Shown: positions 1 through 64,000 of the stretch, in pieces
Numbering within the stretch: the stretch's first letter is position 1
How the letters are laid out: the number at the start of each line of letters is the position of its first letter
Assembly (NCBI RefSeq): GCF_003635115.1
Contig: NZ_RBXJ01000002.1
Span: 434,001 to 498,000 of the forward strand
DNA: 64,000 bases
DNA from: Microbacterium sp. AG1240
GTDB lineage: Bacteria; Actinomycetota; Actinomycetes; Actinomycetales; Microbacteriaceae
Reading direction: 5' to 3'
Notes under the pieces: generated by a model
Database searches by the model: none
What the model was told of the DNA's origin: nothing
The model's input: only the letters and a program-made list of their open reading frames with translations
Translations under genes and position numbers: made by a program

Positions 1-1
1 C

Positions 2-2333
<2,332 letters not shown>

Positions 2334-2347
2334 GCGAGTGAGTCAAA

Positions 2348-2379
2348 AGAGGGGCGGATGCTGCGGCATCCGCCCCTCT
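2348..2379 (+). terminator. Rho-independent-type terminator after nrdF
   Basis: Perfect 14-bp inverted repeat (2348-2361 against 2366-2379) with a 4-nt TGCG loop and a short T-rich tail (CTTCGTTT). The hairpin top contains the 9-mer GGATGCTGC that recurs across the window. Confidence 0.92.
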
Positions 2380-2478
2380 CTTCGTTTCGAAGCCGACGGG
2401 GCAAGCCTGAGCCGAGTCCTCCCAGCGGTCGCAGGCGTCAGCTGATGGCGGAATCGGCGCGTCGGGCAGGATGAAGGT

Positions 2479-2988
2479 ATGACGGAGGAACTGCGTACCG
2501 TGCTGCACGAGCTCACCGACACGACGATCGAGGGGCCGGTGTTCTTCATCGCGGCCGTCCCGTGGACCCGTGCGGCCGAGGAAGGCCACCCCCCACCGCA
2601 GCGCCGCATCTCGTTGGCGCATGCGACGCAGACGCTCGCCGACTACGCCACGCTCGAACAGTTGGACAGTCACGTCAGCCTGGGATACAACTCGCTGCTG
2701 ATCGGTCAGCGCATCGGTCTTATTCGCGGGGGCGAGGTCGCGGCCGCGTGGCCCGTCGACAACACCGGGTGGCCGTGGCCGGGGAAGCGAGAGAGGGGCG
2801 CCGCCTGGGCGTTTCGCGCCGACCCCACTCCCGGCTTCGCGCGGCACGACCGCTCCAGCCGGGGCGTCATCGTGTCGCAGGGCACTCTGACGGATGTGCT
2901 CGACGCCGTGGAGGAGGCGTCGCTCGCCGAACCGGAGGAGACGATCGTCATCGCCGGTCAGTGCTACTTCGAGCCGCACTGGCACTGA
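2479..2988 (+). CDS. Unrecognised 169-residue protein
   Basis: Codon use fits the genome, and the ATG lies 6 nt after CAGGAT, a -10-like hexamer matching the leaderless-start pattern seen at many genes here. I do not recognise a family. The protein is soluble, with no signal peptide or membrane segment, has a Trp/Pro/Gly-rich middle (around residues 92-105) and ends in CYFEPHWH, so a His/Cys-rich C-terminus is visible. It stands alone between the nrd terminator and a second unknown gene. Confidence 0.7.
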   Translation: MTEELRTVLHELTDTTIEGPVFFIAAVPWTRAAEEGHPPPQRRISLAHATQTLADYATLEQLDSHVSLGYNSLLIGQRIGLIRGGEVAAAWPVDNTGWPWPGKRERGAAWAFRADPTPGFARHDRSSRGVIVSQGTLTDVLDAVEEASLAEPEETIVIAGQCYFEPHWH

Positions 2989-3210
2989 GCCTGCGGACTG
3001 TCGGTCACGGCCCCACTGGCCGGTGGAGCCGTCGGATCTGCTGACCGTGCCTCTCCCCGACGACTCGCACGCCGACGAACCCGCAGTCGCGGCGGCGCGG
3101 CAACCGGAGGCGCGTTCTGTATGGTGGGCACCTACGCAAGGCAATGGTGAGCCGGGAAGTCTGGTCGGCAGCAGCCCGAAAGGGCCGCTTCGCCGATCCG
3201 AAAGTACTTC

Positions 3211-3720
3211 GTGAACGTTGCCATCCAGCTCCTCGGAGACCCGCTCGCCGTTCTGTCCTCCACTCGTTCCCAGGGTGAGGTGTCACCGAACGGGGCGCAC
3301 ATCGACGGCGCGCGGGTGCGCTGCGTCGTGTCGGGCGCCGACCTTCGTCCGCACACGAGGTGGCGAGACGCCAGGCACCACCTTCGTCTTTCCGTCGAGG
3401 AGGCGGTGCACGCCGTTCGGCGCACCTCGTCCGTTCGCCACCTCGTCGTCGTCTTCGCGCAGGGGTCGCATCGTGCATCCCGGGTGGAACGATTCGTGAT
3501 GTCCGCGTTGAACCGCACACACGCGAGCCTCGAAAGAGACGTTGCGCGGGATGTGGAGTTCACGGCCGTGAACGTCACCGACTGCGCGAATCCCGAGATG
3601 CTCGCGACGCGGTTGCTCGAGGTCAGCCGGTCAACGGTCACCCACGGGGTGGTGGTTCTGGGGTGGGACGAGGTCATCGGCCAACCGGTCGGAAGCGCGG
3701 CGCGCCGGGCGCTCAGTTGA
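3211..3720 (+). CDS. Unrecognised 169-residue protein (low-confidence gene)
   Basis: Open GTG-started frame with coding-like composition (Val, Leu, Ala and Glu rich; third positions mostly G/C), while the overlapping opposite-strand frames have the Arg/Ser/Thr-rich look of shadows. There is no clear Shine-Dalgarno or -10 at the expected distance and no ATG alternative near the start. The part around residues 118-158 alternates hydrophobic strands and helices, but I cannot assign a fold. It could be a degenerate gene. Confidence 0.45.
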   Translation: MNVAIQLLGDPLAVLSSTRSQGEVSPNGAHIDGARVRCVVSGADLRPHTRWRDARHHLRLSVEEAVHAVRRTSSVRHLVVVFAQGSHRASRVERFVMSALNRTHASLERDVARDVEFTAVNVTDCANPEMLATRLLEVSRSTVTHGVVVLGWDEVIGQPVGSAARRALS

Positions 3721-3800
3721 GCCGCGGGCGGCCGGACGGCCTGCCCGGTCGATCCGGCGCATACGGGTTCCTCCCGGGTCGGCCGGGTAGGCTCAAAGAT

Positions 3801-3950
3801 GTGACCTATGAGCGTGCGCCCCGGACGTCGGCCTTCGTGCCGGTGTCGGCCGCGCTTCCGCACACGGGCACGAACGGTTACGTCTCCTCGTGGGGCGCCA
3901 TCCTCTCGGGCACGTCGCCCGCATCTTCTGCGACTTCAGCGCTGACCTGA
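3801..3950 (+). CDS. Possible 49-codon leader ORF upstream of the Mrp operon
   Basis: A GTG at 3801 lies 7 nt after TAGGCT (3788-3793), the same -10/start geometry as the clear leaderless genes in this window. The frame runs 49 codons, Thr/Ser/Ala rich, and ends 68 nt before the mrpA start. It may be a leader peptide or simply mark the Mrp operon's transcription start. No family is recognised and the coding status is uncertain. Confidence 0.3.
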   Translation: MTYERAPRTSAFVPVSAALPHTGTNGYVSSWGAILSGTSPASSATSALT

Positions 3951-4018
3951 GCCATCCCCGCGTCGCGAGATGGCTGTCGGTCTGGTCAGCGAGAATCGCG
4001 CCAGGTGGGGATGTACGG

Positions 4019-6772
4019 ATGCTGTGGGCATCGTTGTTGGTTGTATCGGCGGGTGTCGCGCTTGCTGCGCCGCTCGCTCGGGTGGCGGGGCGGGCCGCGG
4101 GATGGTTCCTCGCCGTTCCGCTGATCGTGTCCGCGGGCCTGCTCCTGGCGGCCGGAGAGTCGTCCACCACGGTGCCGTGGATGCCGACGCTGGGGGTGAC
4201 GCTCAGCGTGCGGCTCGACGGTCTCTCGCTGCTGTTCGCGCTCCTGGTCCTGGTCATCGGAGCTCTCGTACTGGTCTACGCCGCCCGGTACCTGACGCGC
4301 GGCAGCAACACGTCGTTCTTCGTGCTGATGACGGGCTTTGCCGCATCCATGCTGCTGCTCGTCCTCACCGACGACCTCGTTGTCCTCTTCGTCGCCTGGG
4401 AAGCGACCACCCTGTGCTCGTTCTTCCTCATCGCGCGGTCGGGCGCCCAGGCGCGTGAACCCGCCATCCGCACGCTCCTGGTCACCGCCGCGGGCGGCTT
4501 GAGTCTTCTCGCCGCCGTCGTCGTGATGGCGGTCGGCACGGGCACGACGCAGATCAGCGAGGTCCTCTCCTCCGATGCGTGGACCCAGCCCGCGTTCGCC
4601 GTTCCCGTCGCTCTCCTGCTGGCCGGGGCGGTGTTCACGAAGTCGGCGCAGTTCCCCTTCCAGGCCTGGTTGCCTGACTCGATGGTCGCGATCACACCCG
4701 TCTCGGCCTACCTTCACGCGGCAGCCATGGTCAAGGCGGGCATCTATCTCGCGCTGCGATTCTCGCCGGCTCTCGTCGATGTCGCGGTGTGGTCGACCCT
4801 CCTCATCGCCAGCGGGCTTCTGACGGCTCTGCTGGGCGCGGTCTCCGCACTTCGACAGACCGATCTGAAGGGCTTGCTGGCCTACTCCACGATGAGCCAG
4901 TTGGGCTTGCTCGTGATGATGATCGGGGTGGGCACCCCGGCGGCGCTCACCGCGGCCGTCGTGCATACGGTCGCCCACGCTCTCTTCAAGGCGGCGCTGT
5001 TCATGCTCGTGGGCGTCATCGACCACGAGGCCGGCACCCGCGACATCGCGCAGCTCGCTCGGCTCCGCATTCGCATGCCGCTGACCGTCGGAGCTCTCGC
5101 CGTGGCGGCGGCCTCCATGGCCGGCATCCCGCCGCTCCTCGGTTTCGTCAGCAAGGAGTCGATGTTCACCGCGTTCCTCGACGCTCCGGGGCCCGTCTGG
5201 GTGCCCGTTCTCCTGACCGCCGGCGCGGCGGTGACCGCGGTTCTCACGTTCGCGTACGCCGGTCGGATCGTGCTGGGCGCCGCGGGAGGCCGGGGCCCGA
5301 AGGTCGTCCGCGACCCGTCCGCCCTGTTCTGGGGAGCGCCGGCGCTGTGCGCGGCGATGGGCCTTGCTCTGGGCGTCGCCCCCTTCCTGCTCGATGACCT
5401 TGTTTCCGCAGCGTCGACCACATCGGTCGGAACCCCGACCGAAGTGCACCTCGAGCTGTGGCACGGCGTCAACCTGCCTCTTTTCGTCTCTGTCGGCGTC
5501 ATCGTCGCGGGCACGGCGCTCGTCATCGCGCGACGCCCCGTGGAGCGCTTCCTGCGACCATTCCGGCTTCCGTTCTCGGGGCTCGGGGTCGTGGACGCAC
5601 TCCGTCGCGGCACCATCCGGTTCGGGGCCGCGGTTGGCCGGACGACCGGGACCACGCGTCCCTCCACGCACCTGGCGATTCCCGTCGCCTGTCTCCTCGG
5701 CATCGCCGCTGTCGGCGTCTTCGCCGTTCCGCGGCTCCCTCCCATGGTCGGCGACCCGTCGCGGCCGATGGACTGGTTGATCGTGGTCCTCGTGGCAGCC
5801 GGGGTCATCGGCGCTGTGGCGGCTCGCACGCGTATCGCCGCTATCGTCGTCACCGGCGTCGTCGGATTCGCGATGACCATCTGGTACTTCGTGCTGGGCG
5901 CCGCCGATGTCGCGATGACGCAGCTGCTCGTCGAGATCCTCACGGTGTGTGTGATGGTGCTCCTGTTGCGCCGTCTGCCCGCACGCTTCGCGTCTCGGGG
6001 GCGCAAGAGGCGGCAGATCGGGCCCGCAGCCCTGGCCCTCGCCGCGGGCGCCGCGACCGTGCTCGGCGTCTGGGCACTCACCGGGCGCCGAGAGATGTCG
6101 GATGCGGCGCAGTACTACCTCCGCGAGGGGGAGACCCTCACCGGCGGTGCGAACATCGTGAACACGATCCTGGTCGATTTCCGCGCCTTCGACACGCTCG
6201 GGGAACTGACTGTTCTGGGCGTCGCCGGTCTTTCCGTCGCCGCGCTGCTGTACTCGCGTCGGCCCACCCCGGTGCTCTCTGCCCGGGTCGCCAACGGCTC
6301 ACGTCTGGCGGATGCTGCGGCCAACAGCGTGTTCGTCCGCACCGTCACGCGCGTCGTCGGACCGCTGATCATCCTGATATCCGTCGTGCTGCTTCTGCGC
6401 GGTCACCAGGAGCCCGGCGGAGGGTTCATCTCAGCTCTGGTCGGCGGCGCGGGCTTCGCGCTGCTCTACCTCGCAGCCCCGTCCGAGTCGGCCGCTCGTA
6501 TCCGGTGGCCCTACTTCACGCTCATAGGTGCCGGTGTCGTCATCGGCACCGGAACCGGGTTCCTCGGTCTCCTCGGCGGTTCGTTCCTCACACCGCTTCA
6601 GCTCGACGTGTTCGGTACGAAGCTGACCAGCGCCCTCGTCTTCGATGTCGGGGTGTATCTCGCCGTCGTCGGCGTCGTCCTCGCCGCTCTCAACATGCTC
6701 GGGCGCAGACATCACACCGAGCATGAACCCGACAGCTCTTCCCGCACTCGCAGAAAGGAGATCGCCCCGTGA
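4019..6772 (+). CDS. mrpA: Mrp Na+/H+ antiporter subunit A with fused MrpB domain
   Basis: A 917-residue polytopic membrane protein, the largest subunit of the Mrp (Mnh/Sha) cation/proton antiporter. The N-terminal two thirds are NuoL-like, with the proton-translocation core FPFQAWLPDSM, the HAAAMVKAGIYL helix and the VAHALFKAALFMLVG helix. The C-terminal ~200 residues carry the MrpB-type domain (GHQEPGGGFISALVGGAGF), so A and B are fused. I chose the ATG at 4019 (MLWASLL) because it has AGGTGGGG upstream and starts a membrane helix; the frame extends to 3890, but that extension is Arg-rich and not membrane-like. Overlaps mrpC by GTGA. Confidence 0.93.
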   Translation: MLWASLLVVSAGVALAAPLARVAGRAAGWFLAVPLIVSAGLLLAAGESSTTVPWMPTLGVTLSVRLDGLSLLFALLVLVIGALVLVYAARYLTRGSNTSFFVLMTGFAASMLLLVLTDDLVVLFVAWEATTLCSFFLIARSGAQAREPAIRTLLVTAAGGLSLLAAVVVMAVGTGTTQISEVLSSDAWTQPAFAVPVALLLAGAVFTKSAQFPFQAWLPDSMVAITPVSAYLHAAAMVKAGIYLALRFSPALVDVAVWSTLLIASGLLTALLGAVSALRQTDLKGLLAYSTMSQLGLLVMMIGVGTPAALTAAVVHTVAHALFKAALFMLVGVIDHEAGTRDIAQLARLRIRMPLTVGALAVAAASMAGIPPLLGFVSKESMFTAFLDAPGPVWVPVLLTAGAAVTAVLTFAYAGRIVLGAAGGRGPKVVRDPSALFWGAPALCAAMGLALGVAPFLLDDLVSAASTTSVGTPTEVHLELWHGVNLPLFVSVGVIVAGTALVIARRPVERFLRPFRLPFSGLGVVDALRRGTIRFGAAVGRTTGTTRPSTHLAIPVACLLGIAAVGVFAVPRLPPMVGDPSRPMDWLIVVLVAAGVIGAVAARTRIAAIVVTGVVGFAMTIWYFVLGAADVAMTQLLVEILTVCVMVLLLRRLPARFASRGRKRRQIGPAALALAAGAATVLGVWALTGRREMSDAAQYYLREGETLTGGANIVNTILVDFRAFDTLGELTVLGVAGLSVAALLYSRRPTPVLSARVANGSRLADAAANSVFVRTVTRVVGPLIILISVVLLLRGHQEPGGGFISALVGGAGFALLYLAAPSESAARIRWPYFTLIGAGVVIGTGTGFLGLLGGSFLTPLQLDVFGTKLTSALVFDVGVYLAVVGVVLAALNMLGRRHHTEHEPDSSSRTRRKEIAP

Positions 6773-7143
6773 CCCTCGCTCTCACCGCCGGGATCCTCGT
6801 CGCCGGCGCCGTCTACCTGTTCCTGCAGCGCGAGATGCTCCGTGTCGTCCTGGGGTTCATCCTTCTCGGCAACGCGGCGAACCTCGTGCTCATGGCCGCC
6901 GGTGGCACCGCACGCCGTGGTGAGCCCTTCGGCACTCCGGGAAGCACGGCGGATATCGCCGACCCCCTGCCCCAGGCCTTCGTCCTCACCGCCATCGTCA
7001 TCGCGTTCTCCATCACGATCTTCCTCCTCGTCCTCGCCGTGACCGGCGGCGACGACGACGACACCGCCGATGGTGAGAACGACGCCGACGAGCCTTCCGT
7101 CGGCAGCCGTGCGGTCTCTTCGGAGAGCGAAGAGCTCCGATGA
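6769..7143 (+). CDS. mrpC: Mrp antiporter subunit C
   Basis: 124-residue NuoK-like subunit with three membrane helices: residues ~3-20, ~24-44 with LGFILLGNAANLVLM, and ~70-92 with PQAFVLTAIVIAFSIT, the family signature. An acidic cytoplasmic tail (DDDD...DADE) follows. The GTG start overlaps the mrpA stop and the stop overlaps the mrpD ATG, showing translational coupling and fixed subunit stoichiometry. Confidence 0.93.
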   Translation: MTLALTAGILVAGAVYLFLQREMLRVVLGFILLGNAANLVLMAAGGTARRGEPFGTPGSTADIADPLPQAFVLTAIVIAFSITIFLLVLAVTGGDDDDTADGENDADEPSVGSRAVSSESEELR

Positions 7144-8651
7144 ATCCGTCCGTGCTCCCCTTGCTCGTGGGAGGCCCGCTCCTCCTCGCCGGCTCGTTGT
7201 TCGTCATCCCGCAGCGGCGCCATGCCCATGCGGCGATCATGCTCCTCACGGTCGCCGCCTCGATGGTCGGCGGCATCTGGCTTGTCCTCTCCACCGCCGA
7301 GGGACAGGTGCTCGCTCACGGTGTGGGCGGCTGGCCGTTCGGAATCGCGATCCCGTTCGCCGCGGACATGTTCACCGCACTGATGCTGACGGTCACCGGG
7401 CTCCTCACGCTCACGTGTGCGTGGTTCGCCCTGGCGTCGGGTCGCGCCGAGTCCCGGTTCTTCGCTCCGCTGGTTCTCGTCCTGGTCGCCGGGGTGAATG
7501 GTGCCCTTCTGACGGCCGACCTTTTTAACTTGTTCGTCTTCATCGAAGTCATGCTCCTGCCGTCCTACGGCCTGTTCGTTCTTGCGGCCCCGGGCCGCGC
7601 ACCCCTTAGGCGCATCGCCGGCGCTCGGCTGTACGTGACCATCAACCTGCTCACCTCGACCGTCTTCCTCATCGGCGTCGGATTCATCTACGGCACGGCC
7701 GGCACCGTCAACATCGGCGAACTGGCGGGGCTCGCGGCATCCGACGACCTCATCGCCATCGCCACCGCAGTGTGCCTCTTCGCTCTGGGCATCAAGGCCG
7801 CGGTCGTCCCCGTTCACGGCTGGCTCGCACGCGCGTATCCCTCGACGTCGCCGGCGGTCACGGCCCTCTTCTCCGGGTTGCACACGAAAGTCGCGATCTT
7901 CGCGATCTATCGCATCTACGCGGTGATCTTCGACGGGGACCACAGGTTCCTGTGGGTGGGCGTGCTCGTCTTCTGCGCGACCATGGCCATCGGCGTGCTC
8001 GGCGCGGTCGGGGAGACCACGAGCCGGTCGATCCTGGCTTTTCACATGGTCAGTCAGATCGGGTACATCCTGCTCGGTGTGGCGCTCTTCACCGAGCTCG
8101 GGCTCGTGGCCGGAATCTTCTATCTTCTGCACCACATGATCGTGAAAGCGTCCCTCTTCCTGTCCACCGGCGCGGTGGAGGTGCGCTATGGCGCGGGCAC
8201 GCTCGGACGACTCTCCGGCGTCGCCAAACGAGAACCGTTCATCGCGGCCGCGTTCTTCATCGGGGCTCTGTCGCTCGCGGGGCTGCCGCCCTTCTCCGGC
8301 TTCGTCGCAAAACTCTCCCTCATCCTCGCCGCGCAGGACGCGGGGCAGATCATCGCGGTCGTGGTGATGATCGTGGTCAGCCTCATCACGCTGCTGTCGA
8401 TGCTCAAGATCTGGTCGGGGATGTTCTGGGGTACCCCCGGTCGGGAGTCCGAGGGTTCGGCTCCGCCGGAGGCGGTCGCCACTCGCGTCCGCCCGCGGAT
8501 CGGTGTGGCGCTCGCAGCGCCGGCCGTCGTCCTCGCCGTCGGGACGCTGTTCCTCGGCGTCGGCGCCGAGATCCTCCTGGCCCTCGCCCAGACCGCCGCG
8601 GAGGGGCTCCTCGATCCCTCCGCGTACGTGCGAGCGGTGGTCGGATCATGA
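7140..8651 (+). CDS. mrpD: Mrp antiporter subunit D
   Basis: 503-residue NuoM/NuoN-like membrane subunit. Visible features are NLFVFIEVMLLPSYGLFVL (helix with the conserved Glu), the proton-channel stretch FALGIKAAVVPVHGWLARAYP, and the HHMIVKASLFLSTGAVE helix with its Lys. About 14 hydrophobic segments are present, the usual number. The ATG overlaps the mrpC stop and the TGA overlaps the mrpE ATG. Confidence 0.94.
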   Translation: MNPSVLPLLVGGPLLLAGSLFVIPQRRHAHAAIMLLTVAASMVGGIWLVLSTAEGQVLAHGVGGWPFGIAIPFAADMFTALMLTVTGLLTLTCAWFALASGRAESRFFAPLVLVLVAGVNGALLTADLFNLFVFIEVMLLPSYGLFVLAAPGRAPLRRIAGARLYVTINLLTSTVFLIGVGFIYGTAGTVNIGELAGLAASDDLIAIATAVCLFALGIKAAVVPVHGWLARAYPSTSPAVTALFSGLHTKVAIFAIYRIYAVIFDGDHRFLWVGVLVFCATMAIGVLGAVGETTSRSILAFHMVSQIGYILLGVALFTELGLVAGIFYLLHHMIVKASLFLSTGAVEVRYGAGTLGRLSGVAKREPFIAAAFFIGALSLAGLPPFSGFVAKLSLILAAQDAGQIIAVVVMIVVSLITLLSMLKIWSGMFWGTPGRESEGSAPPEAVATRVRPRIGVALAAPAVVLAVGTLFLGVGAEILLALAQTAAEGLLDPSAYVRAVVGS

Positions 8652-9010
8652 GTTGGATCGCGTGGCCGTTCCGCATCGTCGCGTTCATCGCCTGGTTCAC
8701 GACACAGGTCATCACCGCGAACGCCTCCGTCCTGAGAGACAACCTCAGTCGCGGGCAGAGCTCGACACCGGGGATCGCTCGAGTGATTACTCGTTGCCGC
8801 TCGGACCTCGAGGTGACACTCCTCGCGGCCCTCATCACCCTCACCCCGGGGACTCTCACGATGGGCACCGAGAAGGATTCCGTGACCGGCGCGCGCGTGC
8901 TGTTCGTGCACGGGCTCTACTTCGCCGACGCCGATGGGCTTCGAGCCGATGCGCGCCGCATCGAATCCAGAATGCTCGGTGCCGTCCGACGAGAAGGAGG
9001 ACCGGAATGA
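8648..9010 (+). CDS. mrpE: Mrp antiporter subunit E
   Basis: 120-residue subunit with two N-terminal helices and the family motif ...LEVTLLAALITLTPGT followed by a soluble tail. This is somewhat shorter than typical 160-residue MrpE proteins because the N-terminal helices are abbreviated. ATGA overlaps join it to both mrpD and mrpF. Confidence 0.9.
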   Translation: MSWIAWPFRIVAFIAWFTTQVITANASVLRDNLSRGQSSTPGIARVITRCRSDLEVTLLAALITLTPGTLTMGTEKDSVTGARVLFVHGLYFADADGLRADARRIESRMLGAVRREGGPE

Positions 9011-9264
9011 TCGGGATCGACATCGCCATCGGCATCCTCGCCGTCGCGACCTTGCTCACCACGTACCGGCTGGTCATGGGGCCGCACGACGCCGACCGCG
9101 TGGTGGCGGCAGATCTGGTGCTCTTCGGGGTCGTGGGCCTGATTGCGCTCATCGGGATCCGCGTCGCCGCGACATTCGCCTTCGACATCGTGCTGGTCGC
9201 CGCACTCGTCGGCTTCCTCGGCGCCCTGTCGCTGGCACGCGCACTGACGAGAGGAAAAAGATGA
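9007..9264 (+). CDS. mrpF: Mrp antiporter subunit F
   Basis: 85-residue protein with three membrane helices and the signature YRLVMGPHDADRVVAADL between helices 1 and 2. Starts at an ATG overlapping the mrpE stop and ends overlapping mrpG. Confidence 0.92.
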   Translation: MIGIDIAIGILAVATLLTTYRLVMGPHDADRVVAADLVLFGVVGLIALIGIRVAATFAFDIVLVAALVGFLGALSLARALTRGKR

Positions 9265-9599
9265 CTCTCGCCCTGTCGATAGCAGGTAACGTCTTCGTCG
9301 TCCTCGGGTCGCTGGTCTTCGCGACGGCGGCGCTGGGAGTGATCCGGTTCCCCGACACTTTCGCTCGGATCTCCGCCGTCGGCACGGCCGGCGGAATCGG
9401 CATCGCACTCGTGCTCGGCGGAGCGTTCTTGCTCGCCCCGTCGCTCCCCGACCTGCTGAAAGTCGGCGTCGCGATCGCCCTGCAGCTCACTACCTCCGCG
9501 GTGGGGAGCATCGCCATCGCGCGTTCCGCCTACCTTGCCCGCGCCCCGCTCGCGCCGCTCACCTACGACGAGCTCGACGAAAGCCGCGACCGGTCATGA
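9261..9599 (+). CDS. mrpG: Mrp antiporter subunit G
   Basis: 112-residue protein with three membrane helices and the family signature LGVIRFPDTFARISAVGTAGGIG. It is the last recognised Mrp subunit; the stop overlaps the ATG of a further membrane gene. The operon order is therefore A(B)-C-D-E-F-G. Confidence 0.92.
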   Translation: MTLALSIAGNVFVVLGSLVFATAALGVIRFPDTFARISAVGTAGGIGIALVLGGAFLLAPSLPDLLKVGVAIALQLTTSAVGSIAIARSAYLARAPLAPLTYDELDESRDRS

Positions 9600-10087
9600 C
9601 GAAGATTCGGCTGATCCTGCGCTGGGCTTTGTTGGGACGCCACCGGTGGGGATACGCCACCTCACGTACGTCGCGGTACGGCACCCACCGGATAGATGTG
9701 CATGTTCTTCCCCCGGGAACGAACACGATCATTCGCGGATGCGTCCATCTCGTGCGGTACTGGTTCGTCATCGCATCTCTGTTGGCGGGGTTGACCGCCG
9801 TGTGGACCGCCGACGCCGTGCCGCTCTCCTGGCAGACCGTGTTCCTCATCAAAGCGATGGGGCTAGGCGCGTGTGTCTGGACGATGCATCGGGTCTCTTC
9901 GGACGCTCGCGCCGCCACGAAGAAACTGACGGGGGCGCGTCGAGCGGCCGACGAAGTGTCCAACTCCGGGTATGAAGCCGCAGAGCGGTGCTGGGAGCGG
10001 TTGCGGGATGTGGAAGACCACCTCGACCGCGGCGCTACGTCGCCCGCACAGTTCCGGGCCACGTGGGAAGCGGAACACTCCCGCTGA
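9596..10087 (+). CDS. Small membrane protein coupled to the Mrp operon
   Basis: 163 residues, starting at an ATG that overlaps the mrpG stop, so it belongs to the Mrp transcript. A basic N-terminus with several Trp/Arg residues is followed by two membrane helices (about residues 54-70 and 82-99) and a charged, helical, probably cytoplasmic C-terminus (ERCWERLRDVEDHLDRG). I do not recognise it as a standard Mrp subunit. The context suggests an accessory or regulatory role, which is inference only. Confidence 0.75.
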   Translation: MTKIRLILRWALLGRHRWGYATSRTSRYGTHRIDVHVLPPGTNTIIRGCVHLVRYWFVIASLLAGLTAVWTADAVPLSWQTVFLIKAMGLGACVWTMHRVSSDARAATKKLTGARRAADEVSNSGYEAAERCWERLRDVEDHLDRGATSPAQFRATWEAEHSR

Positions 10088-10146
10088 CGAGGATCGCGCT
10101 CCAAGCCGCTATCGGGGTCTTTGTGCAGGGCTGGATGCGGGGGAGT

Positions 10147-11007
10147 TCACTGCTCGTCTCTCTTGGCGAGCAGGATCAGCTCGGCACGAGACACGGCGCC
10201 GGCCTTGCGCAGGAGATTCGAGACGTGGAACTTCACCGTGTTCTCGCTGATGTCGAGCTGCTCGGCGATCGAACGGTTGCGGGCCCCGGTGACGAGGAGG
10301 CGCAGAACATCGCGTTCCCGGGCGGACAGGGGCATCGAGTCCGGCAGCAGATCGGGCATCGCGGGAGGGGCGAGCGGGAGGCGGATGTCGAGCGTCGATC
10401 CCCATCCCGCCGTCGACGACACGCGCACGTCGCCGTCGAGGGCGATGACGCGTTCCGAGATCGGACGCAGCGAGTCGTCGTGCGCGGTGAGCTCACCGCG
10501 TCCGTCGTCACGGACGCTGATGAGGAGGTTCAGGCCGTCGCAGTCCCACTGGATGCGAACGCGGCGGGCTTCTCCGGCATCGACGAACGCGAGCACGGCG
10601 CTGCGCACGATGGCGCGGGCGGCGTGGGCGACCTCTCCGGGAAGGGCTCGCCCCGTCATGGGGGGTTCGACGAACTGCACGTCGAGGTCGCCGTGCCTCA
10701 CCAGGGGGCGCAGGTCGTTGCGCAGCCGCGCGAAGGCCCCCACGACCGGTTCGAGCCGCGTGTCTCGCTGTTCATCGGTCTCCATGCGGATGCCGACGAG
10801 CGCGGTCGCGGCCACATCGATCGCGAGAGTGCGCGCGGCCCTGTCGTCGAGGCGATCCGCCCGCAGGATGGCCAGGATCGACTCGAGCGTGACGGCGTGA
10901 CGGTCGGCCTGCTCGGCCATGTTGCGCGTGTGCTCGAGCTGTGCCTGGCGCACGGCGAGCGACGGGATCATCTCGCTCGCCGCGTGAGGCCCGGGGGTGG
11001 AGTCCAT
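10147..11007 (-). CDS. Regulator fusing a histidine-kinase-like ATPase domain to a LuxR HTH
   Basis: 286 residues. Residues ~10-200 resemble the dimerisation and HATPase_c half of a NarL-partner sensor kinase (RVRIQWDCDGLNLLISVRDDGRG, then GWGSTLDIRLPL), but a clear phosphoacceptor His box is missing. Residues ~218-280 are a LuxR/GerE helix-turn-helix (LSARERDVLRLLVTG...ISENTVKFHVSNLLRKAG). There is no receiver domain and no membrane segment. The ATG lies exactly 6 nt behind TATAGT, a leaderless-type start. It is divergent from hxlB-hxlA, which it may control. Confidence 0.8.
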   Translation of the reverse strand: MDSTPGPHAASEMIPSLAVRQAQLEHTRNMAEQADRHAVTLESILAILRADRLDDRAARTLAIDVAATALVGIRMETDEQRDTRLEPVVGAFARLRNDLRPLVRHGDLDVQFVEPPMTGRALPGEVAHAARAIVRSAVLAFVDAGEARRVRIQWDCDGLNLLISVRDDGRGELTAHDDSLRPISERVIALDGDVRVSSTAGWGSTLDIRLPLAPPAMPDLLPDSMPLSARERDVLRLLVTGARNRSIAEQLDISENTVKFHVSNLLRKAGAVSRAELILLAKRDEQ

Positions 11008-11105
11008 GAGCCGACTATACGGAAGTCGAGCACTACTCTTCCGGGTAGGTGAGACCGTGCGAACGCGTCGTATGCGTGGGCGCCGCGACCGCGCAGCATG
11101 GAGTC

Positions 11106-11690
11106 ATGACCGATTCGGATGCTGCGTACGAGGCCTCTGTGGCGATGGTGCGGGCGGAGACGAGCGGCGTCCTCGAGCGCATGGTGTCGGCGGATCCCCC
11201 CGGAGGGTCGCTCGGCGACCTCGCGGCCCTGGTCGCGGGCGCTGACCGCGTGTTCGTGCTCGGCGCGGGACGCTCCGGCTTGGCGTTGCGGATGACCGCG
11301 ATGCGGCTGATGCATCTCGGTCTCGTCGTTCACGTCGTGGGCGATGTCACGACACCTGCTCTGGGTGCCGGCGACGTACTGCTCACCGCGAGCGGGTCGG
11401 GCACCACGGCCGGGGTCGTCCGTGCGGCGGAGATGGCCGTCGAAGCCGGCGCCGAGGTCGGAGCCCTCACCACCGACGGCGATTCGCCCCTGGCTGCCCT
11501 CGCGCGGGCCGTCGTCGTCGTGCCCGCCGCGCAGAAGCTCGACCGCACCGGCCAGTCTTCGGCCCAGTACGCGGGAAGCCTGTTCGAGCAGCTCGTCGTG
11601 CTGCTCGGCGACGCCCTCTTCGATGTGCTCTGGCGCCGATCCGGGAAGAGCGCCGACGAGCTCTGGCCCCGCCACGCGAACATCGAATAG
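11106..11690 (+). CDS. hxlB: 6-phospho-3-hexuloisomerase
   Basis: 194-residue SIS-domain isomerase that converts 3-hexulose 6-phosphate to fructose 6-phosphate, the second fixing step of the ribulose monophosphate pathway. The SIS core is visible in VFVLGAGRSGLALRMTAMRLMHLG, GDVLLTASGSGTT and the C-terminal QYAGSLFEQLVVLLGDALFD. I chose MTDSD at 11106 rather than the upstream in-frame ATG because the family begins there and a CAGCAT hexamer sits 6 nt before it. hxlA follows 39 nt downstream. Confidence 0.92.
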   Translation: MTDSDAAYEASVAMVRAETSGVLERMVSADPPGGSLGDLAALVAGADRVFVLGAGRSGLALRMTAMRLMHLGLVVHVVGDVTTPALGAGDVLLTASGSGTTAGVVRAAEMAVEAGAEVGALTTDGDSPLAALARAVVVVPAAQKLDRTGQSSAQYAGSLFEQLVVLLGDALFDVLWRRSGKSADELWPRHANIE

Positions 11691-11729
11691 ACCCGACTCC
11701 TCCCACCCGTACGACTGGAAAGAGACACG

Positions 11730-12353
11730 ATGAAACTGCAGTTCGCCATGGACACGCTCACCACCGAGGCCGCCCTGGAGCTTGCCGCCCAGGCTGCGCC
11801 CCACGTCGACATCCTGGAACTCGGCACACCTCTGATCAAGAGCGCCGGGCTCTCAGCGGTCACCGCGATCAAGGCGGCCCACCCCGACAAGATCGTCTTC
11901 GCCGACCTGAAGACCATGGATGCCGGTGAGCTCGAGGCCGACATCGCCTTCGCCGCGGGCGCCGACCTGGTCACGGTTCTCGGCTCCGCCGGCGACAGCA
12001 CCATCGCCGGCGCGGTGAAGGCCGCGAAGAAGCACAACAAGGGCATCGTCGTCGACCTCATCGGGGTTGCCGACAAGCCGGCGCGCGCGAAAGAGGTCGT
12101 CGCCCTCGGCGTGGAGTTCGTCGAGATGCACGCGGGCCTCGACGAGCAGGCCGAAGAGGGCTTCACCTTCTCCACGCTTCTCGACGACGGTCGCGCCTCG
12201 GGCGTTCTCTTCTCCGTCGCCGGCGGCATCAACGCGTCGACCATCGCCGCCGTGCAGGCGTCGGGTGCGCAGGTGGCTGTGGCCGGCGGTGCGATCTACG
12301 GCGCACCCGACGTCGGGGCAGCGGCTGCAGAACTGCGTGCCGCCATCGTCTGA
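11730..12353 (+). CDS. hxlA: 3-hexulose-6-phosphate synthase
   Basis: 207-residue TIM-barrel aldolase of the OMPDC superfamily that condenses formaldehyde with ribulose 5-phosphate. It starts MKLQFAMDTL, shows the catalytic IVFADLKTMDAGELEAD segment (the DxKxxD motif), VTVLGSAG, and the phosphate-binding end SVAGGINASTI...VAVAGGAIYG. A strong GGAAAGAG ribosome-binding site precedes the ATG. With hxlB it gives formaldehyde detoxification or assimilation; no methanol or methylamine oxidation gene is in the window. Confidence 0.95.
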   Translation: MKLQFAMDTLTTEAALELAAQAAPHVDILELGTPLIKSAGLSAVTAIKAAHPDKIVFADLKTMDAGELEADIAFAAGADLVTVLGSAGDSTIAGAVKAAKKHNKGIVVDLIGVADKPARAKEVVALGVEFVEMHAGLDEQAEEGFTFSTLLDDGRASGVLFSVAGGINASTIAAVQASGAQVAVAGGAIYGAPDVGAAAAELRAAIV

Positions 12354-12356
12354 CGC

Positions 12357-12400
12357 GCACCGACGAGGTCGGGAGGCGAGACCCCTCAGGGGGTCGGTGC
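12357..12400. terminator. Bidirectional terminator between hxlA and a small convergent gene
   Basis: Two overlapping inverted repeats: GCACCGAC (12357-12364) with GTCGGTGC (12393-12400), and inside it GACCCC (12380-12385) with GGGGTC (12390-12395). It overlaps the stop codon of the minus-strand gene. Confidence 0.6.
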
Positions 12401-12598
12401 GTCTCCCGCCGAACCTTCGGTGACGGTGGGCACGGCCGGGATGGTGACCCAGGCCGTGCCGGCCGGCGTGTCACCGAGAAGGCCGTCGGCGACCGGGGGA
12501 TCGGCCAGGCGTTCGGTGTCGTTGAGCGCACCCAACGGTTCCGAGGGAAGGCCCGCCCACTCGGTCGGGTCTTCCGGTTTCGATGCGAACAGTCCCAT
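12386..12598 (-). CDS. Small acidic conserved-looking protein (70 residues)
   Basis: Starts MGLFASKPEDPTEW and is rich in Pro, Asp, Glu and Gly, with no membrane segment. A GTG lies just upstream at 12601, but the ATG at 12598 is 6 nt behind CACAAT, matching the window's leaderless geometry, so I prefer it. The function is unknown. It is probably a genuine lineage-specific small protein because its composition is protein-like and it is neatly bounded by a terminator. Confidence 0.6.
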   Translation of the reverse strand: MGLFASKPEDPTEWAGLPSEPLGALNDTERLADPPVADGLLGDTPAGTAWVTIPAVPTVTEGSAGDAPTP

Positions 12599-12665
12599 CA
12601 CCCCATTGTGCGCCTCGCTCTCTCGGAGGGTGCTGATCGGAGTGCGTGCGAGTTGCGGCGCAGGA

Positions 12666-12920
12666 TCAGGACTTCGCGAGCTCCGCGCGCGCGTAGGCCA
12701 CCAGGGCGTTGGCGTGGCCGTGGCCGAGGCCGCGTTCCGTCTTCAGCCAGGTGACGACCTCCATGTGGGGCTTACCCGCGTCGAGTTGCTCGACGATGAG
12801 ATCGAGCCACTCCTGGATCGGCGTGCCGTAGGTCTTCTCGATACTCGGGAAGTACGACGCCGGTCCCTTCGGCTTGTCGCCGGGGGAGAGGACGGGGGCG
12901 CTCACGTGGCGGCTGCTCAT
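12666..12920 (-). CDS. DUF4287 domain protein
   Basis: 84-residue protein with the DUF4287 core: KGPASYFPSIEKTYGTPIQEW followed by LVEQLDAGKPHMEVVTWLKTERGLGHGHANALVAY. The start is the ATG at 12920 (MSSRHVS), 6 nt behind TACGCT; the frame continues to 13028, but the upstream residues are Arg-rich and unrelated to the family. The biochemical role of the family is not known to me. Confidence 0.85.
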   Translation of the reverse strand: MSSRHVSAPVLSPGDKPKGPASYFPSIEKTYGTPIQEWLDLIVEQLDAGKPHMEVVTWLKTERGLGHGHANALVAYARAELAKS

Positions 12921-13063
12921 GCGCACAGCGTAGAGCGGGCGCGCGGTGGTGCGCAGCATCCAGCCGCCCCGCCTCGTCGATCTCTCGACGGTGGGCGGAT
13001 CGTCCCGAGCCGCGCCGAGGGTTTTCATAGGCTGGAAGCTCGCCGACCCGACCGAGGAGAGAC

Positions 13064-13522
13064 GTGTTCCGCACGCCGCTGACCCTTTTCCGCACGCTCG
13101 CGATCGCCGAGATGATCTCGTGGACGCTCCTGATCGGGGGTCTCATCCTCCGCGCGGTGTTCGACTGGTCCCTCGCCGTCACGATCGGCGGGGGTATCCA
13201 CGGGTTCGTCTTCCTCGCGTACGGCGCGACTGCGATCATCGTCGCCGTGCACCAGCGGTGGAGCGTCGGAGTCGGGGTGCTCGCCGTCGCGAGCGCGGTC
13301 GTTCCCTACGCGACGCTGCCAACCGAGATGTGGCTCAGTCGCACGGGCCGCCTCGCCGGCACCTGGCGGCTCGAGGAGACTGACGATCCGCGCGACCGGC
13401 GCCCGGTCGACCGCGCGCTGCGCTTCTTCCTTCGCCGCGCGTGGCTCTTCATCGGTCTGCTCGTGGTCCTGGTCGTGGCGGCGTACGTCGTGCTGCTGGT
13501 GGTCGGCCCGCCCGGACGCTGA
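13064..13522 (+). CDS. DUF3817-type integral membrane protein
   Basis: 152 residues with four predicted membrane helices (about 10-30, 38-60, 68-85 and 125-147). TLFRTLAIAEMISWTLLIGG at the N-terminus and GGIHGFVFLAYGA in the second helix are typical of the family. A GTG start with GAGGAGAG immediately upstream is clear. It is isolated, and its gene end faces the keto-acid decarboxylase operon across a nested palindrome. Confidence 0.82.
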   Translation: MFRTPLTLFRTLAIAEMISWTLLIGGLILRAVFDWSLAVTIGGGIHGFVFLAYGATAIIVAVHQRWSVGVGVLAVASAVVPYATLPTEMWLSRTGRLAGTWRLEETDDPRDRRPVDRALRFFLRRAWLFIGLLVVLVVAAYVVLLVVGPPGR

Positions 13523-13526
13523 TCGT

Positions 13527-13593
13527 TCGCCGGAGAATCGCGCCGCCGTCGGAACCTTGCGGCCCGATCCTCCGACGAAGCTCCGATTCTCCG
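13527..13593. repeat. Nested palindrome, GTCGGAG family
   Basis: Outer arms CGGAGAATCG (13531-13540) and CGATTCTCCG (13584-13593) are perfect. Inner arms CGTCGGA (13547-13553) and TCCGACG (13571-13577) are perfect. The left arm GCCGGAGAATCGC (13528-13540) matches GTCGGAGGATCGC of the element at 49354-49366 at 11 of 13 positions. It lies between convergent genes. Confidence 0.8.
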
Positions 13594-13618
13594 TCGCTCG
13601 TGCGCGCAGATCGTCGGC

Positions 13619-15280
13619 TCAGTGCCGCGCGTTGGCCGACGCGGCCGCGGCCGCGACGTCGCGGAGCACCGCGGGCACGTCGTCCGACGGCACGACGGCC
13701 TGGATGAGGGTGAGACCGGACGCGTCTCGCGCGTCGGCCAGGGCGGTGGTCAGCTCGGCGACCGTCGACGCCTTCACCCCGACCGCGGTCCCCGTCGGGT
13801 CGAGGGCGGCGAGGAGCGCGGTCCAGTCCCACCGGGCGATGTCGTTGTACTCCTCGTGAAGGCCGTGGATGACCCGCTCGACGGTGTACCCGTCGTTGTC
13901 GACGACGACGATCACCGCGGGGATGCGGTGCCGAAGCAGCGTTCCCAGTTCGGCGATCGTCAGCTGGGCGGCTCCGTCGCCGATGAGAAGAACCGGGCGG
14001 CGTTCCGGGCGGGCAAGGGCGGCGCCCAGGAGAGCAGGGAGGGTGAAGCCGATCGCGGCCCACAGCGGCTGCCCGCCGAAGACCACGCCGTGCGGCAGGC
14101 GGTGGCCCGCCATGCCGTAGAACGACGTGCCCTGGTCGGCGAGCACCGTGTCGCCGTCGCGGAGGAAGCCGGTGACCTCCCGCCACAGCGCTGTCTGAGA
14201 CAGGGCGCCCTCGTTCGGCCCGGCGGTGTCGGGGTGGGATGCGGCGACCCCCGTGTCCGCGCGGAAGCGGCCGCCGGTCGCGGCGAGCACCTCGGCGACG
14301 GCGTCGAGCGCATCGCCCATCGCGAGGGGCCGGAAGTCGTCGTCGCCGATCCGCGCGTGCTCACCCCGGATCTCGATGGTGCGAGACGCATCCAGGTGCT
14401 GCGAGAAGAAACCGCTCGTGAGGTCAGTGAACTGCACCCCCGCCATGATCAGCAGGTCGGCCTGCTCGATCCCCTCGCGCACCGCCGGTGAGCTGGCGGC
14501 GCCGACGTACGACCCGAGGTAGGCCGGCGCCGACTCGTCGACGACGCGACGGCCCCACAAGAGCGTCGCGTGGGGGATGCCCTCGTCGAGCACCCGGTGC
14601 AGATGAGCCTCGACGTCGAGGCGGGCGACCAGGATGTCGGCGAGGGCCGAGACGGTGGATGCCGCCGCGACGCGCTCCTCGACCTCGGCGCGGAACCGGG
14701 CGAGGACGCCGAGGTCGGTGACGCCCGGATGCTGCGGCAGAGGCGCCACCGGAGGTGACGCCGGGTGCTCGGCGACATCGGCGGAGATTACGAGGTACCC
14801 CGGGAGTCGTCGCTCGAGCACCGCCGTGATCACGCGGTCGATCTCGTCGGTCGCCGTCTCGGGAGAGAGCACGGCCTGCGCTGCCGTCACCTCGGCCGTC
14901 ATGCGCGCGAAGTGGCCGAAGTCGCCGTCGCCGAGCGTGTGGTGGGTCGCGCGGCCCGCGGCCTGGACGGCCGTCGTGGGTGCTCCGACGACGTGGAGCA
15001 CGGGAACGTGCTCGGCGTAGCTGCCCGCGACCGCTCCGATCGCCGACAGCTCTCCAACGCCGAACGTGGTGCTCAGGGCGCCGAGACCGCCGAGACGGGC
15101 GTAGCCGTCGGCCGCATAGCCGGCGCCCAATTCGTTCGCGCAGCCGACCCATTCGATGCTCGGGTGCGCCTCGACGTGATCGAGGAAAGCGAGAGTGAAG
15201 TCGCCGGGGACGCCGAACAGGTGTCTCACACCCGCTTCCGCCAACCGATCGAGGAGGTGATCGGCGACGGTGTAGGTCAT
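13619..15280 (-). CDS. Thiamine-diphosphate-dependent 2-keto-acid (indolepyruvate/pyruvate-type) decarboxylase
   Basis: 553 residues with the three-domain architecture of ThDP decarboxylases. The N-terminal Pyr domain contains GVRHLFGVPGDFTLAFLDHV and the catalytic Glu region GCANELGAGYAADGYAR. The C-terminal PP domain contains LLIGDGAAQLTIAELGTLLRH through VVDNDGYTVERV, the GDG-N cofactor motif. This resembles IpdC/KdcA-type enzymes that decarboxylate indolepyruvate or branched keto acids, but substrate cannot be read from sequence. The ATG overlaps the stop of an upstream small membrane gene. Confidence 0.88.
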   Translation of the reverse strand: MTYTVADHLLDRLAEAGVRHLFGVPGDFTLAFLDHVEAHPSIEWVGCANELGAGYAADGYARLGGLGALSTTFGVGELSAIGAVAGSYAEHVPVLHVVGAPTTAVQAAGRATHHTLGDGDFGHFARMTAEVTAAQAVLSPETATDEIDRVITAVLERRLPGYLVISADVAEHPASPPVAPLPQHPGVTDLGVLARFRAEVEERVAAASTVSALADILVARLDVEAHLHRVLDEGIPHATLLWGRRVVDESAPAYLGSYVGAASSPAVREGIEQADLLIMAGVQFTDLTSGFFSQHLDASRTIEIRGEHARIGDDDFRPLAMGDALDAVAEVLAATGGRFRADTGVAASHPDTAGPNEGALSQTALWREVTGFLRDGDTVLADQGTSFYGMAGHRLPHGVVFGGQPLWAAIGFTLPALLGAALARPERRPVLLIGDGAAQLTIAELGTLLRHRIPAVIVVVDNDGYTVERVIHGLHEEYNDIARWDWTALLAALDPTGTAVGVKASTVAELTTALADARDASGLTLIQAVVPSDDVPAVLRDVAAAAASANARH

Positions 15281-15441
15281 CGGTGCGAGGCGCTGCCGCT
15301 GAAGTGGAAGGGGATCGCCAGAGAACCGGCGACGCAGAGGATGCCGACGATGAACACCAGCGCCTGGATCGGCACGATCGAGAACGAGATGCCGATCAGG
15401 AAGATTCCGCCGAGCAACAGGATCAGAGCGATGACGTACAT
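15277..15441 (-). CDS. 54-residue two-helix membrane protein upstream of the decarboxylase
   Basis: An ATG at 15441 has a near-ideal GAGGAGG ribosome-binding site upstream. The product starts MYVIALILLLGGIFLIG and has two hydrophobic helices (about residues 2-22 and 27-46) and a short His-containing tail. Its TGA overlaps the decarboxylase ATG, so the two are translationally coupled. It is easily missed because of its size. I recognise no family; a role in anchoring or in export of the decarboxylase product is speculation. Confidence 0.8.
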   Translation of the reverse strand: MYVIALILLLGGIFLIGISFSIVPIQALVFIVGILCVAGSLAIPFHFSGSASHR

Positions 15442-15554
15442 GTGTGGTTGCCTCCTCAGGCCAGGCTACCTTGCGCCGGGCCGTCGCCGAAGCCGATGGG
15501 GTGACGCATCCTCGTCACGATCCGGTGACCCGATCGACACCTCCGAGGTCCAGG

Positions 15555-17423
15555 ATGGGTAGCGTGACGACGTTCCCGCTCATCCCGACCGGGGCACCGC
15601 GCCCCGCGCCGGCCCCGCACAAGAAGAAGATGCGCGGCGGCGATCGGTTGTCGGCGACGCTGATGCTGGTCGGCGTCGCGATCGCGATGGTGTGGGCGAA
15701 CCTGCCGGGCGAGACGTATCACCAGTTCTGGGACCTGCCGCTGGGCGCCTCGTTCGGCGACGCCTCGTGGACGTTCAGCCTCCACGCCCTCGTCAACGAG
15801 GGCTTCATGACGCTGTTCTTCTTCCTCGTCGGACTCGAGGTCAAGCGCGAGCTCACCGTCGGCGAGCTCACCGACCGCTCGCGCGCGGTCGTGCCGATCG
15901 CGGCCGCCGTGGCGGGACTCGTCCTCCCCGCCGGCATCTTCCTCCTCTTCAACCTCGCCGACGGCGAGTTCGACGCGTGGGGCGTGGTGATCTCGACCGA
16001 TACCGCCTTCCTCCTCGGAGCCCTCGCCCTCATCGGACCGAAGTTCTCCTCGCGGTTGCGCACGTTCCTGCTCACCCTGGCCGTCGTCGACGACATCGGT
16101 GCGCTCCTGGTCATCGGGCTCTTCTACAACAGCGGCCTGAACCCGGTGCCCTTCGTGATCGCCCTGGTGCTGATGGCGCTCATCGCCCTCGTGAGGTTCC
16201 TACCGGTCGGGCGCGGCTTCGCCTACGGGGTGCTGGGGGCGGCGCTCTTCGTTGTGGTCTACCTCGCCGGCGTCCACCCCACGCTCGCGGGGGTCGCGGT
16301 GGCGCTGCTCATCCCCGTCTTCCCGCCGCGGCGCAACGACGTCGAGCGGTCGGTCGAACTCACCCGGGCGTTCCGCGAATCGCCCAATCCCGCGTACGCC
16401 GCCGCGGTCACGCGGAGCCTCCGCGAATCGATCTCGATCAACGAGCGCATCGACACGGGCCTGCGTCCCTACGTCTCGTTCGCGATCCTGCCCGTCTTCG
16501 CCCTCGCCAACGCCGGCGTGCACATCGACGGCGACACCCTGCGCGACGCGCTCGTCTCGCCCGTCGCGTGGGGCATCGTCGCCGGTCTCGTGCTCGGAAA
16601 GTTCATCGGCATCACTCTCGCCACGTGGCTGGTCGGCGTCGTCGGCCGCGGTCAGCTCGCCCCCGGTCTCAGCCTCCACCGCGTCGCCGGCGGCGCCGCT
16701 CTCTCCGGGATCGGCTTCACGATCTCGCTCTTCCTCGTGCCGATCGCCATCAGCGATCCGCACACGCAGGACCTCGCGCGCGTGGCCGTGCTCGCCGCAT
16801 CCGTCATCGCGTTCTTCCTGGGGTGGGCGATCCTCACCGTCGGCGACCGCATCAGCCCTCCGCACCCGGTCGGTTTCAAGCTCGCGCGTCCGGTCGACCC
16901 GCAGCGCGACCACATCAGGGGCTCGATGGACGCTCCGTACGAGATCGTCGAGTACGGCGATTTCGAGTGCCCGTTCTGCAGTCGCGCGACCGGATCGGTG
17001 GATGCGGTGCGCGAGCGCTTCGGCGACGACATCCGCTGGGTGTGGCGTCACCTCCCGCTCGACCAGCCGCACCCGCACGCGCAGGAGGCAGCCCAGGCGG
17101 CGGAGGCCGCAGCGATCCAGGGGCGCTTCTTCGAGATGGCGGGCAAGCTCTTCGCGCACCAGAAGAACCTCGAGCGCGACGACCTGTTCCGCTACGCCGA
17201 GATGCTCGGGCTTGACCCCGACCGGTTCGCCGACGACTTCGTCTCGCCGAAGGTCGCCCACCACATCCAGGACGACCGGCTCGACGCCGAGATCATGGAC
17301 CTCAACACGACGCCCACGTTCTTCCTCAACGGGCGTCGGCACATCGGCCCCTACGACTCGGCGAGCCTGATCCGGGGGCTCGAGAACAGCGCGCCGATGC
17401 ACGCGAAGACCCCCGCCAACTGA
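15555..17423 (+). CDS. nhaA: Na+/H+ antiporter NhaA with C-terminal DsbA-like thioredoxin domain
   Basis: 622 residues. Residues ~25-420 are NhaA: about 12 helices, the paired ion-binding aspartates in VVDDIGALLVIGLFYN (near residues 179-180), LKRELTVGELT-type loop VKRELTVGEL, and GGAALSGIGFTISLFL. Residues ~440-620 are a thioredoxin-fold domain with CPFC at 472-475, a DsbA-like helical insertion and TTPTFFLNGRR with the cis-Pro. I chose ATG 15555 (MGSVTTF); the open frame begins earlier but without family similarity. Actinobacterial NhaA proteins with this extension are known. Confidence 0.93.
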   Translation: MGSVTTFPLIPTGAPRPAPAPHKKKMRGGDRLSATLMLVGVAIAMVWANLPGETYHQFWDLPLGASFGDASWTFSLHALVNEGFMTLFFFLVGLEVKRELTVGELTDRSRAVVPIAAAVAGLVLPAGIFLLFNLADGEFDAWGVVISTDTAFLLGALALIGPKFSSRLRTFLLTLAVVDDIGALLVIGLFYNSGLNPVPFVIALVLMALIALVRFLPVGRGFAYGVLGAALFVVVYLAGVHPTLAGVAVALLIPVFPPRRNDVERSVELTRAFRESPNPAYAAAVTRSLRESISINERIDTGLRPYVSFAILPVFALANAGVHIDGDTLRDALVSPVAWGIVAGLVLGKFIGITLATWLVGVVGRGQLAPGLSLHRVAGGAALSGIGFTISLFLVPIAISDPHTQDLARVAVLAASVIAFFLGWAILTVGDRISPPHPVGFKLARPVDPQRDHIRGSMDAPYEIVEYGDFECPFCSRATGSVDAVRERFGDDIRWVWRHLPLDQPHPHAQEAAQAAEAAAIQGRFFEMAGKLFAHQKNLERDDLFRYAEMLGLDPDRFADDFVSPKVAHHIQDDRLDAEIMDLNTTPTFFLNGRRHIGPYDSASLIRGLENSAPMHAKTPAN

Positions 17424-17478
17424 GAGTCCACGACACCCGGATGCTGCGGCGCGTCCGCCCGGGTGTCTTGGGCTCTCA
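17421..17478. terminator. Bidirectional terminator between nhaA and the EI24 gene
   Basis: Arms 17421-17440 and 17459-17478 pair over 20 positions with two mismatches, starting at the nhaA stop and ending on the stop codon of the convergent gene. The loop holds GGATGCTGC. The core stem is GACACCCGG with CCGGGTGTC. Confidence 0.85.
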
Positions 17479-18216
17479 GCGGGTGGAGCGGGGCGCGTCG
17501 GCGAGCAGCGAGGTCGCGAGCATCGTCGACCCGGCCACGGCGGCGGGCATGACGGCCACCGCTCCGAGCGGCACGAGGAAGCAGAGCTGCGTGGCGACGC
17601 CGAACCCGAGCGCCTGGCCGCGCCGAGCGCGCAGCAGGCGGCGGCGCTGCGCGCGGTCGACGCCGCGGGCGGTGAGGGCGCGCGAGGTGAGCTCGTCGGT
17701 CAGCAGCCAGCCGGTGAGCACGACGCCGAGCACGGCACCCACCGCGCCTCCGACGACGGGCACGAGGCCGAGGAGCGCGGTCAGTATCGCCACCCCGATG
17801 CCGCGGGCGATGAGCCAGACGGTGTCGACGAGGGCGCGCGCGAAGCCGTAGCGCACGTCGGGCACCTCGCCGAGCTCCTCCTCGACCGACCGCCAGATGC
17901 GGTCGTAGAAGGGCTCGCCGATCAGCAGCGTGAGGGCGGTGAACGACACGACCGCGATCACCAGCGCGGCGCCGAGGGTCGCCGCCCCCGCGGCGAAACG
18001 CACGACCGAGACCCAGATCTCGGGCCACCCGTCGGCGAAGGGGGTGACGGTGGTCGCGATCTGGGGAAGGAACACGGCGAGGGTGATCACCCCCGCAAGC
18101 AGCACGACACCCACGATGAGGGCGGGGACGAGTCCGGCGGCCATCACTCCGGGCCGCCGCCGCCACCAGCCGAATCCGCGCGCGAGCATGCCCACGCCCG
18201 CGCCGAACTGCTTCAC
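17476..18216 (-). CDS. EI24/CysZ-like membrane protein
   Basis: 246 residues with about five to six membrane segments. The EI24-family middle LTLLIGEPFYDRIWRSVEEELG and the LLGLVPVVGGAVGAVLG segment are visible. Relatives include CysZ sulfate permeases, but the true substrate here is unknown. I placed the start at GTG 18216 (MKQFGAG) because TAGGCT (18223-18228) lies exactly 6 nt upstream; the GTG at 18222 directly abuts that hexamer and would be upstream of the predicted transcript start. Confidence 0.82.
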   Translation of the reverse strand: MKQFGAGVGMLARGFGWWRRRPGVMAAGLVPALIVGVVLLAGVITLAVFLPQIATTVTPFADGWPEIWVSVVRFAAGAATLGAALVIAVVSFTALTLLIGEPFYDRIWRSVEEELGEVPDVRYGFARALVDTVWLIARGIGVAILTALLGLVPVVGGAVGAVLGVVLTGWLLTDELTSRALTARGVDRAQRRRLLRARRGQALGFGVATQLCFLVPLGAVAVMPAAVAGSTMLATSLLADAPRSTR

Positions 18217-18259
18217 ATCCACAGCCTAGGACGCCGGATCGTCGACGCCGTGCGCGGGG

Positions 18260-19396
18260 TCAGCGGTCGTAGGCCGAGGCGCTTCGCACCGAGGCCATCA
18301 CGGTGAACTTGCTGTTGCGGGCGATCTGCCGCGTGGGCCCGACCACCCGCTCGAGGGTCGGGCGATAGAGGAGGGCCGAGTTCCACACGGTCCACAGCTC
18401 GCCGCCGGGGCGGAGCGCCCGGGCGGCGTCGGCGAAGAGCCGCGCGGCGACCCCCTCGTAGACGGCCGCACCGACGTGGAAGGGCGGGTTCAGGGCGATG
18501 AACGACACGCTCGCGTCGTCGAGCATCGAGAGGAGGTCGTCGCGTTCGACGCGCACGAGGTCGCTCACCCCGTTCGCCTCCGCGGTCGCGCGGGCCGACG
18601 CGACGGCGGCGGCCGACTGATCGGAGGCGTACGCGTGCAGGCCCTGCCGCGCGAACGTCGCCGCGACCACGCCCGTGCCGCACGCCATGTCGACCACCGG
18701 GTCGTCGGCGGTGCCGCCGCCGGCCACGCGTCCCGAGATGTTGTCGAGCAGGAACCGCGTGCCGATGTCGACGGAGGTGGCCGCGAAGACCCCGCCGTAG
18801 GCGCAGACGACGAGACCGTCGTGGGTGGCGCGCCGGGGCTCGGGGTCGTGGCCCTCCTTCGCGCCGCGCGCGACGAGCACGCGGGACTTCTGGCGGGCGT
18901 GGGTGACGTCGACCACGTCGAAGTGGCGACGCAGCACGTCGTTCATGGCGACGGTCATGTGCTTGATGCGTCCACCGGCGAAGACCGTGACGCCGGGGGA
19001 GGCATGGCGCGCGATGAGGGCTGCGACGTCGTCGAGCTCGTCGAGCGACCTCGGCAGCCGCAGCAGCACCACCTCGGCGTCGCGCACGAGGTCGGCGTCG
19101 AACGGCAGCGACGAGAAGGCGTCGTCGTCGACGGCGAGCCGCTTGGCATTCGCGGCCAGGGCGCGTTCACCGGTCAGCGGGTCCTGATGCACGCGGATGC
19201 GGCGCGCCCCCTCGGCGGCGGAGGCGAGGGTCAGGGCGCCGTGGGTGTCGCCGATGACGACGAGCGCGCCGTCGTCGAGGGTCGTCCGCGCGCCGGCCGA
19301 CTCGTCGAGGAGGAGGCGGTCGGCAGCATCCGCCGCGAGGAGTTCGGGCGCCTCGACATCGGGCCAGCGGCGAAGGGTGTCGAAGGGGAAGGTCAT
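18260..19396 (-). CDS. Class I methyltransferase of the RlmG/RsmC type
   Basis: 378 residues in two halves. The N-terminal half is a degenerate methyltransferase-like domain. The C-terminal half carries the SAM motif VVDMACGTGVVAATFARQG and the catalytic NPPF (IALNPPFHVG), as in N2-guanine rRNA methyltransferases RsmC and RlmG. The target is probably rRNA, inferred from the family. Start ATG 19396 (MTFPFDTL) is 7 nt behind TACCGT; the longer frame to 19495 would run into the Clp promoter region. Confidence 0.85.
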   Translation of the reverse strand: MTFPFDTLRRWPDVEAPELLAADAADRLLLDESAGARTTLDDGALVVIGDTHGALTLASAAEGARRIRVHQDPLTGERALAANAKRLAVDDDAFSSLPFDADLVRDAEVVLLRLPRSLDELDDVAALIARHASPGVTVFAGGRIKHMTVAMNDVLRRHFDVVDVTHARQKSRVLVARGAKEGHDPEPRRATHDGLVVCAYGGVFAATSVDIGTRFLLDNISGRVAGGGTADDPVVDMACGTGVVAATFARQGLHAYASDQSAAAVASARATAEANGVSDLVRVERDDLLSMLDDASVSFIALNPPFHVGAAVYEGVAARLFADAARALRPGGELWTVWNSALLYRPTLERVVGPTRQIARNSKFTVMASVRSASAYDR

Positions 19397-19470
19397 CCTC
19401 GCCACGGTAGTCGGCCGGCCGGCAGATGACGCATCGTGCGGTGACCGGGAATAGCCTGAGCGCCGGATGG

Positions 19471-19516
19471 TTGAACTTGATACGCACGCACTCAACTACG
19501 TAATATCAAGTTGAGT
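19471..19516 (+). promoter_or_regulatory. Heat-shock promoter with overlapping HspR/HAIR-type half-sites
   Basis: CTTGATA (19476-19482), 7 nt, ACTCAAC (19490-19496), 7 nt, TATCAAG (19504-19510), overlapping GTTGAGT (19510-19516). This resembles the HAIR operator CTTGAGT-N7-ACTCAAG bound by HspR in actinobacteria. CTTGATA/TATCAAG and ACTCAAC/GTTGAGT are each perfect inverted pairs. TTGATA (19477-19482) and TAATAT (19501-19506), 18 nt apart, could be the -35 and -10 inside the operator. Confidence 0.8.
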
Positions 19517-19553
19517 CGCACACGCTCACCTTCATCCAGGAGACATCAGGGAC

Positions 19554-22112
<2,559 letters not shown>

Positions 22113-22131
22113 CCCCCGCCGACCGCCCCCT

Positions 22132-22208
22132 GACCGCGAGACCGCTCGTGCGCGACGAGACCCTGGCTTTCGACCACGGTCTCGTCGCGCCGACGCGGTC
22201 TCGCGGTC
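22132..22208. repeat. Nested palindrome, GAGACC family (copy 1)
   Basis: Outer arms 22132-22145 and 22195-22208 (GACCGCGAGACCGC and complement) are perfect over 14 bp. Inner arms 22150-22162 and 22178-22190 (GCGCGACGAGACC and complement) are perfect over 13 bp around a 15-nt loop. GAGACC or its complement occurs four times. It lies between the Clp gene and the next co-directional gene. Confidence 0.88.
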
Positions 22209-22236
22209 TGTGGCGGGGGCTGACAGAGTGGGGACC

Positions 22237-23019
22237 ATGACCGCACGCGTATCGATCGGGGTTGCCGGCACGCTCGGACCGGAGGCGGTCGCCCGCCTTG
22301 CGCCGGCGGTCGAGGCCGCCGGCTTCGCGGCGCTGTGGGTGAACGACACCCCCGACGGCGATGCGCTCGCCGCGCTCGCCGCGGCGGCCCGGGTCACCGA
22401 CCGCCTGGTCCTCGCGACGGGGGTCGTCCCGGTCGACCGACGCTCGGCCGACACGATCGCCCGCGAGGTGCTGACCGCGGGCATCCCGCAGGAGCGACTC
22501 GTGCTCGGGATCGGCTCGGGCGTCTCCCCGAAGGGCGCGCTCGCGCGCGTGGGCGAGGCCGTCGAGGCGCTCCGATCCGAGCTCGACGCCCGCGTGGTTG
22601 TCGGGGCGCTCGGGCCGAAGATGCGGATGCTGGGAGCCGAACGCGCCGACGGAGTGCTGCTGAACTGGGTTCCCGCCTCCGCGGCCGCCGCCCAGTCCGC
22701 CGAGCTCCACGCGGCATCGGCCGACACCCGCGTCTGCGTCTACGTGCGCACCGCGATCGACCCCGCAGCATCCGACCGGCTCGCTGCCGAGACCGCGCGG
22801 TACGCCTCGTATCCGAACTACGCGGCGAACTTCGCCCGGCTGGGGGTCGCTGCGACCCAGACGACGTTCCGCGATGAAGCGGAGCTGCGCGACGGCCTCC
22901 CCGCCTACCGGGCCGCGGTCGACGAGGTGGTGCTCCGCGCCATCACGGCCGACGACGGGGTCGACGCCCTGCTCGACTTCGTCGCTCGCACCGCCCCCGA
23001 CGCCGGTGGCGGCGACTAG
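22237..23019 (+). CDS. LLM-class (luciferase-like) flavin/F420-dependent oxidoreductase
   Basis: 260 residues, short for the family. Luciferase-like monooxygenase features are ARLAPAVEAAGFAALWVND near the start, TDRLVLATGVVPVDRRSADTIAREV, and RLVLGIGSGVSPKGALARVGEAVEAL. Actinobacterial relatives often use F420. The ATG at 22237 follows CAGAGT by 7 nt. The nested palindrome lies directly upstream. The substrate is unknown; an aldo/keto reductase follows after 10 nt. Confidence 0.82.
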   Translation: MTARVSIGVAGTLGPEAVARLAPAVEAAGFAALWVNDTPDGDALAALAAAARVTDRLVLATGVVPVDRRSADTIAREVLTAGIPQERLVLGIGSGVSPKGALARVGEAVEALRSELDARVVVGALGPKMRMLGAERADGVLLNWVPASAAAAQSAELHAASADTRVCVYVRTAIDPAASDRLAAETARYASYPNYAANFARLGVAATQTTFRDEAELRDGLPAYRAAVDEVVLRAITADDGVDALLDFVARTAPDAGGGD

Positions 23020-23029
23020 GCTCGCCCCC

Positions 23030-24010
23030 ATGCAGCAGCGCACCCTCGGACGCACCGGTTTCTCCGTCTCTCCCATCGGCCTCGGCACCTGGCAGCTCGG
23101 TGCCGACTGGGGCGACGTCGACGAGGCCAGCGCCTTCGACGTGCTCGGCGCCTCGGTCGACTCCGGAGTGACGTTCTTCGACACCGCAGACGTCTACGGC
23201 GACGGGCGCAGCGAGCAGTTCATCGGGCGCTTCCTCGCGCAGCGCCCGGGTCACGGCATCACCGTCGCGACCAAGATGGGCCGCCGCGGCCCGCAGGAGC
23301 CGGGCGAGTTCACGCTCGACCACTTCCGCGCGTGGACCGACCGCTCGCGCGAGAACCTGGGCGTCGACACGCTCGACCTCGTGCAGCTGCACTGCCCGCC
23401 GACGCCGGTGTTCTCCACCGATGCGGTCTACGACGCCCTCGACACCCTCGTCGCCGAGAAGCGGATCGCCCACTACGGCGTGAGCGTCGAGACCTGCGAC
23501 GAGGCGCTCGCCGCCATCGCGCGCCCGGGCACGGCGACCGTCCAGATCATCGTCAACGCCTTCCGGCTCAAGCCGCTCGACGAGGTGCTCCCGGCGGCGG
23601 CCGAGGCCGGCGTCGGCATCATCGTGCGTGTACCGCTCGCGTCGGGCCTGCTCAGCGGCAAGTACACCGAAGACACCACGTTCGCCGCATCTGACCACCG
23701 CACCTACAACCGCGACGGCAGCGCGTTCGACGTGGGCGAGACCTTCGCCGGGGTCGACTTCGAGACCGGCGTGCGGGCGGCGCGCGAGTTCGCCGCCCTC
23801 GTTCCCGAGGGCGTCACCCCCGCGGCCGCGGCGCTCTCGTGGGTCGCCAACCTGCCCGGCGTCACGACCGTCATCCCCGGGGCGCGCAACCGGGCCCAGG
23901 CCGAGGGCAACGCCGCGGCGGGCACGGTCGTGCTGCCGGACGGATTCGACGCCGGCGTGCACGAGATCTACGACCGGTACTTCCGCGAGGCCGTGCACCC
24001 GCGCTGGTGA
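23030..24010 (+). CDS. Aldo/keto reductase
   Basis: 326-residue TIM-barrel NADPH-dependent carbonyl reductase. Motifs are GLGTWQLG, the catalytic Asp/Tyr segment TFFDTADVYGDGRSEQFIG, the Lys in ITVATKMGRR, the His in LVQLHCP, and NADP-binding TTVIPGARN near the C-terminus. The ATG lies 7 nt after TAGGCT (23017-23022), which overlaps the stop of the preceding gene, giving a leaderless-type internal promoter. Confidence 0.9.
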   Translation: MQQRTLGRTGFSVSPIGLGTWQLGADWGDVDEASAFDVLGASVDSGVTFFDTADVYGDGRSEQFIGRFLAQRPGHGITVATKMGRRGPQEPGEFTLDHFRAWTDRSRENLGVDTLDLVQLHCPPTPVFSTDAVYDALDTLVAEKRIAHYGVSVETCDEALAAIARPGTATVQIIVNAFRLKPLDEVLPAAAEAGVGIIVRVPLASGLLSGKYTEDTTFAASDHRTYNRDGSAFDVGETFAGVDFETGVRAAREFAALVPEGVTPAAAALSWVANLPGVTTVIPGARNRAQAEGNAAAGTVVLPDGFDAGVHEIYDRYFREAVHPRW

Positions 24011-24035
24011 TGCCGACCGCTGGCACACTGGACGC

Positions 24036-24458
24036 ATGAGCGATTCCGCCGGTCATCGACGACTCCGCACGACCGGGCGGTGGTCGCTGGCAGCTCTCCT
24101 GCTCGGCGCCGGCCTGTCGCACCTGACCTGGGGGCGTCGCGGTTACCGCATCGTCGTGCCCGAATGGGCGGTGCGGATGCTGCGTCTGGACAAAGACGCG
24201 ATCGTGGTCGCCTCGGGCGTGGTCGAGGGGCTGCTCGGTGCGGCTCTCCTGGTGCTGCCGCGGGATCGACAGCGCATCGGCGGGCTGGTCGCCGCGTTCT
24301 TCGTCGCCGTGTTCCCCGGGAACGTGCATCACTGGCGCAGCGGTCGGCCGGTGCCGGGCATGCGCACCGATCGCGCCCGCTTCGTGCGGCTCTTCCTGCA
24401 GCCGGTGCTGGTCGCGTGGGCGATCTGGGCCACCCGATCCGACGGTCGCAGCCGATGA
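24036..24458 (+). CDS. DoxX-like small membrane protein
   Basis: 140 residues with about four hydrophobic segments. The sequence LLGAGLSHLTWGRRGYRIVVPEW and the later AAFFVAVFPGNVHHWRSGRP resemble DoxX/SURF4-like membrane proteins. The ATG is 6 nt behind CACACT. The TGA overlaps the ATG of the epimerase gene, so the two are coupled. Function unknown. Confidence 0.72.
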   Translation: MSDSAGHRRLRTTGRWSLAALLLGAGLSHLTWGRRGYRIVVPEWAVRMLRLDKDAIVVASGVVEGLLGAALLVLPRDRQRIGGLVAAFFVAVFPGNVHHWRSGRPVPGMRTDRARFVRLFLQPVLVAWAIWATRSDGRSR

Positions 24459-25426
24459 CGCGCCGCGCGGTCGTCGCCGGCGGAAGCGGGTTCGTCGGCA
24501 CGGCTGTCATCGCCTCGCTGCGTGACGAGGGGTATCTCGTCACGCAGATCGGCCGCCGCGGGCCCGACGCCTCGTGGGGCGATCCCGACGGCATCCGCCG
24601 CACGATCGACGGGGCCGAACTGCTCGTCAACCTCGCCGGCAAGAGGGTGGATTGCCGATACACCGACGCGAACCGCGACGAGATCCTGCGCTCGCGCGTC
24701 GAGACGACCCGGGAACTCCGCGAGGCGGTCGCGGCCGTCGAGGCACCGCCGGCCGTGTGGCTGAACGCGAGCACCGCGACGATCTATCGGTACGCGCTCG
24801 ATCGCCCGCAGTCCGAGGAAACGGGCGACCTCGGGTCGGGCTTCTCCGTCGATGTGGCGCGGGCGTGGGAGCACGAGCTCTTCGCCGACGACCTCCCGGC
24901 CACCCGCCGCGTCGCGCTGCGCATGGCGATCGTGTTCGGCGACGGCCCGGCGACGGCGATGCTCCTGCGGCTGGCCCGCCTCGGGCTCGGCGGACCGCAG
25001 TACGACGGCCCGTGGTTCCCGCACCGCCGCTACCGCGGGATCGGCGAGCATCCGACCGGCGACGACCGAGCGCCATGGCACCGGTCGAGGGGCCGTCAGC
25101 GCTTCAGCTGGATCCACCTCGACGACGTGGTCGGGTCGATGCGGTTCCTTCGCGAGACCCCGTCGCTGTCGGGGCCGATCAACCTCTCGGCCCCGAACCC
25201 GACCGACAACCGCGGTGTCATGGCGGCGCTGCGGCGCGCGGTGGGCGCACCGGTCGGAATCCCGGCGGCCCGGTTCGTGCTGGAGCCGGCGCTGTGGGCG
25301 CTCGGCGCCGAGTCGGAGCTGCTGTTGAAGAGCCGCTGGGTCGTGCCCGATCGCCTGGTGGAGGCCGGCTACGTCTTCCGCCATCCCGAGCTGGAGCCCG
25401 CGCTCCGCGACGTCGCGCGGCGCTAG
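24455..25426 (+). CDS. SDR-type epimerase with DUF1731 C-terminus (YfcH/SulA-like)
   Basis: 323 residues. The Rossmann nucleotide motif VVAGGSGFVGTAVIASL is at the N-terminus, followed by LLVNLAGKRVDCRYT and the family stretch ERFSWIHLDDVVG-like QRFSWIHLDDVVGSMRFL. The C-terminal DUF1731 part contains ILLKSRWVVPDRLVEAGYVFRHPELEPAL-type residues. The substrate is not known for this family. Starts at the ATGA overlap with the membrane gene. Confidence 0.88.
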   Translation: MTRRAVVAGGSGFVGTAVIASLRDEGYLVTQIGRRGPDASWGDPDGIRRTIDGAELLVNLAGKRVDCRYTDANRDEILRSRVETTRELREAVAAVEAPPAVWLNASTATIYRYALDRPQSEETGDLGSGFSVDVARAWEHELFADDLPATRRVALRMAIVFGDGPATAMLLRLARLGLGGPQYDGPWFPHRRYRGIGEHPTGDDRAPWHRSRGRQRFSWIHLDDVVGSMRFLRETPSLSGPINLSAPNPTDNRGVMAALRRAVGAPVGIPAARFVLEPALWALGAESELLLKSRWVVPDRLVEAGYVFRHPELEPALRDVARR

Positions 25427-25512
25427 CACCGTCCGCTCGGTGCTCCGTCCGCGCCCGCGGGTCGTTCCGCGCGTCCCACGCCGTTGTCGGGGGTCGGTGC
25501 GATGATTCGAGG

Positions 25513-27036
25513 ATGCTGCTCGCCGACCTCGTCACGACGCTCGACGCGGTCACCGCAACGCGCTCGCGTCTCGCCAAGACCCAGGCCCTCGCCGACCTCC
25601 TCACCGCCGCGCGCCCCGACGAGGTCGAGCCGTTGGTCGGGCTCGCGACCGCCTCGCTCCGGCAGGGCCGGCTCGGTGTGGGCTGGCGATCGCTGGAAGC
25701 GCTGGAGGTGTCGCACGCCGCAGACTCCACGCTGACGATCGGTGATGTCGACGAGACGTTCACCGCGCTCGCCGCCGTCGGCGGGGCAGGGTCGGCGGCC
25801 GAGCGCGCCTCGATGCTGCGCGGGCTCGCCGAGCGCGCGACCGCGGCCGAGTGGGAGTACCTCACGCACGCCATGCTGGGCGAGCTGCGCACCGGCGCTC
25901 TCGAGGGCGTGCTGCTCGACGCGATCGCCCGCGCCGCCGAACGCGACCTCACCGTCGTCCGGCGGGCGGCGATGCTCTCGGGCGACACCGGCATGACCGC
26001 GCGCATCGCGCTCACCGAGCCCGCGGGAGCACTCTCCGACATCGGACTCGTCGTGGGTACACCCGTGATGCCGATGCTGGCGGCGACCGCCGCCACCGTC
26101 GGCGATGCGCTCGCGGAGTTCGGTACGGCCTCGGTCGAGTACAAGCTCGACGGCGCGCGCATCCAGGTGCATCGCCGCGGAGACGAGGTGCACGTCTACA
26201 CGCGTTCCCTCGCCGAGGTGACCCACCGCGTCCCCGAGATCGTCGAGGTCGTGCGAGCGCTCCCGGCAGAAGACGTCATCCTCGACGGCGAGACGCTCGC
26301 GCTCGACGAGAGCGGTGCGCCGCGGCCTTTCCAAGACACGATGGCGCGCTTCGGAGCCGACGTGGCACGCGAGGTCGTGCTCCGACCGCGCTTCTTCGAC
26401 ATCCTCCACCTCGACGGTCGCGACCTGCTCGACGAGCCCCAGGCCGTCCGCGCGGCCGAGCTCGCCCGCGTCGTCGGCGAGCTGCGCGTACCGGCCCTCG
26501 TCACCGACGATGCCGGCGCGGCCGACGACTTCGCGCGCGGGGCGCTCGACGCCGGGCACGAGGGCGTCATGGTGAAGGCGATCGACGCGCCGTACATGGC
26601 CGGGCGACGCGGCAAGACCTGGCTGAAGGTGAAGCCCGTCCACACGTTCGACCTGGTCGTGCTCGGCGTCGAGCGCGGTTCCGGACGCCGTTCGGGGTGG
26701 CTGTCGAACCTTCACCTGGGCGCCCTCGACCCCGACGGCGAGTTCGGCGAACCCGGCGGGTTCGTCATGGTGGGTAAGACCTTCAAGGGCCTGACCGACG
26801 AGCTCCTCCGCTGGCAGACCGAGTACTTCCCGACGATCGCCACCGCCGAGACGGCGTACGCGCTGACGCTGGCCCCCTCGACCGTCGTCGAGATCGCGAT
26901 CGACGGGGTGCAGCGGTCGACCAGGTACCCGGGGGGTGTGGCCCTGCGCTTCGCGCGGGTGAAGGCCTACCGCCCCGACAAGCGAGCGCCCGAGGCCGAC
27001 ACCATCCAGACGCTGCGACGGATGCTGCGCGACTGA
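25513..27036 (+). CDS. ligB: ATP-dependent DNA ligase
   Basis: 507 residues, the size of mycobacterial LigB. The N-terminal helical DNA-binding domain spans ~1-195. The nucleotidyltransferase motif I KLDGAR has its adenylated Lys at residue 211, followed by motif III (DVILDGETLAL), motif IV (DAGHEGVMVKAID) and motif V (KTWLKVKPV). The C-terminal OB fold ends with RFARVKAYRPDK. It is non-essential in relatives, where NAD-dependent LigA does replication. A GATGAT hexamer lies 6 nt before the ATG. Confidence 0.93.
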   Translation: MLLADLVTTLDAVTATRSRLAKTQALADLLTAARPDEVEPLVGLATASLRQGRLGVGWRSLEALEVSHAADSTLTIGDVDETFTALAAVGGAGSAAERASMLRGLAERATAAEWEYLTHAMLGELRTGALEGVLLDAIARAAERDLTVVRRAAMLSGDTGMTARIALTEPAGALSDIGLVVGTPVMPMLAATAATVGDALAEFGTASVEYKLDGARIQVHRRGDEVHVYTRSLAEVTHRVPEIVEVVRALPAEDVILDGETLALDESGAPRPFQDTMARFGADVAREVVLRPRFFDILHLDGRDLLDEPQAVRAAELARVVGELRVPALVTDDAGAADDFARGALDAGHEGVMVKAIDAPYMAGRRGKTWLKVKPVHTFDLVVLGVERGSGRRSGWLSNLHLGALDPDGEFGEPGGFVMVGKTFKGLTDELLRWQTEYFPTIATAETAYALTLAPSTVVEIAIDGVQRSTRYPGGVALRFARVKAYRPDKRAPEADTIQTLRRMLRD

Positions 27037-27073
27037 CGGGTCCGCGTAGCGGGGCTCGTGTCAGGATGGCGTG

Positions 27074-27697
27074 ATGACGCGCGCACAGGCCCCCGATGGC
27101 GAACTCGAATTCCGGAGCTTCGGCGCAGCGGGCGCGGCGCGCACCGTGCTCGTCCTGCGGGTGGGCGCCGTCGCGATGCTCGACCCCGGACCGTCCGCGA
27201 CGCTCGACCACGACGTGAGGCTGATGGCCGTGCAACTGGACGAGGTCGAACTCGACGACCCGCCCACCTACCGCGGAGAGACCCCCGCGGCTTCCACGGC
27301 CGCTGCGCTCGCCGACCTCGTGCGCCGCGAAGTGCCCGGAGCGGTGATCGGCCTCGTCGCCGAGCGCGATGCCGTGCCGCTGGGGGTGGCGCTCGCCGCG
27401 TCGGCCGGAGAGCTCGTCGATCGTCTGGCCCTCGTCGACGTGCGTGTGCCCGACAGCGCTCTCGTCGGAGATCTGCTCGCCGACGAGGCGGCTGCCGTCG
27501 TGGCGCCCTCGATCGTCGTGTCGGCCCCCGGCGACGACACGGCCGCGCGCTGGTACGCCGACCGGCTCGGCGACGGCGAGGTGCGGGTGGTCGAACCCGG
27601 CGGTGACGGTCTGAGCCTCACGCGCGTGTGGGACGTCGTGCTCGGCCATGTCGCTGCGCAACCGGCCGAGGAGCGCGCCTCCGGCGTCGGCGCCTGA
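27074..27697 (+). CDS. Unrecognised 207-residue protein, possibly a degenerate alpha/beta hydrolase
   Basis: The layout (RTVLVLRVGAV, then GAVIGLVAERDAVPLGVALA, ADRLALVDV and IVVSAPGDD) recalls an alpha/beta-hydrolase fold, but the nucleophile motif GxSxG is replaced by GLVAER, so catalysis is doubtful. A GTG at 27071 is an alternative start; ATG 27074 lies 6 nt after CAGGAT. It ends in a compact terminator shared with the convergent NYN gene. Confidence 0.6.
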   Translation: MTRAQAPDGELEFRSFGAAGAARTVLVLRVGAVAMLDPGPSATLDHDVRLMAVQLDEVELDDPPTYRGETPAASTAAALADLVRREVPGAVIGLVAERDAVPLGVALAASAGELVDRLALVDVRVPDSALVGDLLADEAAAVVAPSIVVSAPGDDTAARWYADRLGDGEVRVVEPGGDGLSLTRVWDVVLGHVAAQPAEERASGVGA

Positions 27698-27711
27698 GGC
27701 CGCCTCAGGCG
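27691..27711. terminator. Compact bidirectional terminator containing both stop codons
   Basis: CGCCTGAGG (27691-27699), 3-nt loop, CCTCAGGCG (27703-27711). Both convergent genes' TGA codons lie within the two arms, so the last codons of both genes form the hairpin. Confidence 0.8.
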
Positions 27712-28568
27712 GGCCGCACCACCGAGCGCACGACGACCACGTTCGATGCCTCGTCGACCTCGACGACCTCGGGGTGGGCCTTGACGAAGTCGGAGAAGCT
27801 GCGGAAGCCGAGCCCCTTCTCGCTGAACGAGGGGTCGAGGCGCTTCATGAGGTCTTTGAGCGCCGATGCGTGCAACCACTCCTCGTCGGCCCGCTCGTTC
27901 TCGAGCTGCAGCGCCCGCTCCAGGAGGTTCACCGACGGGTCGGTCGACCGTTTGCGGGCGCGGCTGCGCGCGGGCGCAGCATCCTTCTTCGAGGGTGTCT
28001 CCCGAACGACTCCGGGGAGGGAGTCATAGGCGTCGAAGCGGTCGCACGCGGAGGCGAGCGCCTTGGCCGTCGAGCCGGCGACGCCCACGCCCACGACGTA
28101 GCGACCCAGGCGCTTGCAGCGCTGCGCGAGAGGTACGTAGTCGGAATCGCCCGCGACGATGACCACGTGCGTGAGGTCCGGAAGGCGGAACATGTCTTCG
28201 ACGGTATCGACGGCGAGACGTATGTCGGCACCGTTCTTCGCGTACGCGGCGGCCGGGAACAACTGCACCAGATCGATGGATCGCGCGACGAGCTGGGCGC
28301 GATACTCGGCGTTCACCGGCGATGACCAGTCGGCATATGCCCGCGTGAGCACGAGGGTGCCGAAGGATGCGGCGTAGTCGATGATCGCTCCGACGTCGAT
28401 GGTCGCCGCGGCCAGCCGCTCGGCGACCTCGGGGGCGACGGGGCTCTCGGCGATGCGCTGGCGGTCGCGGGAATAGGCGTTGCGGCCGTGCACACGGTCG
28501 TACCACGACATCACGATGTTGTCGAAGTCCAGATAGACGGCGACACGGGCGGTCTGCGTTTCGGGCAT
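27705..28568 (-). CDS. NYN-domain RNase-like protein with OST-HTH/LOTUS domain
   Basis: 287 residues. The N-terminal ~175 residues are a NYN (DUF88, PIN-like) domain with the acidic metal site: AVYLDFDNIVMSW, KNGADIRLAVDTVEDMF and VVIVAGDSDYVPLA. After a basic linker (~190-210) comes an OST-HTH RNA-binding domain (~215-285, GFRSFSDFVKAHPEVVEV). Such proteins are predicted RNA-processing nucleases. The ATG is 6 nt behind CAGACT. Confidence 0.88.
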   Translation of the reverse strand: MPETQTARVAVYLDFDNIVMSWYDRVHGRNAYSRDRQRIAESPVAPEVAERLAAATIDVGAIIDYAASFGTLVLTRAYADWSSPVNAEYRAQLVARSIDLVQLFPAAAYAKNGADIRLAVDTVEDMFRLPDLTHVVIVAGDSDYVPLAQRCKRLGRYVVGVGVAGSTAKALASACDRFDAYDSLPGVVRETPSKKDAAPARSRARKRSTDPSVNLLERALQLENERADEEWLHASALKDLMKRLDPSFSEKGLGFRSFSDFVKAHPEVVEVDEASNVVVVRSVVRPA

Positions 28569-28586
28569 TGCTCCAGTCTGCTCCCG

Positions 28587-29570
28587 TCAGCCCTCGTCGG
28601 GGTACCGCAGCCCGATCTGCGCGCGCACCGCGTCGAGCGTGCCCATGATCGCCACCGTCTCGTCGATGGGGAGCCCATCGCCGGCGAGGTTCTCCTCGGC
28701 GACGAGCTTCTCGGCGTGAAGCGCCTGGTACTGCATGCCGCGCCCCTCGATCTCGGAGTGGAACTCCTCGATGACCTCGCCGTCGGGGCGCGTGACGCGG
28801 AACGAGGTCGGGGTGTACCAGACCCGATCGATGTCGATGCGTGCCTCGGTGCCGACGATGTGGGCGGTGTTCGGGCCGGCGCCCCTCGACGACGATACCG
28901 TCGTCGAGAGCGCGCCGTCGGCGTGGCGGAAGATCGTGGCGATCTCCGCATCGGTGCCGGCGTCGGAGATCCGCGCCTGGGCGGTGATCTCGGTCGGTTC
29001 GCCCAGGATGTCCCAGGCGAAGGACACCGGATAGATCCCGAGGTCGAGCAGGGCGCCTCCGCCGAGTTCGATCGCGTTCAGACGGTGCGTGGGGTCGTCG
29101 CTGATCTGCTGCGTGTGATCGGCGAAGAGGGTGCGCACCTCGCCGAGCACCCCGGATGCGACGAGCTCGCGGATGCGGATCATGTGGGGCAGGTAGCGGG
29201 TCCACATCGCCTCCATGGCGAGCAGCCCGCGCTCCGCCGCGCGATCGCGAACGGCGGCGGCCTGCGTCGCATTAAGGGTGAAAGGCTTCTCCACCAGCAC
29301 GTGCTTGCCGTGGTCGAGGGCGAGGAGGGCGTTGTCGGCGTGGAACGGATGCGGCGTCGCGATGTACACGATGTCGACCTCGGGGTCGGCGACCAGGTCT
29401 TCGTACGACCCGTACGCGCGGGGTATGCCGAACTCGGTCGCGAACTCCTTCGCCGCCTCGATCCGGCGCGACCCGACGGCCGTGACCGTGCGTCCCGCCG
29501 TCTTCAGGTCGCTCGTGAATGCGTGCGCGATCCCGCCCGTGGCGAGGATGCCCCATCGAAGTCCGTCCAT
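28587..29570 (-). CDS. Gfo/Idh/MocA-family NAD(P)-dependent oxidoreductase
   Basis: 327 residues with the Rossmann motif WGILATGGIAHAFTSDL, IVYIATPHPFHADNALLAL and the family Lys motif HVLVEKPFTLNATQA. The C-terminal alpha/beta domain includes GGGALLDLGIYPV. It resembles dihydrodiol dehydrogenase or sugar dehydrogenases; substrate unknown. The ATG is 7 nt behind TAGTCT and lies back to back with the M20 peptidase promoter. Confidence 0.88.
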   Translation of the reverse strand: MDGLRWGILATGGIAHAFTSDLKTAGRTVTAVGSRRIEAAKEFATEFGIPRAYGSYEDLVADPEVDIVYIATPHPFHADNALLALDHGKHVLVEKPFTLNATQAAAVRDRAAERGLLAMEAMWTRYLPHMIRIRELVASGVLGEVRTLFADHTQQISDDPTHRLNAIELGGGALLDLGIYPVSFAWDILGEPTEITAQARISDAGTDAEIATIFRHADGALSTTVSSSRGAGPNTAHIVGTEARIDIDRVWYTPTSFRVTRPDGEVIEEFHSEIEGRGMQYQALHAEKLVAEENLAGDGLPIDETVAIMGTLDAVRAQIGLRYPDEG

Positions 29571-29603
29571 GACTCCGAGACTAACCGGGCGTAGTCTCGA
29601 CGA
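29571..29603. promoter_or_regulatory. 33-bp divergent leaderless promoter region
   Basis: Two -10-like TAGTCT hexamers face apart: minus strand at 29578-29583, 7 nt from the ATG at 29570, and plus strand at 29592-29597, 6 nt from the GTG at 29604. CGAGACTA and TAGTCTCG make the region itself an inverted repeat. Any -35 elements must lie inside the opposite promoter or gene. Confidence 0.75.
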
Positions 29604-30932
29604 GTGTCGTCCTCGGTCGAGAGATTCCGCGAACTGCTGCGCATCCCCACGGTCTCGCACGTCGACCCGGCGCGTGTCGACGTCGGCGCGTTCGACGCCT
29701 TCCACGAGGGTCTCGAACGCCTGTATCCCCGGCTGCACGCGGCACTCGAGCGGGAGGTCGTGAGCGGTCACGCGCTCCTCTACCGGTGGCGCGGGGCCAG
29801 CGACGCCGAACCCCTGGTGCTCATGGCGCACATGGACGTGGTGCCCGTCGTCGCGGGGGAGTGGCAGCATCCGCCGTTCGCCGCCGAGGTCACCGGAACC
29901 GGGGCCGACGCGATGATCCACGCGCGCGGCGCCATCGACGACAAGGGCGCGCTCGTCGCGATCGTCGAGGCCGTGGAGGGACTGCTCGCCGACGGCACGA
30001 CGCCATCGAACGACGTGTACCTCGCGTTCGGTCACGACGAGGAGATCGGCGGCACGGGTGCGCAGTCGATCGTCGACGTGCTGCACGCGCGAGGCGTGCG
30101 TCCGTCGCTCGTGATCGACGAAGGAGGCGCGGTCGTCCGCGGGGCGGTGCCGGGCGTCTCGGCGCCGACGGCCATGATCGGCGTGGCCGAGCGGGGAATC
30201 CTCTCGCTGGCACTCTCGGTTCCCGAACGCGGCGGACACGCCTCCACACCCCCGGCCATGCCGGCGACGGCGCGGCTCGCACGCGCCATCGACCGTCTGC
30301 GGCGCCGCCCGTTCCCTCGACGCCTGGCGCCGCCTGTCCGCGCGATGCTGGCGACCGCCGCACCCCACGCCTCGGGGGCGCTCCGACCCGTGCTGCGCCG
30401 GCTCGACGGGTTCGGACCGCTGCTGGCCCGCGTGCTGTCGCGTCTGGGCCCCGAGCTCAACGCCATCGTGCGCACCACCGCGGTCGTCACCGAGCTGTCG
30501 GGCTCGGACGGGCAGAACGTGCTCGCGACGCGCGCTCGGGCCACCGTCGACATCCGCCTCCTGACCGGCGACACGGTCGACTCCGCGGTCGCGCACGTGC
30601 GTCGCGCCGTCGCCGACCCGTTGGTCGAGATCGAGGTGCTGCGGGGGAACGATCCGTCTGCCGTCTCCCCCTGGCAGGGCGACGCCTGGCGGCGCGTCGC
30701 CCGAGCGGTGCGCACCACTCTCGGCGACGACGTCGTGCCGCTTCCCTACCTGCAGCTGGGGGCGAGCGACAGCCGGTGGTTCACCCGCATCAGCGACGCC
30801 GTCTATCGTTTCGCGCCGTTCAGCCTCAGCGCCGACGAGCGCGCCGCGCTCCACTCGCACGACGAGCGGATCGGTGTCGACACGTGGCTGCGGGGGATCG
30901 GGTTCTACCGGGCGGTCATCCTCGACCGGTGA
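29604..30932 (+). CDS. M20-family zinc metallopeptidase
   Basis: 442 residues. Metal-site motifs of M20 (PM20D1/carboxypeptidase S-like) are visible: LVLMAHMDVVPV with His and Asp, GRGAIDDKGALVAIVEAVE-type RGAIDDKGALVAIVEA with the bridging Asp, and FGHDEEIGGTGA with the Glu pair. The central dimerisation domain spans ~185-330. No signal peptide is present, so it is cytoplasmic. The GTG is 6 nt behind TAGTCT. Its last 17 bp overlap the 3' end of the convergent gene. Confidence 0.9.
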   Translation: MSSSVERFRELLRIPTVSHVDPARVDVGAFDAFHEGLERLYPRLHAALEREVVSGHALLYRWRGASDAEPLVLMAHMDVVPVVAGEWQHPPFAAEVTGTGADAMIHARGAIDDKGALVAIVEAVEGLLADGTTPSNDVYLAFGHDEEIGGTGAQSIVDVLHARGVRPSLVIDEGGAVVRGAVPGVSAPTAMIGVAERGILSLALSVPERGGHASTPPAMPATARLARAIDRLRRRPFPRRLAPPVRAMLATAAPHASGALRPVLRRLDGFGPLLARVLSRLGPELNAIVRTTAVVTELSGSDGQNVLATRARATVDIRLLTGDTVDSAVAHVRRAVADPLVEIEVLRGNDPSAVSPWQGDAWRRVARAVRTTLGDDVVPLPYLQLGASDSRWFTRISDAVYRFAPFSLSADERAALHSHDERIGVDTWLRGIGFYRAVILDR

Positions 30933-31470
30933 GCGGTCGGGGCGGGTCGTCGGAGACGCCCAGGAGGAACGCGGCGATGCCGGTGGCGGTGCCCTCGAGC
31001 ACCGGGCCGCGACCGAACGACCAGTCGGCGTCGGTCGCCCTCACGGTGCGGCCCTTCACCACCGCCCGGCGGTCGAACGGGCCGGATCCGGCGAGCCACA
31101 GCGACACGATGCCCGCCGCGGTCGCGTCGAGGCCCGGGTCGGTGCCGGCGGCGCGCGCGAGGAGCAGCAGCGCTCGCGCACCGGAGGCAAGGGCGCGCGG
31201 GTGACGGCGCCGACCGATGCGGATGGCCTCGCCCAGCCGCGTGAGCCCGGCGGGCGTCGGCGAGATGGCGAGGGCGGCGACCTCGTCCTGGAGGTCGGCG
31301 TCGTCGAGGAAGGACGCGAGCAGCGGCCCCCGGGCGGCCGCGTCGGCGGCGATGATCGCGGATGCCCGGTCGACGATGTCGGCGAGGGTGCCGCGTCGGT
31401 CGTTCGACACCCCGGTCTCGGCGCCGTGGGGGCGGCCGCTCAGCGGCAGAAATCGCGCGAAGTCCGACAT
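30916..31470 (-). CDS. Unrecognised 184-residue protein
   Basis: Starts MSDFARFLPLSGRPHG. The ATG lies exactly 6 nt behind TACACT (31477-31482), which supports the start and the reality of the gene. Mostly helical and Ala/Arg/Leu rich, with no motif I recognise. Its 3' end overlaps the M20 peptidase by 17 bp tail to tail. It shares the intergenic region with the divergent LacI-type regulator. Confidence 0.65.
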   Translation of the reverse strand: MSDFARFLPLSGRPHGAETGVSNDRRGTLADIVDRASAIIAADAAARGPLLASFLDDADLQDEVAALAISPTPAGLTRLGEAIRIGRRRHPRALASGARALLLLARAAGTDPGLDATAAGIVSLWLAGSGPFDRRAVVKGRTVRATDADWSFGRGPVLEGTATGIAAFLLGVSDDPPRPLTGRG

Positions 31471-31523
31471 CGCGCCAGTGTATTGGCGCGGCAGGAATGT
31501 GACAGAATCCGTTGCGAGTCGAG

Positions 31524-31542
31524 CGATGTGACTGTCACACGC
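31524..31542. promoter_or_regulatory. LacI-type operator upstream of the regulator gene
   Basis: TGTGACTGTCACA (31527-31539) is a perfect palindrome with central T, flanked by a GAGCG/GCTC extension. It shares TGTGA...TCACA with the operator at 32688-32703, so the LacI protein likely autoregulates. A further half-site-like TGTGACA occurs around 31498. Confidence 0.75.
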
Positions 31543-31610
31543 TCGCAGCCGGCCCGAAGCGCCTCCGACGAGGATGCCGCGTGTGACCGTGCACATGCAG
31601 GAGGCGGCAG

Positions 31611-32618
31611 ATGAGCGACGACGCGGGAGGGCGACGGCCCAGCATCCGTGATGTCGCGCGCCTCGCCGAGGTGTCGCATCAGACCGTCTCGCGCGTGCTG
31701 AACGATCATCCGAGCATCCGCCCCGAGACGCGTGCGCGGGTGGTCGAGGTGATGGCCCAGCTGCAGTACCGGCCCAACCGCGCCGCGCGGGCGCTGGTGA
31801 CATCGCGTTCGCAGACGATCGGGATCCTCGCGGCCGGTTCGACGACCTACGGTGCCGCGTCGAGCATCGCGGCGATCGAGACGGCCGCCCGCACCCGCGG
31901 CTACTGGGTGAGCACGGCGAACATCGACGTGAAGGATCCGGAGTCGATACCCGCCGGCATCGCCCACCTCATGGCGCAGTCCGTCGAGGGTCTCGTCGTC
32001 ATCGCGCCCCAGGTGCGCGTGCTGCGGGCGCTCGCCGCCGAGCAGCTCGACGTTCCCTACGTGACCCTGCAGTCCACCGAATTGGACGCCGACCACACCC
32101 TCTCGGTCGACCAGGTCGCCGGTGCGCGACTGGCGACGAGGCACCTCATCGAGCTCGGACACCGCAGCATCTACCACCTGGCGGGGCCTCAGGACTGGAT
32201 CGAGGCGGAGGCGCGGATGCGGGGGTTCCTCGCCGAGATGTCGGCGAGCGACATTCCCACGACCGCGCCGATCCTCGGCGACTGGACCGCGGAGTTCGGG
32301 TACTACGCCGGGCGGGAGCTGCTGGGCGTCCGCGATTTCACGGCGATCTTCTCGTCGAACGACCAGATGGCCCTCGGTCTGCTCCACGCCATCCGGGACG
32401 AGGGTCTCGAGGTGCCCAGGGACGTGAGCATCGTCGGGTTCGACGACATCCCCGAGGCGGCGCACTTCTGGCCGCCGCTCACAACCGTCCGTCAGGACTT
32501 CGCCGAACTCGGCCGACGGTGCGTCGATGTGCTGCTCGGTTCCCCCGACGCGCAGGCCACCCCGATCGTGCCGGAGCTGCTCGTCCGGCACTCCAGCGGC
32601 CCGGTTTCCCGCCTCTGA
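31611..32618 (+). CDS. LacI-family transcriptional regulator
   Basis: 335 residues. The N-terminal HTH is SIRDVARLAEVSHQTVSRVLN followed by the hinge YRPNRAARALVTSRS (to ~65). The periplasmic-binding-protein-like effector domain spans ~70-330 and ends with VGFDDIPEAAHFWPPLTTVRQD, the family signature. It sits at the head of a sugar-uptake operon, and its expected TGTGA-type operators are found before its own gene and before araD. Confidence 0.93.
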   Translation: MSDDAGGRRPSIRDVARLAEVSHQTVSRVLNDHPSIRPETRARVVEVMAQLQYRPNRAARALVTSRSQTIGILAAGSTTYGAASSIAAIETAARTRGYWVSTANIDVKDPESIPAGIAHLMAQSVEGLVVIAPQVRVLRALAAEQLDVPYVTLQSTELDADHTLSVDQVAGARLATRHLIELGHRSIYHLAGPQDWIEAEARMRGFLAEMSASDIPTTAPILGDWTAEFGYYAGRELLGVRDFTAIFSSNDQMALGLLHAIRDEGLEVPRDVSIVGFDDIPEAAHFWPPLTTVRQDFAELGRRCVDVLLGSPDAQATPIVPELLVRHSSGPVSRL

Positions 32619-32650
32619 ACCTCGCGTTACCAAGCTGAGACGTGCCGCGC

Positions 32651-32703
32651 TTGACACCGGCGCCGCAGACCTGGCTATAGTTGCGCAATGTGAACGGTCA
32701 CAT
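32651..32703 (+). promoter_or_regulatory. Promoter and LacI-type operator for the sugar operon
   Basis: TTGACA (32651-32656) and TATAGT (32676-32681), separated by 19 nt, form a recognisable housekeeping promoter. ATGTGAACGGTCACAT (32688-32703), with perfect ATGTGA/TCACAT arms, lies 6 nt after the -10, over the expected transcription start, which is a classical repression position. Confidence 0.85.
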
Positions 32704-32736
32704 GACCGCATCACACGGGTTGACGAGGGAGTCGTG

Positions 32737-33537
32737 ATGGGCGCTGGCGATGCTGCCGAGCTGCACGACCCGTACGTGGCCAGCGTGAAGACCGAGGTCG
32801 CCGTGGCACGCGTGCGGGCCGATGTCGCAGCTCTCCACGCCGAGCTGGTGCGGTACGGACTCGTCGTCTGGACGGGCGGGAATGTATCGGGCCGCGTGCC
32901 CGGAGCAGACCTGTTCGTCATCAAGCCCTCGGGTGTCTCGTACGACGAGCTCGCCCCCGAGAACATGATCGTCTGCGACCTCGACGGCCAGGTCGTCGAG
33001 GGGACGCCGGGAAGCACCCGTGCCCCGTCGAGCGACACCGCGGCGCACGCGTACGTGTACCGCAACATGCCCGAGGTCGGCGGCATCGTCCACACGCACT
33101 CGACCTACGCCGTGGCGTGGGCGGCGCGCGGCGAGGAGATCCCGTGCACGATCGTGGCCGCCGCCGAGGAGTTCGGCGGCCCGGTGCCGGTGGGGCCCTT
33201 CGCGATCGTCGGCGACGACACGATCGGTCGCGGCATCGTCGACACCCTCCGGGGCTCGCGGTCGCGCGCCGTGCTGATGCGCAACCACGGTCCGTTCACG
33301 ATCGGCGAGACGCCCCGCGACGCCGTGCGGTCGGCCGTGGTGCTCGAGGACGTCGCGCGTACGGTGCACATCGCCCGCGAGGGCGGCGCGGTGGAGCCGC
33401 TTCCCGCCGAGGCGATCGACCGCCTCCACGAGCGCAGCCGGTCGCTCGATCATCAGACCACCGTTGAGCGCCGGGTCACCCCGCCGCGTCGCGGTCGCCG
33501 TTCGGAGAAGACCTCCGGCCGGACAGCAGATAAATGA
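32737..33537 (+). CDS. araD: L-ribulose-5-phosphate 4-epimerase / class II aldolase
   Basis: 266 residues. Class II aldolase/epimerase motifs: TGGNVSGRVPGADLFVIKPSGV, then the Zn-binding HTHSTYAVAWAA and a third His in LMRNHGPFTIG. It interconverts L-ribulose 5-phosphate and D-xylulose 5-phosphate in arabinose-type catabolism, inferred from the family. Start ATG 32737 is 6 nt after GAGGGA. The C-terminal ~35 residues are a basic tail absent from typical 231-residue AraD. No araA or araB is present. Confidence 0.88.
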   Translation: MGAGDAAELHDPYVASVKTEVAVARVRADVAALHAELVRYGLVVWTGGNVSGRVPGADLFVIKPSGVSYDELAPENMIVCDLDGQVVEGTPGSTRAPSSDTAAHAYVYRNMPEVGGIVHTHSTYAVAWAARGEEIPCTIVAAAEEFGGPVPVGPFAIVGDDTIGRGIVDTLRGSRSRAVLMRNHGPFTIGETPRDAVRSAVVLEDVARTVHIAREGGAVEPLPAEAIDRLHERSRSLDHQTTVERRVTPPRRGRRSEKTSGRTADK

Positions 33538-33600
33538 ACACCGAAACACCAAGACAACATCGAAAAACCAAGACGAAGAAGTCCTAAGAAAGGAATCACT
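33534..33600 (+). other. A-rich leader with a 17-residue ORF before the binding-protein gene
   Basis: An ATG overlapping the araD stop (ATGA) opens an 18-codon frame ending at 33587 and encoding a Lys/Thr/Arg-rich peptide ([17 protein letters not shown]). AAA, AGA and ACA codons and the A-rich composition are unlike all neighbours. It ends just before the AGAAAGGA ribosome-binding site of the next gene. It is more likely an unstructured translation-enhancing leader than a functional peptide. Confidence 0.4.
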
Positions 33601-34728
33601 GTGAAAGGCAAGAAGATTCTCGTCGCGGCGGTCGCCGCGGGAGCGCTCCTGCTTTCGGCCTGCTCCGGCGGCTCGACCGGCGGCACCGGCGGTGGCGACG
33701 GCGGCGGCGACGGCGGCCTCATCGGCGTCGCGATGCCCACCAAGAGCTCCGAGCGCTGGATCCAGGACGGCAACGCCGTGAAGGCCGCCCTCGAAGAGCA
33801 GGGCTACACCGTCGACCTCCAGTACGCAGAGGACGACATCCCCACCCAGGTCTCGCAGATCGAGAACATGATCACCAAGGGCGCGGAAGCGCTGATCGTC
33901 GCCTCGATCGACGGCACGACGCTGACCGAGGTGCTGCAGAACGCCGCAGACTCCGACATCCCCGTCATCGCCTACGACCGCCTCATCCGCGACTCGGAGA
34001 ACGTCAACTACTACGCGTCGTTCGACAACTTCCTCGTCGGCCAGCAGCAGGCGTGGTCGGTTCTCAACGGACTCGGTCTGACCGAGCTCGACGGCACCGC
34101 GATCTCCGGCGCGCCGGCGGGTCCGTTCAACATCGAGCTGTTCGCCGGTTCGCCCGACGACAACAACGCGACCTTCTTCTTCGACGGCGCCATGGACGTG
34201 CTCCAGCCGCTGATCGACGACGGAACCCTCGTGGTCAAGTCGGGCCAGACCGACTTCCAGCAGGTCGCAACGCTCCGCTGGGACGGCGAGACCGCTCAGA
34301 GCCGCATGGAGGACATCCTCACGGCGACCTACTCCGACGGCACGCAGGTCGACGCCATCCTGTCGCCCTACGACGGCATCTCGCGCGGCATCATCTCGGC
34401 CCTCACCGACGCCGGCTACTCCGTCGGCGCCGAATGGCCGATCATCTCCGGCCAGGACGCCGAGCTCGACTCGGTCAAGGCCATCAACCGCGGTGAGCAG
34501 TACGCGACCATCTTCAAGGACACGCGCCAGCTCGCTCAGGTCGCCGTCGACATGGCGGTCGCCCTGCTCAACGGCGAGGAGCCCGAGGTCAACAACACCA
34601 CGGACTACGACAACGGCGTGAAGGTCGTGCCGTCGTACCTCCTCGACCCGGTGATCGTGGTCAAGGACAACATCACCGATGTTCTCGTCGACAGCGGTTA
34701 CTGGACCGCGGACGAAGTCGCCGGCTAA
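33601..34728 (+). CDS. Sugar ABC transporter substrate-binding lipoprotein (ChvE-like)
   Basis: 375 residues with a lipoprotein signal peptide: [21 protein letters not shown], lipobox LSAC with the acylated Cys at residue 21, then a Gly/Ser linker. The mature domain is a type-I periplasmic-binding fold ([57 protein letters not shown]), as in ChvE/XylF multiple-sugar binders. GTG start with AAAGGA upstream. A stable hairpin follows the gene. Confidence 0.94.
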
Positions 34729-34744
34729 CACCCGAAGAAACGAC

Positions 34745-34772
34745 GGGCCGGGCGGCGAGAGCCGCCCGGCCC
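34745..34772 (+). terminator. Intercistronic hairpin after the binding-protein gene
   Basis: Perfect 12-bp stem, GGGCCGGGCGGC (34745-34756) with its complement (34761-34772), and a GAGA tetraloop, without a T tract. In ABC operons such hairpins partially terminate or protect the binding-protein mRNA, which fits the need for excess binding protein. Confidence 0.75.
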
Positions 34773-34795
34773 TGTCTGGGGAGAGGAGAGACGGC

Positions 34796-36322
34796 ATGGC
34801 CGACAACATTCTGGAGATGCGCGGCATCACCAAGACGTTCCCGGGAGTCAAAGCGCTCTCGAACGTGACGCTCGGCGTCGCCCGCGGCGAGGTCCACGCG
34901 ATCTGCGGCGAGAACGGCGCGGGGAAATCGACCCTGATGAAGGTGCTCTCGGGTGTCTACCCGCACGGCACCTACGAGGGCGCGATCGTGTTCGAGGGCG
35001 AGGAGGTGGCATTCAAGAACCTCCGCGACAGCGAGGCGAAGGGCATCGTCATCATCCACCAGGAGCTGGCGCTGAGCCCGTACCTGTCGATCGCCGAGAA
35101 CATCTTCCTCAACAACGAGCGCGCGTCCGGCGGACTCATCGACTGGAACAAGACGAACTTCGAAGCCGCGGCGCTGCTCAAGCGCGTGGGGCTGCGCGAC
35201 AACCCGACCACGAAGATCAACCAGATCGGCGTCGGCAAGCAGCAGCTCGTCGAGATCGCCAAGGCGCTGTCGAAAGAGGTCAAGCTCCTCATCCTCGACG
35301 AGCCGACAGCGGCGTTGAACGACGAGGACTCGGCCCACCTGCTCGAGCTCATCCTCCAGCTGAAGACGGAGGGCGTGACGTCGATCATCATCAGCCACAA
35401 GCTGAACGAGATCAAGCGCGTGGCCGACTCCGTCACGGTCATCCGCGACGGCAAGACGATCGAGACGATCTCCCAGGGCGACGTCACCGAAGACCGCATC
35501 ATCAAGGACATGGTCGGTCGTGATCTGGAGCACCGCTATCCCGACCACGAGCCGCAGATCGGCGAGGAGCTGCTCCGCGTCGAGGGCTGGACGGCCCACC
35601 ACCCCCAGGACCCGACGCGCGTCATGGTCGACAACGTGTCGATCAACGTGCGCGCCGGCGAGATCGTCGGTATCGCCGGCCTCATGGGAGCCGGACGCAC
35701 CGAGTTCGCGATGAGCCTGTTCGGCCGCAGTTACGGCACGCGCATCAGCGGCAAGGTGTTCATGCGCGGCAAGGAGATCAAGACCCGCACGGTCGCCGAG
35801 GCGATCGACAACGGTCTGGCCTACGCCACGGAGGACCGCAAGACCTTCGGGCTCAACCTGATCGAGGACATCAAGCGCAACGTGTCGATGGCTTCGCTCA
35901 AGAAACTCGAGAAGGCCGGTCTCGTCAACGACAACGAGGAGTTCAAGGTCGCGAACGAGTACCGCCGCGACCTGAACATCAAGGCGCCCAACGTGCTGGT
36001 CAAGACCGGGAAGCTCTCCGGCGGCAACCAGCAGAAGGTCGTGCTGTCGAAGTGGATCTACTCCGACCCCGAGGTGCTCATCCTGGATGAGCCCACCCGC
36101 GGCATCGACGTGGGTGCGAAGTACGAGATCTACACGATCATCAACAGGCTCGCAGCATCCGGCAAGGGGATCATCGTCATCTCCTCCGAGCTGCCGGAGC
36201 TGCTCGGCATCTCCGACCGCGTCTACGCGCTGTCGGAGGGGCGGATCACGGGCGAGCTGCCGATCGCCGAGGCGACACCCGAATCCGTCCTCAAGCTCAT
36301 GACCATCGAGAATCCGCGCTGA
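34796..36322 (+). CDS. Sugar ABC transporter ATPase (two nucleotide-binding domains)
   Basis: 508 residues. The first domain has GENGAGKST, the Q-loop [17 protein letters not shown], and [15 protein letters not shown]. The second domain has the degenerate P-loop [10 protein letters not shown], the signature [14 protein letters not shown] and [15 protein letters not shown]. This tandem arrangement is typical of the CUT2 carbohydrate class (GguA, XylG, MglA). Start ATG 34796 follows GAGAGGAGAG; the longer frame runs through the hairpin. Confidence 0.95.
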
Positions 36323-36342
36323 CGCGGCCACAGGAGCACGAC

Positions 36343-37563
36343 ATGACCAACAACACCGAAGCCGTCGGGGCGCAGATCAATCCGCCGGACAACAAGTTCA
36401 CGCGCTGGTTCACGCATATCCTGACCGACCTCGGCCGCAACGGCATCTTCATCGCCCTCATCGCGGTCGTGGTCCTGTTCACGATCCTGACCAACGGCAT
36501 CCTCCTGCGTCCGCAGAACATCTCCAACCTGGTGGTGCAGAACGGGTACATCCTGGTTCTCGCCATCGGCATGGTGATGGTCATCATCGCCGGCCACATC
36601 GACCTCTCGGTCGGTTCGGTCGCCGCCTTCGTCGGAGCCATCTCGGGCGTCTTCGCGGTGAAGATGGGGATGCCCTGGTGGCTGGCCGTCATCCTCTCCC
36701 TCGCCATCGGCGCCCTGGTGGGCGCGTGGCAGGGGTTCTGGATCGCCTTCGTCGGCATCCCCGCGTTCATCGTGACCCTGGCGGGCATGCTCATCTTCCG
36801 AGGCCTCGCCCTCGTCGTGCTCGGCAACGCGAACATCGGTTCGTTCCCCGATGAGTACCGTGCCCTGGGCAATGGGTTCCTCGCGGGGGTCTTCGGCGAG
36901 AGCGAACCAGACATCTTCACCCTCGCGGTCGGCGCAGTCGTCGTGATCGCCCTCGTCGTGCAGCAGGTGCGCACCCGCGCCGGGCGTCGCAAGTACGGCC
37001 AGGACGTCGAGCCCATCGTGTGGTTCATCGCCAAGCTCGTGCTGATCTCGGCGGCGATCGGCTTCTTCGTGTACTCGCTCGCCGGCTACAAGGGCGTGCC
37101 CGTCACGCTGATCATCCTCGCGGTGCTCGTGATGGTCTACGGCATCGTGATGAACCGCACGGTGTTCGGTCGTCACATCTACGCGATCGGTGGCAACCGT
37201 CACGCCGCCGAGCTGTCGGGCATCAAGACCCGCCGGGTCGACTTCTGGCTCTTCGTCAACATGGGCTTCCTCGCGGCTCTCGCGGGACTCATCTTCACCG
37301 CGCGCCTGAACCTCGCCGGCCCCAAGGCGGGTGACGGCTTCGAGCTCGAGGCGATCTCGGCGGCCTTCATCGGTGGAGCGGCGGTGCAGGGCGGCGTCGG
37401 AACCATCGGCGGCGCGATCATCGGTGGTCTGATCATCGGTGTGCTCAACAACGGTATGTCGATCATGGGTATCGGCATCGAGTGGCAGCAGGCCGTGAAG
37501 GGCCTCGTGCTCCTCCTCGCCGTCGCGTTCGACGTCTACAACAAGCGCCGCTCGGGCAACTGA
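36343..37563 (+). CDS. Sugar ABC transporter permease (CUT2 class, GguB/XylH-like)
   Basis: 406 residues with about ten membrane helices. Family stretches are LAIGMVMVIIAGHIDLSVGSVAAFVG, GIPAFIVTLAGMLIFRG, and GRHIYAIGGNRHAAELSGI near the cytoplasmic coupling loop. It is longer than the usual ~330 residues because of an insertion around residues 195-235 (RTRAGRRKYGQDVEP). It is the last gene of the operon and is followed by a terminator. Confidence 0.94.
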   Translation: MTNNTEAVGAQINPPDNKFTRWFTHILTDLGRNGIFIALIAVVVLFTILTNGILLRPQNISNLVVQNGYILVLAIGMVMVIIAGHIDLSVGSVAAFVGAISGVFAVKMGMPWWLAVILSLAIGALVGAWQGFWIAFVGIPAFIVTLAGMLIFRGLALVVLGNANIGSFPDEYRALGNGFLAGVFGESEPDIFTLAVGAVVVIALVVQQVRTRAGRRKYGQDVEPIVWFIAKLVLISAAIGFFVYSLAGYKGVPVTLIILAVLVMVYGIVMNRTVFGRHIYAIGGNRHAAELSGIKTRRVDFWLFVNMGFLAALAGLIFTARLNLAGPKAGDGFELEAISAAFIGGAAVQGGVGTIGGAIIGGLIIGVLNNGMSIMGIGIEWQQAVKGLVLLLAVAFDVYNKRRSGN

Positions 37564-37577
37564 CCCTCGCGCGCATC

Positions 37578-37609
37578 GAACGCCCCGCCCCGCTCCGGGC
37601 GGGGCGTTC
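37578..37609 (+). terminator. Terminator of the sugar ABC operon
   Basis: Perfect 13-bp stem GAACGCCCCGCCC (37578-37590) with its complement (37597-37609) and a 6-nt loop. No T tract follows. Confidence 0.85.
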
Positions 37610-37628
37610 GTGCGTCCGCGCAGCATCC

Positions 37629-37707
37629 TGACCGCGAGACCCGTTCCGCGCGCCGAGACCGCGACATTCTGACCGGGTCTCGTCGGCCGGATCGGGTCTC
37701 GCGGTCA
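37629..37707. repeat. Nested palindrome, GAGACC family (copy 2)
   Basis: Outer arms TGACCGCGAGACCCG (37629-37643) and complement (37693-37707) are perfect over 15 bp. Inner CGAGACC/GGTCTCG form a second stem. The left arm shares GACCGCGAGACC with copy 1 at 22132. The right arm carries the stop codon of the minus-strand GH76 gene. GCAGCATCC (37620-37628) abuts the element. Confidence 0.88.
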
Positions 37708-38763
37708 GTCGAGCGCTACCGCGGCCTCAAGGGTGAGCCAGGCGCCGAGCTGCACCGACAGGTCGCGCTCGGGCGCCTCGGGTGACGGGTCGGCGGGAGT
37801 CGTCGCGTCGGCCGAGAAGACCGGCAGCCCGTCGAGCGTGGCGCGGCCCGCCCAGAGGGCGTCGGCGTTCGCGATCACGAGGGAGCGGGCGGATGCTGCG
37901 GCCCGCCCGAGCGTCGCAGCATCCGGGCCCCCAGCGTCGGCCCGGGTCTGGAGGACGGATGCTGCGTCGGCCGCGTAGCGGCACGCGATGCCCGCGAACA
38001 GGCCGCGATCGCCGCCTCCCGCTCCGGGGAGGAGGAGCGACGGCCCGGTCCACGCGGCGATCGCCCCCACGAGGGCGGCGGCGCGGGAGGCGAAGCGCGC
38101 CTCGTCGTGGGCGAGCGCGGCCGCCGCGCCCAGCGCGACACCCTGGCAGTACGTGTAGAGCTCGGTCGCCCGGCGGGTCTCGATGCCGCGCTCGACGACA
38201 ACCCCGTCGATGACCAGGCCGCTCGAGGGGTCGCGGAGGGTCTCGTGCATCCAGTCGCTCAGCCGCGCGGCGGCGCCTCGGCGCCCGGTGCGGGCGAAGA
38301 GGATCGCGGCGGGTCCGTTGGCGGGCGCGTTGAAGAAGGGGTTGCCGACCTCCCACGGCACGGCGCCGACCGCGGGGTCGATCGCGCCCTCGAGCCGCGC
38401 GGCGATGCGCTCGGTCGCGCGGCGGTGGTCGCCGCGTTCGAGGGCGAGTCCCATCCAGGCCAGGTCGTCGTAGAACGTGCGCGACAGGGTGCCGCCGTTG
38501 CGCAGACGGATGCCGCGGACGAGCCGCCGCGCGCGTCGTCGCCGGGCGGGGGAGGGGCGATGCGCGGCGGCGTCGAGCGCCGCGTCGAGCAGGTGCGCGC
38601 TCCACCAGTAGTGCCAGCGGGCGGGGCCCCCGCGGTGGCGCAGCGGGATCGGCGGCCACGCCGATCGTCCCCACGCGATGCCGGGGACCCCGCCGAGGTA
38701 CCGGTCGAGGATCGCGCGCTCGGCGAAGGCTGCGCGCGCGTTGCGTTCTGTCGTCGCGGTCAT
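37705..38763 (-). CDS. GH76-like (alpha-1,6-mannanase-type) protein, apparently cytoplasmic
   Basis: 352 residues of (alpha/alpha)6-barrel type. The GH76 catalytic-region look is seen in RTFYDDLAWMGLALERGDHR (conserved Asp pair), VPWEVGNPFFNAPANGPAAIL, and ELYTYCQGVALGAAAAL. No signal peptide is present, unlike secreted mannanases. Start ATG 38763 has GGGAGGATGAGGGG upstream; a GTG at 38895, just past the hrpA stop, is a possible alternative that would add 44 Pro/Ala-rich residues. Specific substrate is unknown. Confidence 0.75.
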   Translation of the reverse strand: MTATTERNARAAFAERAILDRYLGGVPGIAWGRSAWPPIPLRHRGGPARWHYWWSAHLLDAALDAAAHRPSPARRRRARRLVRGIRLRNGGTLSRTFYDDLAWMGLALERGDHRRATERIAARLEGAIDPAVGAVPWEVGNPFFNAPANGPAAILFARTGRRGAAARLSDWMHETLRDPSSGLVIDGVVVERGIETRRATELYTYCQGVALGAAAALAHDEARFASRAAALVGAIAAWTGPSLLLPGAGGGDRGLFAGIACRYAADAASVLQTRADAGGPDAATLGRAAASARSLVIANADALWAGRATLDGLPVFSADATTPADPSPEAPERDLSVQLGAWLTLEAAVALD

Positions 38764-38898
38764 CCCCTCATCCTCCCCGTCGCGGGCTGTGGTCTCCGGC
38801 ACCGTCGGCGCAACGACCGGAGGAGAAGTCACGAAAGGAGGGGCCCCAGCGCCCGCGGCATCCTCCACCTGTGAGATCTCCTCCGCCGATGACACCGC

Positions 38899-41800
38899 TC
38901 AGGCCTTGAGCGCCTTCGCGATGCGCTGCGGCGAGACGGGCTCGGCGGTGCCCAGTCGCTGGGCGAACAGGCTCACCCGCAGCTCCTCGAGCAGCCAGCG
39001 CGCGTGCGCGATGCCCGGGGCGGCATCGAGGGGGAGCGGGATGCTGCCGCCGGCCTCCTGGAAGGGGGCGGCGGCCCGTTCGAACTCGGTCATCCTGCTG
39101 CGGTCGCGGCCGGCGTTGTCGGCCAGGGCGTTCACCCGCTCGAGGGCGCCGGCGAGATATCGCGGCACGTGCGCGAGGCGGGTCAGACCGATACGCGAGA
39201 CGAAACCGGGGAACACCAGGCCCGACAGCTGCGCGCGAACGTCGCCGAGAGCGCCGAGGAGGGTGAGGGAGTTCTGACCCTTCATCGCCCGATCGACCTC
39301 ACGGGCGGCGGCGAGCACGCGCGCGGCGAGCGACACGGCGGCGAAGGTGTCGTCGACGACCGCGGCCGAGAACGCGTCGCGAAGGTTCTCGAACTCCTGA
39401 CGGGTGCGCACGACCCGGCCGGGGGCGAGCCGGTCGAGCAGCTGATCGACGACCGCGACCCGGGCGTCTTCGATGAGGGCCTTGGCGTTCTGGTAGGGCG
39501 AGGCGGCGAGCGTCAGCTTCTCGTTGGCGGTGAGGTGGTCGAGCACGTAGGTCGCCGGCGATGCGACGGCCAGCAGCAGCATCCGTCGCACCCCGTTCCG
39601 GGTGAGCGCTGCCGCGGAGTCGGCGGTCGCCTCCAGTCGCAGCGAGACCGACGCACCGTCGTCGACGATCGCGGGGTAGCCGCGCACGATGCCGCCCGCG
39701 ACCCTCGTGTCGACCATCTCGGGAAGGTCGTCGAAGGTCCACGCGGTGAGCCCGGAGCGTTCGGGGAAGCCGGCTGCGCGGCCGTCGAGGCTCGCCGCCG
39801 CGATCTTCGCCGCGCCGCCCCGGGCGCCCTTGGGCGCCTCGCGCCCGGCGATCGTATCTGCGACGCTCGTGCGGGCGCGGTCGGCGAGCCGGGCCTGCAG
39901 CGCCGCGAGATCGCGGTCGGTGCCGACCGTGCGGCCCCGGGCGTCGACCGCGCGGAACGACACGCGAAGGTGCGGTGAGACGCGCTCGAACTCGAAGTCG
40001 GCGGCGGTCACGGGCTGGTTAGCGACGCGCTGCACGAGAGCGGCGAGGGCATGGACGAGCGAGGCGGCGGGGAGTCCGTCGTGGTCTTCCGGGCCGCGCC
40101 CCGCGAGGTCGGCGGCGAACCGCTCGGCCCAGTCGGCCGCGGGAACCACGTTGCGGCGGATCGTCTTCGGCAGCGCCCGCAACAGCGAGGTGACGAGTTC
40201 GTCGCGGAGACCCGGCACCTGCCAGTCGAAGCCGACCGGTCGCAGCGACGCCAGGAGGGCCAGCGGCACGACGACCGTCACCCCGTCGTCGTCGGCGCCC
40301 GGTTCGAAGCGGTAGGCCAGGCCGAGCACCTGGTCGCCCTGGCGCCAGCGCGATGGGAAGCCCTTGTCGTCGCCGCGCCCGCCCTCGCCGGTGAGGTCGG
40401 CTTCGGTGACGTCGAGCAGCCGCGGGGTGCGCGACGACGTCTCGGTCCACCACGCCTCGAACGAGCGCACGTCGAACACGTCGGCCGGCAGCCGCGCGTC
40501 GTAGAAGGCGAAGATGGCCTCGTCGCCGACGAGGATGTCGCGACGCCGCTCGCGCTCCTCGATCTTCTCCAGCAGTCGCCGCTGCTCGGTGTTGCGTCGG
40601 AGGAACGCGGTGAGCCGCTTGTCGAGCATCGACGCATCCCACTCGCCCTCGACGAGCGCGTGCCGCACGAACATCTCGCGGGCGAGCGGCCGGTCGAAGC
40701 GGGCGAGCTGCACCCGACGCTTCGGCACGATCTCGACCCCGAAGAGGGTCACCTTCTCATAGGCGGATGCGGCGCCCGCGGCCTTGGACCAATGGGGCTC
40801 GCTCAGCGACCGCTTGGCGAGGTCTCCCGCCAGCGACTCGGCCCACGCCGGGTCGATGGACGCCACCGTACGGGCGTACAGGCGAGAGGTCTCGACGAGT
40901 TCGGCGGCCATGACCGCGGCGGGCTTGGCCTTGCGCAGCCCCGAGCCCGGGAAGATCGCGAACCGGGCGCCGCGCGCCCCGAGGTACTCCGCCCGCGGAG
41001 CGCCGGCGCCGCGCGCGGGCTTGCGGTCCTGCGGCGACTTCGCGGTGCGGACGTCGAGGAGGCCGATGTGCGAGAGGAGGCCGGAGAGGATCGCGCGGTG
41101 GATCGCGTCGCCGGCCTCGTGCCCGCCCACCGCGGCGCCGTCGGACGCCGACGAGACGCGTACGGGCGCGGGCGCAGCATCCTTCTTCCGCCTCCGGGGG
41201 CGATCGCCCGACGGCCCGAGCAGCGACCGCAGCTGCCGGTGCACGTCGGCCCACTCGCGCACCCGCACGTAGTTGAGGTGCTCGGCGCGGCAGAGGCGGC
41301 GGAAGGCGCTCGATCCGAGCTCGGACTGCTGCTCCTGGAGGTGGTTCCAGAGGTTCAGCAGCGAGAGGAAGTCGCTGGTCGGGTCGGTGAACCGGGCGTG
41401 CAGGCGGTCGGCCTCCTCGCGCCGTTCCTCGGGGCGTTCGCGCACGTCCTGGATCGACAGGCCGGCGACGATGGCCAGCACCTCCGACTCCACCCCGTCG
41501 CGGCGGGCCTCGATGAGCATCCGGGCGAAACGCGGGTCGATCGGGAGCCGTGCGAGCTCGCGACCGATATCGGTGAGGCGCGGCTGCTCGTCGCGCGAGC
41601 GGGGGGCGCGCATCGCGCCGAGTTCGAGCAGCAGGTCGAACGCCGCTTTCACGCCCCGAGAGTCGGGCGGGGTGAGGAAGGGGAACGCCGAGATGTCGCC
41701 GAATCCGAGCGAGAGCATCTGCAGGATGACGGAGGCGAGCGAGGTGCGCAGGATCTCGGGTTCGGTGAACTCGGGACGACGGTCGAAGTCGTCCTCCGAG

Positions 41801-42930
41801 TACAGGCGGATCGCGATGCCGTCGGACGTACGGCCCGCGCGGCCCGATCGCTGCTGGGCGGATGCTTGCGACACCGCCTCGATCGGGAGCCGCTGCACCT
41901 TCGAGCGCGCGCTGTAGCGCGAGATGCGGGCCGTGCCCGTGTCGACGACGTACCGGATGCCGGGGACGGTGAGGCTCGTCTCGGCCACGTTCGTGGAGAG
42001 GATGACGCGTCTGCGAACGCCGGCGACCTTCGAGCGCTCGAACACGCGATGCTGCTCGGCCGCCGACAGTCGCCCGTAGAGGGGGAGCACCTCGGTGGGC
42101 GAGGCATCGGACGAGTACGCGCCGCGGACGGCGTCGGCCGCATCCCGGATCTCCGCCTCTCCCGGGAGGAACACCAGCACGTCGCCGGGGGCCTCGCGGT
42201 CGAGTTCGCGCAGCGCCGCGACGATGCCGCCGATCTCATCGGGGTCGTCGTCGGGCGCAGCCTTCTTCGACGCCGGAGCGACCGCGCTCTCGCCGGTTTT
42301 CGAGTCCGCCGAAGGCTCCGGTACCAGAGGCCGGTACCGCACCTCGACCGGGTAGGTGCGCCCCGAGACCTCGATGATCGGAGCGGGGGTGCCCGCAGCA
42401 TCCGCGAAGTGCTTCGCGAAGCTCTCGGGATCGATCGTCGCCGAGGTCACGATCACCTTGAGGTCGGGGCGCTCGGGAAGGATGCGGCGCAGGTACCCCA
42501 GCAGGAAGTCGACGTTCAGCGAGCGTTCGTGGGCCTCGTCGATGATGATCGTGTCGTAGCGGCGCAGCAGCCGGTCGCGGTGGATCTCGTTGAGGAGGAT
42601 CCCGTCGGTCAGCAGCGCGATGCGCGTGTCTTCGGTGACCTTGTCGGTGAAGCGCACCTTGTAGCCGACGGTCGTGCCCAGCGGCACCTGCAGCTCCTCC
42701 GCGATGCGCTCGGCGATGGTGCGGGCGGCGATCCGGCGGGGCTGTGTGTGCGCGATACGCGTGCGACCGAGCTCGAGGCAGATCTTCGGCAGCTGCGTGG
42801 TCTTGCCCGACCCGGTGGCGCCGGCGACGATCACGACCTGCGAGGTGGCGATGGCGCGCGCGATCTCGTCCCGTGCGGCGCTGACGGGCAGCTCGGACGG
42901 GTACGTGATCACGGGTTCTGGCACAGACAC
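38899..42930 (-). CDS. hrpA: ATP-dependent DEAH-box RNA helicase
   Basis: 1343 residues, typical of HrpA. Motif I GATGSGKTTQLPK, motif II IIDEAHERSLN, motif III VTSATIDPESF, motif VI QRSGRAGR, then HA2, OB and the long DUF3418 C-terminal region. A low-complexity Lys/Asp/Glu insertion (~215-240) splits the second RecA-like domain region. Processes mRNA or ribosomes in relatives. The GTG at 42930 lies 8 nt behind TACGAT; an in-frame GTG at 42924 is 6 nt behind AAGGCT, so the start could be two codons later. Confidence 0.94.
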   Translation of the reverse strand: MSVPEPVITYPSELPVSAARDEIARAIATSQVVIVAGATGSGKTTQLPKICLELGRTRIAHTQPRRIAARTIAERIAEELQVPLGTTVGYKVRFTDKVTEDTRIALLTDGILLNEIHRDRLLRRYDTIIIDEAHERSLNVDFLLGYLRRILPERPDLKVIVTSATIDPESFAKHFADAAGTPAPIIEVSGRTYPVEVRYRPLVPEPSADSKTGESAVAPASKKAAPDDDPDEIGGIVAALRELDREAPGDVLVFLPGEAEIRDAADAVRGAYSSDASPTEVLPLYGRLSAAEQHRVFERSKVAGVRRRVILSTNVAETSLTVPGIRYVVDTGTARISRYSARSKVQRLPIEAVSQASAQQRSGRAGRTSDGIAIRLYSEDDFDRRPEFTEPEILRTSLASVILQMLSLGFGDISAFPFLTPPDSRGVKAAFDLLLELGAMRAPRSRDEQPRLTDIGRELARLPIDPRFARMLIEARRDGVESEVLAIVAGLSIQDVRERPEERREEADRLHARFTDPTSDFLSLLNLWNHLQEQQSELGSSAFRRLCRAEHLNYVRVREWADVHRQLRSLLGPSGDRPRRRKKDAAPAPVRVSSASDGAAVGGHEAGDAIHRAILSGLLSHIGLLDVRTAKSPQDRKPARGAGAPRAEYLGARGARFAIFPGSGLRKAKPAAVMAAELVETSRLYARTVASIDPAWAESLAGDLAKRSLSEPHWSKAAGAASAYEKVTLFGVEIVPKRRVQLARFDRPLAREMFVRHALVEGEWDASMLDKRLTAFLRRNTEQRRLLEKIEERERRRDILVGDEAIFAFYDARLPADVFDVRSFEAWWTETSSRTPRLLDVTEADLTGEGGRGDDKGFPSRWRQGDQVLGLAYRFEPGADDDGVTVVVPLALLASLRPVGFDWQVPGLRDELVTSLLRALPKTIRRNVVPAADWAERFAADLAGRGPEDHDGLPAASLVHALAALVQRVANQPVTAADFEFERVSPHLRVSFRAVDARGRTVGTDRDLAALQARLADRARTSVADTIAGREAPKGARGGAAKIAAASLDGRAAGFPERSGLTAWTFDDLPEMVDTRVAGGIVRGYPAIVDDGASVSLRLEATADSAAALTRNGVRRMLLLAVASPATYVLDHLTANEKLTLAASPYQNAKALIEDARVAVVDQLLDRLAPGRVVRTRQEFENLRDAFSAAVVDDTFAAVSLAARVLAAAREVDRAMKGQNSLTLLGALGDVRAQLSGLVFPGFVSRIGLTRLAHVPRYLAGALERVNALADNAGRDRSRMTEFERAAAPFQEAGGSIPLPLDAAPGIAHARWLLEELRVSLFAQRLGTAEPVSPQRIAKALKA

Positions 42931-42960
42931 AGCCTTCCATCGTAGATCCCCGCGCCGTCA

Positions 42961-43027
42961 CGCGGGCTTTCGGTCGGAACGCGGGCCTTGCGGGCCGCGA
43001 AGCCCGCGCCCCGGCCGAAAGCCCGCG
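42961..43027. repeat. Nested palindrome, CGCGGGC family
   Basis: Outer arms CGCGGGCTTTCGG (42961-42973) and complement (43015-43027) are perfect over 13 bp. Inner arms CGCGGGC (42980-42986) and GCCCGCG (43002-43008) are perfect. It lies between divergent genes, where termination is not required, so it cannot be a simple terminator. Confidence 0.85.
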
Positions 43028-43092
43028 CGCGGGAGGGTCGCGGGAACCGGGGCGCCGTCAACCCCGGCCCTCGCGCGGGTCGCCGTCCCTAG

Positions 43093-43938
<846 letters not shown>

Positions 43939-43953
43939 AACGGACCGATCGCC

Positions 43954-45798
43954 CTGAACAGCCGCCTGGCCGAGTCCTCGAGCCCCTACCTGCGCGCCCA
44001 CGCCGACAATCCCGTCGCGTGGTTCGCGTGGGGGCCCGAGGCCTTCGCCGAGGCGGCGCGGCGGGGCGTTCCGGTGATGGTGTCGATCGGCTACGCCACC
44101 TGCCACTGGTGCCACGTCATGGCGCGGGAGTCGTTCCAAGACTCCGCGACCGCCGCCGTGATCAACGAGGGCTTCGTCGCGGTGAAGGTCGACCGCGAAG
44201 AGCACCCCGACGTCGATGCCGCGTACCTCGACGCAGCATCCGCCTTCACCCCCCACCTCGGCTGGCCGCTCACGGTCTTCACGACCCCAGAGGGGCGGGT
44301 CTTCTACGCGGGCACCTACTGGCCGGGTGAGCCGAGACCGCCGCTGCCGGCGTTCCGCGAGGTTCTCGGTGCGGTGCGCGAGGCGTGGACCGAGCGCCGC
44401 GACGAGGTCGAGCGCACCGGCGGGGCCCTGCGCGACGCCCTCGAGGCGGCGGCGTCCGCGGCGTCGGAGGCGGCGGGGCTGCCCACCCTCGACGACCTCG
44501 CGGATGCTGCGCGTCGCCTCGTCGACAGAGAAGACCGCACGTACGGGGGGTTCGCCGCCGGTTCCGGCATGGAGAATCCGAAGTTCCCGACCGTGCCGGC
44601 GCTGCGGTTCTTGCAGGCGTCGACGCTGCCGGTGCCGGAGGCCCCCGCGGTCGCGCGGCGCGCCCTCGAGGCGATGGCGGCGTCCGACCTGCGCGATCCG
44701 GTCGACGGAGGCTTCTTCCGTTACGCGACGCGTCGGGACTGGAGCGTCCCGCACTACGAGCGGATGCTGACCGACAACGCCGGCCTCATCGAGGTCGCCC
44801 TCGATGCGGGTGAGCCCGCGATCGCGGCCGATGTCGCGCGGTTCCTCATCGAGGTGCTGCAACAGCCCACGGGCGGGTTCGCCGCGGCGCAAGACTCCGA
44901 GTCGATCATCGACGGACGCCGCGACGAGGGCGGCTATTACGCGCGCGACGCCGAGGGTCGCGCCGACCTGGCGCCGCCCGCGCTCGACGGCAAGGTCGTC
45001 ACGGCGTGGAACGGCCTCGCGATCGGCGCGCTCGCCCGCGCCGGTATCGCCCTCGGAGACTCGGGCGCGCGGTTGATCGAGGCGGCCCGATGGGCGGCCG
45101 AGGCGGTTCTCGAGAGCAACATCGGCGACGACGGGATGCTGCGTCGGGCGTCGCTCGACGAGATCGTCTCGCGTGCCCCCGCCACCCTCGAGGACTACGG
45201 ATCGCTCGCCCGCGGGTTGGCACTGCTCGCCGCCGCGACCGGCGAGGTGCGCTACGCCCGCGCCGCGCGAGACCTCGTCGACGCCTGCCTGAGCGACGGT
45301 GTCGTCGTCGTTCCCGGCGGGGGCGACCCGGTGCTGGTCGCGCAGGGGATGGCGGTCGGCGGCTCCGACACCGACGGGGCATCCCCGTCGCCGGCGGCCG
45401 CCTTCGCCGGGGGCGCGCTCGCGCTCTGGCACCTCGGCGCGGGCGACCGCTACCGCGACGCGGCCGCCTCGCTCGTCGCCCGCGTCGCGCCCACGGCCCT
45501 GGAGCAGCCGCTCGGGCACGGAGCGATGCTCGACGTCGCCGTCGCGCTGGCCGCACCGCCCCGACAGCTCGTCGTGGTCGGTGCCCCGGGGAGCGCTCTC
45601 GGCGAGGCGGCACGCAGCATCCGTGCCGACGTCGTCGCCTTCGTCACGCCCGAGCAGGCCGACGCGTTCGCCGCCGACGGCTTCTCGCTCTTCGAGGCCA
45701 AGACGCCCCAGCGCGGCCTCCCCACCGCGTACGACTGCCGCGGCTTCGTGTGCCGCCTGCCCGCCACCGACCCGGCGCAGCTGGGCAGCTCCGCTTAG
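43954..45798 (+). CDS. DUF255/YyaL-type thioredoxin-like protein with probable CTG start
   Basis: 614 residues. The N-terminal thioredoxin-like domain begins [21 protein letters not shown] and carries the hallmark CHWCHVM; the rest is an (alpha/alpha)6-barrel as in SPATA20/YyaL ([23 protein letters not shown]-type [22 protein letters not shown]). The family's conserved N-terminus starts at codon 43954, which is CTG, and no ATG, GTG or TTG exists between it and the in-frame TAG of the previous gene. Starting at GTG 44074 would delete ~40 conserved residues just before CHWC. Confidence 0.82.
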
Positions 45799-45993
45799 CG
45801 GCGGAATGTGACGCATTCCTGCGTGTGACCCCTCAGGTTCGTGCGGTCACTCGCCGGGAAGTGGCGCACTCGGCGCGTGGCTCGCGGGGCGCAGCTGGGC
45901 AGCTCTGCGGAGCGACGGAATGTGACGCATTCCTGCGTGTGACCCCACAGGTTCGCGGGGTCACTCGCCGGGAAGTGGCGCATTCGGCGCAGC
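45774..45993. repeat. Tandem duplication, period 114 bp, including the end of the DUF255 gene
   Basis: Copy 1 covers about 45774-45880 and copy 2 about 45888-45993, nearly identical over ~106 bp at offset 114. Copy 1 starts within the last eight codons of the gene; copy 2 has lost the TAG. Each copy contains GGAATG...CATTCC and GTGACC...GGTCAC inverted repeats, so each can form two hairpins. Confidence 0.9.
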
Positions 45994-46088
45994 GCGGGCC
46001 GGCGCAGCACTGGCGCGCGGCGCAGCGCGGGCGCGCAGCGCGGGCGCGCAGCGAGGCCGGCGCAGCGAGGCCGGCGCGCGGCGCGGCG
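45985..46088. repeat. GC-only low-complexity tract
   Basis: Degenerate short repeats of GGCGCAGCG, GCGCGCAGCGCGG and GGCCGGCGCAGCGA fill the rest of the 300-bp gap between the DUF255 and AAA ATPase genes. No gene is supported here. Confidence 0.75.
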
Positions 46089-46104
46089 TGAGACCTGGGT
46101 CTCA
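46089..46104. terminator. Short palindrome at the stop of the AAA ATPase gene
   Basis: TGAGACC, 2-nt spacer, GGTCTCA (46089-46104); the right arm includes the minus-strand stop codon. It uses the same GAGACC core as the nested palindromes at 22132 and 37629. Confidence 0.5.
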
Positions 46105-46866
46105 GTCGAGCAGGTGCCGCAGGAAGCGGCCGGGCGCGTCGAGGAACGAGCGGTGCGAGCGCACGACCTCGAGCTCCTCCCACTCCGTGCGGTGGATGCC
46201 GTCGTCGCCGAGCTCGAGGATCGTGGCGCCCGGGAGCGCGGCGAGAACGGGGGAGTGCGTCGCGCAGATGACCTGGGTGCCCCGGGATCGCATGCGGTCG
46301 AGCGCGGCCAGCCAGCGCAGCGTGGAGGAGAACGACAGCGCGGCCTCGGGCTCGTCGAGGCACGCGAGGCCGGTGACGAACTGCGGGTGGTCGAGCTTGT
46401 CGTCGAGAAGAGCGTTGAACGACTCGCCGTGGCTCAGGCGGTGGAGGCTCGGCTGCTCGCCGCCGAGGTCGTCGAGGTAGGAGTAGTAGCCGTGCATCGT
46501 CTCGGCGCGCAGGAAGAACCCCCACCGCGAAGCTCGCGGGCTGCGCACGATCCGCAGCCACTGCCCGAGCGGCGACTCCGTCTCCCGTGTCTGCGCCCCG
46601 CCGTTGACCGTGCCGCCCTCCGGCGGCAGTCCCGCGGCCTCGGCGATGCCCTCGAGGAGCGTCGACTTGCCGGAGCCGTTCTCGCCCACCAGGAACGTCA
46701 CGCCGGCGTCGAACTCCCACCCGTCCGTGCGTGCCACGCGCAGGAAGTCGGCGATCGCGGGGATGGTGGCCGGCCACGCCGACTCGTCGACCGGGGCGTT
46801 CTGGAACACCGCGACACGCTGGATGGGCCGTTCGTCGGTCAGCCAGGCGTCGGTTCGATCGTCCAC
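46102..46866 (-). CDS. AAA-family ATPase with ABC-type motifs
   Basis: 254 residues. Walker A VGENGSGKST at ~60-69, the signature-like HRLSHGESFNALL, Walker B GLACLDEPEAALSF, and switch His in VICATHSPVLAALPG. Family members are predicted soluble ABC-like ATPases of unknown role. The GTG start at 46866 begins 2 nt after the stop of the PMT gene, so it is co-transcribed and probably translated by termination-reinitiation. Confidence 0.86.
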   Translation of the reverse strand: MDDRTDAWLTDERPIQRVAVFQNAPVDESAWPATIPAIADFLRVARTDGWEFDAGVTFLVGENGSGKSTLLEGIAEAAGLPPEGGTVNGGAQTRETESPLGQWLRIVRSPRASRWGFFLRAETMHGYYSYLDDLGGEQPSLHRLSHGESFNALLDDKLDHPQFVTGLACLDEPEAALSFSSTLRWLAALDRMRSRGTQVICATHSPVLAALPGATILELGDDGIHRTEWEELEVVRSHRSFLDAPGRFLRHLLD

Positions 46867-46868
46867 GG

Positions 46869-48431
46869 TCAGATCCAGGTGGGCAGCCAGTTGTGGATGC
46901 GCCAGAAGTCGTACGGCACCGTCATCCCCGTCCACACCGGGTACCAGAACGCCGAGACGAGGGCGACGATGACGAGGAAGACGATCACCGAGTTCTGGCC
47001 CGCGGCGCGGCGGGCGGGTGCAGCATCCGCTCGTCCGGTGATCTCGCGGAGCGCGAAGGTCAGCGCCAGAACGAGGAAGGGCATGATCGCGACCGTGTAG
47101 AACTGGAAGATCGTGCGCTCGGGGTAGAGCAGCCACGGCACGTACGTCGCCGCAGCCCCGATCAGCACGGCGGCGTAGCGCCACTCGAGCGTCATCGCGA
47201 ACCGCGCCGCGAGGAAGACGACCGCGGCGACCGCGGCCCACCAGATGAGGGGATTCGGGATGCTGGAGACGGCCTCGACTCCGGCGTCGCCCTGGTTCCA
47301 GTACATCGAGGTCGGACGGATCAGAAGCGGCCACTGCCATGCCGGGCTCTGGTAGCTGTGCGGCGTGGTGAGCCCCACGTGAAACCCGTAGATCTGCTGG
47401 TGGTAGTGCCAGAGGTTCTGGATACCGAGCGGCACCCACGACCAGAAGCCCTGCGCGGGCGCGTTGTCGACGGAGTGCCGATCCCAGCCGCTGTCGGTGG
47501 TGAGCCAGCTCGTCCACGACGCGAGGTAGACCACCGCGGCGACGGGGACGAGCAGGAGGAAGGCGACCGGTCCCTGGCGGAACGCGGCATCCGCGGGCCA
47601 GATGCCGACGCCGGCACGCCGCCGGGCGAGGGCGTCGGTGACGACGATCCAGACGCCGAACGCCGCGAGAACGTAGAGGCCCGACCACTTCACGGCCGTG
47701 GCCGCACCGAGAGCGGCGCCCGCTGCGAGAAGCCACGGACGGTTCCAGAACACCGGGCCCCAGGCGGGGTGGTGTCCGTCGGCCTCGCGTGCGGCGGCGA
47801 ACGCGGCGAGGCGATCGACGTGCGTTCGCCGGTCGAGCAGCACGAACCAGAAGCCGAAGAGCAGGAAGAACGTGAGGATGCCGTCGAGCAGCGCGACCCG
47901 GCTGAGCACGATCGACAGGCCGTCGATGGCGAGGAGGCCCGAGGCGATGCCGGCGAAGGCGACGGAGCCGGTCAGGGTCTTCGCGACGAGGTAGACCAGC
48001 AGCACCGTCGCGGTGCCGAAGACGGCGACGGCGAACCGCCACCCGGTCGAGGAGTCGGGACCGAACAGCGCCATGCCGAGGCCGATGAAGAAGCGCCCGA
48101 GCGGCGGGTGCACGACGAAGCTGCCCGCGGTCTCGAACGCGTTCGTGTCGCCCCCGAGGAAGAGCGCATCGGCGCCCTCGGTCGGCCACTTCGCGGGGAA
48201 GCCGAGCACCCACTGGCTCCACGAGTCCTTGACGTAGTAGGTCTCGTCGAAGACGATCGCGCGGGGGTGCCCCAGGTTCCAGAACCGCAGCGCCCCGGCG
48301 AGGAGGGTCACCAGCGCGGGGACGAGCCACGCGAGAAGCCGCTCGCGCTGCGGATCGGCCGCGATCCTCGCGCGCCACCGGTCGAGGGGCGCCGGGCGCT
48401 GCGCGGGGAGCAGCGGCTCGGCAGTCGTCAC
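46869..48431 (-). CDS. Protein O-mannosyltransferase (PMT family)
   Basis: 520 residues, about ten or more helices. The PMT N-terminal signature FDETYYVKDSWSQW with the catalytic Asp-Glu, HPPLGRFFIGLGMALFG, and the C-terminal WYPVWTGMTVPYDFWRIHNWLPTWI are clear. It transfers mannose from polyprenyl-phosphate-mannose to exported proteins in actinobacteria. The GTG is exactly 6 nt behind TAGGCT (48438-48443), and the gene is divergent from rsmI, as in other actinobacteria. Confidence 0.94.
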   Translation of the reverse strand: MTTAEPLLPAQRPAPLDRWRARIAADPQRERLLAWLVPALVTLLAGALRFWNLGHPRAIVFDETYYVKDSWSQWVLGFPAKWPTEGADALFLGGDTNAFETAGSFVVHPPLGRFFIGLGMALFGPDSSTGWRFAVAVFGTATVLLVYLVAKTLTGSVAFAGIASGLLAIDGLSIVLSRVALLDGILTFFLLFGFWFVLLDRRTHVDRLAAFAAAREADGHHPAWGPVFWNRPWLLAAGAALGAATAVKWSGLYVLAAFGVWIVVTDALARRRAGVGIWPADAAFRQGPVAFLLLVPVAAVVYLASWTSWLTTDSGWDRHSVDNAPAQGFWSWVPLGIQNLWHYHQQIYGFHVGLTTPHSYQSPAWQWPLLIRPTSMYWNQGDAGVEAVSSIPNPLIWWAAVAAVVFLAARFAMTLEWRYAAVLIGAAATYVPWLLYPERTIFQFYTVAIMPFLVLALTFALREITGRADAAPARRAAGQNSVIVFLVIVALVSAFWYPVWTGMTVPYDFWRIHNWLPTWI

Positions 48432-48515
48432 GGCAACAGCCTACTTCCGCACGGTGCGCGCTCGGATGCTGCGCGGCCGGGCGAAGCCGCCGAACCCCGC
48501 GCCTATGGTGGGACG

Positions 48516-49334
48516 GTGATCATCCTCGCGGCGACGCCCATCGGCAATCTCGGCGACGCGTCGCGTCGGCTCGTGGAAGCTCTCGAGGCGGCGACCGTGA
48601 TCGCCGCCGAAGACACCCGCACCACGATCCGTCTGCTCAGCGCGCTCGGCATCGAGAACCGCCCGAAGCTCGTCGCCCTCCACGACCACAACGAGAAGGA
48701 GCGCGCGGGCGACCTCGCCGAACGCGCCCGCACCGAAGACGTGCTGGTGCTCAGCGACGCCGGCATGCCGACGGTCAGCGACCCCGGGTACGGTCTCGTC
48801 GCCGCCGCGGCGGCCGCGGGCGTGCGGGTGACGGTCATCCCCGGCCCGAGCGCCGTGCTCACCGCGCTGGCCGTGTCGGGGCTGCCGACCGACCGCTTCG
48901 CCTTCGAGGGGTTCCCGCCGCGGAAGTCGGGCGAGCGCCGCGCCGCTTTCACGGCCCTGGCGAGCGAGGCCCGCACCCTCGTCTTCTTCGAAGCGCCGTC
49001 GCGTCTCGCGGCGACCCTGCACGACATGGCCGCGGGCTTCGGCGCCGACCGTCGGGCGGCGGTCTGCCGCGAGCTGACGAAGTTGCACGAGGAGGTCGTG
49101 CGCGGTCCGCTCTCCGACCTCGCCGAGTGGGCCGAGACCGGGGCACGCGGCGAGATCGTCGTTGTCGTCGCCGGCGCCGAGCCGCGAGCCGTGGCCTTCC
49201 CCGACGCCGTCACCCAGGTGCTCGAGATGGTGCGCACGGGCACCCGCCTGAAGGAAGCCGCCGGCGAGGTGTCGACCCTCACCGGGCACTCCTCGCGCGA
49301 GCTGTACCAGGCCGCGCTCGCCGTCAAGCGCTGA
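48516..49334 (+). CDS. rsmI: 16S rRNA (cytidine1402-2'-O)-methyltransferase
   Basis: 272 residues of the tetrapyrrole-methylase fold: ILAATPIGNLGDAS at the start, IAAEDTRTT, VLVLSDAGMPTVSDPGYGLV, VIPGPSAVLTALAVSGLPTDRFAFEGFPP and LVFFEAPSRL. It 2'-O-methylates C1402 in the ribosomal decoding centre. GTG 48516 is 6 nt behind TATGGT (48504-48509). Confidence 0.96.
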   Translation: MIILAATPIGNLGDASRRLVEALEAATVIAAEDTRTTIRLLSALGIENRPKLVALHDHNEKERAGDLAERARTEDVLVLSDAGMPTVSDPGYGLVAAAAAAGVRVTVIPGPSAVLTALAVSGLPTDRFAFEGFPPRKSGERRAAFTALASEARTLVFFEAPSRLAATLHDMAAGFGADRRAAVCRELTKLHEEVVRGPLSDLAEWAETGARGEIVVVVAGAEPRAVAFPDAVTQVLEMVRTGTRLKEAAGEVSTLTGHSSRELYQAALAVKR

Positions 49335-49348
49335 CCCCGTCGCGCACG

Positions 49349-49420
49349 CCGGCGTCGGAGGATCGCACCGGCGTCGGAGGATCTGCGCGCATTCGTCCGA
49401 CGACGGCGCGACCCTCCGAC
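49349..49420. repeat. Nested palindrome, GTCGGAG family with perfect direct repeat
   Basis: CCGGCGTCGGAGGATC occurs at 49349-49364 and again at 49368-49383. GTCGGAGGATCGC (49354-49366) pairs with 49408-49420 at 12 of 13 positions; CGTCGGA (49372-49378) pairs with TCCGACG (49396-49402). It lies between rsmI and metG, both on the plus strand. Confidence 0.88.
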
Positions 49421-49477
49421 CCGGGGGCGTCCGTCACAGCGACCGGGGCGCCGCATCCGCCCCCGTAGAATCTCGGG

Positions 49478-51055
49478 GTGAGCAACGGCCGGTCTTTCTA
49501 TGTCACGACGCCGATCTTCTATCCGAGCGACGTGCCCCACATCGGCCACGGGTACACCACCGTGGCCGTCGATGCGCTCGCGCGCTGGCACCGCCAGTCG
49601 GGCGATGACACATGGATGCTGACCGGAACCGACGAGCACGGTCAGAAGATGATGCGTGCCGCCGCGGCGAACGGGTCGACGCCGCAGGAGTGGGTCGACA
49701 AGCTCGTGGGCGAGTCGTGGTTCCCGCTGCTGAAGACCCTCGACGTCGCGAATGACGACTTCATCCGCACGAGCCAGCCGCGGCACGAGGAGCGCGTCGC
49801 GCAGTTCGTGCAGGCGCTCTACGACCGCGGCTACATCTACGCGGGGGAGTTCGAGGCGCTGTACTGCGTCGGCTGCGAGGAGTTCAAGACCGAGGCCGAG
49901 ATCGTCGACGGAACCGGGGCCTTCGAGGGGCTGAAGGTCTGCGCGATCCACTCGAAGCCGCTCGAACTGCTGCAGGAGAAGAACTACTTCTTCAAGCTCA
50001 GCGAGTTCCAGGACCGCCTCCTCGACCTCTACCGCACGGTGCCCGACTTCGTGCGGCCCGAGTCGGCGCGCAACGAGGTCGTGTCGTTCGTGAAGAACGG
50101 CCTCAAAGACCTGTCGATCTCGCGCTCGACCTTCGACTGGGGCATCGGGGTGCCGTGGGACTCCTCCCACGTCATCTACGTCTGGGTCGACGCGCTGCTG
50201 AACTACGCCACCGCCGTCGGCTACGGCTCCGACCCCGAGCAGTTCGCCCGCCGCTGGCCGGCGTACCACGTGGTCGGCAAAGACATCCTGCGCTTCCACG
50301 CGGTGATCTGGCCCGCGATGCTCATGGCGGCCGGCGTCGAGGTGCCGCGCGGCGTCTTCGCGCACGGGTGGCTGCTCGTCGGCGGCGAGAAGATGTCGAA
50401 GTCGAAGCTCACCGGCATCGCGCCGACCGAGATCACCGACGTCTTCGGCTCCGACGCCTACCGGTTCTACTTCCTCTCGGCCATCGCGTTCGGACAGGAC
50501 GGCTCGTTCTCGTGGGAGGACCTCTCGGCCCGCTACCAGGCCGAGCTCGCCAACGGCTTCGGCAACCTCGCCTCGCGCACGATCGCGATGATCGAGCGCT
50601 ACTACGAGGGGATCGTCCCGATCGCCGGCCCCTACACCGATGCCGACCTGGCGATCCAGAAGACGGTGGCGGATGCGGCGACGACCGCCGACGCCGCGAT
50701 CGAGCGGTTCCGGATCGACGAGGCCATCGAGGCGATCTGGACGATCGTCACCGAGCTGAACGGCTACATCACGATCAACGAGCCGTGGGCGCTCGCCAAG
50801 GACGAGACGCAGCGCGAACGGCTGGGAACGGTGCTGTACACCGCGGCCGAGGGGCTGCGGGCTCTCGCCGTGCTGCTCTCGCCGGTGATGCCCGAGTCGA
50901 CCGAGAAGCTCTGGATCGCCCTGGGCGCCGCCGAGACGATCGGCCGCCTGCACGATCAGCCCCTGCGGGAGGCCGGTGCGTGGGGCGTGCTGCGCCCCGG
51001 TTCGTCGGTCAACGGGCTCGCGCCGCTGTTCCCGCGCGTCGAGCAGGACAAATGA
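49478..51055 (+). CDS. metG: Methionyl-tRNA synthetase
   Basis: 525 residues, class I synthetase. The HIGH motif is HIGHGYTT, the KMSKS motif is KMSKSKL, and the zinc-knuckle region has CVGCEEF and a later Cys/His pair (CAIH). It lacks a C-terminal tRNA-binding domain and resembles the shorter actinobacterial form. GTG 49478 lies 6 nt behind TAGAAT (49466-49471). The TGA overlaps the tatD ATG. Confidence 0.96.
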   Translation: MSNGRSFYVTTPIFYPSDVPHIGHGYTTVAVDALARWHRQSGDDTWMLTGTDEHGQKMMRAAAANGSTPQEWVDKLVGESWFPLLKTLDVANDDFIRTSQPRHEERVAQFVQALYDRGYIYAGEFEALYCVGCEEFKTEAEIVDGTGAFEGLKVCAIHSKPLELLQEKNYFFKLSEFQDRLLDLYRTVPDFVRPESARNEVVSFVKNGLKDLSISRSTFDWGIGVPWDSSHVIYVWVDALLNYATAVGYGSDPEQFARRWPAYHVVGKDILRFHAVIWPAMLMAAGVEVPRGVFAHGWLLVGGEKMSKSKLTGIAPTEITDVFGSDAYRFYFLSAIAFGQDGSFSWEDLSARYQAELANGFGNLASRTIAMIERYYEGIVPIAGPYTDADLAIQKTVADAATTADAAIERFRIDEAIEAIWTIVTELNGYITINEPWALAKDETQRERLGTVLYTAAEGLRALAVLLSPVMPESTEKLWIALGAAETIGRLHDQPLREAGAWGVLRPGSSVNGLAPLFPRVEQDK

Positions 51056-51987
51056 GCGCAGCTCCCGGATCGGAGCCGGTCGAGCGGCCGCGCGGCACGC
51101 TCGATCAGGCCGATCCGAGCGCGTACGTGCGCGAGCGGTCGGTCGACGGGCGCCGTGACGTGAGCTATCCGCCGGCACCCGAGCCCCTCGCGGTCGGGGT
51201 GTACGACAACCACACGCACCTCGAGATCGCCGACGGCGACGAGGGGCTCTCGCTCGACGAGCAGCTCGCCCGCGCCGTCGAGGTCGGAGTTCTCGGGGTG
51301 GTGCAGGCCGGCGGCGACATCGACTCGTCGCGCTGGTCGGCGTGGGCCGCCGCATCCCACCCCCGCGTGCTCGCGGCCGTCGCCATCCATCCCAACGAGG
51401 CGCCGGCGTACGAGGAGGCGGGCGAGCTGGATGCTGCGATCGCGGCCATCGACGCGCTCGCAGCGGAGCCTCGGGTGCGTGCCATCGGCGAGACGGGGCT
51501 CGACTTCTTCCGCACGGAGGAGGGCGGGTTCGCCGCGCAGCACCGCTCGTTCGAGGCGCACATCGCGCTGGCGAAGAACCACGGCATCGCGATGCAGATC
51601 CACGACCGCGATGCGCACGACGCCGTCCTCGAGACGCTCGAACGCGTCGGAGCGCCGGACAAGACGGTGTTCCACTGCTTCTCGGGCGACGAGGCCATGG
51701 CGCGGATCGCCGCCGACCGCGGCTACTACCTGTCGTTCGCCGGCAACGTGACGTTCAAGAACGCGCAGAACCTCCGTGACGCGCTGCGGGTCATCCCGCG
51801 CGAGCGCATCCTCGTCGAGACCGACGCGCCGTTCCTCACGCCCGTGCCCTACCGCGGACGCCCGAACGCGCCCTACCTCGTGCCCGTGACGATGCGCTTC
51901 ATCGCCGACGAACTCGGGGCAGACCTCGACGAGCTCTGCGCGCAGGTCGCCGCGAACACCCTCGAGGTCTACGGCTCCTTCGACTGA
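51052..51987 (+). CDS. tatD: TatD-family metal-dependent hydrolase
   Basis: 311 residues. Metal-binding NHTHLEI, catalytic RAIGETGLDFFR, MQIHDRDAH, VFHCFSG and LVETDAPFLTPVPYRG are all present. TatD proteins are 3'-5' DNA exonucleases or deacylases. About 48 extra residues precede the catalytic domain, a polar segment (RPRGTLDQADPSAYVRERS) common in actinobacterial versions. Starts in an ATGA overlap with metG. Confidence 0.93.
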   Translation: MSAAPGSEPVERPRGTLDQADPSAYVRERSVDGRRDVSYPPAPEPLAVGVYDNHTHLEIADGDEGLSLDEQLARAVEVGVLGVVQAGGDIDSSRWSAWAAASHPRVLAAVAIHPNEAPAYEEAGELDAAIAAIDALAAEPRVRAIGETGLDFFRTEEGGFAAQHRSFEAHIALAKNHGIAMQIHDRDAHDAVLETLERVGAPDKTVFHCFSGDEAMARIAADRGYYLSFAGNVTFKNAQNLRDALRVIPRERILVETDAPFLTPVPYRGRPNAPYLVPVTMRFIADELGADLDELCAQVAANTLEVYGSFD

Positions 51988-52078
51988 CTCGCGGGTCGTG
52001 TCGCTGCTCGCGCTGCCCATGGATGCGCCCGCGGGCATCTCTCGACCGCGCGAGCGGGAGAGGCCGCCGGGCACGCGA

Positions 52079-52109
52079 AAGGGGGCGCCGCGAACCGCGA
52101 CGCCCCCTT
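52079..52109. terminator. Terminator between tatD and pspA (convergent)
   Basis: AAGGGGGCG (52079-52087) with CGCCCCCTT (52101-52109), and an inner CGCG/CGCG pairing. It lies directly before the minus-strand pspA stop and serves both genes. Confidence 0.85.
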
Positions 52110-52117
52110 CGTGAGCC

Positions 52118-52870
52118 TCAGACCGCGTCGGGGCTGGGCGCATCGATGGCGGCCCGCTGGGGTCCGCCCGACTTCAGCATCGCGAGGCGGGCCTCGACCT
52201 CGGTGAGCTCACCGACGTCTTCGAGCTGGTTGAACTGTGCGTCGATGCTCGAGGCGGCGAGCTCCTGCTTGCCGGCGGCGAGGGCCTCCTGGCGGCGGAT
52301 CTTGTCTTCGAACCGACCGAGCTCGCTCGTCGGGTCGAGCACGTCGACCGACTTCACGGCGTCGTGCACGCGGTTCTGCGCCTCGGCGACCTTCGACCGG
52401 GCCAGCAGCTCGCTGCGCTTGGAGCGCAGCTGCTCGAGCTTGCCCTTCATGCCGTTGAGGCCGTCCTTGAGCTTGTCGACGACCTCGGTCTGCGACGCGA
52501 TGGTCGGAGCCGCCGACTTCGCCTCGTTCTCGGCCGAGATCTGACGCTGCAGGGCGATCTTGGCCAGGTTGTCGAACTTGTCGGCCTCGGCCGGGTTCGT
52601 GGGGCGCACCTCGTCGGCGCGCTTCGAGGCGGCCAGGGCCTTGTTGCCCCACTCGGCCGCGGCCTGCACGTCTTCCTGGTGGTCGCGCTCGAGGAGGCGG
52701 AGGTTGCCGATGGTCTCGGCGATCGCCGACTCGGCATCGTGGATCGAGTTCGTGTAGTCGCGCACGAGCTGGTCGAGCATCTTCTGCGGGTCTTCCGCCT
52801 GATCGATCAGCGAGTTGACGTTCGCGCGGATGAGGGTGGAGATGCGACCGAAGATGGACTGCTTGGCCAT
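52118..52870 (-). CDS. pspA: PspA/IM30 family phage-shock protein A
   Basis: 250 residues, almost entirely helical coiled coil. Starts KQSIFGRISTLIRANVNSLIDQAEDPQKMLDQLVRDY, the amphipathic N-terminal helix and conserved first coil of PspA. It binds stressed membranes as an ESCRT-III-like scaffold. Downstream of the TPM-domain gene on the same strand, with an 87-nt gap that carries AGGAAGG as its ribosome-binding site. Confidence 0.94.
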   Translation of the reverse strand: MAKQSIFGRISTLIRANVNSLIDQAEDPQKMLDQLVRDYTNSIHDAESAIAETIGNLRLLERDHQEDVQAAAEWGNKALAASKRADEVRPTNPAEADKFDNLAKIALQRQISAENEAKSAAPTIASQTEVVDKLKDGLNGMKGKLEQLRSKRSELLARSKVAEAQNRVHDAVKSVDVLDPTSELGRFEDKIRRQEALAAGKQELAASSIDAQFNQLEDVGELTEVEARLAMLKSGGPQRAAIDAPSPDAV

Positions 52871-52957
52871 CGGGGTTCCTTCCTGTTGACGTCTGTTCCG
52901 AGTGTGTCGGTGGATGCTACGAGTTACCTGTGACGCGCCGGTGCTGCGAGGGCGGCA

Positions 52958-55045
52958 TCAGAAGCGCCCGCCGCCGCGCCGCGAGCGCGAACCGCCGCCG
53001 CCGAAGCTGCCGGAGCGGCGCCCGCCGCCACCGAAGCCGCTGCGACCGCTCGAGCGTGATCCGCCGCCCCCGAACGAGCCGAAGCCGCCGCCATAGCTGC
53101 GCGACGACCGCCCGCCGCCCGAGATCGCGCTGCTGACGATGCCGCCGAGCAGGGCTCCCATGAAGCTCGATCCGGCGCCGCCACCGCCTCCGCCGAACAT
53201 GTCATTCGACGAGGAGAATCCGCCGACGTCGGTGCGGGCGTATTGCACGGCCTGTCCGGCGAGGCTGTTCGCGCGCTGCGCTTCCCCGAGCGCCTGCTCC
53301 GGGTCGATGCCCTGCAGCTGCTGCGCGCGGGCGAGAGCCGCGCCCGCCTCGGCCAGACGCGTGCGGGCCTCGGAGCCGACGGCGCCGCGACGGGCCGCGA
53401 TGAAGTTCTCGGCCGCCGACACCTGCGCCTGCGCCTGGGCGAGTTCGGAGCTGAGCTGCTGTGCCACGCGCTGCGACCGTGCCGCAGCATCCCTCACCGA
53501 CTGCACCAGTTCGTCGATGCGCTGGTCGGTCGCCTGCAGCGACTGGAGCGTGTGCAGCGGTCGGCGTCGGGCGCCGGCGAGCTCGGCCCGGGCGGCGTCG
53601 AGGTCGCCGCGGGTGACGTCGATCACGGCGGCGACACGCCCGTCGGGGTCGGGCAGCGTCATCGCGGTACGGACGTCCTGTTCGATGCCCTCGATGACCG
53701 CTGCGGCCTGTCGGTCTGCGGCGGCGAGGTCGGTGGCGAGTGTGTCGATCGCGGTCTCGAGCACGACGGCCTGGCCGACGGCCTCCTCGGCCGCGCGGAT
53801 GCCGACGGCCGCCTCACCCGTCTCGCCGGCGTCGAGCGCGGTCTGCGCCGCGGTCAGCTGCTCATCGGCGAACGCGATGCGCGCGCGGGCCTGGTCGACG
53901 TTGTCGTCGACGGTCTCGAGCGCCTCCGGTGCGTACGAGCCCTGCAGCGCCGACAGTGCGGCTGCGGCCTCGTCGATCGCCGAGGCTGCGGCGGTGCGTG
54001 CATCGCGCGCTCGAACGAGGGCGGCGGGGGCGTCGGCTTCGAGCTTGCGCAGCTCGTCGAACGCGTCGACCTTCTCGTCGAGGCCCTGGTTCGCTTCTGC
54101 GCAGAGCTGGATGATCTGCGTGTTCCACGCCCGCACCTGCTCCTCGGTGTCGGGCACGTCGTCGTCGAGCTGCTGCTGCAGGGCGAACGCCTGGCTGAGC
54201 TTGTCGCGCGCGGACTGCAGAGCCGCGGCGAAATCGGTGGTGGCGTCTTCGCCGAACTGCGCGGCGGCGAACCCGAGCTCCTGCTCGCTGGTGCGGATGG
54301 CGTCGTCGGTGTCGATGAGGGCGGATGCTGCCTGCCGCCGCAGCTCATCCGTCGGAACCGGCGGGGGCCCGGGTTCGACGCCGGGGGCCGTGGTGGTCTT
54401 CTTCCGTCGGGAGCGGAGGACGATCACCAGGATGACGACCCCGACGGCGAGGACGGCGAGAACCAGGAGGACGGTCCAGATCACGTCCGAGATCGAGGGT
54501 AGGAGCGGGTTGGGAACCATCGTGCCGCCGGACCCCGCTTGGTCGGCCTCTTCCAGGCCTTCCGCGGCGGCATCGACGGACCCGGCCCAGTCGTCGTTCC
54601 CCAGTGCGGGGATGAGGCGCTCTTGTTCGATCGCACCGAGCTGCTCGAACGAGATGGGTCCGGAGGAATCTCCCGACAGGTAGAACTGGCGCGCGTCGAC
54701 AGCGACGGCCAACAGGTACTGCGTCGGCCCGAGGCCGTTCTGGTCAGCCGTCTCGTTGGCCCAGTCCGCGGAATCCGAGGGGTTCGTGAACTCGTCGACG
54801 AACACCACCCAGAGATCGAGCCCCGTGGAGGTGCGCAGCTGCTCGATGCGAGCCTGCGCGTCGAACTCCTGCTGCGGAGAGAGGGCGTCGACCTGGTCGT
54901 ACACGCGGGTCGATCCGAGCTCTACGGGCTCCGTCGCGGAGGCGGCGATGGCGGCTCCGCCTACCACGAGAGCCAGCGCGAGAGCGGCGGCGGTCGAGAG
55001 GCGCGCACGCAGGCGCACTCGTGGGAGGAGCGTCCGGACAGCCAC
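52958..55045 (-). CDS. TPM-domain membrane protein (YgcG-like)
   Basis: 695 residues. A signal peptide or anchor lies at ~12-38 and is followed by an extracytoplasmic TPM domain (VYDQVDALSPQQEFDAQARIEQL...GLDLWVVFVDEF). A membrane helix at ~190-212 follows, then a long Ala/Glu-rich coiled-coil cytoplasmic region (~225-600), and a C-terminal Gly/Ser/Arg-rich tail beginning FGGGGGGAGSSF. The GTG at 55045 is exactly 6 nt behind TAGACT (55052-55057). Paired with pspA, it likely acts in envelope maintenance. Confidence 0.9.
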   Translation of the reverse strand: MAVRTLLPRVRLRARLSTAAALALALVVGGAAIAASATEPVELGSTRVYDQVDALSPQQEFDAQARIEQLRTSTGLDLWVVFVDEFTNPSDSADWANETADQNGLGPTQYLLAVAVDARQFYLSGDSSGPISFEQLGAIEQERLIPALGNDDWAGSVDAAAEGLEEADQAGSGGTMVPNPLLPSISDVIWTVLLVLAVLAVGVVILVIVLRSRRKKTTTAPGVEPGPPPVPTDELRRQAASALIDTDDAIRTSEQELGFAAAQFGEDATTDFAAALQSARDKLSQAFALQQQLDDDVPDTEEQVRAWNTQIIQLCAEANQGLDEKVDAFDELRKLEADAPAALVRARDARTAAASAIDEAAAALSALQGSYAPEALETVDDNVDQARARIAFADEQLTAAQTALDAGETGEAAVGIRAAEEAVGQAVVLETAIDTLATDLAAADRQAAAVIEGIEQDVRTAMTLPDPDGRVAAVIDVTRGDLDAARAELAGARRRPLHTLQSLQATDQRIDELVQSVRDAAARSQRVAQQLSSELAQAQAQVSAAENFIAARRGAVGSEARTRLAEAGAALARAQQLQGIDPEQALGEAQRANSLAGQAVQYARTDVGGFSSSNDMFGGGGGGAGSSFMGALLGGIVSSAISGGGRSSRSYGGGFGSFGGGGSRSSGRSGFGGGGRRSGSFGGGGSRSRRGGGRF

Positions 55046-55147
55046 GGGACGAGTCTATGCACCGGCGGGCATGCACGATAGCGCCCGGCGTGCCCCGCCT
55101 CCGGCGCGGGGGCGCCGGTCTAGGCTCGGCCGGTCGGGAGGAGCAGC

Positions 55148-55984
55148 ATGGACGATCGGTACGGCGCAGACGTGCTCGCGAAGGGATGGCGCGACGCCGG
55201 CCGCAAGGTCGCCGCGCAGGTCGAAGCATCCCGCGACCTCGTCGTGGAGGTGGCGGCCGACGGATACGTGGGCGCCGTCGTGGGCATCGCCTCCAGCACG
55301 GTCGAACTCGAAGACCGTCACGGGCGTCGTCGCCTCTTCCCGCTGGGTTCGGGCTTCCTCGTCGACGGCGAGCCCGTCGTGCTGGTCGTGCCGAAGGCCG
55401 CGCCCACCGGAACCCGCCGCACCGCCTCGGGGTCGTTCGCCCCCGCCTCGGAGCGGGCGCGGGTGGCGCGGGCGAGCCGCATCCTGGTCGAGGGCCGTCA
55501 CGACGCCGAGCTGGTCGAGAAGGTGTGGGGCGCCGACCTGCGCGCCGAGGGCGTCGTCGTCGAATACCTCCAGGGCGTGGATCTGCTCGACGACCTGCTC
55601 GACGCCGAGCCGCCCTCCGCCGAGCGCCGCTACGGGGTGCTCGTGGACCATCTCGTGAAGGGGTCGAAGGAATCGCGCATCGCGGAAGCCGTCGCACGCG
55701 GGAAGCACGGTGCGCACGTGCGCATCGTCGGCCACCCGTTCGTCGACGTCTGGCAGTGCGTCACCCCGCAGACCATGGGCATCGAGCGCTGGCCCGAGAT
55801 CCCCCGCAGCGTCGAGTGGAAGGTCGGCATCTGCCGCGCCTTCGGCTGGCCCGCCGAAGACCAGGCCGACATCGCTCGCGCGTGGCAGCGCATCCTCGCC
55901 AGGGTCACGACCTTCCGCAATCTCGAGCCCGCCCTCCTCGGCCGTGTGGAGGAGCTCATCGACTTCGTCACCGTCGGCCCGTAA
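55148..55984 (+). CDS. DUF3097 protein with Toprim-like segment
   Basis: 278 residues. N-terminal beta-rich domain (~25-85, VVGIASSTVELEDRHGRRRLFPLG) is followed by a Toprim-like RILVEGRHDAELVEKVWG and VLVDHLVKGSKESRI. The family is almost restricted to actinobacteria and may act on nucleic acid; its function is not established to my knowledge. TAGGCT lies ~25 nt upstream and GGGAGGAGCAGC is the ribosome-binding site. Confidence 0.87.
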   Translation: MDDRYGADVLAKGWRDAGRKVAAQVEASRDLVVEVAADGYVGAVVGIASSTVELEDRHGRRRLFPLGSGFLVDGEPVVLVVPKAAPTGTRRTASGSFAPASERARVARASRILVEGRHDAELVEKVWGADLRAEGVVVEYLQGVDLLDDLLDAEPPSAERRYGVLVDHLVKGSKESRIAEAVARGKHGAHVRIVGHPFVDVWQCVTPQTMGIERWPEIPRSVEWKVGICRAFGWPAEDQADIARAWQRILARVTTFRNLEPALLGRVEELIDFVTVGP

Positions 55985-56042
55985 CGTGGCCGCCTGCTCG
56001 CGGCGCACCGGGGCGCCTGGCGCGCTCGCGTAGCCTGGGGGA

Positions 56043-56777
56043 ATGCCCGACCCCACTCCCGAGCCCCGTTTCCGCGAGCGCCCGGTGTCGTTCGTCCGCC
56101 GCAGCGGCCGGATGTCCGACGGGCAGGAGCGCGCCTGGGCCGCCCACGCCGAGTTCTACCTCCTCGACGTCCCCCGCGGCGATGCCGTCACGAGCGTGCG
56201 CGCCGATTCGACGATCGATCCGGCCGCCGTCTGGGGGCGTGAGGCGCCGCTGATCGTCGAGATCGGAACCGGCCAGGGGCATCAGATCGTGCACGCCGCC
56301 GCCACGCGTCCCGAGGTCGACTTCCTCGCGGTGGAGGTGTTCCGCGCCGGGCTCGCGCGCACCATGCTCGACGCCGACCGGGAGGGCGCGAAGAACCTCC
56401 GCCTGGTCGAGGCGAACGCCCCCGAGGTGCTCGAACACCTGCTGCCGGCGGCATCCGTCGACGAGCTCTGGGTGTTCTTCCCCGACCCGTGGCACAAGTC
56501 CAAGCACAACAAGCGACGCCTCATCGACGAGGAGTTCGCCGCCATCGCCGCCCGCGCTCTGAAGCCCGGCGGAACCCTCCGGCTCGCGACCGACTGGGAG
56601 CACTACGCCCGGCAGATGCGCACGGTCCTCGACGCGGCTCCCGACTTCCAGCGCACGTTCGAGGGGGAGTGGGCCGAGCGCTTCGACGGTCGCGTGCTCA
56701 CCGCGTTCGAGCAGAAGGGCGCGCGGGTGGGGCGCAGCATCCGCGACCTCGCCTATCGCCGGGCGGACGACCGATGA
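56043..56777 (+). CDS. trmB: tRNA (guanine46-N7-)-methyltransferase
   Basis: 244 residues. SAM-binding LIVEIGTGQGHQIVHAA, then LAVEVFRAGLARTM, and the family's VFFPDPWHKSKHNKRRL with the catalytic Asp and tRNA-contacting residues. Methylates G46 in the variable loop of tRNAs. ATG 56043 is 6 nt behind TAGCCT (56031-56036). The TGA overlaps the ATG of the CPBP gene. Confidence 0.95.
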   Translation: MPDPTPEPRFRERPVSFVRRSGRMSDGQERAWAAHAEFYLLDVPRGDAVTSVRADSTIDPAAVWGREAPLIVEIGTGQGHQIVHAAATRPEVDFLAVEVFRAGLARTMLDADREGAKNLRLVEANAPEVLEHLLPAASVDELWVFFPDPWHKSKHNKRRLIDEEFAAIAARALKPGGTLRLATDWEHYARQMRTVLDAAPDFQRTFEGEWAERFDGRVLTAFEQKGARVGRSIRDLAYRRADDR

Positions 56778-57649
56778 AGTCGCCCGCCGTCGCCACGCCG
56801 GCGACAGCCACCTGGACGTGGTCGCTCGCGCCCGCACTCCTGGTCTGCCTCGCCGCCCCCGCGTTCTTCGTGCTGCAGATCGCCTGGCTCGGATGGATGC
56901 TGCTGACCGCCGCGCTCATCGGAGCCTGGCTCGTCGACCGCCACCACGGCGTCGCCATCCGTCCCTCCCGGCGAGCGGCCGAGAACTCCCCGCCGAGCCT
57001 CCTGCGCGATCTGTCGCTGATCGCGATCGGGCAGCTCATCGTCAGCGCGATCCCGTTGCATGCCGAGCTCGACAACCTCGCCTTCCTGCGGTTCACCCTC
57101 GCCCTGGGCGGAGCGGTGCTCGTGCCCTACGTCATCTCGCGCTTCGTCTACGGCGACTACGCCATCCGCTTCCCGTGGCGCGGCGGCGGGCGCTGGTCGC
57201 GCGTGCAGTGGATCTGGCTCGTGGGCGTCTTGGCGCTGGGCTGGCTGATCCTGCCGTTCTACTTCATCACCTCGGGCGTCTACCAGAACTGGCCGGTCGT
57301 GAACACGCCCGACCTCATCGCCCGGTTGTTCGTCGGGGTGGGCGCGGTCGGCATCTGGGACGAGCTCTTCTTCATCTGCACGGTGTTCGTGCTGCTGCGC
57401 CGTCACGCGGTGACGTGGCAGGCGAACGTGCTGCAGACCATCGTCTTCGTCGCCTTCCTCTGGGAGCTCGGCTACCAGGCGTGGGGACCGGCGCTGACGA
57501 TCCCGTTCGCCCTGATCCAGGGCGTGGTGTTCCTCCGAACGCGGTCGCTGGCCTACGTCGTGACGGTGCATCTGCTCTTCGATGCGGTCGTCTTCTCGGT
57601 GCTCGTGCACGCCCACAACCCGGGCGCGCTCCCGATTTTCCTCGTCTGA
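56774..57649 (+). CDS. CPBP-like intramembrane protease homologue, motif degenerate
   Basis: 291 residues with about eight helices. The family's first motif EExxxR appears altered to WDELFFICTVFVLLRRH; the later motifs FLWELGYQ and HLLFDAVVF are recognisable. Loss of one Glu makes protease activity uncertain. Translationally coupled to trmB. Confidence 0.75.
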   Translation: MKSPAVATPATATWTWSLAPALLVCLAAPAFFVLQIAWLGWMLLTAALIGAWLVDRHHGVAIRPSRRAAENSPPSLLRDLSLIAIGQLIVSAIPLHAELDNLAFLRFTLALGGAVLVPYVISRFVYGDYAIRFPWRGGGRWSRVQWIWLVGVLALGWLILPFYFITSGVYQNWPVVNTPDLIARLFVGVGAVGIWDELFFICTVFVLLRRHAVTWQANVLQTIVFVAFLWELGYQAWGPALTIPFALIQGVVFLRTRSLAYVVTVHLLFDAVVFSVLVHAHNPGALPIFLV

Positions 57650-57805
57650 GCGGGGAGTTTTTCGCGGGCTGATCTGACAAATACTGGATCCTCACAGGGG
57701 TCGCGCGGTAGGCTGCGAAAGCCGTAATGTCGCGGGGCTTCCTGTCGTCACGGACGCCCTCGCGCGCACGGACCGCCGCAGTCTCCCTTTGCGAAAGGCC
57801 CCCGC

Positions 57806-59110
57806 GTGAGTGCACCCTCCACCGATGTGATCGAGACCATCGTCGAACCGGCACGCGCCGACGGCTCGAGGGTGCGTCGGTCGCGAGTGCACCGGATGCT
57901 GCGGCTCGCCGCCGCCGACCTGTTCCGCTCGCCTCGGGGTGCCGTTCCCGTCGTCGAGCGCGGCATGTTCCGCCAGGTCTTCCTGCTGTGGGCGGTCGCG
58001 CGCGCGACGAGCCTCGGTCTGCTCTGGGGCGCCTATGAGCTCGCCCGGTCGCTCGGCCTCAGCCACGGCCCCGACGGCCAGCGCATCGGCACGTTCCTCG
58101 ACTTCATCACCGAGTGGGACGCCGACCGCTACGGTCAGATCTCGCTCGAGGGGTATCCGGTCTCCCTCCCCATGAACGTGCAGGGCGACATCCTGCCGAA
58201 CAACTGGGCGTTCCTCCCGGTCTTCCCCACTCTCGAGCGCATCTTCTCGCCGCTCGCGGGAGGGTCGTGGCAGCTCGCCGGCGTGGGAATCAGCATCCTG
58301 GCGACCCTCGGGGCGACCTGGGTGCTCTTCCTCCTGCTGCGTCGCACCACGACGCCGAAGGCCGCCTGGTGGGCCGTCGTCTTCTTCTCGTTCGCGCCGC
58401 TGTCGTTCGTCTACGTGCTGGGCTACGCCGAGTCGCTCCTCATGCTTCTCCTCTTCAGCGCCCTGCTGCTGATGCACCAGCGCCGGTATCTGGCGGTCGC
58501 GCCCATCGGTGTCATCGCCGCGTTCACCCGCCCCGGCGCGCTCGCGATCGCGCTGGCCCTCGGCATCCTCTTCCTCGTGCGGTTCTTCCGCCGCCGCGTC
58601 GACCCGTTCCCCCGCATCCAGGTGATCGGCATCCTCGTCTCCGGGGCGCTCTCGGCGTCGGCCGGTCTCATGTGGCCGGTCATCGCGCAGGCGGTCACCG
58701 GGACGCGCAATGCCTATATCCGCACCGAGACGGGCTGGTGGCTGCAGTCCGTCGGAAACGACGAGTTCATCCCGCTGACCCCCTGGTTCCGTCAGGCTGC
58801 CACGCACCTCGGCGTCATCGGGCCCATCCTGGTCGTCGCGCTCATGGTCGGCTTCGCGATGCTGCTCTGGTCGCGCTCGGTGCGGCGCCTGGGCATCGTC
58901 ATCGTCTCGTTCGCGTTCAGCTACGGGCTCTACCTGTTCGCGGTGTTCCTGCCGCAGCAGAGCACGTTCCGGCTCATGGTGCCGCTGTCGCCCCTCCTCG
59001 GAGACGAACGCCTGTCGAAGACGAAGAAGCGGCGCACCGCGATCATCGCGGGATGCATCGGGCTGCAGACGCTCTGCGTCTGGGTGCTCTGGACCGTCAA
59101 CCACCCGTAA
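57806..59110 (+). CDS. PIG-V-like (GPI mannosyltransferase-type) membrane glycosyltransferase
   Basis: 434 residues with about nine membrane helices and a polar N-terminus. The luminal-loop region ITEWDADRYGQISLEGYP (conserved Trp-Asp) and NNWAFLPVFPTLERI are characteristic of mannosyltransferases of the PIG-V/DUF2029 class in actinobacteria, which use polyprenyl-phosphate-mannose. GTG start at 57806. The ~155-bp upstream gap holds TAGGCT at 57709, ~90 nt from the start, but no convincing -35. Confidence 0.83.
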   Translation: MSAPSTDVIETIVEPARADGSRVRRSRVHRMLRLAAADLFRSPRGAVPVVERGMFRQVFLLWAVARATSLGLLWGAYELARSLGLSHGPDGQRIGTFLDFITEWDADRYGQISLEGYPVSLPMNVQGDILPNNWAFLPVFPTLERIFSPLAGGSWQLAGVGISILATLGATWVLFLLLRRTTTPKAAWWAVVFFSFAPLSFVYVLGYAESLLMLLLFSALLLMHQRRYLAVAPIGVIAAFTRPGALAIALALGILFLVRFFRRRVDPFPRIQVIGILVSGALSASAGLMWPVIAQAVTGTRNAYIRTETGWWLQSVGNDEFIPLTPWFRQAATHLGVIGPILVVALMVGFAMLLWSRSVRRLGIVIVSFAFSYGLYLFAVFLPQQSTFRLMVPLSPLLGDERLSKTKKRRTAIIAGCIGLQTLCVWVLWTVNHP

Positions 59111-59113
59111 GGG

Positions 59114-60112
59114 TCAGAGCCAGCGCTTCCGGCGGAACACGATGTAGAGCGTGAGCGACGTCGCCGCCATGAGCGCGAGCGCGAGCGGGTAGCCGAACTG
59201 CCAACTCAGCTCGGGCATCGATTCGAAGTTCATGCCGTAGATGCCGGCGACGAGGGTGGGTCCGAACAGGATCGCGGCCCAGCCCGAGATCTTCTTCACC
59301 TGCTCGCCCTGTTCGAGCGAGGTCTCGGTGAGGCGTTGGGTGACGAGGGTGGCATTGACGGTGAGGGCGTTCTCGAGGGTGGCCCGGAACCCGGAGAGCT
59401 TCTGGCAGACGACCAGAACGTGGTCGAGCACGTCGCGCAGAGACCGCTGCAGTTCGAGGTCGACGCGGTACTTCTCCGCGCCCCGTTGCAGCGACTCGAG
59501 CATGACGGCGAGCGGCTCCGAGGCGCGCTGGAACGCGATCACCTCCCGCGACAGGTCGTAGATGCGTCGCGACAGGTTCGGTTCCCCGGCGCCGAAGAGG
59601 GCGTCTTCGATCTCGTCGATGTCGTTCTGCACCCCCGCCGCCACCGGCGAGTACTCGTCGACGACCTCGTCGAGGATCGCGTAGAGCACCGCCTCCGGGC
59701 CGAGCGACAGGAGCTCGGGCTGCTGCTCGAGTCTCCGCCGCACGCGTGCGAGATCGGGCGAGTCGGCGTGGCGGATGGTGACCACGAAGTCGCGCCCGAC
59801 GAAGACGTGGAGCTCGCCGAACTCCACCGTCTCCGTCGCGTCGATGTAGCGAGCGGGCCGGAGGACGGCGAAGAGGATGTCGCCGTAGCGCTCGAGCTTG
59901 GCTCGCTGATGACCGGTCAGGGCGTCCTCGATCGCGAGCGGGTGCAGGGAGAACTCCGCCGCCACCTTGTCGATCTCCTCGGGGGTCGGGCGGAAGAGTC
60001 CGATCCACGCCATGCCACCCTTGTCGCGCATGTACTCGAAGGTCTGCTCGAGGCTCTCGGGGTTCTCGATGCGCTGACCGCCGACGTACACGGCGTTGTC
60101 GATGATGGGCAT
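59114..60112 (-). CDS. corA: CorA-family Mg2+/Co2+ transporter
   Basis: 332 residues. An N-terminal soluble alpha/beta funnel with long stalk helices precedes two C-terminal membrane helices, with the selectivity-filter motif YGMNFESMPEL between them (residues ~291-302). Ends in a short basic tail. The ATG is 6 nt behind GAGACT. Convergent with the PIG-V gene with only 3 bp between stops. Confidence 0.94.
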   Translation of the reverse strand: MPIIDNAVYVGGQRIENPESLEQTFEYMRDKGGMAWIGLFRPTPEEIDKVAAEFSLHPLAIEDALTGHQRAKLERYGDILFAVLRPARYIDATETVEFGELHVFVGRDFVVTIRHADSPDLARVRRRLEQQPELLSLGPEAVLYAILDEVVDEYSPVAAGVQNDIDEIEDALFGAGEPNLSRRIYDLSREVIAFQRASEPLAVMLESLQRGAEKYRVDLELQRSLRDVLDHVLVVCQKLSGFRATLENALTVNATLVTQRLTETSLEQGEQVKKISGWAAILFGPTLVAGIYGMNFESMPELSWQFGYPLALALMAATSLTLYIVFRRKRWL

Positions 60113-60274
60113 CGCACCAGTCTCGCCCAGTCCGGAGGCGGTGGAGGACGATCCCTACGCAATCCTCACGCGAGGGGCCCGAACCGGCGACCCGCGCGTC
60201 CGCACCGCCCTAGCCGACGGCCTGTCGGCGGGCAACGGCACCTCCGGGGGCCCGCCGTGGGCCACAGTAGGGGG

Positions 60275-61132
60275 ATGAAGCGCGACGAGACCGACGACCC
60301 GAGCGACAGTGCTCCCGGCGTCACGGGGGAGCTGACAGAGGATCGCTACGTCGGCGGTCGCGACATCACGCACTGGCGCACCCGCGCGGGCGCCACCATC
60401 GAGCACGTCGCTCGTCGGGTGGGGGAGAGGATCGGTCCCTACACCGCGCTCGTGATCACCCTCATCGTGGGTCTCGCCCTGGTGGTGGCGTTGAGCGTGG
60501 CCGCGGTCGAGGTCTACGACGCCGTTGCGGACGGCGACGGCGTCGCCGGCGTCGACGAGCCGCTGCTGCTGTTCATGATGACGCTGCGAAGCCCGGGACT
60601 CGATGTGGCGGTGACGGCCTTCACCGACATCGCCGGCACGATCGGCATGCCCGTGATCGCGGTGCTCGGCATCGTGGTGCTCGGCGTGAAGAGAAGGTCG
60701 TGGACCCCGGTGGTCATCATCGCCGCAGCCGGAGCGGGTTCGCTGCTGATGACCATCGCCGGCAAGGAGCTGATCCAGCGAGAGCGTCCGCCTCTGGTCG
60801 ACGCGGTGCCCCCGTTCGAATACTCGCCCTCGTTCCCCAGCGGCCACACCCTCAACGCGGTCGCCGTCATCGGCGCGATCGCCTACCTGCTCGTGCTGCG
60901 GCGCACCTCCCGCGGTGCGCGGATCGCGATCATCGCCGCGGCGGTCGCGTTCGACCTCCTCGTCGGCATGAGTCGCGTCTATCTCGGTCATCACTGGTTC
61001 ACCGACGTGCTCGTCGGATGGATCCTCGGCGCGCTGTGGTTGGCGCTCGTGATCACCGCGCACCGCCTCTATCTGACGATCCGGCGCCAGCGTCACCCCT
61101 CCGTCGGTGCGTCGCCGGTCGATCACAACTAG
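60275..61132 (+). CDS. PAP2-family phosphatase
   Basis: 285 residues, about six helices. The acid-phosphatase signature is KELIQRERPP, then PSFPSGHTLNAVAV, then SRVYLGHHWFTDVLVGW, containing the Arg, two His and Asp of the active site. It probably dephosphorylates undecaprenyl pyrophosphate or phosphatidyl lipids. A polar 50-residue N-terminus precedes the first helix. ATG 60275 is 6 nt behind CACAGT. Confidence 0.9.
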   Translation: MKRDETDDPSDSAPGVTGELTEDRYVGGRDITHWRTRAGATIEHVARRVGERIGPYTALVITLIVGLALVVALSVAAVEVYDAVADGDGVAGVDEPLLLFMMTLRSPGLDVAVTAFTDIAGTIGMPVIAVLGIVVLGVKRRSWTPVVIIAAAGAGSLLMTIAGKELIQRERPPLVDAVPPFEYSPSFPSGHTLNAVAVIGAIAYLLVLRRTSRGARIAIIAAAVAFDLLVGMSRVYLGHHWFTDVLVGWILGALWLALVITAHRLYLTIRRQRHPSVGASPVDHN

Positions 61133-61218
61133 ATCGATCGGTCCGTTCGAGGCTCCGCGCCCATATGGTGGAGTGTCGAACGGCGCACCGAAGCCGTGAG
61201 GATCGCGGTGGGGGAAAC

Positions 61219-62397
61219 GTGAGCACAGTCCAGGAAGTGGCGCGACGCGAAGCGATCGCCCAGTATCGCGTCGTCGGGGTTCCGCCCGAGCCCGATCTCG
61301 AGGGTCTCGTGCAGCTCGCAGCGCGCGTGTGCGGGGTGTCCACCGCGGTGATCAACATCATCGACGACCGCCTGCAGCACCAGATCGCCGCCGTCGGCAT
61401 GCAGGCGTCGGTCTGCAGTCGCGAAGACTCCATGTGCGCGGTCGTGTTCCGAAAGCCCGGCCACGTCGTGGTATCGGACGCCCGCGAGGACGAGAGGTTC
61501 GCCCGCAATCCCTTCGTCACCGGCGAGATCGCCTCCGTGCGCTTCTACGCCTCGAGCCCGCTGATCACGCCGGAGGGCATCCCGATCGGAACGCTGTGCG
61601 TCTTCGACGAGCAGCCCGGTGAGCTCAGCCCCGAAGACAGCCGTGCTCTGGCTCTCCTGGCCCACCAGGTCGTCGATGTGCTCGAGCTGAGGCGAATCAC
61701 CCGCGAGCTCGGTCAGTCGAACGAGCAGCTGGAGAACTTCGCGAGTCAGGTCAGCCACGATCTGCGCAATCCGCTCACCGCGATCGCCGGGTTCATCGAA
61801 CTGGCCGCCGACAGCCCCGAGCTCGCGAACGCGCCGCAGGCCGCCCGCGCCCTGGCCCGTGCCGAGTCGGCCGCGGCGCGCATGGATTCGATGATCGCCG
61901 ACCTGCTGGCCTACGCGCGGCTCGGCGGCCTGCAGCCTCGGCGTGACGAGGTCGAGTTCGACGACGTGGTGCGCGGGGTGCTCGACGACCTCGACTCCGC
62001 GCTGTCGGCGGCCGGTGCCACCGTGTCGGTCGACGCCGAGGTGCAGGTCATCGGTGACGAGACGCTGCTGCGGGTGCTCGTGCAGAACCTCGTGGCGAAC
62101 GCGGCCAAGTTCAGCAGCGCCGCCGGCGTCGAGCCGCATATCGACGTGCGCGCCCACGGTCTCACGGGCGGATGGCGCATCACCGTGGACGACAACGGCC
62201 CCGGTGTACCCGTCGAGCAGCGCGAACGCGTGTTCGAGCTCATGGAGCGCGGCACGGCGCAGGAGGTGCCCGGTCTCGGCATCGGGCTGTCGACGTGCCG
62301 CCGCATCGTAGAGGCGCACGGCGGACGCATCGGCATCGACGCCTCGCCCGCGGGCGGCGCGAGCATCTGGATCGTGCTGCCCGACAGCGTCGACTGA
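61219..62397 (+). CDS. GAF-domain sensor histidine kinase
   Basis: 392 residues, soluble. The GAF domain (~20-160) has two nearby Cys (CSREDSMCAVVF). The HisKA box is QVSHDLRNPLTAI with phosphoacceptor His at ~180. HATPase_c motifs follow: NLVANAAKFSS (N box), VDDNGPGVP (G1) and GLGIGLSTCRRIVEAHGG (G2). The lack of a membrane segment suggests cytosolic sensing. No response regulator is adjacent. The GTG has a GGTGGGGGAAAC ribosome-binding site. Confidence 0.92.
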   Translation: MSTVQEVARREAIAQYRVVGVPPEPDLEGLVQLAARVCGVSTAVINIIDDRLQHQIAAVGMQASVCSREDSMCAVVFRKPGHVVVSDAREDERFARNPFVTGEIASVRFYASSPLITPEGIPIGTLCVFDEQPGELSPEDSRALALLAHQVVDVLELRRITRELGQSNEQLENFASQVSHDLRNPLTAIAGFIELAADSPELANAPQAARALARAESAAARMDSMIADLLAYARLGGLQPRRDEVEFDDVVRGVLDDLDSALSAAGATVSVDAEVQVIGDETLLRVLVQNLVANAAKFSSAAGVEPHIDVRAHGLTGGWRITVDDNGPGVPVEQRERVFELMERGTAQEVPGLGIGLSTCRRIVEAHGGRIGIDASPAGGASIWIVLPDSVD

Positions 62398-62400
62398 CGG

Positions 62401-62434
62401 GGGCGGATGCTGCGGAGGCGCGCCGCATCCGTCC
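62401..62434. terminator. Terminator between histidine kinase and DUF7882-type gene
   Basis: CGGATGC (62404-62410) pairs with GCATCCG (62425-62431), extended by G-C and G-T pairs outward. It includes GGATGCTGC and lies between convergent genes. Confidence 0.65.
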
Positions 62435-62449
62435 GGCCGGCGGGCGCCG

Positions 62450-62791
62450 TCAGGCCACCGCGGCCGCCGTCCGGCGCTCGGTCGGCTGGTGCTCCACATC
62501 GTCGAGGTCGAAGGACAGCCCCCCGGTCGACGCCGCCTGCGTCGCCAATGCGCGCAGCAGGTCGGGATCGAGCAGCTCCGGCTCGGTGCCGGCGAACACG
62601 AAGCGCAGCGCGATCGACGGCTGGATCCACACCGTGGTGCGGCCGTCGACGGCATCGTGCGGGTGCCGCCACGTCAGCGTGAAGCTCTCGCCGCGGCGCA
62701 GCTTCGCGGCGATGACGATCTTCACGTGCGCGAGCAGCCGGTCGGGCAGTTCGATCGGCGTCGCCCCGCCGCCGTAGAACAGGTGTGCCAT
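62450..62791 (-). CDS. Small DUF7882-type protein
   Basis: 113 residues beginning MAHLFYGGGATPIELPDRLLAHVKIVIAAKLRR-like with the motif FTLTWRHP in the middle. This is the short protein common in Microbacteriaceae that some annotations mislabel as a DNA ligase; it lacks every ligase motif. Function is unknown. Upstream AGAAGGACG could be a distant ribosome-binding site. Confidence 0.8.
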   Translation of the reverse strand: MAHLFYGGGATPIELPDRLLAHVKIVIAAKLRRGESFTLTWRHPHDAVDGRTTVWIQPSIALRFVFAGTEPELLDPDLLRALATQAASTGGLSFDLDDVEHQPTERRTAAAVA

Positions 62792-62923
62792 GTCGCGATG
62801 CCGTCCTTCTGTCGTGGTGGACAGGCGCGTCTGAAAGAAGGCCCCCCGCCTCGCACATCTATCCGTTGTGGAGGACGGATCGGATGGGCTCGAAGTGATC
62901 CTTCGCCGGATCGGGCCGGGTAG

Positions 62924-62938
62924 CTGCGATGATCGCAG
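62924..62938. promoter_or_regulatory. Palindromic operator-like site upstream of ald
   Basis: CTGCGATGATCGCAG is a perfect 15-bp inverted repeat with central G, ending 23 nt before the ald ATG. Lrp/AldR-type regulators control ald in other actinobacteria, so an operator is plausible, but no regulator gene is adjacent. Confidence 0.5.
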
Positions 62939-62961
62939 GACATCTCCCAGAAGGAGTACCC

Positions 62962-64000
62962 ATGCGCGTCGCCGTCCCGCTCGAGATCAAGAACAACGAG
63001 CGCCGTGTCGCTCTCACCCCCGCGGGCGCCGATGCGCTCATCCATCGCGGTCACCGGGTGATCGTGCAGCAGGGCGCGGGAGAAGGGAGCGGCTTCGCCG
63101 ATGCGCAGTACGAAGCCGTGGGCGCCGACGTGGTCGGCACGGCCGAGGAGACGTGGGGCCTCGCCGAGCTCGTGGTCAAGGTCAAAGAACCGATCGCGAG
63201 CGAGTACGAGCATTTCCGCCCCGACCTGACGCTGTTCACCTACCTGCACCTCGCCGCCGACCGCCCATTGACCGAGGCCCTCGTCGACAGCGGCATCACC
63301 GCGGTGGCCTACGAGACCGTCCAAGCACCCGACCGTTCCCTTCCCCTCCTCGCGCCGATGAGCGAGGTCGCGGGCCGGCTGTCGATCGTCGTGGGCGCCA
63401 ACGCCCTCCTCGCCGCCCACGGCGGCCGTGGCGTCATGCTCGGCGGCATCCCGGGCACGCCGAAGGGCAAGGTCGTCGTCATCGGGGGCGGGGTCGCGGG
63501 CGAGCACGCCGCGGCCAACGCGCTCGGGCTCGGTGCCGACGTCACGGTCATCGACCTCTCCGTGCCCCGCCTGCGCGCGCTCGAGGCGCGCTTCGGAGGC
63601 GCCGTGCAGACGCGGGCCTCGACCCGCTATGAGATCGGCCAGCAGGTCGCGGCCGCCGACCTCGTCATCGGATCGGTGCTCGTGCCGGGTGCGGCGGCGC
63701 CGAAGCTCGTCACCGACGGGATGGTCGCGTCGATGAAGCCGGGTTCGGTGCTCGTCGACATCGCGATCGATCAGGGCGGATGCTTCGAAGGCTCCCGCCC
63801 GACGACACACGACGCCCCGACGTTCCGCGTGCACGAATCGCTCTACTACTGCGTCGCGAACATGCCGGGCGCGGTGCCGTTCACCTCGACGCGGGCGCTC
63901 GGCAACGCGACGCTGCCGTACATCGCCGCGATCGCCGACGCGGGGTGGGACGACGCATCCGCCGCCGATCCCGCGCTCGCCGCCGGTCTCAACGTTCGCG
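62962..64000 (+). CDS. ald: Alanine dehydrogenase, 5' part
   Basis: The first 346 residues of a normally ~370-residue enzyme; the gene runs off the window. N-terminal VPLEIKNNERRVALTPAGADAL with the pyruvate-binding Arg, the catalytic KVKEP Lys and LFTYLHLAAD His, and the NAD motif VVVIGGGVAGEHAAANALGLGADVTV are present. It catalyses NAD-dependent L-alanine/pyruvate interconversion. ATG 62962 follows AGAAGGAG. Confidence 0.96.
   Translation, partial: MRVAVPLEIKNNERRVALTPAGADALIHRGHRVIVQQGAGEGSGFADAQYEAVGADVVGTAEETWGLAELVVKVKEPIASEYEHFRPDLTLFTYLHLAADRPLTEALVDSGITAVAYETVQAPDRSLPLLAPMSEVAGRLSIVVGANALLAAHGGRGVMLGGIPGTPKGKVVVIGGGVAGEHAAANALGLGADVTVIDLSVPRLRALEARFGGAVQTRASTRYEIGQQVAAADLVIGSVLVPGAAAPKLVTDGMVASMKPGSVLVDIAIDQGGCFEGSRPTTHDAPTFRVHESLYYCVANMPGAVPFTSTRALGNATLPYIAAIADAGWDDASAADPALAAGLNVR

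Follow-up and report, generated by a model that had tools for sequence, protein, structure and literature searches.

The 33-bp gap that separates a Gfo/Idh/MocA-family oxidoreductase gene from a head-to-head M20-family peptidase gene in Microbacterium sp. AG1240 most probably holds two independent leaderless promoters back to back, each served by the housekeeping sigma factor through a -10 element only, in a gap that drifts in length and is short here by chance. We put the probability of this reading at roughly 0.86. Each promoter would in essence be a TANNNT hexamer 6-7 nt upstream of the start codon, a position from which transcription would begin at, or directly beside, the first base of the start codon (ATG or GTG), yielding an mRNA without a leader. 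Since such a promoter would need only about 12 bp, two could fit in about 30 bp, leaving the distance between the genes free to drift over evolution; its shortness in this species would be happenstance. Two polymerases probably could not occupy the 33 bp at once, and at ordinary promoter strengths this exclusion would carry little cost and impose no lasting choice between the genes. Promoters of this -10-only leaderless type are common in Actinobacteria, and the oxidoreductase/M20 pair is a compact example of this known type.

The features of the locus are collected in Table 1, with positions counted in the window (the whole 64,000-nt stretch of DNA that was analyzed). The oxidoreductase matched the Pfam family GFO_IDH_MocA (2.9e-22) and the peptidase matched Peptidase_M20 (3.5e-29), while the best NCBIfam model for the latter, NF006113, fell short of its cut-off (339 bits against 503). 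The initial annotation had placed the two start codons 33 bp apart with a TAGTCT hexamer 6-7 nt from each, and had described the two -10 elements as an inverted repeat. Coordinates and hexamers were confirmed, and the inverted repeat has two perfectly matched 8-bp arms with 8 bp between them. The hexamers face outward and lie 8 bp apart, and each arm consists of a hexamer plus two flanking bases. The predicted transcription starts are 34 bp apart. In the nearest named relative, Microbacterium sp. Gd 4-13 (L052), the M20 peptidase is 96% identical and the 33-bp gap is identical. An NYN domain protein with an OST-HTH/LOTUS domain is encoded at 27705-28568 (-), 18 bp downstream of the oxidoreductase gene on the same strand, and these two genes perhaps share a single transcript.

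Table 1. Features of the oxidoreductase/M20 peptidase locus (window positions).
Feature	Position	Strand	Details
Gfo/Idh/MocA-family oxidoreductase	28587-29570	-	327 aa; ATG at 29570; predicted leaderless; basis: reading frame, Pfam, start kept in relatives
M20-family peptidase	29604-30932	+	442 aa; GTG at 29604; predicted leaderless; basis: reading frame, Pfam, NCBIfam
Intergenic region with both promoters inside	29571-29603		33 bp; genes head to head
Oxidoreductase -10 hexamer TAGTCT	29583 to 29578	-	7 nt to ATG
M20 peptidase -10 hexamer TAGTCT	29592-29597	+	6 nt to GTG
Inverted repeat CGAGACTA-N8-TAGTCTCG	29576-29599		arms CGAGACTA 29576-29583 and TAGTCTCG 29592-29599; by-product of two similar -10 elements
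Weak -35-like ATGACT	29569-29574	+	found by reading; 17-bp spacer to the M20 -10; 4/6 match to TTGACA

The distance from hexamer to start codon strongly supports promoter function. Across 1444 genes called in seven genomes, TANNNT occurred 194 times at 6 nt and 66 times at 7 nt (260 in all), against 110 occurrences spread over 16 off-peak distances (0-5 and 11-20 nt), or about 7 each. The counts at 8, 9, and 10 nt formed a shoulder (27, 21, and 14, respectively). Genes were called with a simple codon-usage script and the counts are approximate. The same signature was present in the species' own genome, where 402 genes called in 464 kb gave 57 TANNNT hexamers at 6 nt and 20 at 7 nt, 7 each at 8 and 9 nt, and 0-3 at most other distances. 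The oxidoreductase and M20 hexamers (7 and 6 nt, respectively) sit at the genome's preferred distance, and the height of this peak over the off-peak distances indicates that the TAGTCT pair is not a chance occurrence as promoters. According to PMC3160421, leaderless genes can be recognized by a TANNNT about 12 bp upstream and make up on average 19.2% of Actinobacteria genes, and PMC3898074 describes TANNNT without a conserved -35 in M. tuberculosis, where closely juxtaposed divergent promoters are common. The promoters described here agree with these accounts in the TANNNT at 6-7 nt, the lack of a conserved -35, and the expected absence of a leader, and there is no difference in principle except that the present 33 bp hold two of them back to back. 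Among open-license PMC papers, none was found that treats Microbacterium, transcription start sites, and leaderless genes together.

Both promoters were conserved in relatives. Of 111 loci scanned, 94 had an M20 match, and in 54 of these it faced, head to head, an oxidoreductase with more than 45% identity; those bearing names were Microbacterium or were labeled only Microbacteriaceae or Actinomycetes. In 53 of these 54 loci both sides had a TANNNT at 6 or 7 nt, under a rule that is biased to leaderless starts: of the in-frame starts with TANNNT at 5-8 nt and no more than 90 bp from the projected start, the one closest to it was taken for each relative (the off-peak TANNNT rate is about 0.5% per distance). 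The sole exception, L070, had no leaderless M20 start. After L070 and L057 (with N in the gap) were left out and five repeated regions merged, 47 distinct regions were analyzed. The oxidoreductase hexamer lay at 6 or 7 nt in all 47 (TACGGT in 17, TAGGCT in 15, TACGCT in 9, and others in 6), and the M20 hexamer lay at 6 nt in 46 and at 7 nt in one (TAGGCT in 37, others in 10). Together with the positional signature, presence in 53 of 54 head-to-head loci strongly supports the original proposal of two divergent leaderless promoters. The oxidoreductase promoter was also present in 11/11 loci without an M20 gene in the examined stretch, a count that omits L027 and L030 (<45% identity). M20 homologues outside the head-to-head loci, largely from other genera, had a leaderless start in only 19 of 40 cases. 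In L057, from a metagenome assembly, the N run upstream of the M20 gene lies between two near-identical copies of the peptidase promoter region and is probably an assembly gap.

Each promoter had also been thought to need a -35 element overlapping the other promoter or coding sequence. The geometry part of this claim stood, in that ATGACT overlaps the oxidoreductase start codon and fits by eye as a -35 of one promoter. The -35 itself did not, for there was no excess of TTGAC-like sequences at 16-19 bp spacers in the 47 homologous regions or upstream of 77 leaderless genes of the species' own genome. A -35 hidden in the neighboring gene was thus rejected for a promoter class without a -35 signal, and ATGACT is probably not a conserved element. 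With no such signal in either set, both promoters are read most simply as -10-only.

The tight packing of the two promoters is not conserved. Over the 47 regions the gap ranged from 28 to 544 bp with a median of 59 bp, and it was at most 40 bp in 6, at most 60 bp in 24, and at most 80 bp in 30. When gap lengths were placed on a maximum-likelihood tree built from the 47 M20 proteins, the six short gaps (at most 40 bp) required 6 changes, compared with a mean of 5.8 when shuffled, and L003, with 28 bp, has a 64-bp pair as its sister. Gaps above 80 bp required 7 changes against a shuffled mean of 14.2, with 0 of 500 shuffles as low; because these long gaps cluster on the tree, gap length is partly inherited. 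Selection for short gaps was considered and ruled out, given that short gaps are scattered and only 2 of 22 doubly leaderless pairs have a gap of 33 bp or less.

The inverted repeat raises the alternative that it is the operator of a dimeric regulator governing both genes, as its perfect 8-bp arms and 8-bp center at the oxidoreductase/M20 gap, and the longer arms in L003, would suggest. The arms are the -10 elements themselves, however, and their spacing tracks the gap from 28 to 544 bp. Identical 8-mers occurred on both sides in 14 of the 47 regions, where 10.8 were expected from shuffled partners. Mean arm identity was 6.234/8 within loci and 6.230/8 between shuffled loci, with 2750 of 5000 shuffles as high, so the arms are not matched beyond what each needs for itself. 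Arms that match no better within than between loci mean that the repeat follows from two copies of the same consensus; it is no more frequent than chance and is not selected. On this permutation we reject the operator as very improbable. L003, with the shortest gap of the 47 (28 bp; intergenic region at about 1671-1698 after reversal), has perfect 12-bp inverted arms around a 4-bp center, ACCG, and is by eye the most palindromic case; chance among many loci might give such arms.

The initial annotation had further read the locus as an intrinsic either/or switch. Under such a reading, polymerase exclusion would leave any given cell expressing only one of the two genes. RNA polymerase covers about -55 to +20 of a promoter. 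One such footprint would extend over both hexamers, and at a 34-bp spacing of the starts, well inside it, mutual exclusion of two polymerases is likely on geometry and footprint; the gaps of 80 bp or less in many of the homologous regions also speak for the switch. Against it, short gaps recur but are not kept, as the 64-bp sister of the 28-bp pair illustrates, the repeat is not selected, and the oxidoreductase promoter persists in loci without an adjacent peptidase gene. Moreover, nothing beyond the two -10 elements, and no feedback element, was seen within the 33 bp when its sequence was checked for features of a bistable switch. Simple exclusion without feedback would hold a memory of only one polymerase residence, and cells should not sort into two states. 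PMC12825309 adds that five E. coli promoters whose divergent starts are closer still (10-23 bp) competed little at basal activity. A switch, if real, would amount to a decision element that needs no regulator; the evidence does not point to one, and we hold it to be extremely improbable.

Milder, conditional coupling is the other alternative: the promoters would be independent at basal level, and strong activation of one would lower the other. The 34-bp geometry allows for it, and in the E. coli work (PMC12825309) competition emerged once one direction was strengthened and the other direction was then greatly reduced, except that one change, bdcR, did not stimulate as expected. For one promoter, the restrained direction was also reported there to be less noisy. 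At the oxidoreductase/M20 pair neither an activator site nor a regulated state is known, both promoters look plain and are without a detectable -35, and the short spacing is not kept. Such coupling is unlikely, though worth keeping in mind, and it is compatible with two independent promoters.

Bidirectional promoters with a shared -10 in E. coli and other prokaryotes resemble the present pair in having divergent starts too close for two polymerases, but their starts are mostly 18, 10, or 23 bp apart and flank or lie within the shared -10, and separate divergent promoters are not classed with them in PMC12825309. The oxidoreductase/M20 pair falls outside this class in the sense of Warman and Grainger (overlapping -10 elements with starts about 10-23 bp apart), since its starts would lie 34 bp apart and its two -10 elements are separate. 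The closely juxtaposed promoters of M. tuberculosis are, like the present pair, divergent TANNNT promoters: in PMC3898074, the prpD/Rv1129c pair is leaderless on both sides, and it rises together on starvation rather than one gene at the other's expense.

Compact divergent pairs of this type also occurred elsewhere. Of the 227 divergent pairs in the seven genomes, 22 were doubly leaderless under the strict 6-7 nt rule, and the two with a gap of 33 bp or less, oxidoreductase/M20 and L051, are both from the AG1240 genome, whose sample gave 11 of 67 such pairs with a 6-9 nt rule and 5 of 69 with the 6-7 nt rule. The second pair (L051:15311-15340) has the same layout in a 30-bp gap, with starts at 15310 and 15341 both predicted leaderless; judging by their sequence and by features typical of the families, we take the genes to be an acetyltransferase and dapB. 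Within the genus, loci were drawn from the 30 best of the 39 genomes that matched, and 12 of these 30 lacked the acetyltransferase; this pair was doubly leaderless in 18/18 head-to-head loci, with gaps of 17-127 bp when the smallest among candidate starts was taken.

The 17-bp case (L148:2323-2339, G018) has the gap CCACTTAGGCTAGACGC between dapB (complement, ATG 2322) and the acetyltransferase gene (ATG 2340), with both reading frames intact (275 and 160 aa). It contains one TAGGCTA, read as TAGGCT in one direction and TAGCCT in the other, with an ATG 6 nt away in either case, and the predicted starts are 18 bp apart. This is the commonest start distance at bidirectional promoters in PMC12825309, and L148, with its one symmetric TAGGCTA, fits the shared -10 class described there. 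No 17-bp gap occurred among the 22 doubly leaderless pairs of the seven genomes, and the shared -10 is a single-locus case. Among open-license PMC papers, no title or abstract was found that reports two leaderless genes with a -10 in common, and in the texts of PMC12340547 and PMC10937400 divergent or bidirectional promoters appeared only in one reference title.

From these loci we tentatively suggest, at somewhat less than even odds, that gene pairs in the genus slide with both promoters intact from gaps above 100 bp to 28-38 bp and on to a fused symmetric -10 in a 17-bp gap, as at L148. Such a series would be possible because little beyond a -10 box is needed for a leaderless promoter. If so, the oxidoreductase/M20 pair (47 regions) and the acetyltransferase/dapB pair (18 loci) would form two natural spacing series, giving interference and expression noise as a function of distance with genes and promoters nearly constant. 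The natural range of 28 to 544 bp, together with the fused pair, would thereby offer a direct test of how close divergent promoters can come before they interfere.
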